A stretch of 39,760 nt of DNA from Patescibacteria group bacterium (GTDB taxonomy: Bacteria > Patescibacteriota > Minisyncoccia > Phycocordibacterales > UBA1006), in the NCBI GenBank assembly GCA_028286885.1, contig JAQBQS010000006.1, positions 1 to 39,760 on the forward strand, written 5' to 3'. The notes below the pieces were generated by a model. That model was not told where the DNA came from, searched no databases, and saw nothing but the letters and a program-made list of their open reading frames with translations. Positions 1-39,760 of the stretch are shown in pieces. Within the stretch, counting starts at the first letter, position 1. Each line of letters starts with the position of its first letter. The translations under genes and the position numbers were made by a program.

Positions 1-14
1 CACTTCTTTTGTTT

Positions 15-3000
15 TTATTCGCCGTCAGTAAAGGTGTAATAAATCTCCGCGCGATTTGTCGAGTACCAATGCGACGTGGTTTGTGCAACGGCCGTACTGA
101 ATCCGTGAGAACTGCTGTATCCTCCAACGGTTGCGTCATAGCATCCGATCGGAACGCCTGTCAATTTGTCAGGGATCCAGTAGTTGAGAGTATAGGCAGG
201 CAATCTACAGAACAGTGCTCCGTCGATATCTTCTTGGTACAGTGCGCCGATAGGATCAGTCGTTCCTATTTCCGTGTTGAGATTCGTATCTCGCGTAATC
301 GGAATAGCTGGCTGAACCTGAAGCGCGTTCGGGTTGGTATGGTCTACCCAATGCAGATAGAGGGTATGTCTCGGATTGTTGTCTGCACTAAGGTTTCCAA
401 GAAGCGCTTGTGCTGCCAACGCCATCTCGTCGGCAATCGTATGGGCATTCGGGAGAGATCCCATGCCCGGAGGAAGCGGAACGGATGGGCCTGTTGGTAC
501 GACATAGGCCGCAAGATCGTCAGAGCTTCCGGGAATATCATTTAATGATAATGGAAGCGTGATATCTCCTTCTTTCGAGAAATCGATTCCTGCCGTTCCG
601 TTTGCAACAGCAATAATGCTCGTGCTTGGGATGAATCCAAGCTTCACGGTCGTCGAGTAGAGCGTACCCTTGAACGTGTCCCACGCGGCCTGGTTCGGAT
701 ACTGCGTATAGTTGCGCACAGCATCTCTGATCGCGAGGCAGTCATGGAGCGCATCCGCAAGTCCCATGTTCTGCTGCTTGACCGAGTCCACCAGGTTCTC
801 CGTATTATGGAGCGACACGGAATCAGTGATGTTGTTCTTGATCGAAGCAAACTGCTGGTAGAGCTTCTGGCGCTGGGCCTCGGTAATGTGAACCGTGTCC
901 GTTTCCCAGATATGCCACTCTTCATCGAGAACGCGTCGTTCCATTTCAGCAGTGCGTTCGTCGACATCGGTCGTTGTCGCATCGTCGGCAGGCAGATCCT
1001 TGATGACGGTGTCGCCGTTCGCATCGATCTGCGTGTAATCCTCCGGGAAGTCGGCCACGATGCCGGTCTTAACTGAGTTATAGAGAGTCGTCTGCTGAGC
1101 TGCAGAAAGCTTGGACCACTGGTCATCAAACAGTACGAGAGTCGGCATGAACGCTTTGGTCTGTGCGACGAGCGTCATCAGCTGCGTTGAGACTTGTCGC
1201 TTGATCAAGAGCGTTGAGAAGATTCCTTGGAATTTTTTCGCCGTTGCGTAATAGCTTGATGCGATCGTTCGGAGTTCAACCGCTGACGGAATGTTCAAGA
1301 ATGGGTTGCCTATGCGCTCCTGTTCTTCCTGAATGGCCGTCTGGACTGTCTGCTGCACTAATTTATAAGCCCGCGAATTGTAAGCTCCCTTTTCATTATC
1401 CTGGCTTCCTCGGTTCTGGGTGGATTTCAACTGCGCGTCGGTGTACTGCTGCAGTCGCGTATCCCATCCTGTGTCAGGCCCTGGAATGCATTGTTCCAAT
1501 TTCTGCAAAGTGTCCGTCATTCCTTGCGTTATCGGCGCATTTGCCGCAGCTTGTGCCGAGTTAAGCACCTGTCCGGTGACGGGAGCTTTCAAGAGGTCAA
1601 GGAGCTGCTGGTTATACTTGACATCGAGGGCCGTTTTTTGGTTTGCGATGTCCAAATCGCTTCGGAAATCGATGATGGTTTGCGGGCCTGCGAGCCAGGA
1701 CTTTCCTGATGTCGCGACGCTTGCCGGACTCCCGTATTGGTACGGCGACGAGCTTCCCGCGTCCGACGTCAACTTAGAGATTCCGACATTGATGAGCCCT
1801 GTGACCATCTGCGTCAGCGTGCTGAAGATGAGTTTGAAGAACTCGTCGGCATTGCCCAATCGCTTCTGCGTTTCCTGCGTCGAGTTGTTGACGGTGCTCG
1901 CGTTTGTCGCCGACGGGTTTGTGATTTTGGCTCCCACGTCGTTTGAGCCGGAATAGTTTTCTTCGCCTGCGCCTGATCCTGACGGATCGCCTCCCGGTCC
2001 GTAGTAGGTTCCTGGCGTTGTGTTGGTATAAGGATGCGACGGATCATCAGGATTGTCCTGCGGAATATCGTTGAGGTTTGTCGGCGCTCCGTTGGCATCA
2101 GTCGCTCCGGCGCTTGAGTTACCTGCTGTTCCGCTGTTCATTCCTGCATCAAGCTGGCTGTTGACTGCTGCGCCCGTATCTTGCAGTCCGCCGTTTGCCT
2201 GAGCGTTATTTACGTTGTTGATGTTGTGTTGGGTGTTTGCCGCGTTCGTCGAAGCGTTGATGAGCGCGTTCGTATTGACGCCGTATTGCGAACCAACTGC
2301 GGCGAAGATTCCCTCGCCGGTATTCTTGGCTGTCTGCGGTTTGAATCCGGTGCTGGTCAGCTGAACTTTTGCAATGTTAAATGCCGTCGTAATATTTTGG
2401 TTCAATTGCTGCTGGGCGATCAGGGTCGATCCCATCGGCGTATTTTGCGGATAGGATAATCGGCTGTAGTAATCAAATCCCTGCCCTCCCGCGGTCGCCA
2501 AGTTTGTGGATGCTGACTGCCAGCTTGCGCCGTTGGTCAGGACCTTGTCGAGGTTGAAAGAGTTAAGTCCCGATGTTGCATATCCAGATGTCGAGTTTGC
2601 AAGATCAACCGCAATGGCTGATGCGAACGGATTATTCGATGACGACAGCTGCGAGTAATAGTTCGTCGTCGTTTTTCCGGTAATGCCCTGGAAATATTGC
2701 GCGTAGTTGGTGATGAAGGTCGGCGGCTTGTTTTGGCTGGCTCCTCCGTTTACGGCGTTGAGCGTAGCGGACACGAGTTTCTGCGAAGCTTTTTGCGCCA
2801 AGCTGTAGGCGAGTCCGTCGAGCCCGAACGTTTTGAGATATCCGAAATACTGGTCGACGGTCTGAAGGGCAGCTTCGACTCCGTTGTGGACTCCGACAGC
2901 AGTGTTGGCCGCATCGTAGTCCAAGTCTCCTACGCCAAACAAGGCGAACGAGCGAATGGGAAATGTTATTGCTGCGATGGCTAGTGCGGCCACTGCGATT

Positions 3001-3020
3001 GTGAGAGTTGTTTTTTTCAT
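15..3020 (-). CDS. large secreted/membrane-anchored protein of unknown function (N-terminal signal sequence, Gly/Ser/Asn-rich middle)
   Basis: 1001-aa ORF; N-terminus MKKTTLTIAVAALAIAAITFPIRSFA is a signal peptide; long coding density; cotranscribed with the following minus-strand genes. Confidence 0.85.
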   Translation of the reverse strand: MKKTTLTIAVAALAIAAITFPIRSFALFGVGDLDYDAANTAVGVHNGVEAALQTVDQYFGYLKTFGLDGLAYSLAQKASQKLVSATLNAVNGGASQNKPPTFITNYAQYFQGITGKTTTNYYSQLSSSNNPFASAIAVDLANSTSGYATSGLNSFNLDKVLTNGASWQSASTNLATAGGQGFDYYSRLSYPQNTPMGSTLIAQQQLNQNITTAFNIAKVQLTSTGFKPQTAKNTGEGIFAAVGSQYGVNTNALINASTNAANTQHNINNVNNAQANGGLQDTGAAVNSQLDAGMNSGTAGNSSAGATDANGAPTNLNDIPQDNPDDPSHPYTNTTPGTYYGPGGDPSGSGAGEENYSGSNDVGAKITNPSATNASTVNNSTQETQKRLGNADEFFKLIFSTLTQMVTGLINVGISKLTSDAGSSSPYQYGSPASVATSGKSWLAGPQTIIDFRSDLDIANQKTALDVKYNQQLLDLLKAPVTGQVLNSAQAAANAPITQGMTDTLQKLEQCIPGPDTGWDTRLQQYTDAQLKSTQNRGSQDNEKGAYNSRAYKLVQQTVQTAIQEEQERIGNPFLNIPSAVELRTIASSYYATAKKFQGIFSTLLIKRQVSTQLMTLVAQTKAFMPTLVLFDDQWSKLSAAQQTTLYNSVKTGIVADFPEDYTQIDANGDTVIKDLPADDATTTDVDERTAEMERRVLDEEWHIWETDTVHITEAQRQKLYQQFASIKNNITDSVSLHNTENLVDSVKQQNMGLADALHDCLAIRDAVRNYTQYPNQAAWDTFKGTLYSTTVKLGFIPSTSIIAVANGTAGIDFSKEGDITLPLSLNDIPGSSDDLAAYVVPTGPSVPLPPGMGSLPNAHTIADEMALAAQALLGNLSADNNPRHTLYLHWVDHTNPNALQVQPAIPITRDTNLNTEIGTTDPIGALYQEDIDGALFCRLPAYTLNYWIPDKLTGVPIGCYDATVGGYSSSHGFSTAVAQTTSHWYSTNRAEIYYTFTDGE

Positions 3021-3027
3021 ACTATTT

Positions 3028-3969
3028 TTATCTTGATGTCTTCGTCTCGAGTGCTACTGAAAAGTATTGCCCCAGATTTGCGTTCGAAATGATCGCCGCT
3101 CGCGTGTAATCTTGGATCAATGCGACCGTTCCGAGCTGCGACAGGCTGTCGGTTGTTGTCGGATCATAGGAATTGATCGTCTGTTCGATTCCGGAGAGGG
3201 CGTTGATTCCGGCGAGATGAATCGCGGCGGCAGTCGACGGTACCGGTATCGCGAGAAGCTTTGTTACCATTCCATCGATCGTAGCGAGCTGGGCCGACAG
3301 GTATGCGTTCTTGGTTTCCTTGTTGTCGATATATGATGAGACATGGGTGACAAAATCTTTGCCGAGAACGGTCGTGTTTAGCGCGTTCATCGCTTTGAAA
3401 TATGTCTGGACGCTTGATTGCGAATTGTCCACGACTGTGAGGTTTGCAGACGCGTAGGTTTTATTTTTCGCCTGCGCCGCCTGAATATAATTTGCAACCT
3501 CGGCTCCCGTTACGGCCGATACGGTGTCGCCCGAGGTCGAGCCGGTATCTTGCGCGTTTCGTGACAAGTCGCTATATAAAGAGAGAGCAAGCTTGTCCGT
3601 ATCTGTAGCATTGTCGGATACATTTTGGAAATCGTTTGCGCCTATGACGGTTTTGATATTCTGAAACGCAAGAGGGTCCGGAGTTCCCTTGGTTGTTTCT
3701 CCTGAAAACGGATTGAGCCCTACCGCGATTTCCTGCCAGTCAGGAATTCCGTCGCCGTCGGAATCGCGCGTCGTCGGATCGCCCGACGGAACCGAAACGA
3801 CGAGAGCCGCGTTCGGCGAGACGATCGTCCTGTGCGACCTTAGATAGATAATTAATTTTGGAATGAAAAAACCAAGAATCGCAATGCCGAGGACGGCACC
3901 TACGATCTTGATGAATTTTCCACTTGGCAAAAAGTTTTTGTAAGAATTAGGAACGTTCGTCGGATTCAT
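3028..3969 (-). CDS. membrane-anchored protein with thrombospondin type-3-like calcium motif (DSDGDGIPDWQE)
   Basis: Start chosen at MNPTNVPNS, 7 nt after a TATACT box; one N-terminal TM segment; DSDGDGIPDWQEIAVGLNPF motif. Confidence 0.8.
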   Translation of the reverse strand: MNPTNVPNSYKNFLPSGKFIKIVGAVLGIAILGFFIPKLIIYLRSHRTIVSPNAALVVSVPSGDPTTRDSDGDGIPDWQEIAVGLNPFSGETTKGTPDPLAFQNIKTVIGANDFQNVSDNATDTDKLALSLYSDLSRNAQDTGSTSGDTVSAVTGAEVANYIQAAQAKNKTYASANLTVVDNSQSSVQTYFKAMNALNTTVLGKDFVTHVSSYIDNKETKNAYLSAQLATIDGMVTKLLAIPVPSTAAAIHLAGINALSGIEQTINSYDPTTTDSLSQLGTVALIQDYTRAAIISNANLGQYFSVALETKTSR

Positions 3970-4795
3970 ACTGGCTAGTATACACGACATTTGCCATGGC
4001 AAGCCACATATCTATCCCCACATCCTCGGCTCGCGCGGTCGGCGCCAGTCCTACGGTTTTCATGGCACTTTCGACGATGCTTGGCTCGAGAATATTTTTC
4101 AAGTTTCCCGCGAGCATTTTGCGCTTCTGCGCGAATCCCGCCTTCATGACTTGGAAGAAAACTTCCTCGTGATGCTTGGTTTTGAAATGGCTGCGGGAAA
4201 TTCCATTGATTGAAATAATAGCCGAGTCTACCTTCGGTGCGGGTACGAAACTCCCGGCTTTCACGGTACCTATATAAGAAGGATTCCCATAGGCTTTGAC
4301 GGCAATCGACAGGATCGATCCCTTTCCTGCGCCGCCTGTCTTCTTGTTTTTGGCGACAATTCGCTCGGCAACTTCCTTTTGAACGAGCAATACCATCTGT
4401 TTTGGCTGAAAATCGGCTGAAAGGAACTTTTCAATGATGGCGCCTGTTATATTATAAGGAATGTTTGCAACCAGCTTGTAATCGCCTTTTTTTGTCCATT
4501 TTTTCAAGTTTTCAGGATCGAATTCCAAAATATCCCCATTTATAAGGCTTAAGGTGCCTTTTTTGATGTCCGTGGCGTATTCTTCCGACAGATGACTATA
4601 TAATGAGTCGTCTTTTTCAACGGCCACGACCGTCGCGCCTGATTCTACGAGCTTTTTGGTGAGCGCTCCAAGTCCTGGTCCGATTTCAAGGATAACTTCC
4701 CCTTCTTTTGGATCAGCAGCATCGATGATGTTGTTCAAAGCCCCTTCGGACTTTAAAAAGTTCTGCCCCAATGACTTTTTAGGGATGTGGTTCAT
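3947..4795 (-). CDS. rsmA: 16S rRNA dimethyladenosine transferase (KsgA/RsmA)
   Basis: MNHIPKKSLGQNFLKS..., VILEIGPGLGALTKKL, NIPYNITGAII motifs; start at MNHIP preceded by TATAGT. Confidence 0.95.
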   Translation of the reverse strand: MNHIPKKSLGQNFLKSEGALNNIIDAADPKEGEVILEIGPGLGALTKKLVESGATVVAVEKDDSLYSHLSEEYATDIKKGTLSLINGDILEFDPENLKKWTKKGDYKLVANIPYNITGAIIEKFLSADFQPKQMVLLVQKEVAERIVAKNKKTGGAGKGSILSIAVKAYGNPSYIGTVKAGSFVPAPKVDSAIISINGISRSHFKTKHHEEVFFQVMKAGFAQKRKMLAGNLKNILEPSIVESAMKTVGLAPTARAEDVGIDMWLAMANVVYTSQYESDERS

Positions 4796-4830
4796 GCGAA
4801 TGACTATATCACAAGAAACAAAAAAACGGC

Positions 4831-6789
4831 CTACCAATCCAGGTAAACCGTTTTAATTGGGCTCGGCGCATCGCCGCCGAAACTGTCTTCTCGGATAATA
4901 ATTTCTTCCGGAATGTCGGCGAGGAATTCGGACGGCATGTTGAATGTCTGCTCGCCGTAAATCGTTCGCATCATCGCGTACGACAGCATCAGGCATTTTC
5001 GCGCGCGCGTGAGCGCGACGTAGAACAGGCGGCGCTCTTCTTCCTGATCCTCGATCGTTTTCTTTTCGTCGAATCCGTCATGAGGAAACAAGCCTTGTTC
5101 GAGTCCGCCGATGAAAACGTAATCGAATTCCAAACCTTTGGCCGAGTGAATGGTCATCAGCTTCACGCCGGATTTTTTATTCGCATCGTCGAGCTGATCC
5201 TGATCTGATTGCAACGCAACGTCTTCGAGCATTTTTTGCAAAGGCTCATCTTCCGGTTCGATGGTATCGTAGCGCGTTGCAAACGTTACGAGTTCCTCCA
5301 GGTTTTCCAGTCGTTCGTGATCGTCCTCGGTTCCATTTTTATAGATATCGTAGAATCCTGATTTTTCGATCACGAATCGCATAAGTTCGGAGGGTGTATG
5401 GTTGGATGCGTAATTTGCAATTAAGTCGAGAAGACTTTCGAATGCGTCATATGATCTGCGTTGTGCCGGCGGCAGATCGGTTTTCATTCCGGAAAATACT
5501 TTCGCTACTGCCGCCGGCCCAAGGCCTCGTTTCGGCTCGTTGATAATTCGTTTGATATCTGACAATCCGTCGCGATTAAACGCTGCGCGAATGTAGGCAA
5601 CAGTATCCTTGATTTCCTTTCGCTCGAAGAACTTCGTGCCAAGGAGCTGGTACGGAACGCCCGAATGCAGGAACGCTTCCTCAAGGACACGCGACTGGAA
5701 GTTTGTTCTATATAATACGGCGATTTCCGTTGGACTGTTTCCTTTGCTGATCAGTTCCTCAGCTGTTGCCGCAATATGGCGCGCTTCGTCGCCTTCGTTC
5801 ATGGCGGTGAAGAGTTTTATTTTCTCGCCGTCGCCTTGCTTGGTGCGGAGTTCCTTGTGGATGCGCGCCGTATTTTTCTTGATCACCTCGTCGGCTGCGG
5901 TCAAAATATTTTTCGTCGAGCGATAATTTTCTTCGAGGAGAATGACTTGGGATTCGGGATAGTCTTTTTCAAAGTTTAGAATGTTTCGCAAGTTCGCGCC
6001 GCGCCATGAATAGATGTTCTGGTCGGTGTCGCCTACGACGCACAAATTGTGATGCGATTCGGCAAGAAGCTGCACGATTCGATACTGGACCTGGTTCGTA
6101 TCTTGATACTCGTCGATGTGGATGTATTTCCATTCATTCTGAAGTGCTTTGCGAACCGGAATATTTTTTTCGAGAAGCTCGAGCGTTTTGAGCAGCAAGT
6201 CATCAAAGTCCACGCCGGATTCTTTTGATTTCAGTTCTTCGTATTTCGTCCAAACGGCGGTGACAATTTCAGTAAACGCCGAATGCGTCGCTTTGGCAAA
6301 ATCTGCTGCCGAGAACCCGTCTGATTTCTTGGATGAAATAAAATTTCTAATTTTTTTTGGTTCATGGACCTTGGGATTTATTCCCAACATTTCCATTGCT
6401 TCTTTCACGATCTTCATTGTGTCCTGCGAATCCAAAATGGCGAAGCTTTTTTTCAAGCCGGCTTCTTGGTGAAATCTGCGCAGGATGCGAACGCCGAGCG
6501 AGTGGAACGTGCAGAGCAATGGCACCTCGTGAAATCTGACCTGATCAGTTCCTCCTTTGTCGGCTTCGAGCATGTGCATCACGCGTTCACGCATTTCCTT
6601 GGCTGCCTTGTTGGTGAACGTAATGGCAAGAATGCTTCTTGGGTGAACGCCCTGATGGATCAGGTGATAGATGCGATGTGTCAGTGTTTTTGTTTTTCCT
6701 GTTCCGGCTCCCGCAACAATCAAAAGCGGTCCCTCGGTTGCGAGTACTGCCTCGGCTTGTTTTGGATTTAGTGTTTCGAGATAATTCAT
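4831..6789 (-). CDS. UvrD/PcrA-type superfamily 1 DNA helicase
   Basis: LNPKQAEAVLATEGPLLIVAGAGTGKTKTLTHRI, FDDLLLKTLELL, HIDEYQDTN, VVGDTDQNIYSWRGA, TIHSAKGLEFDYVF, LFYVALTRAR motifs. Confidence 0.95.
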   Translation of the reverse strand: MNYLETLNPKQAEAVLATEGPLLIVAGAGTGKTKTLTHRIYHLIHQGVHPRSILAITFTNKAAKEMRERVMHMLEADKGGTDQVRFHEVPLLCTFHSLGVRILRRFHQEAGLKKSFAILDSQDTMKIVKEAMEMLGINPKVHEPKKIRNFISSKKSDGFSAADFAKATHSAFTEIVTAVWTKYEELKSKESGVDFDDLLLKTLELLEKNIPVRKALQNEWKYIHIDEYQDTNQVQYRIVQLLAESHHNLCVVGDTDQNIYSWRGANLRNILNFEKDYPESQVILLEENYRSTKNILTAADEVIKKNTARIHKELRTKQGDGEKIKLFTAMNEGDEARHIAATAEELISKGNSPTEIAVLYRTNFQSRVLEEAFLHSGVPYQLLGTKFFERKEIKDTVAYIRAAFNRDGLSDIKRIINEPKRGLGPAAVAKVFSGMKTDLPPAQRRSYDAFESLLDLIANYASNHTPSELMRFVIEKSGFYDIYKNGTEDDHERLENLEELVTFATRYDTIEPEDEPLQKMLEDVALQSDQDQLDDANKKSGVKLMTIHSAKGLEFDYVFIGGLEQGLFPHDGFDEKKTIEDQEEERRLFYVALTRARKCLMLSYAMMRTIYGEQTFNMPSEFLADIPEEIIIREDSFGGDAPSPIKTVYLDW

Positions 6790-6863
6790 GTTGGATGATT
6801 ATAGCAGGTTGTATAAAGAGGCACATTCTTTCGGCTTAGCATTTTTCATAGTATGATTCAGGC

Positions 6864-7634
6864 ATGGAACATGTGCCAAAATCAGCGAATAAATCAGGAA
6901 TAGGAAAGGCGCTTCTTCTTGGAATACTGGCCATGGGCATTCATCATGGCGTATCGGCCAAATCACTGGAAACATCCGAAAAAGGGAAGGCGTCAGGCGT
7001 GCCTGAACTTGTCGAAAAGAAGATATTGAAAAAATCTATTGCAGTGATTGATGACGTGCCGACTCCCGTATTCAACCTTGAAAAAGCATATAACAAGAAT
7101 AAGTCTCTCTACGATTCCAGGTTCGACAATCTTTTTTCGGTTGATGTGGGAGACTCAACAATAAAATTGGTAGTGAAACATCACGGACCTGATCATATGA
7201 CGATAAAAGTCCGTCATGCTCTGCCGGAAGGAGGATTTGGCAACGATGAAAGGTTTAATAGCTTGGATGAGATGGCGGCATCTCATCCTCAATATCGAGA
7301 CGCTGTCGAGAAGGCATCGCAGGCCAATTACCAAGAGCATGTTCTGATCAATGCTTGGGACGAAATTGTTTCCGAACAAGAAGCGTCTGTCCATGACAAC
7401 ATAGAACAGTATGTTCCAAGCGAAGAGGAGCTCGCCGTTATTCGTGATGCTGTTATGACTAAAAAAGCCGGAGGTAACACGGATGGATATGATGAGATTT
7501 ACCACTATTATAAAGATGCGATTCTGCAGCCGGGAGATCTCTATAAATTTATAGTGAAATATAAACATAAGCCGGACGTCCTTGCAGAGCATATGAAGCA
7601 AAAATATTTTGATCCATTGGTTGCTGCCCAATAA
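6864..7634 (+). CDS. hypothetical exported protein
   Basis: 256-aa ORF with TATGAT box 6 nt upstream of ATG and a terminator immediately downstream. Confidence 0.75.
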   Translation: MEHVPKSANKSGIGKALLLGILAMGIHHGVSAKSLETSEKGKASGVPELVEKKILKKSIAVIDDVPTPVFNLEKAYNKNKSLYDSRFDNLFSVDVGDSTIKLVVKHHGPDHMTIKVRHALPEGGFGNDERFNSLDEMAASHPQYRDAVEKASQANYQEHVLINAWDEIVSEQEASVHDNIEQYVPSEEELAVIRDAVMTKKAGGNTDGYDEIYHYYKDAILQPGDLYKFIVKYKHKPDVLAEHMKQKYFDPLVAAQ

Positions 7635-7671
7635 AATAAAAGGCGCGGACCGTAGGTCCGCGCCTTTTATT
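7635..7671. terminator. bidirectional intrinsic terminator between convergent genes
   Basis: AATAAAAGGCGCGGACC-gta-GGTCCGCGCCTTTTATT, perfect 17-bp stem. Confidence 0.9.
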
Positions 7672-7672
7672 G

Positions 7673-7969
7673 TTAACCTTTCGCCAATTTCAGCATCTTC
7701 TCGAGCGTTGCGACCTCCTCGGCGACGATCTCGTCGAATCCGGGAACGGACATCTGGAGGAATGTGAATATCTCGGTAATATCCGCATCCGCCGCGAGCA
7801 TCTTGTCGTATTCGATCGCCGCCTCGACGGGAAGGAGCGGAATCGCGCGCGTGAGAACGGACTCCATGATGATCTGCGACATTTCGTCGAGGATCGCATG
7901 CTGCTCATCCGCCGGGTATTCGCCGATGTCGAATTTTGCTACCAGGTCTTGTAAGAAATTCGGTTCCAT
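7673..7969 (-). CDS. small acidic helical protein (DUF5663-like)
   Basis: 98-aa ORF MEPNFLQDLVAKFDIGEYPADEQHAILDEMSQII...; family assignment from memory. Confidence 0.75.
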   Translation of the reverse strand: MEPNFLQDLVAKFDIGEYPADEQHAILDEMSQIIMESVLTRAIPLLPVEAAIEYDKMLAADADITEIFTFLQMSVPGFDEIVAEEVATLEKMLKLAKG

Positions 7970-7972
7970 AGA

Positions 7973-9922
7973 TTATTTCAGGGATCCGTTTTGGATCGAC
8001 GTTTTGATAAATTCTTCGAGGGTCGTCTTCTCGTCGACCTTTTGCCTTTGTACGGCTTCTTCGTAAGCGTCTTTCAATTTTCCATGAAGTCCTTGCTGCG
8101 CAGTCGAGTATTCATTTACCGAATGGGCGGCAGGCGTTCCCGTTGCTTTATTCTTGCCCCAGTCAGCCTTCTCGGGCTCCATGAACATGTGAAGCGGAAT
8201 GTTTTTCAAGGTCTCCCAAGCTTTGCTAGCTTCTTTCTCTTCTTTCGGCGAGAGCTGTTTGCCTTCCGTTTTGGATGCGAACGCAGTTGCGAGGAAATCT
8301 TTCATCTGTCCCTTCGCAATTTCTTCAGGCGAGCGCTTAGGTGCGCCGTTGTCTGTTTTTTTCTTTTCAAGTTCGGCAGACCGCTTTTCCGCGTCGGCTT
8401 TTTTCTTGGCTTCTTGCTGTTCCTTGTTTCCCTGCTCAAACGGACGCTTGCCGACAGGTGTTACGAACTTGTCGTACCAAGGAGTCTTGTCGTCAGGATC
8501 CCCGGACTTTGCCTTCATCTCGGCGAATGTTTTCTTGAGCTTCTCAAGTCCGTTGCCGCTCATGAGCTTGCTCATTCCCTTTCGTGCCAAATCAATTCCG
8601 TCGCCGATCAATTTTCCGGTCAAGAGAATCGAATACAGCATGACATTGCCTGCCGTATTTTTGGCCTTCTCGAGCGTTTTCGCAATTCGATTTCGGACGT
8701 CCTCAATCTGGACCGCCCGCATTTCCTTGTTATAGGCCCTGCGTTCGTCGAGCATGGAATCAAGAAGCAGCTTAGGGTCGGTGCTTTCCTTTCGGATCAT
8801 GGCGATTCCCTCGTCGAGATTCTGGTTGTACTTGTCTTCAAGCGATTTCAAGTATTCCTTGTCATCCTGTACGCCCGGATTCTTTCGCGAGTTGAAGAGC
8901 GCTTTGATGTAATCCTCTCGCGTTCGCTGCAGTTTTTCAGAGTGAAGTTCAGCTTCGGTCGGTTCTCGCTCAGGAGCCTTCGCGGGAGTGTTAAGCTTGA
9001 TCATTTCCTGCGAGAGAAGGTCATAGTTTTCCCTGCGGAATTTTTCTTCCTCTTCGTCGAGCGCCATGGTTCCGTGCGGATGCGTTTTGATCTTCTCGGC
9101 GATGCGTCGAGCCTCGAGAACCTTTGGATCTTCAGAAACTGTTGTGACTGCTGTCGGTGCCGCGTTGAGAGGATTTGAATTCCCAGGATTTGCCATTGTA
9201 GGCGCTGCAGTAATAGCTGGCTGCGCGGCCGGTGCAGCAACCACGGCTGCAGGTTGCACAGGTGTAGCAATAACGGGCTGTACCGGTGGCTGCGGATTTA
9301 CTTGCGTAGGCGCTGCATTTCCGACAGATGAAGGAATTACCGGAGGCGTTACGATGCCAGCGTTAGCAATGTCAGCATCAGGATTTGCAGGTGACGGATT
9401 ATTCATTCCTTCTCGCAAAATGTCGTCCAGTTTTTCATCGCCTGTGATCGTTGGAACACCTTCGAATGAAATGGCCTGAGGCTCCTCGGGCGGAATGTGC
9501 GCAGCTTCCTCCTCTGCTGCGTTTCTTGCTTTTGATTTTTCTTCCGCGGCGATCGCCTTGTTGAGAATGCGTTCTTGCTGCGCGAGTGTATAGTCAGGCG
9601 CCTGTGCAGACCCGTCGCCGAATCTCGACTGCGAGGCGGCCTGCTCGGAATACATTGCGGGAGCTTTGGGTTCGGACGCCTCTTCGGCTGGTGCAACCGT
9701 TTCGGCTACGGACCGTTTCATTATTTCAAACTGGGAATATACTTCGCCAAGGCGCGCATGTTCTGCGGCGTTGTTCCCTTGAGCGCCTTTTTCATCAATC
9801 GCGCGCATCTGATCCTCGAGAAGTTTCATTTTTTCAGGAATGGATTTCAGGTGCTTGATTGCTTCCGCGGCTTCGTCGGGACTCATCATTCGTTCTGTTT
9901 TTGGAGTTGATTCAAGTGCCAT
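7973..9922 (-). CDS. hypothetical protein with Pro/Ala-rich linker and charged helical regions
   Basis: 649-aa ORF in operon with neighbours; PQPPVQPVIATPVQPAAVVAAPAAQPAITAAPT linker. Confidence 0.8.
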   Translation of the reverse strand: MALESTPKTERMMSPDEAAEAIKHLKSIPEKMKLLEDQMRAIDEKGAQGNNAAEHARLGEVYSQFEIMKRSVAETVAPAEEASEPKAPAMYSEQAASQSRFGDGSAQAPDYTLAQQERILNKAIAAEEKSKARNAAEEEAAHIPPEEPQAISFEGVPTITGDEKLDDILREGMNNPSPANPDADIANAGIVTPPVIPSSVGNAAPTQVNPQPPVQPVIATPVQPAAVVAAPAAQPAITAAPTMANPGNSNPLNAAPTAVTTVSEDPKVLEARRIAEKIKTHPHGTMALDEEEEKFRRENYDLLSQEMIKLNTPAKAPEREPTEAELHSEKLQRTREDYIKALFNSRKNPGVQDDKEYLKSLEDKYNQNLDEGIAMIRKESTDPKLLLDSMLDERRAYNKEMRAVQIEDVRNRIAKTLEKAKNTAGNVMLYSILLTGKLIGDGIDLARKGMSKLMSGNGLEKLKKTFAEMKAKSGDPDDKTPWYDKFVTPVGKRPFEQGNKEQQEAKKKADAEKRSAELEKKKTDNGAPKRSPEEIAKGQMKDFLATAFASKTEGKQLSPKEEKEASKAWETLKNIPLHMFMEPEKADWGKNKATGTPAAHSVNEYSTAQQGLHGKLKDAYEEAVQRQKVDEKTTLEEFIKTSIQNGSLK

Positions 9923-9926
9923 AGAT

Positions 9927-10454
9927 TTATGCGAATCGCTTGGTTTGGGTTAATAATTCGTCGAGTTCGTTCTCGAGATCGCGGAGCGTGACAAGGACGG
10001 GATGAGGAGGCAGGACTTCCTGTGCGGAAACGGACGGTTTTGATTCGTGGGACTTGATCGTAAACGCCTGGTAATTTTTTCGAGGCTCGCCATTTTCCAT
10101 CCATTGCTCGATCATCAGAAATTCGGTGGACGGAGCGTTATGGATGATCGTGAACGTATGCCCTGTTGCCATGCCGGACTCGATTTTCTGGCGGAAGCCG
10201 TTTCCGTCAAGGAGCTTCATGATGGATCCCGACATCGGGTCGTCCGCAAGCGTTCCCTTGCCGACAGTAATAGAAGACGCCCAGGTTGATGTTGAAGTAT
10301 TTGAATCGCTTTTTGAAACTTGTGCTGATGGGGGTTGTGGAACGGGCGACGGGTCCGGTGCTGCGGTCGGAGCCGGAGCGGCTGCCGGTTTGGAATCCGT
10401 ATCCTTGTTAAGAAGCGTCGCAAGCCACGAAGGTTTTTGAGAGGTGTCTGACAT
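9927..10454 (-). CDS. hypothetical protein
   Basis: Start at MSDTSQKPSW with TATACT box 7 nt upstream; first gene of the 10454-to-7673 operon. Confidence 0.75.
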   Translation of the reverse strand: MSDTSQKPSWLATLLNKDTDSKPAAAPAPTAAPDPSPVPQPPSAQVSKSDSNTSTSTWASSITVGKGTLADDPMSGSIMKLLDGNGFRQKIESGMATGHTFTIIHNAPSTEFLMIEQWMENGEPRKNYQAFTIKSHESKPSVSAQEVLPPHPVLVTLRDLENELDELLTQTKRFA

Positions 10455-10774
10455 GCGAAACAGTATAATAGGAATACAATAATTATTAAAGGGCTTGACC
10501 ATCACATTTCTTTACATCTTGTCAATTCACATGCTATCCCCATCGTCGGTTGCCCTTCCGTGCCGGTCTGCTACCATTATAGGTATCAAGGCATTGTGCC
10601 TTCTCGGTATCTGGGGTACGGTTTCCACGGTTGCACGCATGCTCGTCAGTAATTTCAAGGATTTCCAACTTATTATTTAAAAGCCTTATTTATAAGGCTA
10701 AAATCGTGCAGGTCTGAAATCCTTTGATCCTTTTTCTTCGGCTTATCACTGAAAACTCTCAAGATTCCTCGTCA

Positions 10775-11914
10775 ATGTGGCGGCGGATGATCATATCCCT
10801 CCGTTTTATCACGCCTTTGCTTATCGCATGGATGGCACTTATGCCTCTCGCGACGCAAGCGTGGTTTTTCAGCGTCGCCCAGGCTCAGTCTGATCAAGTA
10901 GTAGGAACTGACAATGCGCAGACGGTTGACCTCTTGGTTCCGTCGGTTGCCATGGCGTCGGATCATTCGGCGGTGGATACTGAAGCTGATATCACGATTG
11001 ATTCAGGAACGGCACTTTCGCCGCAGATCGGTTCCGATGGAACACTTGCTGACGTGACAGGGTCATCGGACTCGGATGCCGGCTCGATCCAAATTTATAT
11101 CGTTCAGCCGGGCGACTCGGTTCCCAAGATCGCGTCACGATTCGGCATCTCGGAAAACACCGTGCGTTATGCCAACAGCATGAAGAAGACCGATGTCGTA
11201 CACGTCGGCGATACGCTCATCATTCTGCCGGTGACAGGAGTCCAATACACCGTCAAGAAAGGCGATACGCTCGCCTTGGTTGAGAAGAAATTCAAACTGA
11301 CAAGCCAAGATGACACGAGTGCGTTCCTTGATTTCAACAACCTGGAACAGTCGGATCCTCTGACGATCGGCCAGGAGCTGATCATTCCAGGTGCTGAAAT
11401 GCCGACGGTTGTGACTTTGTCCAAGACAGCCACCAAATCATCCGGATCAAAATCAACGTTCGTTTACAAGGGAAGCACGGCAGGAATCGGATCCACCGCT
11501 CTCATGATTCATACGCCGATTGTCTCTACGATCGTTCGAAATTACTTCATCAAGCCGATTCCGTGTGCATTGTCGCAAGGCAAGCATGACTTGTACGCTG
11601 TCGATCTCTCGTGCCATACGGTAGGCACGCCGATCAAGGCTGCCGCTGACGGAGTCGTCATGTTCGCAAAATACGGATACAACGGAGGCTACGGAAACTT
11701 GATCATCATGAAGCATCCTAACGGCATGCTCACGTTCTATGCGCACATCAAGGCTGACGGATTAAATGTTCGCCAAGGCCAAAGCGTAACTCAGGGACAA
11801 GTCATCGCCTATGTTGGCTCGACAGGACAATCCACCGGTCCGCACCTCCACTTCGAGGTCCGCGGAGGAGGAAACCCGGGATTCGATGCGAGCGGAAGCG
11901 CGTGGAAGAAATAG
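10775..11914 (+). CDS. LysM-domain M23 (LytM-like) peptidoglycan endopeptidase
   Basis: IYIVQPGDSVPKIASRFGISENTVRYAN and YTVKKGDTLALVEKKF (two LysM), then HDLYAVDLS...GNLIIMKHPNGMLTFYAHI...GPHLHFEVR (M23). Confidence 0.93.
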   Translation: MWRRMIISLRFITPLLIAWMALMPLATQAWFFSVAQAQSDQVVGTDNAQTVDLLVPSVAMASDHSAVDTEADITIDSGTALSPQIGSDGTLADVTGSSDSDAGSIQIYIVQPGDSVPKIASRFGISENTVRYANSMKKTDVVHVGDTLIILPVTGVQYTVKKGDTLALVEKKFKLTSQDDTSAFLDFNNLEQSDPLTIGQELIIPGAEMPTVVTLSKTATKSSGSKSTFVYKGSTAGIGSTALMIHTPIVSTIVRNYFIKPIPCALSQGKHDLYAVDLSCHTVGTPIKAAADGVVMFAKYGYNGGYGNLIIMKHPNGMLTFYAHIKADGLNVRQGQSVTQGQVIAYVGSTGQSTGPHLHFEVRGGGNPGFDASGSAWKK

Positions 11915-11951
11915 TAAATAAAAAATCCCATACGGGATTTTTTATTTACTA
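11912..11951. terminator. bidirectional terminator containing both convergent stop codons
   Basis: TAGTAAATAAAAAATCCC-ATAC-GGGATTTTTTATTTACTA, perfect 18-bp stem. Confidence 0.9.
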
Positions 11952-13472
11952 AGATCTTGGTCTGTACTGAAACGCCTCCATCACGTGGTCATTCGTTACT
12001 TGATCCGAATCGTCGAGGTCCGCAATCGTCCGCGCGAGCTTGATCATGCGATGATACGCGCGGGGAGAAAGCTTGAGTGCCTGCGCGGAACTCGCCAAGA
12101 TATTTTTTACATCATCAGAAAGTCCAAGGCCCTCGATATCTTTCGCACTCATATGGCTATTGAGTTTCAGCGGATTCTCGAATCGCGCAGATTGTTTTGC
12201 TCGTGCCTTCTTGATCCTCTCTCGGATAATTTCCGACGTTTCCCCATTTTTAATCTGATTGAGCTTGTCGTAGTCGACATGCTCGACGACCAAATGAATA
12301 TCAATTCTATCCAAGATCGGACCGGAAATTCGTTTCGAATAGCGAATGATTTCGTTCTGGCTGCAGATGCATTTCTTGTGCAGGCTGCCGGAATTTCCGC
12401 ACGGACATGGATTCATTGCGGCAACCAACATAAACTGTGCCGGGAAACTTGCAGAGCCTTTCGCGCGGGAGATATGTACCATTTTGTCCTCAAGCGGCTG
12501 CCGCAATGCTTCGATCACCTGTTTGTTAAATTCAGGAAACTCGTCCATGAATAAAATTCCGCGATGCGCCAATGTCACCTCGCCCGGTTTCGGGAACGTG
12601 CCGCCGCCGATGATGGAAACGTAGCTTGCCGTGTGATGCGGACTGCGAAACGGCGGCATAGTAACAAGGGGTTCGCGCAGGATTCCAGCAATACTGTGAA
12701 TGCCTGTGATTTCTAAAATTTCATCAGGGACAAGAGATGGTAATAGTCCTGCAAATGCGCGCGCAAGCATTGTCTTGCCGGTTCCTGGCGGCCCCGACAT
12801 GATCAAATTGTGTCCGCCAGCTGCTGCAATTTCAAGTCCGCGCTTTGCTGATTCCTGTCCCTTGATATCTGCAAAATTCACAGAAATTGCAAAATTCTCT
12901 GTCGGAACGATCGCCATCTTTGGATGCGGGATCATCTTGTCTGTCTGTTCCTCGTCCAAGTGATTAATAACTTGTTTCAAATTTTTCGCTGAGTAAACCG
13001 TGATGCCTTCGATCAGGCTGGCTTCGTCCGCATTTGCGGAAGGTACGAAGATTTCCGTAAACCCGTTTCGTTTTGCGCATTGCACGATCGGCAAGATTCC
13101 CGCAACGGGCTGCAGTTCCCCGTTCAGCGAAAGCTCGCCAATGAATAATTTATGCTCGGCATCGAAATCGAGATCGTGATTTGATAATAAATATCCGACG
13201 GCAATTGCCAGATCGAAATACGATCCCTCTTTTCGCAGTTCGGCCGGTGCAAGTGATACGACCGTTTTCTGGTTATCCTGTTTCGGCGATGTGAATCCTG
13301 AATTCTTGATGGCGCTTGCGACGCGATCTTTTGCTTCGCCTACGGCCTGATCCGCCATGCCGACGATCGAGAATGCGTGCAACCCGTTGGTAATGTCGAC
13401 CTCGACGGAAACGATGTGGCCGAGGAGTGCGAACGGCTGTGCCGAGAATACCCGTGAAAAATTTTTGCTCAT
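11949..13472 (-). CDS. YifB/ComM family Mg-chelatase-like AAA ATPase
   Basis: VDITNGLHAFSIVGMADQAVGEAKDRV, GPPGTGKTMLARAFAGLLP, RSPHHTASYVSIIGGG, PCPCG motifs; start at MSKNFSRV. Confidence 0.93.
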   Translation of the reverse strand: MSKNFSRVFSAQPFALLGHIVSVEVDITNGLHAFSIVGMADQAVGEAKDRVASAIKNSGFTSPKQDNQKTVVSLAPAELRKEGSYFDLAIAVGYLLSNHDLDFDAEHKLFIGELSLNGELQPVAGILPIVQCAKRNGFTEIFVPSANADEASLIEGITVYSAKNLKQVINHLDEEQTDKMIPHPKMAIVPTENFAISVNFADIKGQESAKRGLEIAAAGGHNLIMSGPPGTGKTMLARAFAGLLPSLVPDEILEITGIHSIAGILREPLVTMPPFRSPHHTASYVSIIGGGTFPKPGEVTLAHRGILFMDEFPEFNKQVIEALRQPLEDKMVHISRAKGSASFPAQFMLVAAMNPCPCGNSGSLHKKCICSQNEIIRYSKRISGPILDRIDIHLVVEHVDYDKLNQIKNGETSEIIRERIKKARAKQSARFENPLKLNSHMSAKDIEGLGLSDDVKNILASSAQALKLSPRAYHRMIKLARTIADLDDSDQVTNDHVMEAFQYRPRS

Positions 13473-13547
13473 GCGGATATTTTGCACGAGCAGAATAAAA
13501 TTTTCATAAAGAAAAACCGCCGCGCTTTCGCTTGGCGGTTTGAAATT

Positions 13548-14159
13548 TCATATTTGCAGTTTGCTGATCGCCCCGATGAAGTCCTTGTCTTCCTTTCCCT
13601 TGTCGAAGCAAAAATATACTTTGAATATTTTCCCTTCCTTCGGAATGAGAAGGGTGTATTTCTCCTGGTCTGGAAAAACGAGCTGGTCGTAATCGTGCTC
13701 CTTGGAATAATAAAATTTTGTACCGTCAGCAAGTTTCCCGAGCGCCAGCTCTTGGTTATTCATCAGTTCGAAAAACTGAGCAGCGACCGGGCCTGTTGCT
13801 GAATCCTCGCTCCAAAAACATTCGAGCTTGAGATTGCCTTTCTCGTGAATTTTGAAATACGGCGTGCCAGTTGAGAATGCAGTCGGTTCTGTCTTGTCGC
13901 AAAGAATTTTGTATTTCCTGTCGAGATTAATTTTTACACCGTTGGTAAAGGTAATTGCGTTTGCTGCCGTGTCCACCACTATTCCTGTGAGCGACTGGAA
14001 GCGGTCTTGGGAAATGGATGGCGGATATTTGCCCCATGTCTGGTCCAGGGTCCGCTTGTTGGCAGGTCCGGAATAGCCGGGACCTTCCGTGTAAACTTGA
14101 GAAAAGCATGCGTGCGCAAGCAATAATGCCGGCATAAGGAGAAGAATGAATTTTTTCAT
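13548..14159 (-). CDS. hypothetical exported protein
   Basis: 203-aa ORF with signal peptide MKKFILLLMPALLLAHACFS; A-rich leader AAAAACCAAAAATAACAAAAG before the ATG. Confidence 0.75.
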   Translation of the reverse strand: MKKFILLLMPALLLAHACFSQVYTEGPGYSGPANKRTLDQTWGKYPPSISQDRFQSLTGIVVDTAANAITFTNGVKINLDRKYKILCDKTEPTAFSTGTPYFKIHEKGNLKLECFWSEDSATGPVAAQFFELMNNQELALGKLADGTKFYYSKEHDYDQLVFPDQEKYTLLIPKEGKIFKVYFCFDKGKEDKDFIGAISKLQI

Positions 14160-14238
14160 CTTTTGTTATTTTTGGTTTTTGAAAAACTGTCTTGAATATA
14201 ATATACCATATTAAAAATTTGTCAAATGAAAAACGGCA

Positions 14239-14601
14239 TTAGCCGTTCATCATTTGTTTGCAGGTTTCCGCAGAAGGATTCGCTTCCAATCGGTCTTCCT
14301 CAATAGGCTTTCCAGATTTCAAGCACGTCCCGTATGTTCCGTCTTCGATGCGCACGAGGGCATCTCGGATCTGATTGTATTTTTGTTCCAATGATCCGAG
14401 GAGTCCTACCTTGGATTCGATTTCCTCGGTAAAGGCTGCCTGGTCGGCGTCGTCCCCCATGCCGCCATCAGTGTGAGGGGCCGGGATGGCTACCCAGTCG
14501 CCTCGTTCGTCCTGCTTGGCAAAGCTCGAGAGTTCGTCCCAAAGGATCGCCTGTTCGGCAAGGAGCTTTTCCTTGAAGTGCTTGAGCTTTGTTTGATTCA
14601 T
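14239..14601 (-). CDS. TraR/DksA-like protein with degenerate zinc finger
   Basis: YGTCLKSGKPIEEDRLEANPSAETCKQ resembles the DksA/TraR C4 finger, with Cys positions lost. Confidence 0.85.
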   Translation of the reverse strand: MNQTKLKHFKEKLLAEQAILWDELSSFAKQDERGDWVAIPAPHTDGGMGDDADQAAFTEEIESKVGLLGSLEQKYNQIRDALVRIEDGTYGTCLKSGKPIEEDRLEANPSAETCKQMMNG

Positions 14602-14664
14602 GTCCTAGATCGTAGCATAGGGCGTTCCAATTGAAAAGCCCCGCAAGCGGGACTTATCAACGTC

Positions 14665-16467
14665 TTATTTTGCCGTATAAATCTGGCTGTTGGCGTAGCG
14701 CTCGAGGATTTGCGGGATGATTGCGGTCGAATCCGTAACGATAAGCGTATGCTCATTGATGAAGAAATAAGCAAGCATGAGATCTCCTTCCTTGTACGGT
14801 ACCGGAACATTAATAAGCGCATTTGGAATATTTGGCGTCGTTGCGGGAGCAATGAAATTTATGTCAGGCGCTTGAGATGTTTCCGTTGCCAATGCGACTG
14901 TTCCGCCTCCTTGAGTATGAGAAGAAGGCATTGCTTCTCCTTTCAGGTTTTTCAAATAATCTTTGTAGGAAACGGCTGTGAATGACGACGTCTGTGCGGC
15001 GACCGGAGCACTCGTCGCCGCTACCGGCTCATCAAGCGTGACCTTCGCCTTTGCGTGATAGTACAGTGCTCGCACAGGATGGTTTTCTACGATCGCATTC
15101 GTAAATGATCCGGTTCCGCTTGTCGTCTTGATATAGGCGTCGGGAAGTCCGAAGAAGATGCCGAGATCGCGCACCATCGTCGGCTCCCAATCATGAAGTC
15201 CGGAGAACGCCGTGTCGTAGTGCCCGATCGGAATGGCTAGGAAGTGGCTGGTTGTTCCGTTAAACGAGGCGGCGGCGTGCATCCATGCCGGATCAGTCAA
15301 CTGATCTCCGAATGATTCAGGGGCTGAAATGCCAAGTGCCGAGAGAACGGTTTTGATCGGCGCGCGTCCGCCTGTGCCCGCATACACGATGTCGAGAATG
15401 CTCGCGTCCGCAAGCGGTTTTGCAAGCGCGGTGCGTATAGCGGATGCAAGCGCATATGACGTTTTGTTGTCGAGCCCGATCGTCAGATGCGAATCGGCAA
15501 GGACGAGAGAATTAATCGGCGCGGCGACGGGAAGCGTTCCGGCAGGCGAATTCTTGTAGAGAACATAGCCTATGATGCCGAGCGCTACGGCTACTGCGAT
15601 GGCTGCTCCTACGATGTAAAATAAATTTTTAGTCGATCCGGGCGATACTGATTCTTTGGCCGCCTCGTCTTCTCGCGCTTTGTTCAAGAGGGACGACGCG
15701 ACTGATCCACTGTTGGAATTAACAAGCGTCGACATGTCTTGGTACATGGTTCGAGCTGTTGTAGTGGGTTCGGCTCCTCCCCCTGACGTGAGGGAGGCTG
15801 GGAGGGGGTTTTGTTCTGAATCTTCAAACCCCACCCCGGCCCTCCCCTTTGCAGGGGAGGGAGAAGCAACAGGTACTTCCATTTCGGGCGTAATCGTTTT
15901 TTCAATGGCGCTCATCGATTCCTTGATTCCCGAGAGAACCGGCACGCATTGCGTAAATCCGTCCGCCCGCGTCACATGTCCGCCGTCGGGAATGATCTGG
16001 CTTTTGATGCCGAGATTCGCCGCGAGGTTTTCGCTTACGGAGGCTGGTACGAAGGGATCATTTCCTCCCGCGAACGATTCGATGACCATCGCGTGGCTTT
16101 TGATCGCCGACCAGTCGAATGGATTCTTGAAAAATGATTCGTTGACGCGGTCGAATCCCGCGTGCCCGATTTTTTCCGCATAGCTCGCAACAAGGAAAAG
16201 TCCGTGGATCGATACCGCTGCCTTCTCGACCATGCGCAAGGCAAACGCTCCGCCTGCGCCGTGTCCGATCACGATCGTTCCTTCATCCCATTTGGATGCG
16301 TAGGCGTTCGCAACCGCCATCCATGAATCGAGCGATTGTCCCGCAGGCGTCGGGAATTTCGGCACGACGACAAAATATCCCATTTCTTCAAGCGCCGTTT
16401 TCATCCACGCATACCATTCCGATACCGGATCGGAAAATGCGTCGTGGAAAATGTACGCTGATTTCAT
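14665..16467 (-). CDS. RBBP9/YdeN-like alpha/beta-hydrolase domain fused through a TM helix to an extracytoplasmic domain
   Basis: N-terminal MKSAYIFHDAFSDPVSEWYAWMKTALEEMGYFVVVPKFPTP...VIGHGAGGAFALR; TM FYIVGAAIAVAVALGIIGYVLY; TATACT box 7 nt before ATG. Confidence 0.85.
   Translation of the reverse strand: MKSAYIFHDAFSDPVSEWYAWMKTALEEMGYFVVVPKFPTPAGQSLDSWMAVANAYASKWDEGTIVIGHGAGGAFALRMVEKAAVSIHGLFLVASYAEKIGHAGFDRVNESFFKNPFDWSAIKSHAMVIESFAGGNDPFVPASVSENLAANLGIKSQIIPDGGHVTRADGFTQCVPVLSGIKESMSAIEKTITPEMEVPVASPSPAKGRAGVGFEDSEQNPLPASLTSGGGAEPTTTARTMYQDMSTLVNSNSGSVASSLLNKAREDEAAKESVSPGSTKNLFYIVGAAIAVAVALGIIGYVLYKNSPAGTLPVAAPINSLVLADSHLTIGLDNKTSYALASAIRTALAKPLADASILDIVYAGTGGRAPIKTVLSALGISAPESFGDQLTDPAWMHAAASFNGTTSHFLAIPIGHYDTAFSGLHDWEPTMVRDLGIFFGLPDAYIKTTSGTGSFTNAIVENHPVRALYYHAKAKVTLDEPVAATSAPVAAQTSSFTAVSYKDYLKNLKGEAMPSSHTQGGGTVALATETSQAPDINFIAPATTPNIPNALINVPVPYKEGDLMLAYFFINEHTLIVTDSTAIIPQILERYANSQIYTAK
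15774..15863. repeat. palindromic interspersed repeat inserted in frame in a CDS (RPE-like)
   Basis: Arms CTCCCCCTGACGTGAGGGAGGCTGGGAGGGGGTTTTG and CAAACCCCACCCCGGCCCTCCCCTTTGCAGGGGAGGGAG form an imperfect inverted repeat, each arm with its own hairpin. Confidence 0.75.
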
Positions 16468-16478
16468 TGCGACAAGTA

Positions 16479-16529
16479 TACCACCACACCAATTACTAAA
16501 AAAGATTTTTAGTAATTGGTGTGGTGGTA
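16479..16529. repeat. perfect 24-bp inverted repeat with 3-nt loop
   Basis: TACCACCACACCAATTACTAAAAA-AGA-TTTTTAGTAATTGGTGTGGTGGTA. Confidence 0.97.
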
Positions 16530-16544
16530 AACCCCTTCCAGATT

Positions 16545-16820
16545 TTATTTAAAATAAAAAGCACGCCGTCTGGCGCGCTGTTTTTCTTGCTTTACTTCTT
16601 CGTTTCGTATGAGGCAATCCTTGGTGTTTTGCTGGCTCTTAATTCTATTTTTCTTGAGGAGCTTTTGGAGAATAAATTCTTCTGATACTTCAGCAGGATT
16701 TACTTGAAATGCTCCCGATAATTTTGCCATCGGGCTTCTTGTAAGCCGTGATGTTGCTCCGGCCTTATCTGCCAGCTTGAGAATAGCCCATTCATCTTCC
16801 AGATCTATCTTGTATTTCAT
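16545..16820 (-). CDS. small hypothetical protein with basic C-terminus; intrinsic terminator precedes its stop codon
   Basis: 91-aa ORF; stem AGCGCGCC-AGAC-GGCGTGCT followed by TTTTTATTTT lies within the last codons. Confidence 0.65.
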   Translation of the reverse strand: MKYKIDLEDEWAILKLADKAGATSRLTRSPMAKLSGAFQVNPAEVSEEFILQKLLKKNRIKSQQNTKDCLIRNEEVKQEKQRARRRAFYFK

Positions 16821-16904
16821 TGTATAGGATTTGATAAGAGTGTATTCCTTTTCAAGAAAACGTCAAGGTGCTGTGCACAGCCATTTGTGATACGCTCAAT
16901 TCAT

Positions 16905-17423
16905 ATGAACTCAAACGAATTTCTCCACGCCTCGTTTGCCGAGGCTCGCCGCGCCTACCGGCTGCAGAATGTCTTCAATGCGATTTTCTGCCTCCTGTTT
17001 TTAGGCCTCGTCGTTCTCGCGACTGTTTTTATTCCCCATATTGAGATCTCGCTTCTTTCGCTCTCCGCGTTCCAAGTTGCCGTTCTCGTCTTGTCCGTAT
17101 TTCGCCTGACGCGCCTGACCGTATCTGACGCGATCATGCAGTGGCTGCGCGACTGCTTCATGAACGTGACGTCCGCAAATGAAAACGGCGCATTCGTCAT
17201 GAAAACCGAGCTTCCGAAATCCGGATTCAAGCGCGAAGTTTCCGTTCTTCTCTCTTGTCCGTGGTGCACGTCGATGTGGTGGTCGCTTATCTCGATTATC
17301 ATCTGGATCGCGGTTCCCGCATCGCACTTCGTCTTTTACATCCTGGCGCTCTCCGGTGCGGCAACGCTTCTCTATTTGTTCGCAGTTTTGATGATCAAGG
17401 GAACGGATAAATTGAAGCAATAA
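16905..17423 (+). CDS. DUF1360-like membrane protein
   Basis: VFRLTRLTVSDAIMQWLRD and LLSCPWCTSMWWSLI motifs typical of DUF1360; start at MNSNEF. Confidence 0.85.
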   Translation: MNSNEFLHASFAEARRAYRLQNVFNAIFCLLFLGLVVLATVFIPHIEISLLSLSAFQVAVLVLSVFRLTRLTVSDAIMQWLRDCFMNVTSANENGAFVMKTELPKSGFKREVSVLLSCPWCTSMWWSLISIIIWIAVPASHFVFYILALSGAATLLYLFAVLMIKGTDKLKQ

Positions 17424-17434
17424 ATTAAACTTAA

Positions 17435-17466
17435 AAGATAAAAACTCCGCGCGGAGTTTTTATCTT
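17435..17466. terminator. bidirectional terminator
   Basis: AAGATAAAAACTCCGCGCGGAGTTTTTATCTT perfect 32-nt palindrome between convergent genes. Confidence 0.9.
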
Positions 17467-17472
17467 GGATCA

Positions 17473-18303
17473 TTATTTTTTAATATAAAAATATCTCCCA
17501 AGAATCCTTCTGAATTTCTCGGCACGTTTTGCGTTTTTGGAAATGACAAGTTTGTTTTTTCCTTTCAGCGCGGAAACATCCTGAAATTCTTTCATTGTTT
17601 TCTCGTCAAGGATCGAATGGTTCTTATAAACAGAATCAAGTCTTTCTGCAACGGCAGGAGACAGAAATCCTTCGATCATATAATCCCCGATCGCATTGCA
17701 ATAGTAATTTTCTTTGAATCCGAAATTCTCTTTTGCCAAATAATATTGTCCTTGTGTGCCGTCGAAATTTCTTTTTACGATCCTATCAAGCGGGTCGGCA
17801 TGTCCGACTGCTATGAAAATCTGGCGCCTCGTCGCGAATGACTTCTCGACGAGAATTCTGTCCGTTTCCTTGCGCATAAAATACGCCCAGTCGTGCGGAT
17901 TGTAAATATAGACAGGATTGTTGTTCTTCAAAACTTCCAAAAACAAATACAGCGCATGCGACCAAAACACGTCGAGCTCGACAAGTGTTCGGAACGAATA
18001 AGTCATTTTCTCCCCTTCGCGCATATTCAAGAATCCCGCATCGTTCGTCGGTTGCGAATAGGAATATCCTGCGATAGTAAAATAATTCTGCATTTTGCTG
18101 ATCCATAATGATGAGAGAGAAACCGTCTTGTTTGCGACAGTAACAATTTCTCTTGCTTTCATAACTCGAAGCGTCCGATAAACGCCCTGCCGCGTTGCGC
18201 CCTTACGTTTCCTTCCGACCGTTGAAATTAATTCTTCAATCGAAAGAGGCCCTTCTTTCAGGATATCCAATAGATAGTCTTCAATTGTTTTGAGATGCTT
18301 CAT
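17473..18303 (-). CDS. winged-HTH transcriptional regulator (unclassified)
   Basis: N-terminal LSIEELISTVGRKRKGATRQGVYRTLRVMKAREIVTVANKTVSLS wHTH-like segment. Confidence 0.75.
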   Translation of the reverse strand: MKHLKTIEDYLLDILKEGPLSIEELISTVGRKRKGATRQGVYRTLRVMKAREIVTVANKTVSLSSLWISKMQNYFTIAGYSYSQPTNDAGFLNMREGEKMTYSFRTLVELDVFWSHALYLFLEVLKNNNPVYIYNPHDWAYFMRKETDRILVEKSFATRRQIFIAVGHADPLDRIVKRNFDGTQGQYYLAKENFGFKENYYCNAIGDYMIEGFLSPAVAERLDSVYKNHSILDEKTMKEFQDVSALKGKNKLVISKNAKRAEKFRRILGRYFYIKK

Positions 18304-18306
18304 AAA

Positions 18307-18340
18307 TAAACAAGTTGTTTACAAGTATGCATAATATGCA
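18307..18340. promoter_or_regulatory. two adjacent odd-centred palindromes in divergent intergenic region (candidate operators)
   Basis: TAAACAA-g-TTGTTTA (18307-18321) and TGCATA-a-TATGCA (18328-18340), centres 20 nt apart. Confidence 0.55.
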
Positions 18341-18411
18341 ACATTTTTAGACGAGATGCAATAAATTAACTATAGTTTAAAAAATATTTCTTCACAATTA
18401 AAACAACCATT

Positions 18412-18801
18412 ATGTTTTGCGGATTCAACGAAAAAATGCTCGAAACCTTGTCTGGTTTCAACAAAGAACTTATTACGTACGGACTTGTTCAAAAATCCAA
18501 GGAAAATGACGAAACGACCGAACAGGCAATCCAGAGAGAAATTTCCGATATGTCGCGCTTTCTTCAGGAAACCCATCGGATACAAGATGCGTCCAAAAGA
18601 ATGATGACAGAAGGGCTTCTGAAATACTGCATTGGATTTTACATGAACATGCGCCGCAACAAGGTGGAAGATCACGAGGATATTGTAAAAAGACTCGGCG
18701 AATTCTTCATGTTCATGGATAATCACTATTATTCTGATTTGTGCCACCTTCCCGATGATATGGAAAAATTGGCCAGTGCATTAAATCAAAAAAACATTTG
18801 A
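18412..18801 (+). CDS. hypothetical protein, paralogue of the following gene
   Basis: MFCGFNEKMLETL... shares CGFNxKMLxxL with 18804..19199. Confidence 0.75.
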   Translation: MFCGFNEKMLETLSGFNKELITYGLVQKSKENDETTEQAIQREISDMSRFLQETHRIQDASKRMMTEGLLKYCIGFYMNMRRNKVEDHEDIVKRLGEFFMFMDNHYYSDLCHLPDDMEKLASALNQKNI

Positions 18802-18803
18802 TT

Positions 18804-19199
18804 ATGCCACTCTGCGGATTCAATCAAAAAATGCTCGACGGGCTTGGACTCTTCGCCGAAGGGCTCTGGGAGCAAGCCATCAAACGTTCCGAGGAAGACA
18901 AAGTTTCCATCGAGGAATCATTGAAACAAGAAATCAAGGAGATGAACATCTTCAAGGAAATTCTTGCCGAAAAAGATCCCAAGAAAGTCCAAGGCCTTCA
19001 CGGAATTGCGTTTCTCGCCCAAGCTCTTTATGGCCATGCGCTCGATACTGATTCGCATAAAGAATCATACGATCAAGGATTTGCCCGCGAACGAAAACTT
19101 TTCCAAGATGTCGACGCGAAATACTATGATGAGCTCCGACCAAGCTTCGGACCGGAAGAAGCACTTCGCAAGCTCGGCGAGATCATCGAAATCCTGTAA
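18804..19199 (+). CDS. hypothetical protein, tandem paralogue of the preceding gene
   Basis: MPLCGFNQKMLDGLGLF...; second ORF starts immediately after the first stop. Confidence 0.75.
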   Translation: MPLCGFNQKMLDGLGLFAEGLWEQAIKRSEEDKVSIEESLKQEIKEMNIFKEILAEKDPKKVQGLHGIAFLAQALYGHALDTDSHKESYDQGFARERKLFQDVDAKYYDELRPSFGPEEALRKLGEIIEIL

Positions 19200-19202
19200 C
19201 AC

Positions 19203-19229
19203 AAAACCGCTCCCTCGAGCGGTTTTTTT
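19203..19229. terminator. bidirectional terminator
   Basis: AAAACCGCTC-cctc-GAGCGGTTTT followed by T-run. Confidence 0.88.
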
Positions 19230-19231
19230 AT

Positions 19232-19924
19232 TTATTTCGAATTCGGTTTTTTCGTTTCTCCGCCGTTCGCGGTTTTCTTCTGTCCTCCTCGCCCTCGCCT
19301 ATTTCGTCCTTTCGGTTTTGGTTTTTCCTGAAGCGCGTTTTGGACTGCGGTTGGCGTTACACCCTTTGGAGTTTTTGGATTTTGGTTGTTCGCAGGCGCC
19401 GTCTGTTTTCTTGGCGAGTATCCGATCAGGTATCGCTGCGGGTCTTCGGACAGATCCAAGAAGTCATCAGTAATTTCTTTCAAGTTCATCGAAGATGATT
19501 TCCCGAATGACACGACTTCGACTTGGCATCCCTCGTTGATCTGCAGATACTCGACGAGCGGAATGAAATCCCCGTCGCCCGACACGATGATGACCGTGTC
19601 GAGTTTTGGCGCCATCTTGATCGCGTCGACCGCGAGTCCGACGTCCCAGTCGCCCTTCTTGGCACCGCTTGAAAATATCTGGAGGTCTTTGGTTTTGGTC
19701 TCGATGCCGACTTGGGTCAATGCTTCAAAAAATGCTTTCTCATCTCCTGCTTCGGACGTGATGACGTACGCGATCGCGCGAACGAGCTTTCGTCCCGCGA
19801 GGGCTGATTTGACGACCTCGCCGAAATTGACGCGACGGTTGAATAAATTTCGCGCGCTATGATATAAATTTTGCGCGTCGATGAAAATTCCAACGCGCTG
19901 TTCCGGATGCTTGATGATGCTCAT
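19232..19924 (-). CDS. NYN-domain (LabA/DUF88-like) putative ribonuclease with basic RG-rich tail
   Basis: RVGIFIDAQNLYHSAR, KKGDWDVGLAVDA, VIIVSGDGDFIPLVEYL motifs; tail KPKGRNRRGRGGQKK. Confidence 0.92.
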   Translation of the reverse strand: MSIIKHPEQRVGIFIDAQNLYHSARNLFNRRVNFGEVVKSALAGRKLVRAIAYVITSEAGDEKAFFEALTQVGIETKTKDLQIFSSGAKKGDWDVGLAVDAIKMAPKLDTVIIVSGDGDFIPLVEYLQINEGCQVEVVSFGKSSSMNLKEITDDFLDLSEDPQRYLIGYSPRKQTAPANNQNPKTPKGVTPTAVQNALQEKPKPKGRNRRGRGGQKKTANGGETKKPNSK

Positions 19925-19950
19925 AGTCCAAGTCTATCAAGGTTTCAAAA

Positions 19951-19971
19951 ATAAAACACCCGTTTGGGTGA
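19951..19971 (-). terminator. intrinsic terminator of DUF2283 gene
   Basis: Minus strand CACCC-AAA-CGGGTG then TTTTATTTT. Confidence 0.8.
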
Positions 19972-20196
19972 TTATGCAAATTCGGGAATTGGAAAGGCTT
20001 TTTTGCCAAGAGTTATTTCAGGCTTCTTGTTTTTGCCAAGAATGCTTGAGGCGTTAAGAATTTCCAGATGCAAGGCATCGCCTTTTTTGTCCACGTCAAG
20101 CATGACTCCGTCAGAAACGGAAATCGTTCTGGCAACCTTGCCTGCACGGATCGTCAGGTTCAGCGCATCGACTGACTTGTCATACGTGATTTTCAT
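19972..20196 (-). CDS. DUF2283 protein (putative antitoxin-like partner)
   Basis: MKITYDKSVDALNLTIR...ISVSDGVMLDVDKKGDALHLEILNAS; TATAAT 6 nt before ATG. Confidence 0.88.
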   Translation of the reverse strand: MKITYDKSVDALNLTIRAGKVARTISVSDGVMLDVDKKGDALHLEILNASSILGKNKKPEITLGKKAFPIPEFA

Positions 20197-20208
20197 AAAA
20201 GTATTATA

Positions 20209-20442
20209 TCAGATATTTTTAATTCTATCAACATAGTGGGCTGTAACAACGATTTGATGATTTTTCCGATTAAAGTAAACCACTTTTAAATATTTTTTGC
20301 CAAATTTCCTATATGCTTCAAATTTGTTTTCTCTTCCTTGAATCAAAAAATCCGGCGCTGCAATTGTTTTTGAAACAGATTCTTTTGGAAGATTACGGTC
20401 TTTTATTTTTTCCAAGGAATGTTTGCTCCAAAAAATCGTCAT
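20209..20442 (-). CDS. DUF4258-like small protein (putative toxin-like partner)
   Basis: MTIFWSKHSLEKIKDRNLPKESVSKTI...YLKVVYFNRKNHQIVVTAHYVDRI; ORF-track start rejected because it runs into the rpsO terminator. Confidence 0.8.
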   Translation of the reverse strand: MTIFWSKHSLEKIKDRNLPKESVSKTIAAPDFLIQGRENKFEAYRKFGKKYLKVVYFNRKNHQIVVTAHYVDRIKNI

Positions 20443-20478
20443 GAAACTATGATTGCATGGAGCGATAAAGAAAAAATA

Positions 20479-20497
20479 AAACACCCGTTCGGGTGAA
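20479..20497 (-). terminator. rpsO intrinsic terminator
   Basis: Minus strand CACCCGAACGGGTG then TTTTATTTTTT. Confidence 0.85.
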
Positions 20498-20761
20498 TTA
20501 CTTGAGGCCAACCTTTTTAACGATCGTCTCGTACTTTTTTGCGTCTGACTTCTTGAGATAGTTCAGAAGCTTTCGTCGCTGCGCAACCAAGATGACCAAA
20601 CCGCGTCGTGAGTGGTTGTCCTTCTTGTGCTCCTGGAGGTGTCCCGTGAGCTGGCTGATCTGCTCGGAGATAAGAGCGATCTGGACCTCCGGGGATCCGG
20701 TGTCGCCGTCTTTTCGGCCGAAGTCCTTTGCGATCTTGGATTTTGTGGCAGTTGTTAACAT
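20498..20761 (-). CDS. rpsO: 30S ribosomal protein S15
   Basis: MLTTATKSKIAKDFGRKDGDTGSPEVQIALISEQISQLTGHLQEHKKDNHSRRGLVILVAQRRKLLNYLKK. Confidence 0.98.
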   Translation of the reverse strand: MLTTATKSKIAKDFGRKDGDTGSPEVQIALISEQISQLTGHLQEHKKDNHSRRGLVILVAQRRKLLNYLKKSDAKKYETIVKKVGLK

Positions 20762-20846
20762 AGTGGTGCGACTATAGCACGGATGATTTTTTTGCGCAAG
20801 GGGACTGCCTTGGCAATAAAAAAGCCCCAAAGAGGGGCCTAGAAGG

Positions 20847-21254
20847 TCATGGACGAGTGTATCCGAAGAGCCGATTGAGCTCGCTTTCGGCATAGCGTTT
20901 CTGGATTTCCTCAAGTTCCGCAGTCGATTTTCTGTCATGCTTGCGCTGCCAGATCTGCATGCGAAGCCATGCGTACACGATCGTCTCGGATTTGAGAAGA
21001 AAGAGCGTCGCGATGAAAGACGGAATCAGGAGCATCAGGAACTTGAGAAAGACCAAAAAAAGCGCCATTGCGACATCCCGCACAGAAGTTGCCTGCCATA
21101 GGTTTGTCGGGAAAAATAAATGGCCCAAAAAGATGAATGCCGCGATCGCCACGATCAGCGCGATGATGAATCGCAGGCCGAGAGCAAGGACGTCGCCTTT
21201 CATCATTCCTTCGGTAGCGGTAATCTTGACTGCAAGAGCTGTTAACTTCTTCAT
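20847..21254 (-). CDS. small membrane protein of unknown function
   Basis: 135-aa ORF with two hydrophobic segments. Confidence 0.7.
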   Translation of the reverse strand: MKKLTALAVKITATEGMMKGDVLALGLRFIIALIVAIAAFIFLGHLFFPTNLWQATSVRDVAMALFLVFLKFLMLLIPSFIATLFLLKSETIVYAWLRMQIWQRKHDRKSTAELEEIQKRYAESELNRLFGYTRP

Positions 21255-21354
21255 AGTGAATGGATTTATTGAGTTATGAATTTTCCATTCCAGTTAATAC
21301 CTCTGGCGCATTCTTGTCAAGAATCCGTGCGTGTTCTTCTGATATAATGAATGC

Positions 21355-22248
21355 ATGGACATCCAGACCGCGAAGCGCCAATTTTTGGAATACGTCGAGA
21401 TCGAGAAAGGCCGCGCGCTTAACACCGTGCGCAATTACGAGCATTATCTCGATGTGTTTTTCAAGTTTGGAAATATCCAATCACCATCCGACATTACCGA
21501 AAACATGATTCGAGAATTCCGCTTGCACCTCAACCGTTCGAAAGGAGTAAAAGTCCGCGGGCAAAATCAAAGCACGATGAAGAAAGCGACGCAGAACTAT
21601 TATCTGATTGCGCTTCGCTCGCTTCTCAAATATCTGCGTAAGCGAGGAATCGACTGCGTAGCTCCCGATATCATCGAGCTTGCCAAGACGGGCAGCCGCG
21701 AAATCGACCCGCTCTCTGGCGATGAGCTGAAACGGTTTCTTGATTCAGCGGCAGATAACCTGCGAGACTCGGCGATGCTTGAATTGTTTTTCTCGACAGG
21801 GCTTCGACTTTCAGAACTGTGTTCGCTTAATCGAGATCTCGATCTCACGCGTGATGAATTCTCGATCCGAGGAAAGGGCGACAAGGTGCGCATAGTATTT
21901 CTGTCAGATGTTGCCAAGGAAAAACTTCGCGCGTATTTGAAATCAAGAAAAGACATGGCCGAGCCTTTGTTTGTGAGCGACGGGTTCAGAAAATCATCAG
22001 ACGCAAGGCTCACGACCCGCTCCGTTCAGCGCATCGTCAGGTTCTATGCGACCAAGGCCGGCATTTACAAGAAGGTCACGCCTCACGTCCTGCGCCACAG
22101 CTTCGCGACCGACCTCCTTTCAAACGGCGCCGACATGCGATCCGTGCAGATCATGCTCGGCCACGCCAACATCGCGACGACCCAGGTGTATACCCACGTC
22201 ACCGACAAGCAGCTGCGCGAGGTTCATAAGAAATTTCATGGAAAATAA
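21355..22248 (+). CDS. tyrosine recombinase, XerC/XerD-like
   Basis: TGLRLSELCSLNRDDL-like region, HVLRHSFATDLLSNGADMRSVQIMLGHANIATTQVYTHV catalytic box; TATAAT 6 nt before ATG. Confidence 0.94.
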   Translation: MDIQTAKRQFLEYVEIEKGRALNTVRNYEHYLDVFFKFGNIQSPSDITENMIREFRLHLNRSKGVKVRGQNQSTMKKATQNYYLIALRSLLKYLRKRGIDCVAPDIIELAKTGSREIDPLSGDELKRFLDSAADNLRDSAMLELFFSTGLRLSELCSLNRDLDLTRDEFSIRGKGDKVRIVFLSDVAKEKLRAYLKSRKDMAEPLFVSDGFRKSSDARLTTRSVQRIVRFYATKAGIYKKVTPHVLRHSFATDLLSNGADMRSVQIMLGHANIATTQVYTHVTDKQLREVHKKFHGK

Positions 22249-22272
22249 AAAGCCAGGCCTAGAGCCTGGTTA
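22249..22272. terminator. bidirectional terminator
   Basis: CCAGGC-CTAGA-GCCTGG flanked by A-run and TTATTT. Confidence 0.75.
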
Positions 22273-22866
22273 TTTGTTTGAGATCACAGTACAAGTTACG
22301 GAGTGTTCTCCTAATGAGTAGTTAAATGAGGTTGTTCTTACGATACTAGTCTCGATATTTTTTTCGACAGTAATATCGATTTTCTGTAAAAGATATGTGA
22401 GTTGTTCGATAGCTGCACCCTTCTCTTTGTTGAAAATTGATTCAAATACTTGCAAAATTCTTTGTGTATTCGAAGTATCTGCAATGGTGTTGATTTTCAA
22501 TCGGAGCTCAGATAAATTTTCTCGATATTTCTCTTGTTCTTTTTCTACAGAAAGAAGACGATCCTTTTTTCTTTCATAAATATACGCAACTCCAAAGATG
22601 CAAAAGAAAAATAATCCTGTGGTAAGAAAGAGGGTTACGTAAAACAAGGTTACGCATGAGATACCAAGAAAATGTTCTTTTAGGTGCGTTCCCGCGTAGC
22701 CGTAAATAGCTCCGGAAATAAATAATAGCGGGAGTCCAAATAAGAGATATGGAAGGACAACCCTTTTTCTTAACCTTTTTACAATCTCTAGTTCAGTTTC
22801 TTTTTCGAAATCTTTGAACCACGAGTAGATTTTTTCGATGACAATTGCTGTTTCTGATGAATTCAT
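22270..22866 (-). CDS. hypothetical membrane protein with coiled coil
   Basis: 198-aa ORF, two TM segments. Confidence 0.7.
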   Translation of the reverse strand: MNSSETAIVIEKIYSWFKDFEKETELEIVKRLRKRVVLPYLLFGLPLLFISGAIYGYAGTHLKEHFLGISCVTLFYVTLFLTTGLFFFCIFGVAYIYERKKDRLLSVEKEQEKYRENLSELRLKINTIADTSNTQRILQVFESIFNKEKGAAIEQLTYLLQKIDITVEKNIETSIVRTTSFNYSLGEHSVTCTVISNK

Positions 22867-22886
22867 TATTTAGTTTTTAGAGTGAT

Positions 22887-23363
22887 TCAATGCTTATGAT
22901 GTTTCTGATAGTCGATTACCGGACCGAATTCTATTCCCGCATAGATGACGACTTCTTCGCTTATGAAGTAATGCGGCGCGTTTTGCGGAACGATGACAAT
23001 GTCGCCTTCTTCTACTGGTTCGCGCAATTCTTGTCCGTCTTTTTCGTAAATAGCGATTCCTTTGCCGAATACTACCATCGCGATGATGCATGAAATATGA
23101 ACGTGCATCTCTTCTTCAAGCGGTCCCTCTACACGGACGTAGTTGATGCCAAATCTGAAATCTGAACGCTTCAGATTCTTCTTGAAGAATTTTGAGAAGC
23201 TTGGAATTAATTTTTTCATGATTTTTTCCAATTCCGGTGAAGGTATGAGTGCGTGTACGATGGAATTTCCAGGCTTTTCGATGATTACTCCATTTTTGAT
23301 AATCGAGCAATGGGGCAGATCAAGGGCATCGATGACTTGTTTAAGTAGTATCTCTTTGTCCAT
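22887..23363 (-). CDS. cupin-domain protein
   Basis: EEEMHVHISCIIAMVVFGKGIAIYEKDGQELREPVEEGDIVIVPQNAPHYF. Confidence 0.82.
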   Translation of the reverse strand: MDKEILLKQVIDALDLPHCSIIKNGVIIEKPGNSIVHALIPSPELEKIMKKLIPSFSKFFKKNLKRSDFRFGINYVRVEGPLEEEMHVHISCIIAMVVFGKGIAIYEKDGQELREPVEEGDIVIVPQNAPHYFISEEVVIYAGIEFGPVIDYQKHHKH

Positions 23364-23492
23364 AATTATGTTGTTTTAAATGTTAATTAATTTAATTATG
23401 TAATAACACATAAACCCTTGTTTTAATAGGAAAAAGTGAGATTTTAAGATAAAGTGTTGGTATTTTTCCGACAAATAGGATATGGTTCAGAT

Positions 23493-24251
23493 ATGGAAAA
23501 AATCCTCACTCGCCTAGGGCTCGGTCCCAAGGAACAAAAGGTGTACAAGCTGATCCTGGATCGCGGCAAGATTTCTGCGGCACAGATTTCGCGTGCGGCA
23601 TCGATCAATCGGACGACGGTCTACGGAATCGCCAAGGAGCTCCTTGCCAAAGGACTTGTTATTGAAGACCTTGGCGGAAAGGTTTTGTATTATCTGCCCG
23701 CGCGCGAGACCGAACTTGAAAAAATCATCAAACGGGAAAAAGAAGTCCTGGACGAGAAAGAGTCAGCCGTGCATGAGCTCCAGGATGTTTTGAAAAATCT
23801 GCCGCAGTCGCAAACGTATTCAGTACCGAAGATCCGATTTGTCGAAGGACGCGACATGGAGCATTATTTCCGAGAGGCATTCCCAAGATGGTTTGAAAGC
23901 ATGAAACACGTTGACCCGAGCATGTGGGGGTTTCAGGATCACACACTCCTTGAAACATTCGAGCATATGATCGACTACAGCTGGGACGTAACGCCTGCCG
24001 GGCTTGATATCAAGCTCTTCACGAACCAATCCGATATCGAGAAAAAAATGCTTGGCAAAAAATACGCCGAGAGGCGCAACATGAAGTTCTGGGAGACAGA
24101 CCAATTCTCTGCGACTCAATTGGTTGCGGGCGATTATATTGCGATGATCATGACGAAACAGAAACCCTACTATCTTGTCGAGATTCATGATGCCGTGATG
24201 GCGCATAACATGCGCCAGGTGTTCAAGAAACTGTGGGAAGAATTGAAATAA
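23493..24251 (+). CDS. TrmB-family transcriptional regulator (A)
   Basis: LGLGPKEQKVYKLILDRGKISAAQISRAASINRTTVYGIAKELLAKGLV HTH; C-terminal effector domain. Confidence 0.9.
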   Translation: MEKILTRLGLGPKEQKVYKLILDRGKISAAQISRAASINRTTVYGIAKELLAKGLVIEDLGGKVLYYLPARETELEKIIKREKEVLDEKESAVHELQDVLKNLPQSQTYSVPKIRFVEGRDMEHYFREAFPRWFESMKHVDPSMWGFQDHTLLETFEHMIDYSWDVTPAGLDIKLFTNQSDIEKKMLGKKYAERRNMKFWETDQFSATQLVAGDYIAMIMTKQKPYYLVEIHDAVMAHNMRQVFKKLWEELK

Positions 24252-24278
24252 AAAACTCCTCATTGCTGGGGAGTTTTT
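24251..24278. terminator. bidirectional terminator overlapping 3' end of opposite CDS
   Basis: AAAAACTCC...GGAGTTTTT; minus-gene stop (24260-24262) in the loop. Confidence 0.8.
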
Positions 24279-24856
24279 GCTGGAATGGACTGCTGCGTTC
24301 TTCCGGAATACTTCACATAGAGCGATCTCAGTCCGAATGCTTTTTCAATGTGAAGAGGTACGACGAGCGAGCTTGAACATTTGATGATGTATTCTTCCAC
24401 TCCTGCGCCGTGGTTGTAGCCGTTGCCCGCGTGCGAGCTTGTCACAGGTTTGCGTTCGGTGATCGCGAGCGCGTCATAAAAGCTCTTGGCATGGTAGATG
24501 CTCTTGGCCCGTACGAATGACGATACTGAATAGTCAAAGAATTCACGGTCTCCGACGACGATGCGCTTGCAAGACATGTGTCCGTAATCCGTATGGTCGT
24601 AAACATTTTTCATGATCTCGTTTAACGTAAGCCACTCATGATTGAAGGTGGACAAATATCTGTCGGATGTTTCCTCGTCGCGGAAAAACCACTCGAAGGG
24701 TTTGTCGTAGCTGGGATAAATATGCTCATGCCAGTTCGGGTTCCTCCCGTCGCTTGGCCCGTATTTTTTACGGAAGGGGCCGATATTCCATCTGATATCG
24801 AGCGAGTTTTCCGTTTCTTCGATGTTCATCCATTCGTTGTTATTTATTTGGTCCAT
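24260..24856 (-). CDS. hypothetical protein
   Basis: 198-aa ORF; A-rich leader CAAAAGAAAAT before ATG. Confidence 0.72.
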   Translation of the reverse strand: MDQINNNEWMNIEETENSLDIRWNIGPFRKKYGPSDGRNPNWHEHIYPSYDKPFEWFFRDEETSDRYLSTFNHEWLTLNEIMKNVYDHTDYGHMSCKRIVVGDREFFDYSVSSFVRAKSIYHAKSFYDALAITERKPVTSSHAGNGYNHGAGVEEYIIKCSSSLVVPLHIEKAFGLRSLYVKYSGRTQQSIPAKTPQQ

Positions 24857-24905
24857 ATTTTCTTTTGTTTTTCATACCATACTTTTCTGCACTGGCTTTG
24901 TCAAA

Positions 24906-24930
24906 TAAAAAAGTCGGACATAGTCCGGCT
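24906..24930 (-). terminator. intrinsic terminator
   Basis: Minus strand AGCCGGAC-tat-GTCCGACT then TTTTTATTTG. Confidence 0.8.
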
Positions 24931-24948
24931 CGTAGAAAATAATATAGG

Positions 24949-25272
24949 CTAACCAACAGGTTGGGCCTTGAGTACTTCGACTTCAAAATGTTCGAGATGT
25001 TTTCTCAGATCCTCGGACACCTTTAATCCATTGCCGGGAGCATTGAGCTTGCCGGTGAGTATGACATCAAAAACATAGCATCCGCTGTCATACACCGCTT
25101 TATCGAAATCGGGGTGATTGCTTTCCTGCTGGTCTTCCCATTTTTGAGCAATGGTCGTAACCAGGAGAGCGGTGATAAACCGCTCGCTTGCATAACTGTC
25201 ATAGCGCTTGTTGAGGCCGGCAACGAATGGTTGTACGGACGCAGATAGTTTTTCTTGGTGTGCTGTGTGCAT
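24949..25272 (-). CDS. hypothetical protein
   Basis: 107-aa ORF with terminator downstream. Confidence 0.65.
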   Translation of the reverse strand: MHTAHQEKLSASVQPFVAGLNKRYDSYASERFITALLVTTIAQKWEDQQESNHPDFDKAVYDSGCYVFDVILTGKLNAPGNGLKVSEDLRKHLEHFEVEVLKAQPVG

Positions 25273-25361
25273 ATTTGGTTTTTTAAAGTGTTAAATCTGA
25301 ATAGAATTTAGCCTTTTTATATGAATTTGTCAAGAATACGAAAAGGGCATTCTTGGAATGA

Positions 25362-25389
25362 TTGACTTTTCAAGGTAAAAACGTAGTAT
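25362..25389 (+). promoter_or_regulatory. sigma70-type promoter
   Basis: TTGACT-N16-TAGTAT upstream of 25411. Confidence 0.6.
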
Positions 25390-25410
25390 TGGGGAAATTA
25401 AAAATAAAAT

Positions 25411-25965
25411 ATGATAACGACAACGAGAGACAAATTTCTGCAGGACTTTCCAAAAGCAGCAGAAGGATTCAACAACTGGATGATGAACTACGGCATTCGC
25501 TCGCTCATAGAGCCGGACCATCTGTGCTACAAATGCTCGACCAAAAAGGAATTTGAGGATATCCGAAGCTATATGGCGGAGCATCAAATTTTCTGGCTCG
25601 GGCACGAGGACGCCATCATTTCAGACAGAAAGATCGCTACCGGAACATGGAAGCATGGCTATGAGCATTTCGAGCCGCAAACGATTGCCGGCCCGATTCG
25701 CTGCCTGGAACTCGCTGACCAGAAGCCTAATCATTCCCAAAAAAGCGGATTCGACCACATCGAATTTCTACCGAAAGGAATAACCGTCGACGGGCTCATC
25801 AAGGTTCTCGAGAGTAAGGGGATGCGTGTAGAGAAAGAAGAACGTCCTCATCATACGACATGGAATATCACAGATCCCAAGAATTTCTGGGGAGACGTGA
25901 AATTTAAGATTTCAGAGAAGTCCCTGACCGAAAAAGTGAAGGAAGAAATAAAAAATAACAATTAA
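25411..25965 (+). CDS. YecM/VOC-like protein
   Basis: PDHLCYKCSTKKEFEDI..., RCLELADQKPNHSQKSGFDHIEF resembles YecM; from memory. Confidence 0.7.
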   Translation: MITTTRDKFLQDFPKAAEGFNNWMMNYGIRSLIEPDHLCYKCSTKKEFEDIRSYMAEHQIFWLGHEDAIISDRKIATGTWKHGYEHFEPQTIAGPIRCLELADQKPNHSQKSGFDHIEFLPKGITVDGLIKVLESKGMRVEKEERPHHTTWNITDPKNFWGDVKFKISEKSLTEKVKEEIKNNN

Positions 25966-25969
25966 AAAA

Positions 25970-25996
25970 CAAGGCGCAGCGATGCGCTTTTTTTGT
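25970..25996. terminator. intrinsic terminator
   Basis: GCGCA-gcga-TGCGC followed by T7. Confidence 0.8.
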
Positions 25997-26004
25997 CAAT
26001 AAAA

Positions 26005-26145
26005 ATCAGCCCTTCTCCCGATGGAAGAAAGGCTGCTCGCTCGGTCAAGTTTTTTACGTTTGCCGAGAGGTGCTTTTAGTGCTGGTTTACTTTGCTGAAA
26101 ATAATTTTTTCATACGCTTTTTATTTTATTGGTGAACAAATACGT
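26005..26145 (-). ncRNA. candidate small RNA with own promoter and intrinsic terminator
   Basis: Minus-strand TTGACA (26175-26180)-N17-TATGAT (26152-26157); ends in 13-bp stem CAGCCTTTCTTCC-ATC-GGGAGAAGGGCTG then ATTTTTATT. Confidence 0.5.
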
Positions 26146-26198
26146 ACCGACATCATAACCAAATGACTTTCTCGTGTCAATAACTTATAATGATTCTA

Positions 26199-26861
26199 AT
26201 GGATCAAGATGCACAGAAAAATTATTTCGAGATTGCCTATCGCACGGGTTCGGACGTGTGGACGCATATTCCTTATCATGCGGTTGCGATGCGCATGCTT
26301 CCGCCGCTTGCGAAAGATTCGTTCATTCTCGACATCGGCGTCGGGCGCGGACTGTGGCTGCACAAGCTCGTCGCTGCCGGATTCCGCGTGATCGGACTTG
26401 ATTACGTGGCTGACATCGTGCGCAAGGGAAACCTCGACCTGAAGAGCGAGAATTTAGGCGACCGCGCGCGCTTTGTCGTCGGCGATGTCACAGATATTCC
26501 GCTCGCTGATTCAACATTTGATTGCGTTACCGACATCGGCGTCTTGCAGCACATGGCGAGTGGCCAGAGGATCGGCTATATGTCCGAAGTCGCGCGCGTT
26601 TTGAAATCCGGAGGTTATGTCTTGAATGTCTCCTTGTCCAAGGAGACACAGAGATTCCTAGGATTCAAGCCAAAGCATTCCGCTGATGCGAGTTTCGAGA
26701 AGTTCGGCGTCTCTTATTACTTTTTTACGAATGACGAATTGAACGGTCTCTTCTTGGATTACGGAATGAAATTGGTCGACCAGCGGATCGAACACTTTGA
26801 TGCGCGCACCGATCCGGATGATTCGATTGCGCTCGTCATGTCGCTCTACAAGAAAGATTAG
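26199..26861 (+). CDS. class I SAM-dependent methyltransferase
   Basis: ILDIGVGRGLWLHKLVAAGFRVIGLDYV...FDCVTDIGVLQHM; TATAAT 7 nt before ATG. Confidence 0.9.
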   Translation: MDQDAQKNYFEIAYRTGSDVWTHIPYHAVAMRMLPPLAKDSFILDIGVGRGLWLHKLVAAGFRVIGLDYVADIVRKGNLDLKSENLGDRARFVVGDVTDIPLADSTFDCVTDIGVLQHMASGQRIGYMSEVARVLKSGGYVLNVSLSKETQRFLGFKPKHSADASFEKFGVSYYFFTNDELNGLFLDYGMKLVDQRIEHFDARTDPDDSIALVMSLYKKD

Positions 26862-26869
26862 TCAAAAAG

Positions 26870-26896
26870 AAAACCGCTGCCGAGCAGCGGTTTTTT
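26870..26896. terminator. bidirectional terminator
   Basis: AAAACCGCTGC-cga-GCAGCGGTTTT. Confidence 0.88.
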
Positions 26897-26912
26897 GTTA
26901 GCAAATAGTTTC

Positions 26913-27041
26913 TTAGCTTCGCTTGCTCGTTCGCAGACCGTGTCCGCCGAAGTGTATGAACACTGCGACATGCGTGGTTTGGGATTTAAGCAATGGTGTC
27001 TTGGTAGGAGGGTTCTTCCTCACGCGGAGCTTGCTGTACAT
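26913..27041 (-). CDS. unannotated small basic protein (42 aa)
   Basis: MYSKLRVRKNPPTKTPLLKSQTTHVAVFIHFGGHGLRTSKRS; own promoter TTGACC (27093-27098)-N16-TATACT (27071-27076) and downstream terminator. Confidence 0.45.
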   Translation of the reverse strand: MYSKLRVRKNPPTKTPLLKSQTTHVAVFIHFGGHGLRTSKRS

Positions 27042-27070
27042 GCTGGTTGGTTTAATGAACAATTAATATG

Positions 27071-27098
27071 AGTATAGTCTTTAAATAATTTCGGTCAA
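27071..27098 (-). promoter_or_regulatory. sigma70-type promoter for the 42-aa small ORF
   Basis: TTGACC-N16-TATACT on minus strand. Confidence 0.6.
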
Positions 27099-27352
27099 GA
27101 TGCAAGTAGACATGCATCGGAATGAGCCGACAGTTTCCGGAACTTGTTTGATATGACCATAAAACTCGTGCAAGCGCCGATGGCCATAATGCCGAATGTT
27201 ATGCTCCAGGCGATCTTGAACCAGAGCTCATTGAGAGGGTTCAGGACTACCGCCCGGTTGATAAAGAAAGCTTCAAGAGGCATCGCGATGGCGAGAAAGA
27301 AGAAAACGAACGAGCATGCCCGGAAAAAGAAGAAATTAAAACGGTGCTTCAT
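27095..27352 (-). CDS. small membrane protein
   Basis: MKHRFNFFFFRACSFVFFFLAIAMPLEAFF..., two TM segments. Confidence 0.6.
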   Translation of the reverse strand: MKHRFNFFFFRACSFVFFFLAIAMPLEAFFINRAVVLNPLNELWFKIAWSITFGIMAIGACTSFMVISNKFRKLSAHSDACLLAS

Positions 27353-27454
27353 GATGACTATGTTTTTTTGAATGATTGAATCTTGTCTATATGGTAGCAT
27401 GACTTTAAAATTATGTCAAATATAGATTTGCCGGACGTCCTGTATACTTGGTGC

Positions 27455-28255
27455 ATGAAACTCGTTACATGGAACGTAAACGGAATACGCGGACTGCATG
27501 CCAAGGATCTGTTCCAGCAGATTTTTCAATTTGCGGCCGACGTCTATTGCCTGCAGGAAACGAAATCCGAACTCTCGCAGCTGCCGGACGGCTTGCAAAA
27601 CATCAAAGGGTATCATGTCGTCTATTCGCATTCTCGAAAACGAAAAGGCTACAGCGGAACGGCAATCTATACCAAGGAAAAGCCTTTGAACGTCATCTTG
27701 GATATTCCGAACGACATCGCGAAAAAATACTCGCTCGAGGATTCGTACGGCCATCCGAACGAAGAAGGCCGCGTGATTGCGGTTGAACTCGAAAAGTATT
27801 TCGTGGTGAACGTGTATACGCCGAACTCAAAACCTGATCTCTCGCGCGTAAATCTGCGCGAGAACGCGTGGGACCCGGCATTCTTGGAATTCTGCAAGTC
27901 GCTTGAGAAAACGAAGCCTGTCATTTTCTGCGGCGACCTGAACGTCGCGCATACGCCTGACGATCTTGCGAATCCTGCGGCTAATACGCACACGCATGGT
28001 TTCACGGCCGAGGAACGGGCAGGCATCGACAAGATCATCGCATCCGGTTTCACGGACGCGTTCCGACTGTTCACACAGGGTAACGGGCATTACACATGGT
28101 GGTCGCATTTCGCGAAAGCGAGGGAACGCAATGTCGGATGGAGGATCGATTACTTTTTCGTTTCACGCTCGATCGAAAAGAATGTGAAGTCATGCACGAT
28201 TCGCGCGGATATCAAGGGGAGCGATCATTGTCCGGTAATTTTGGAAATCAAATAA
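27455..28255 (+). CDS. xth: exodeoxyribonuclease III / AP endonuclease
   Basis: MKLVTWNVNGIRG, DVYCLQETKS, FCGDLNVAH, RIDYFFVS, GSDHCPVILEI motifs. Confidence 0.96.
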   Translation: MKLVTWNVNGIRGLHAKDLFQQIFQFAADVYCLQETKSELSQLPDGLQNIKGYHVVYSHSRKRKGYSGTAIYTKEKPLNVILDIPNDIAKKYSLEDSYGHPNEEGRVIAVELEKYFVVNVYTPNSKPDLSRVNLRENAWDPAFLEFCKSLEKTKPVIFCGDLNVAHTPDDLANPAANTHTHGFTAEERAGIDKIIASGFTDAFRLFTQGNGHYTWWSHFAKARERNVGWRIDYFFVSRSIEKNVKSCTIRADIKGSDHCPVILEIK

Positions 28256-28260
28256 GCATT

Positions 28261-28290
28261 AAAAAACGCACCATGAGAGGTGCGTTTTGT
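28261..28290. terminator. bidirectional terminator
   Basis: AAAACGCACC-atgaga-GGTGCGTTTT. Confidence 0.85.
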
Positions 28291-28292
28291 TG

Positions 28293-28706
28293 TTAGGAAT
28301 CTGCCCAAGTAGTCGCGAACTCTTTGTTGAGTATCATGAAGTCTGGCTTATCTTCTTCCTCAGAGGATACGCGGTAGACTTTCTTCAGATAATTCTTGAT
28401 CAAGGTTGCAGAGTTATTTGCGATAAACAGAGGGCTGACTTTTTTGAAAGCCATTCCGATGAATATCTTGTCTTTGTAAAGAGACTCGCAGAAATGAAGC
28501 TTGTCATCGATAGTAACGAGGCGTGCGTGATCGCACTCGAAAATTTTAACGTTCCTTATTTCTTTGTAATGAAACGTAAACCATATTTTCCTGTTGCCTT
28601 CTTTTTTGCTGCCGGTGTCCCATTTTGAAATGCTTTCGCAAGGAATGCGCTCATAGTTCGAAAAGTCATCCAGGCTTATTGGCCTGGCGTCGCTTGGAAG
28701 GGGCAT
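28293..28706 (-). CDS. hypothetical protein
   Basis: 137-aa ORF; ATG overlaps an upstream small ORF. Confidence 0.65.
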   Translation of the reverse strand: MPLPSDARPISLDDFSNYERIPCESISKWDTGSKKEGNRKIWFTFHYKEIRNVKIFECDHARLVTIDDKLHFCESLYKDKIFIGMAFKKVSPLFIANNSATLIKNYLKKVYRVSSEEEDKPDFMILNKEFATTWADS

Positions 28707-28801
28707 GAGAGTGTGTTTGACGGTTCAAAAATAAGGAGGTTTGCAAGAGGAGTCTGATCTCCTTCATGCTGCAGTCTTTGAAGTTCTGTTTCTGTTGGCA
28801 T
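28676..28801 (-). CDS. unannotated 41-aa ORF overlapping the start of 28293..28706
   Basis: MPTETELQRLQHEGDQTPLANLLIFEPSNTLSCPFQATPGQ; preceded by the A-rich leader CAAACAAAACAACAGTACT. Confidence 0.4.
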   Translation of the reverse strand: MPTETELQRLQHEGDQTPLANLLIFEPSNTLSCPFQATPGQ

Positions 28802-28879
28802 AGTACTGTTGTTTTGTTTGAAAGCATATAACCACATAATTGGAGTTTTTGCAACGTTTCATTCAAAATAAAAATCCCG

Positions 28880-29419
28880 CTAAGCCGCGGGATGTAGGAC
28901 TTCTTTCAGTTTTCTTCGGGCATAGAATCCTCTTGAGAGCAGGGTATTCACGCTTGTTTCTTCGATAACTGCCATTTCCCGGTAACTCATTTCTTTCATT
29001 TGGTAATCGATAATCCTTCGTTGATCTTCGGGAAGATGCTCCATTCCTTTCGCGAGAGTTTTTATATAAAACTCGTCCCTTTCTTTTTTGATGAAGAGAT
29101 CATGAGGATCGGGGATGCTTCTGGGTTCAAATTCTATGAACGAGGACTTTTTGTCATGGACAATTCTTGATCGCAGAATATCGGTTGCATGATTGAAGGC
29201 TGATCTGAGAATGAGCGCTTTGACAGAAACCAGCTCAGTCAGATTCTTTTTATCATTGGCCCATCGGAGCGCCCGAAGGACTCCTTCTTGCACCAGGTCT
29301 TCGATATCTTCCTTCGTTTTGGATGGAAATTTGTTTCTAAGAATCTTATGAATAATGCCCATTTCTTTTTTGTCGTTGCAGAACAAGGTCAGTTTGTCGA
29401 GGTTTCGTTGGTGATTCAT
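28880..29419 (-). CDS. ECF-like sigma factor
   Basis: DIEDLVQEGVLRALRWA (region 2) and LPEDQRRIIDYQMKEMSYREMAVIEETSVNTLLSRGFYARRKLKE (region 4). Confidence 0.85.
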   Translation of the reverse strand: MNHQRNLDKLTLFCNDKKEMGIIHKILRNKFPSKTKEDIEDLVQEGVLRALRWANDKKNLTELVSVKALILRSAFNHATDILRSRIVHDKKSSFIEFEPRSIPDPHDLFIKKERDEFYIKTLAKGMEHLPEDQRRIIDYQMKEMSYREMAVIEETSVNTLLSRGFYARRKLKEVLHPAA

Positions 29420-30023
29420 TTTTGAGGAGTTTGTTTATTATATAATAACACACATTTTTTTTATTGCAAGAAAAACCTCTCTTGCGAGAGGCTTGTTTCG
29501 TGATGTCGAGATTTTTTCTGATCGCCATAGTAGCGTAGCGCATCCTCCCTGTTGCTGTGTTGATAGAGATATCGAGCATCTCCGCAACTTTCTTGAAACT
29601 GAATCCCGCGAGACGGAGTTCCATGACTTCCTTCATTTTCGGATTGATCAGCTTCATTTGTTCGTAGATAAGATCTAGTTCGTCGGCGGAAACTTTCATT
29701 TCGAATTCCGGGTCTTCGTGCGTGAAATGCGCAAATGCCTTTTCGTCGCGTACGATAGCGGGCGAACGCTTTTGTTTCCTGAAGAAATCGATGCACAAGT
29801 TCCGGGCGCGGTTGGCCATGTACGTCGGAGCTCCGTGTTCTGTATATTCGAATTTGAATTTCGGATCGAGAAGTCTTTCAAAAAATCCTATGAATGTTTG
29901 GCTGATGATTTCTTCAATTTCATTGGGGTAAGCCTTCAATGTAAATGCCACCATATTAGTGACACGTTCTTGAACCTTCGGATTGCGGTAAAGCTTTTCG
30001 AAAATGTCGTGTGCATTTTTCAT
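29346..30023 (-). CDS. ECF-like sigma factor; ORF reads through an intrinsic terminator
   Basis: EIEEIISQTFIGFFERL, NRARNLCIDFFRKQKR, MKEVMELRLAGFSFKKVAEMLDISINTATGRMRYA; likely functional C-terminus near 29496. Confidence 0.85.
   Translation of the reverse strand: MKNAHDIFEKLYRNPKVQERVTNMVAFTLKAYPNEIEEIISQTFIGFFERLLDPKFKFEYTEHGAPTYMANRARNLCIDFFRKQKRSPAIVRDEKAFAHFTHEDPEFEMKVSADELDLIYEQMKLINPKMKEVMELRLAGFSFKKVAEMLDISINTATGRMRYATMAIRKNLDITKQASRKRGFSCNKKNVCYYIINKLLKNESPTKPRQTDLVLQRQKRNGHYS
29466..29494 (-). terminator. intrinsic terminator inside the ORF 29346..30023
   Basis: Minus strand AAGCCTCTC-GCAA-GAGAGGTTTTTCTT. Confidence 0.85.
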
Positions 30024-30079
30024 GGGAATTATTTTAAGTTAGAAAATGGCTTTTGACGAGGATACCATTTGCATTGTCG

Positions 30080-30118
30080 CAAGTCAAAAGCCGGACAGAT
30101 TGTCCGGCTTTTGATGTT
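30080..30118 (-). terminator. intrinsic terminator
   Basis: CAAAAGCCGGACa...tGTCCGGCTTTTG. Confidence 0.85.
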
Positions 30119-30121
30119 ACG

Positions 30122-31099
30122 CTATGCGCTTTCAACCAATCCCCTTACCTGATCCTGCGTTAGCACCGAATCGAAAAGATTGGCGATTGCCGCCTTTCTC
30201 ACCGATTCGGGCAAATAGCTCCAAGGGCCTTTGATTGACTTGCCGTCTTTCTTCCAACTGCTGATCGCGAGCGAGAGGATCTTCATGTCGATCGCAACGT
30301 ACAAGATGTCATCGACGTCCATGCCACGCGCCTTGGCTTTCTTGATCTGGTCTTCCTTGTGCTCGCGCTTGGACGTATTGATTGTGAACTGGATGCCGAT
30401 ATGCTTCTCGTCGAACGACACCTCGTCTTTTTCAATCCCGATGCCCCGCTTCTTCTGCTTGGTCGAGATGATGAAGTCGATTTTTTCTTCGACGTCCTGG
30501 TATGCGTTGGCGGACGCGATGGAAAGCCCGAGATCCGGACGGTCAATCGCGATCGTTTCGAGCGCTCCCATCACGATCTGTTCCGCCTTTACGCCGAGCT
30601 GTTCGGACTCGACTCCGGACCTCTCCGCGATCTTGCGGTAGGCTTCGGACTTCATCATGTCGCGCATCTTTGCCTTCTCGGACAATACGGTGCCGAGTTC
30701 CCTGTTTGCATCATTCGCAATCCGGTCTTGCGAGATCTTCTCGGCAAGAATGCGGCGGAGCTTTTTGCCGTCGCCTGACTGGTCGACTTCTTCAGGGATC
30801 GTCACGTCCATTCCCATATGCCGCGCAGCGATGATTTGCCCCATCGTTACTCCTTCCTCACCTGCGACGGAAAATCGCTTCTTGAACTTGTCATACGAAA
30901 CGTTCCGGGAATGCTCGCTCGGCGTTTTGATCGATTCCAAAATTTCCGACTGGGAAGATTTCGCCCGCTCTACGATCGCTGCGATCTGGTCCTCGTGCAG
31001 ATGCTCGATCGCGTCGCCCAAAAATTCGTATGCGAAGTCAGCCGGATTTTTTTCGAGAGGTTTTTGTTTTTCAATAGGAGGAGTAAAGGTTGGATTCAT
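30122..31099 (-). CDS. hypothetical protein with possible nuclease-like C-terminal region
   Basis: 325-aa ORF; TATACT 7 nt before ATG; DFIISTKQKKRGIGIEKDEVSFDEKHIGIQFTINTS. Confidence 0.75.
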   Translation of the reverse strand: MNPTFTPPIEKQKPLEKNPADFAYEFLGDAIEHLHEDQIAAIVERAKSSQSEILESIKTPSEHSRNVSYDKFKKRFSVAGEEGVTMGQIIAARHMGMDVTIPEEVDQSGDGKKLRRILAEKISQDRIANDANRELGTVLSEKAKMRDMMKSEAYRKIAERSGVESEQLGVKAEQIVMGALETIAIDRPDLGLSIASANAYQDVEEKIDFIISTKQKKRGIGIEKDEVSFDEKHIGIQFTINTSKREHKEDQIKKAKARGMDVDDILYVAIDMKILSLAISSWKKDGKSIKGPWSYLPESVRKAAIANLFDSVLTQDQVRGLVESA

Positions 31100-31127
31100 G
31101 CGAATCAGTATATCTTAGTTTCACGAT

Positions 31128-31156
31128 TTGACAATTTAGGCGAAATATATTATACA
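31128..31156 (+). promoter_or_regulatory. sigma70-type promoter
   Basis: TTGACA-N17-TATACA. Confidence 0.75.
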
Positions 31157-31192
31157 AGATGGCATATATTTGTTCATTAAAATTAAAAAGTC

Positions 31193-32071
31193 ATGAAAAA
31201 AGTAATCATCGGTACTGTCCTCTTAGTTATTACCGTCGTATGCCTCGGTATCTTTTTCTACAACAAGGGAATTAGCGACGGGAACAAGGAAATATCCAGC
31301 CTGCTCGAATCTCCGAAAGCCACTGTCACGGAAGAAGTTCTGACGGCAGACTCGGCAAGCGAATTTCCCGGCAGCATCGTCATGTGGTCGGATGAGCCGG
31401 GTGTAAATTCGTTCTTTTTATTCAACTCCCTGCCTCTAATGCAGAAGGCTTTGTGCAAGGAAGTAACTCCTGAAGGAGTTCTTCATACCAACATAACCTT
31501 CATAAGGAGCGGAGATCGTCTTCTTGGTTTCACGCCTGAAGGAAGGCTTCTTGATACGACGATGAGTTCTGTTATTAGAAGTGCTATTAATTCTAATGTC
31601 TCGGCCAAAGATGGAATTGTTTTTGCTTCCTTTCATACGCTCAGAAATCAGCGAGCGCTGCTTCTGGATTTCTTGCCGAATGCGTCTCCTGCGAAACTGG
31701 AAGGCGTTCCGTGCAGCCTGAAAGCCTTGAATGTTTATGGGAATGATCCCGGCATCAAGACTTTGTGCTTCAAGGGAACCGTCCATCACGTATCTGCCTC
31801 TTTTCTGGACGAACTAGCTCTTCGTGCAAAAGGAACCCTCAATAAGTCAGAAGGGGGTGCTTATGTTATGCGCGTTGATGATAGTATGTTACCAAAATTG
31901 GGAGGAACAAAAGGAGGGTCGGTCACGGTTAGGTTTGGAAACGAAGAGCGTTTTTTTGGAATTGCGGACGGATATTTCCAAATGGCCAAGAAAGATAACC
32001 AAACAGGGGTGCTGACCAAAGGAACATTTATTCTCCTTCGTCCTATTACGATGAAGGACATCGACGTTTAA
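31193..32071 (+). CDS. hypothetical membrane-anchored/exported protein
   Basis: 292-aa ORF; MKKVIIGTVLLVITVVCLGIFFY N-terminal TM. Confidence 0.75.
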   Translation: MKKVIIGTVLLVITVVCLGIFFYNKGISDGNKEISSLLESPKATVTEEVLTADSASEFPGSIVMWSDEPGVNSFFLFNSLPLMQKALCKEVTPEGVLHTNITFIRSGDRLLGFTPEGRLLDTTMSSVIRSAINSNVSAKDGIVFASFHTLRNQRALLLDFLPNASPAKLEGVPCSLKALNVYGNDPGIKTLCFKGTVHHVSASFLDELALRAKGTLNKSEGGAYVMRVDDSMLPKLGGTKGGSVTVRFGNEERFFGIADGYFQMAKKDNQTGVLTKGTFILLRPITMKDIDV

Positions 32072-32079
32072 CTTTTTGC

Positions 32080-32114
32080 CAATGCAAAGCCGCACTAACG
32101 AGTGCGGCTTTTTA
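32080..32114. terminator. bidirectional terminator
   Basis: AAAGCCGCACT-aacg-AGTGCGGCTTT. Confidence 0.87.
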
Positions 32115-32115
32115 C

Positions 32116-33102
32116 TTATCTGATATTTCTCATGTCCTCATGCTCGTCCGTCTCGTCCATGATTTCGCCTACCAGGACTTCGAGCACGTCTTCCAAGGTT
32201 ACGAATCCGACGGTCTTCTCGTTCTCGTCAATCACGATCGCGCAGTGCGTTTTCAATTTCTGAAACTGTACGAGCAGGTGGTCCGACTGGACTGTTTCCG
32301 GAATGAACTTTACCGGCTTCATGAACTCGGAAATGGTCCGACTGTGTTCGTCTCGCGCAAGTCCGCGCAGAATGTCTTTCGAAGTCACTACGCCGACGAT
32401 GTCATCAAGATCGTTTCCGTAGACGGGAATTCTTGAAAACGGCTTTTCTCCGATGATCGCAAGCGCGTCAGTGAGCGTACATTGGTCGCTCAAGAATTCA
32501 ACGACGCCCCGGGGCGTCATGATGTCGCGAACCAGCGTGTCATTCATTTCAAACGTGTTCAAGATGATGCGCTTCTCGTCGAGCTCGATCTCGCCTTCGG
32601 CGTGGCTCGTTTCCGACATTACGCGCAGGTCGTCTTCGGATACCAGGATCGTGTGCGTTCCGATCAAAAGCTTGATGAGTTTTTCATATAGCCACACGAT
32701 GGGTGAGAAAATTTTTGTAATGACCAGGATGACAGGCGCAAACGTCATGCCGATTTTTTCGGCATATTTGTCGCCGATTGATTTCGGAATCAATTCTCCA
32801 AACAGAATGATCGCGAATGTCATGATGAGTGAAACGATCGCGACTGATCCCGCGAATTCCTCGCCTGCGTCTTTCCCGATCAGAATGCTTCCGATCACGG
32901 TCGAAACGTTCATGAATACAACCAACAGGAAGATCGATCGCGCCATCGTGAGCTTCGCTTTCAGCAGCGCGTCCGCTCCCCGCTTCTTCTGCGCAGCGAG
33001 TACGCGCGCTCGCGACAGTGATACGGTGAACATCGACGCCTCGAGCATGGCGAAAAATCCGGTAACAACGACAATCACGACTCCCTCAATAATTAATTTC
33101 AT
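32116..33102 (-). CDS. CNNM/CBS-domain (CorC/TlyC-like) membrane protein
   Basis: DUF21-type TM region, MTPRGVVEFL, CBS repeats FSRIPVYGNDLDDIVGVVTSKDIL and HCAIVIDENEKTVGFVTLEDVLEVLVGEI. Confidence 0.93.
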   Translation of the reverse strand: MKLIIEGVVIVVVTGFFAMLEASMFTVSLSRARVLAAQKKRGADALLKAKLTMARSIFLLVVFMNVSTVIGSILIGKDAGEEFAGSVAIVSLIMTFAIILFGELIPKSIGDKYAEKIGMTFAPVILVITKIFSPIVWLYEKLIKLLIGTHTILVSEDDLRVMSETSHAEGEIELDEKRIILNTFEMNDTLVRDIMTPRGVVEFLSDQCTLTDALAIIGEKPFSRIPVYGNDLDDIVGVVTSKDILRGLARDEHSRTISEFMKPVKFIPETVQSDHLLVQFQKLKTHCAIVIDENEKTVGFVTLEDVLEVLVGEIMDETDEHEDMRNIR

Positions 33103-33161
33103 AGTGATTTTATGACTATATCATAAAAAAGCCGGCTTCGTGAGCAGGTTTTTTTATTTCC

Positions 33162-33890
33162 CTATTTCTTCCCCATTACCCACATCATCTCAAAATATGC
33201 CGCCAAGCTTGCAACCATAGCTTTGCTTCGGACTTCGATAATTGTCTGCGGTTCGTCATAAATTTCGAACAGTACACGATCATCAAAGACTTCAATGCTC
33301 ATATGCGCTGCTAAATCTATATCGATATACCTGATATCGCGGAACGTAACGTTTTGATGGGCTTCAATTTCCGCCTTCAGGTGTTTCTGCGAGACGATTC
33401 GGTCGGTGATCTTGTTCTTTAATGCCCACTGCTCGTATTCGACGAATGTCTCACCCATCAGTTTCACCCAAGGGTCACCCGCCATTCCGATGGTTCGGAA
33501 TGATGATTTCGGCTTGGTTGTCCTCATAACTTCCTGCCATGCTTCTTGCCAACCTCTCGTCCCCTCGTAGATTGTGACTTCATGCCCGCCTGCATTTGAA
33601 AGTCCGGAAACCATTTTTGCCAAGTCGTTCGCGCTTTTGATCTGGCGTTCGAACTTGGTGACGAGATGATCGGGATTTTTCAAGGTGAAGAACTTCTTCT
33701 TATTCTTCTCGACTTCTTGGACCAAGTTCTGATTCTCCAGGTGCGCCAATGCATCGTAAACGATATTTCGATGAAGGTCTGCGAGCTTGATGATATCGCC
33801 TGCACTCGATGATCCTCCGAGTTTTGCGAGCGCTTTGTATACGATTGTCTCGTTTGGCGTAAGACCGAGGTTTTTGAGAGTAGATTCCAT
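33162..33890 (-). CDS. TrmB-family transcriptional regulator (B)
   Basis: LGLTPNETIVYKALAKLGGSSSAGDIIKLADLHRNIVYDALAHLENQNLV; TATACT 6 nt before ATG. Confidence 0.9.
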   Translation of the reverse strand: MESTLKNLGLTPNETIVYKALAKLGGSSSAGDIIKLADLHRNIVYDALAHLENQNLVQEVEKNKKKFFTLKNPDHLVTKFERQIKSANDLAKMVSGLSNAGGHEVTIYEGTRGWQEAWQEVMRTTKPKSSFRTIGMAGDPWVKLMGETFVEYEQWALKNKITDRIVSQKHLKAEIEAHQNVTFRDIRYIDIDLAAHMSIEVFDDRVLFEIYDEPQTIIEVRSKAMVASLAAYFEMMWVMGKK

Positions 33891-33927
33891 ACTATTAGTA
33901 TAGCTAATTTAAGTATTTTTTCCTCGA

Positions 33928-33963
33928 TTCAAATAAACCCTTGCCAGTTAAGGTTTATTTGAA
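33928..33963. promoter_or_regulatory. operator-like inverted repeat
   Basis: TTCAAATAAACC-N12-GGTTTATTTGAA, perfect 12-bp arms. Confidence 0.7.
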
Positions 33964-33980
33964 CTCTTAGCACGCTAGTT

Positions 33981-34010
33981 ATTTTGTCATCATAAAAATA
34001 TTGACAAAAT
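33981..34010. promoter_or_regulatory. operator-like inverted repeat overlapping -35 box
   Basis: ATTTTGTCA-N12-TGACAAAAT. Confidence 0.65.
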
Positions 34011-34029
34011 GAAACGAGTATGCTATGCT
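34001..34029 (+). promoter_or_regulatory. strong sigma70 promoter with extended -10
   Basis: TTGACA-N17-TATGCT with TGC upstream of the -10; leader of about 140 nt to ATG 34175. Confidence 0.8.
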
Positions 34030-34174
34030 TGTACTAAGAACAGATCGTTCGTCACAACTTAATTGCCCTAAGAAGGCAGTCATAGTATAATCACAATTAT
34101 GATGATAGTTTTGTCATCTCACTGATCTCGATATTCCTCATTAATTATTAATAACTAAAACCAATATTCTCAAC

Positions 34175-34858
34175 ATGGAAACACTTAAAACTTCTAACCT
34201 TCGCGAACAGTTCGCTTCAGTTATCAAAACAGGAACTATGATCGCCCTTCTCACCTTCCTTGCATCATGCCGTCCAACCATGACCGCGGAAACCTTGGAA
34301 AAGATTAAAAATGAAACGTCGGTTGAAAGCGTCGGCGATACAACCAAAGCGAACCTCGAAAAATCAGCAGAGAAAATCTTCACTCTGCTTGAGAATCGCC
34401 CTTTTGTATCAGTTGCCACAGATTCCTTCGATTACCTTGTAATGCCGATCAAAACAGAAGATGGACTAAAGGATTTTCAATCCCATCCGTCAGGAATGTT
34501 TGCTCGTAATTTCAGAATTTCTAAGATGCCTTTGCATGATCACTCGGGGCAAAATCTCGAAAGGAAAATTGGCATTCAAAAAAATGACGATCTGTACATG
34601 CTCTATCTCGAAGAAAGAAACGATTCAACGCACATGACCGCCTCGGTTGCAAATGACGGCACGATCATATCCGCAGTTGTCGGCGAAGGAAAAGGAGCGG
34701 AAAACAGAATGGGGTCAAAGCTTATCTACAATCTCGAAAAAAGCGGTCCGCATTACTACAACGGAGCAGAAACCAAAGACGCGACTCTTGCGGAAGTAAA
34801 GGTCATGATTGACGAAGATGCAAAGCTTATAAAAGAGGTATCAGATTTGATCAAATAA
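34175..34858 (+). CDS. putative lipoprotein
   Basis: MIALLTFLASCRPTMT lipobox-like LASC; 227 aa. Confidence 0.72.
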   Translation: METLKTSNLREQFASVIKTGTMIALLTFLASCRPTMTAETLEKIKNETSVESVGDTTKANLEKSAEKIFTLLENRPFVSVATDSFDYLVMPIKTEDGLKDFQSHPSGMFARNFRISKMPLHDHSGQNLERKIGIQKNDDLYMLYLEERNDSTHMTASVANDGTIISAVVGEGKGAENRMGSKLIYNLEKSGPHYYNGAETKDATLAEVKVMIDEDAKLIKEVSDLIK

Positions 34859-34923
34859 GCAAAGCAAAAGCTGGTCAATGATCGGCTTTTATTCAAAATT
34901 TAATAATCATTAAAAACAAAAAA

Positions 34924-35637
34924 ATGGAAAACATCAGCGACCTTCTCAAAAAGCTTTTCCCGCCTAAAAAGCAGACCTTCCAATTTCCCTACGACAAATC
35001 TGATTCTATGAATTTCCACCATGGTTTAAATAACTGGGGATCGCAGGCTGATGCTCCAGGAATCTTTGCTCCCATTTGGGAAAAAGTTATTAAGAACCAT
35101 CCCGAGCTTTCCTGCCTATCATCTTCTCCGTTGAATGGAATGTACAATCTGGCTTCAATTTTTAATGGAGAATCTGACATGCAGAATAGTTTCTCGGGCA
35201 TCGTTGTTCTTGACGGAAAAGAGTTTCCTTACAAGCTTGCAATGTTCAATCCGGGGAAGGAACCTGGCGTAACCCTAAAGTTTTCTCATCAAGTGTTCAC
35301 CATGGAGCTCTCCTGCAAGAAATGGGATATGGCGTATCGTAAGTTCGATTACTCTGAAGACCGAACCTTTACTCTTGAAATAAGACGATCTGATACTAAT
35401 CAAGAATTCAGTATCATTCCTCATGCCATTATTTTCAGAGGTCCGGTAACGTTCTCTTCCTGGTTCGGGCTTGTAAAAAAGCCGGGAATCATAAAAATCT
35501 GGTGGAGGACCCACTATGACAAATACGAACTGGGTTATCCAAAAGGTGATAACTCAATAGAGCTTCAGGAATTCTGGCCATTCGTAAATATCTTGCAGCT
35601 TATTTTTCTTGAACCTCTTGGTCTCAAATACAGATAA
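34924..35637 (+). CDS. hypothetical protein
   Basis: 237-aa ORF downstream of lipoprotein gene; terminator after stop. Confidence 0.7.
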   Translation: MENISDLLKKLFPPKKQTFQFPYDKSDSMNFHHGLNNWGSQADAPGIFAPIWEKVIKNHPELSCLSSSPLNGMYNLASIFNGESDMQNSFSGIVVLDGKEFPYKLAMFNPGKEPGVTLKFSHQVFTMELSCKKWDMAYRKFDYSEDRTFTLEIRRSDTNQEFSIIPHAIIFRGPVTFSSWFGLVKKPGIIKIWWRTHYDKYELGYPKGDNSIELQEFWPFVNILQLIFLEPLGLKYR

Positions 35638-35643
35638 ATTATG

Positions 35644-35678
35644 TTAACGCAAAAGCCGAACGTACCGTTCGGCTTTTT
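35644..35678. terminator. bidirectional terminator
   Basis: AAAAGCCGAACG-tac-CGTTCGGCTTTT then T-run. Confidence 0.9.
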
Positions 35679-35679
35679 T

Positions 35680-36462
35680 TTATTTCTTCCCCATCTTCCA
35701 CTGAACCGAAAACAGCTTCTTCATATTGTCCGCAATCGTACGGTTGGTGATCTGGATGCCGACCAGATGATTCTGTTCGAACGAGAGAATGCTCGCCGTA
35801 TCTCCCAAGATGTACAGCGCGAAATTCTTGAGCGTGTCTTTTTTGTTCATCTTTTTAACAGAGAGGCCTTTTCTCGACTTGTAATACGTCGAATGTTTTT
35901 TCTCTTCAGTCGAATCGTTGATCAAGAGCTCCGTTGCGATATTTTTTTCTTTGCGGATCGCCTTGATCGAAACGTGCCATTCCTTGTCGAAGATGAATTT
36001 CCAATCCGGCTGCCAGACGAACTCGTCGCGCATGATGTGAAACGTTTCATTCGGGTTGGATTCTCGCAGCATCGATCGGTAAATTTTCTTCAAGCCCTCT
36101 TGCCCCTCGAAGACGGTGATCTTCGGAATGCTGACCATGCCTCGCAATTGTCCGATCGTCGACTCGAGCCCCGAGAGGATTTTCTTGCGCTCGGTGATCT
36201 TCTTTGATTCGGCGTCGAGGGATGCTTGGAGTGCAGACAGGTCTTCTGCGAAGAATTGCTTCACTTCGTTGCGGTGTGTTGTTCCTACGAACCCTTTGCT
36301 GATGAGAACGGAGAGGGTCGTGTAAACGCTGCTGCGTGAGAGATTACATTTCTTCGCGATTAACGCTGCCCCCATCGGAGACTGTTCTAAGAGCGCGGCG
36401 TAGATCTGGGACTCGTAATCGCCAAGTCCCAGGGCTTCGAGTTGTGGTGCGAGATGCTGCAT
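35680..36462 (-). CDS. TrmB-family transcriptional regulator (C)
   Basis: LEALGLGDYESQIYAALLEQSPMGAALIAKKCNLSRSSVYTTLSVLISKGFV; start at MQHLAPQ. Confidence 0.9.
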   Translation of the reverse strand: MQHLAPQLEALGLGDYESQIYAALLEQSPMGAALIAKKCNLSRSSVYTTLSVLISKGFVGTTHRNEVKQFFAEDLSALQASLDAESKKITERKKILSGLESTIGQLRGMVSIPKITVFEGQEGLKKIYRSMLRESNPNETFHIMRDEFVWQPDWKFIFDKEWHVSIKAIRKEKNIATELLINDSTEEKKHSTYYKSRKGLSVKKMNKKDTLKNFALYILGDTASILSFEQNHLVGIQITNRTIADNMKKLFSVQWKMGKK

Positions 36463-36473
36463 ATAAATAGTGT

Positions 36474-36491
36474 TGTCGTAAGTGTACGACA
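36474..36491. promoter_or_regulatory. operator-like palindrome upstream of TrmB C
   Basis: TGTCGTA-agtg-TACGACA. Confidence 0.6.
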
Positions 36492-36561
36492 CATTGAGCA
36501 TTATTGCAACTGGGCGTACATTGAACATGAAGATTCATTATTCATTCTAAATTACAAACAT

Positions 36562-37080
36562 ATGAACAAGTACCCAAACGGCCACTGGCTCGGCATTCTG
36601 ACTGATATTGAAATAGCGCTTCCCCAATTGCTTAGGCAGCGGGATTCTTGGAACAGCGTCTATGTAGATTACGAGGAACCGGTCGTCGAACGCCTCTGGA
36701 TGCAATATGGCAACTACCGCATTTCGCTCCACAAGATCCATGTGCCGACTACCAAGTCTGCGCTCTTTCATCCTCATCCTTGGCCCTCGGCTATGAGAAT
36801 TGTAAACGGCGTCTACCGAATGGATGTCGGATACGGCGAGGGTTCCGTGCCGCCGCCCGTAATGGCAACCATTCTTCTTCCTGCCGGATCGACGTATGAG
36901 ATGGCGGATCCCGACGGATGGCATTCGGTGTCCCCTGTTTCACGCGCGACCTATACCGTCATGGTGACTGGAAAACCTTGGAAACGCGAATCGCCCAAGA
37001 GTTCAAATACTCTTCGTACCCTGACGGATGCGGAACGCGAGCATCTCTTTGAAATATTCAGCAGTTATTATTCTGAGTAA
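36562..37080 (+). CDS. cupin-like protein
   Basis: SALFHPHPWPSAMRIVNGVYRMDVGYG...ILLPAGSTYEMADPDGWHSVSPVS; start at MNKYPNG. Confidence 0.7.
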   Translation: MNKYPNGHWLGILTDIEIALPQLLRQRDSWNSVYVDYEEPVVERLWMQYGNYRISLHKIHVPTTKSALFHPHPWPSAMRIVNGVYRMDVGYGEGSVPPPVMATILLPAGSTYEMADPDGWHSVSPVSRATYTVMVTGKPWKRESPKSSNTLRTLTDAEREHLFEIFSSYYSE

Positions 37081-37090
37081 TCCAAAGAAA

Positions 37091-37116
37091 AGACCAGCCA
37101 TACGGTTGGTCTTTTT
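37091..37116. terminator. bidirectional terminator
   Basis: AAAGACCAgccatacggTTGGTCTTTTT. Confidence 0.8.
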
Positions 37117-38601
37117 CTATTTCACCCCATGTTTCACATGAAGCTTCTTCACCTCCTCCTCTTCCAATTCCTCTTTTGCTTCCTTTCCTGCTTCACCGAG
37201 CGCTCGCAGTTCCGCGTCTGATAAATGTTCAAGTTCTCGCACGCGGCTACTCAGAGTTTCAACGGTATTCTTGGCAGGATCTTCCAAGACTTCCTCAAGA
37301 AGCGCGTGCAGCATCCATCCCATCCTCGGTCCCGGTTTCACACCGAGATCTTTCATGAGATAATGCCCATCGATTTTCAGCTGTGAAACGCTGATCGGAT
37401 CACGCAGACATTCTTCAATCATTGCGTGATATTTGCGCAATCGATAAGGCGCTTCAGGCTTGCTCATCCCGACACGATCGCATTCGCGGATCTTCATCAG
37501 TTCCCAGATGTTGTCTGCGCCGATATTTGCAATGATGCGGCGCACGGGCGACAGCGTGATCGTTTCCGTATCTGAGAAGAACATATGATAGCGAACGAGT
37601 TTCACGACCATGTCGGTGTCGGCTTTGGAGAATTTCATGCGCTCCATTATTTTTTGAGCCATGCGCGCGCCGACAACCTCGTGTCCGTAGAACGTCCACT
37701 CCTTTTTCGTGCCGGGCCTTCGCGTGCGCGGTTTCCCGATATCGTGAAACAAGGCGGCAAGTCGAACATGAAATGAGAAATTCTTGTCGGCCGCATGCTG
37801 GCATGCCATGACGAGGTGCGTGAAGACGTCGAACTTGTGCACGCCTCCCTGTTCGCATCCGTCGCCTTCCATTATCTCGGGCAAAATCATTTCGAGAATG
37901 CCAAGCTGTTTCATGAGTCCAATTCCAATTGCGGGTTCGTTTGAATTCACCATTTTCACAAACTCATCGCGAATGCGTTCTTGTGAAACGTTCGCAAGTA
38001 AATTTTTCTTTTTCAAGATGGCATCGAGCGTTTCATGTGAAACAGCAAACCCAAGTTGTGCAGCAAATCGAACTGCGCGCATCATGCGCAAGGCGTCTTC
38101 GTTGAATCGTTCGTTCGCTTCTCCTACCGTGCGGATGATTTTATTTTTTATATCTGCAAGTCCGTTATAGAAATCAGTTGTTTCATGTGAAACAGGGTCG
38201 TATGCGAGTGCGTTCATCGTAAAGTCTCGGCGCATCAAGTCGTCGGATAATTTTTCCGCGAACTCAATGGCGTCAGGATGTCGATTGTCGCTATAAGTCG
38301 TTTCACGGCGATACGGCGTGATCTCGATCTGTCGGACATTCGAATCGTGAGGTTCGTTTTCAAATACGACCGCAACGGTTCCGAAGGTATTCTCGTAAAC
38401 GACCTTGATTCCATCTTCTTCTTTTCCTTCAAACAGTTTCACGATATCCTCCGGTTTTGCATTTGTCGTAATATCAAAATCTTTGGGAACTTTTCCCATG
38501 ACGAAATCGCGCACGCATCCGCCGACGAGGTATGCGTCATATCCGGCAGCTTTGAGCGTTTCCGTTACACGTGAAACGTTTTGTGGAATTTCAAATTTCA
38601 T
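37117..38601 (-). CDS. cca: CCA-adding enzyme / poly(A) polymerase family tRNA nucleotidyltransferase with HD domain
   Basis: YLVGGCVRDFVMGKVPKDFDITTNA, RRDFTMNALAYD, RFNEDALRMMRAVRFAAQL, HD motif LFHDIGKPRT. Confidence 0.95.
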   Translation of the reverse strand: MKFEIPQNVSRVTETLKAAGYDAYLVGGCVRDFVMGKVPKDFDITTNAKPEDIVKLFEGKEEDGIKVVYENTFGTVAVVFENEPHDSNVRQIEITPYRRETTYSDNRHPDAIEFAEKLSDDLMRRDFTMNALAYDPVSHETTDFYNGLADIKNKIIRTVGEANERFNEDALRMMRAVRFAAQLGFAVSHETLDAILKKKNLLANVSQERIRDEFVKMVNSNEPAIGIGLMKQLGILEMILPEIMEGDGCEQGGVHKFDVFTHLVMACQHAADKNFSFHVRLAALFHDIGKPRTRRPGTKKEWTFYGHEVVGARMAQKIMERMKFSKADTDMVVKLVRYHMFFSDTETITLSPVRRIIANIGADNIWELMKIRECDRVGMSKPEAPYRLRKYHAMIEECLRDPISVSQLKIDGHYLMKDLGVKPGPRMGWMLHALLEEVLEDPAKNTVETLSSRVRELEHLSDAELRALGEAGKEAKEELEEEEVKKLHVKHGVK

Positions 38602-38615
38602 AAATTTATTAAATC

Positions 38616-38743
38616 GTCCTCCCGGGCAAGCGACGGCATCGAGCGCGACCCGGGATCCAGGTTCTGACAGCTCTGAATTTCAGAGTAACCAGCCCTGGGT
38701 CCCGGCTCGTCGCCTGATGCAGGCTCCGTCCGGGATGACGGAC
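38616..38743. repeat. long imperfect palindromic intergenic repeat
   Basis: Left CCCGGGCAAGCGACGGCATCGAGCGCGACCCGGGATCCAGG...CTCTGAA and right TTCAGAG...CCCTGGGTCCCGGCTCGTCGCCTGATGCAGGCTCCGTCCGGG are inverted copies. Confidence 0.85.
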
Positions 38744-38744
38744 A

Positions 38745-38975
38745 TTAATTTCCTCTCGCTTCTAAAATTTCTCGCGCATGATCTGCGTCTTCTTGGTTCA
38801 CAAAAACATCGCGTGACGTGGTTGTGGTTCCCAGTTTGTTCGGAAGCCATCCGTCAATTCTCTCGCCACCGATGCCGATGAAGCTTTCAATCCCATGGGA
38901 CTGCAAAAGCCCGCGGATGAGTTCCGGCATATAGTCTGTGCTCGACGAATATATTTTTACGAGATTTCGTTTCAT
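38745..38975 (-). CDS. DUF2007-like small protein
   Basis: NLVKIYSSSTDYMPELIRGLLQSHGIESFI...DVFVNQEDADHAREILEA. Confidence 0.8.
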   Translation of the reverse strand: MKRNLVKIYSSSTDYMPELIRGLLQSHGIESFIGIGGERIDGWLPNKLGTTTTSRDVFVNQEDADHAREILEARGN

Positions 38976-38988
38976 GTGAAACGTCTTG

Positions 38989-39059
38989 TGCAACCAGAGA
39001 GAATCGAACTCTCACCTCGTCCTTGGCAAGGACGCGTTCTACCACTAAACCATGGCTGC
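38989..39059 (-). tRNA. tRNA-Gly(GCC), CCA not encoded
   Basis: GCAGCCATGGTTTAGTGGTAGAACGCGTCCTTGCCAAGGACGAGGTGAGAGTTCGATTCTCTCTGGTTGCA; full cloverleaf. Confidence 0.95.
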
Positions 39060-39107
39060 AGCGAAACCGATCGTACCATAACCGGCTTCAAAAATCCAGA
39101 TCTCTTT

Positions 39108-39638
39108 TTAGAGCTTTATCCAATAAAAACGGCTGAGCGTTCCGTCTATAACTTCTTTCCTATCAAGAATTCCCTTGTTTTTCTCGATTGTTTTCCAAGA
39201 AGCAGTGTTACTGTCATCGCATGTCAGGAGCACTTTTTTATATCCAAGTTTTGCAACCTTTTTCAGCACAAGTCTTAGCATTTCGGTTGCGTAGCCTTTC
39301 CCTTGGAATTTGGGACGAACGGCATAGCCGATGTTTCCTCCATGCTCGCGGAGCGTCTTGGTGAGCTTGTGTCGAAAGGAAATTCTTCCTACGATTTTTG
39401 TACCAACCATTCCCCACCAGATGGTTTGCTGCACCATCCCCTTCTCCAAATTAATGCCAAGCCGGTCATCGCGGAGCCATTTAAAATAACGAGGCTTTAA
39501 ACTCGAGACAATATGCTTTTCATATCCGGCCCGATCCGGATTATCGATTGGCAATGCCGCAAGGGTTTCCTTCTGAAATGCAATCCATTCTTTCAGATAT
39601 TTCTTGGACGGCAGGACAAGTTTCAAGGATTGTTTCAT
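39108..39638 (-). CDS. GNAT-family N-acetyltransferase
   Basis: GYAVRPKFQGKGYATEMLRLVLKKVAKLGYKKVLLTCDDSNTASWKTIEKNKGIL. Confidence 0.93.
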   Translation of the reverse strand: MKQSLKLVLPSKKYLKEWIAFQKETLAALPIDNPDRAGYEKHIVSSLKPRYFKWLRDDRLGINLEKGMVQQTIWWGMVGTKIVGRISFRHKLTKTLREHGGNIGYAVRPKFQGKGYATEMLRLVLKKVAKLGYKKVLLTCDDSNTASWKTIEKNKGILDRKEVIDGTLSRFYWIKL

Positions 39639-39692
39639 GGAAAACACTATACCATTTACAAATGGCTGAAAAAAGGTTACATTACTTCCCTT

Positions 39693-39760
39693 GCGCCCGT
39701 AGTGAAATGGATATCACACCAGTCTTCGGAACTGATATTCCAGGTTCGAGTCCTGGCGGG
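39693..39760 (+). tRNA. tRNA-Arg(TCG), truncated at window end
   Basis: GCGCCCGTAGTGAAATGGATATCACACCAGTCTTCGGAACTGATATTCCAGGTTCGAGTCCTGGCGGG; anticodon TCG in loop CTTCGGA. Confidence 0.88.

Follow-up and report, generated by a model that had tools for sequence, protein, structure and literature searches.

The five 14-mer palindromes near the end of the window (the whole 39,760-nucleotide stretch analyzed, which is the entire contig C14 of a 16-contig, 845,730-base genome) are very probably genuine chromosomal parS sites and the left arm of a single oriC-flanking centromere, with about 13 sites divided between the end of C14 and positions 519 to 1880 of contig C8. The case for a parS centromere that surrounds a predicted oriC is strong; that it runs without ParA, through SMC-ScpA, we infer by analogy with Streptococcus pneumoniae.

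All five sites read on the plus strand and resemble GTTTCACGTGAAAC, the palindromic core of the widely conserved ParB site. Four of them lie in cca (minus strand, 37117 to 38601), which encodes a CCA tRNA nucleotidyltransferase of 494 residues: site 1 (GTTTCACATGAAGC, 37131 to 37144, two mismatches) at the 3' end of the gene (KLHVKH), site 2 (GTTTCATGTGAAAC, 38030 to 38043; VSHETL, column 216) and site 3 (GTTTCATGTGAAAC, 38180 to 38193; VSHETT) within it, and site 4 (GTTACACGTGAAAC, 38564 to 38577; VSRVT, column 8) at its 5' end. Site 5 (GTTTCATGTGAAAC, 38969 to 38982) overlaps the first codons (TFHMK) of an 82-residue open reading frame (ORF) with a weak DUF2007 match (minus strand, 38745 to 38993) and adjoins a tRNA-Gly (GCC) gene (minus strand, 38988 to 39059; L017:18989-19060). 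Sites 2 to 5 have one mismatch each and fall inside 953 bp. A sequence-only reading had reported these five palindromes, four of them within 1 kb, and all were recovered. Dinucleotide shuffles of the window gave a mean of 0.15 palindromes, and 0 of 100 shuffles reached five. The same reading had described about 11 GTTTCAC/GTGAAAC heptamers in 1.9 kb and roughly as many in the other 38 kb; the counts found were 12 between 37131 and 38982 (1.85 kb) versus 10 in the other 38 kb, with a first-order Markov expectation of 5.4 over the whole window. It was right that the sites are read in different codon frames, although these number just two: VSxxT, for three sites in cca, and LHVK/FHMK, for the cca C terminus and the DUF2007-like ORF. 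Beyond site 5, the window holds a GNAT acetyltransferase gene (minus strand, 39108 to 39647), which separates the parS arm from the predicted origin, and a tRNA-Arg (TCG) gene (plus strand, 39693 to 39760) that is cut by the contig end.

Genome-wide, 13 sites were found at up to two mismatches, five at the C14 end and eight in the first 1.9 kb of C8 (519 to 1880); the rest of the genome contained no further match at this threshold, and a reversed-motif control pattern gave one match genome-wide. Only 1 of the 13 is a perfect 14-mer. C8 begins with an AT-rich stretch, followed by yraN (631 to 1053), an unnamed ORF, and a tRNA-Pro gene. Four of its eight sites are in yraN, and two of the four outside it are in the AT-rich intergenic stretch. 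The yraN sites all encode V-P/S/T-R-E/G-T; each of the four VxRxT peptides of YraN is encoded by a parS copy, a DNA function imposed on protein sequence. Because cca and yraN share a contig in two members of the same genus, G001 (L033) and G003 (L036), the C14 end and the C8 start are probably neighbors. The order on the single G001 contig is cca, tRNA-Gly, GNAT, tRNA-Arg, AT-rich stretch, and yraN, so that the GNAT gene is syntenic and tRNA-Arg borders the predicted oriC and yraN. Sequence overlap between the C14 end and the C8 start was sought and none was found, so the adjacency rests on synteny. The window would then represent one arm of the centromere, with the other arm in and around yraN beyond the contig break, which extends the sequence-only reading. 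The core is multicopy and clustered rather than scattered, with 13 of 13 sites placed in one locus by this arrangement.

The same locus carries the motif in relatives. At up to one mismatch, each of the four genomes in the genus had matches, as did 15 of the 20 in the family, the other 5 having no match at this threshold. In all 15, the sites fall within, next to, or between cca and yraN, and the exact sites turn over. Among 148 genomes sampled from the order, 109 had a match at up to one mismatch, many of them clustered and with up to 11 per genome; the control pattern was nearly empty in the same sample, with few matches. The divergent yraN-cca pair, in many cases accompanied by parS, is retained in "Candidatus Nomurabacteria," Yonathbacteria, Kaiserbacteria, and Paceibacterota. 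A lone near-match in dnaN of G002 (GTTTCAAGTGAAAC, L035:1171) was taken as chance. In genus g6 (L041 to L047), many sites have a central CATATG rather than CACGTG, possibly reflecting a shifted ParB preference.

Within coding sequence, the motif is maintained at the DNA level. Three sites at up to one mismatch were observed in cca, versus a mean of 0.15 in synonymous-codon shuffles, and 0 of 3000 shuffles reached three; at up to two mismatches, cca of G002 and G005 had eight and seven sites, above every shuffle. For yraN alone, the excess was weaker in some genomes. Relatives carry the palindromes at matching synonymous positions, in line with the conservation at DNA and not protein level proposed by the sequence-only reading: the column 216 position (site 2) is occupied in five of five genomes compared, from two genera, and the column 8 position (site 4) in four of four genus members. 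The site 1 column is also occupied in G002 and G003, and site 3 has no counterpart in the relatives compared. Third-position identity was 0.71 to 1.00 at shared sites, which were chosen for motif match, versus 0.37 to 0.49 elsewhere. In the aligned sites the 14-mer tends to be preceded by T and followed by A, which matches the 16-bp parS. Codons, and sometimes residues (VxRET in YraN), accommodate the motif. Codon usage and the conserved peptides of CCA and YraN could instead create the motif with no DNA-level function, and synonymous shuffles do still yield 0.15 (cca) and 0.48 (yraN) sites, those of cca because peptides like VSHET leave room for the motif. However, the cca counts exceed the shuffles, yraN accounts for only half of the C8 sites, the motif is read in two codon frames, unrelated neighboring genes carry the same motif, and sites shift place between genomes yet stay at the locus. 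An artifact of this kind, largely refuted by the site turnover in relatives, the shuffles, and the C8 intergenic sites, is hardly credible.

A centromere of the parS type calls for a ParB, and a full parB is present in the genome. The three outcomes that the sequence-only reading had named as refuting it, namely a scattered motif, a missing parB, and palindromes not conserved at synonymous sites, were thus each checked for, and none was obtained. The single ParB_N protein found (C1, 76.4 to 77.6 kb, minus strand) has ParB_N, HTH_ParB, and C-terminal dimerization (ParB_C) domains and carries GERRLRA and ENLQREDLNP motifs; Spo0J and ParB are among its structurally solved relatives. Noc forms a sister family to ParB, and the best NCBIfam match of this protein by score is Noc (198 bits, below the Noc cutoff of 315), so that the sites might be bound by another ParB-like protein such as Noc, or by a transcription factor regulating cca, the tRNA genes, and yraN. 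Noc sites are spread over the chromosome, whereas those found here are confined to one locus. The protein has R and G, not the Noc-type Q and R, where Caulobacter ParB has R173 and G201, residues described as invariant among ParB proteins and different in Noc (PMC7383237). It is the only ParB_N protein found, most sites are inside genes and not in promoters, and their sequence is that of the parS core. We consider binding by Noc or a regulator very unlikely. A full ParB with parS-type specificity residues was found in 19 of 20 family genomes. This conservation also bears on whether the sites belong to the partition system of an integrated plasmid or phage, given that ParB-parS also serves plasmids and that the sites abut tRNA genes, which are common integration targets. 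The hosts are nevertheless housekeeping genes (cca, yraN, and tRNAs) with synteny conserved over genera, and parB is on another contig beside typA, miaA, and clpB. Conserved synteny and ParB conservation largely refute a plasmid or phage origin, which is exceedingly improbable.

In addition to what the sequence-only reading described, ParA appears to be missing. A PF13614 search of the genome found none (control positive, 14 of 14), and in the 20 draft genomes of the family it gave three matches, of which two, in G013 and G006, look like CooC-type ATPases by sequence and were rejected, and the third was below the cutoff. ParA, sought with PF13614 in draft genomes, appears to be absent from all 20. 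The ParA-activating peptide at the ParB N terminus is LGRGL-like. The ParB proteins here begin about 10 residues before ParB_N, with no N-terminal extension and no LGRGL-like peptide visible. Neither the ParA ATPase nor the ParA-activating peptide of a canonical ParABS system was therefore seen, and both components that a ParB-parS-SMC system without ParA would use, SMC and the kleisin ScpA, are present. SMC (C7 [L068], 4111 to 6342, minus strand) has 743 residues versus 1181 in the NCBIfam model; both head halves are present, and no hinge domain was detected by Pfam even at an E value of 10. ScpA is encoded at C16, 113572 to 114222, and was found in 16 of 20 family genomes.

The origin is predicted to lie between yraN and cca, tens of kilobases from dnaA. 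The AT-rich segment between these genes holds a nearly invariant DnaA box, TGTGGATAA, near a coding-strand switch, and the yraN-cca intergenic regions of 16 genomes share an aligned core of the pattern CTGTGGATAACTnnGGGnATAnnGnnGATAAA, oriented alike with respect to yraN; by our estimate, an exact 9-mer occurs by chance about 0.01 times per kb. At L016:320-350 and in relatives (16 genomes), the DnaA-box core reads TGTGGATAA..GATAAA, tens of kilobases from dnaA. In the genus, 9 to 13 TGTC-N-TTT repeats, mostly TGTCGTTT, surround the predicted oriC; at L016 (C8) 240 to 500, L033 1608 to 1830, and L036 5313 to 5560 they are 40- to 160-fold denser than in the flanks, and they are weaker in other genera. 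GC skew in the window was too weak to place an origin. On contig C2 of G016, coding-strand residues (plus/minus) change from 3864/16503 before parS to 15786/2237 after it, and skew rises from -0.059 to +0.035; the strand switch (61 kb) and the skew minimum (75.5 kb) bracket parS (70 to 71 kb), with dnaA at 94 kb. On C6 of G005, skew is negative again 14 kb past parS.

The parS cluster could be real and oriC could instead lie at dnaA-yidC, as dnaA-dnaN with yidC and yidD is the classical origin neighborhood and an exact DnaA box is located just upstream of dnaA. In sampled stretches of a complete Kaiserbacteria chromosome, moreover, cumulative GC skew reaches its interpolated minimum at about 72 kb, closer to dnaA (86 kb) than to yraN-cca (147 kb), with very weak skew that leaves this minimum ambiguous. 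Against an origin at dnaA, the coding strand of this chromosome switches at about 150 kb and not at dnaA, the bracketing in G016 centers on parS, and the DnaA-box core is conserved at yraN-cca in 16 genomes. An origin at dnaA-yidC is a serious but unlikely alternative. The origin-proximal parS cluster proposed by the sequence-only reading is supported by what relatives show in their DnaA boxes, skew, and strand switch. A further addition to that reading is that dnaA is not at this locus.

With the sites as an oriC-flanking centromere, the single ParB would bind the palindromes, close as a CTP clamp, and slide over cca, yraN, and the origin, producing a dense ParB patch. Because no ParA was found, this patch would most likely be a loading platform for SMC-ScpA that organizes and separates newly copied origins, as in S. 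pneumoniae; SMC loading by ParB is uncertain because the SMC is short and lacks a recognizable hinge. S. pneumoniae and Staphylococcus aureus likewise have chromosomal ParB, origin-proximal parS, and SMC but no ParA (PMC7333895, PMC7022226). They differ in that parB is on another contig here, the lineage is Paceibacterota, and the SMC is short; S. pneumoniae has 4 parS sites near oriC (PMC7022226), versus about 13 within roughly 5 kb here. In Caulobacter crescentus, the cluster is similarly dense, with the strongest five sites within 5 kb and sites in essential or high-fitness-cost genes (PMC5815017), but ParA is present, and here it is cca and yraN that host the sites. Bacillus subtilis Spo0J-parS has the identical 14-bp core, and the ParB proteins are homologous in their CTPase and DNA-binding domains (6sdk), whereas its strongest sites are kilobases to tens of kilobases apart (PMC5815017) and Soj (ParA) is present.

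The kind of ParA-less parS centromere described here is known; parS sites occur in essential genes of Caulobacter (PMC5815017) and number 20 or more in Streptomyces and Listeria (PMC7333895); the lineage, the placement, and the predicted origin appear to be undescribed in the literature searched. Literature searches on parS or oriC turned up nothing direct for Patescibacteria or CPR, and no paper retrieved dealt with parS and ParB together in Patescibacteria. How Patescibacteria segregate their chromosomes has hardly been described. The cca-yraN locus would readily mark the origin and the centromere in draft assemblies, and it would show minimal cells that naturally segregate without ParA as well as, clearly, two unrelated protein genes under selection at the DNA level. 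We suggest only tentatively that a whole order of Paceibacterota may segregate its chromosome in this ParA-less way, with ParB on a parS array in protein genes around a relocated oriC (yraN-cca, tens of kilobases from dnaA, with TGTC-N-TTT repeats) coupled to a shortened SMC without a recognizable hinge.

Seven orphan GTTTCAC/GTGAAAC half-sites were also observed within cca (window 37335 to 38436). They are reminiscent of the half-parS sites bound in Pseudomonas aeruginosa (PMC7022226, PMC10419367); their use by ParB is putative, and, unlike those of P. aeruginosa, they are concentrated at the centromere.
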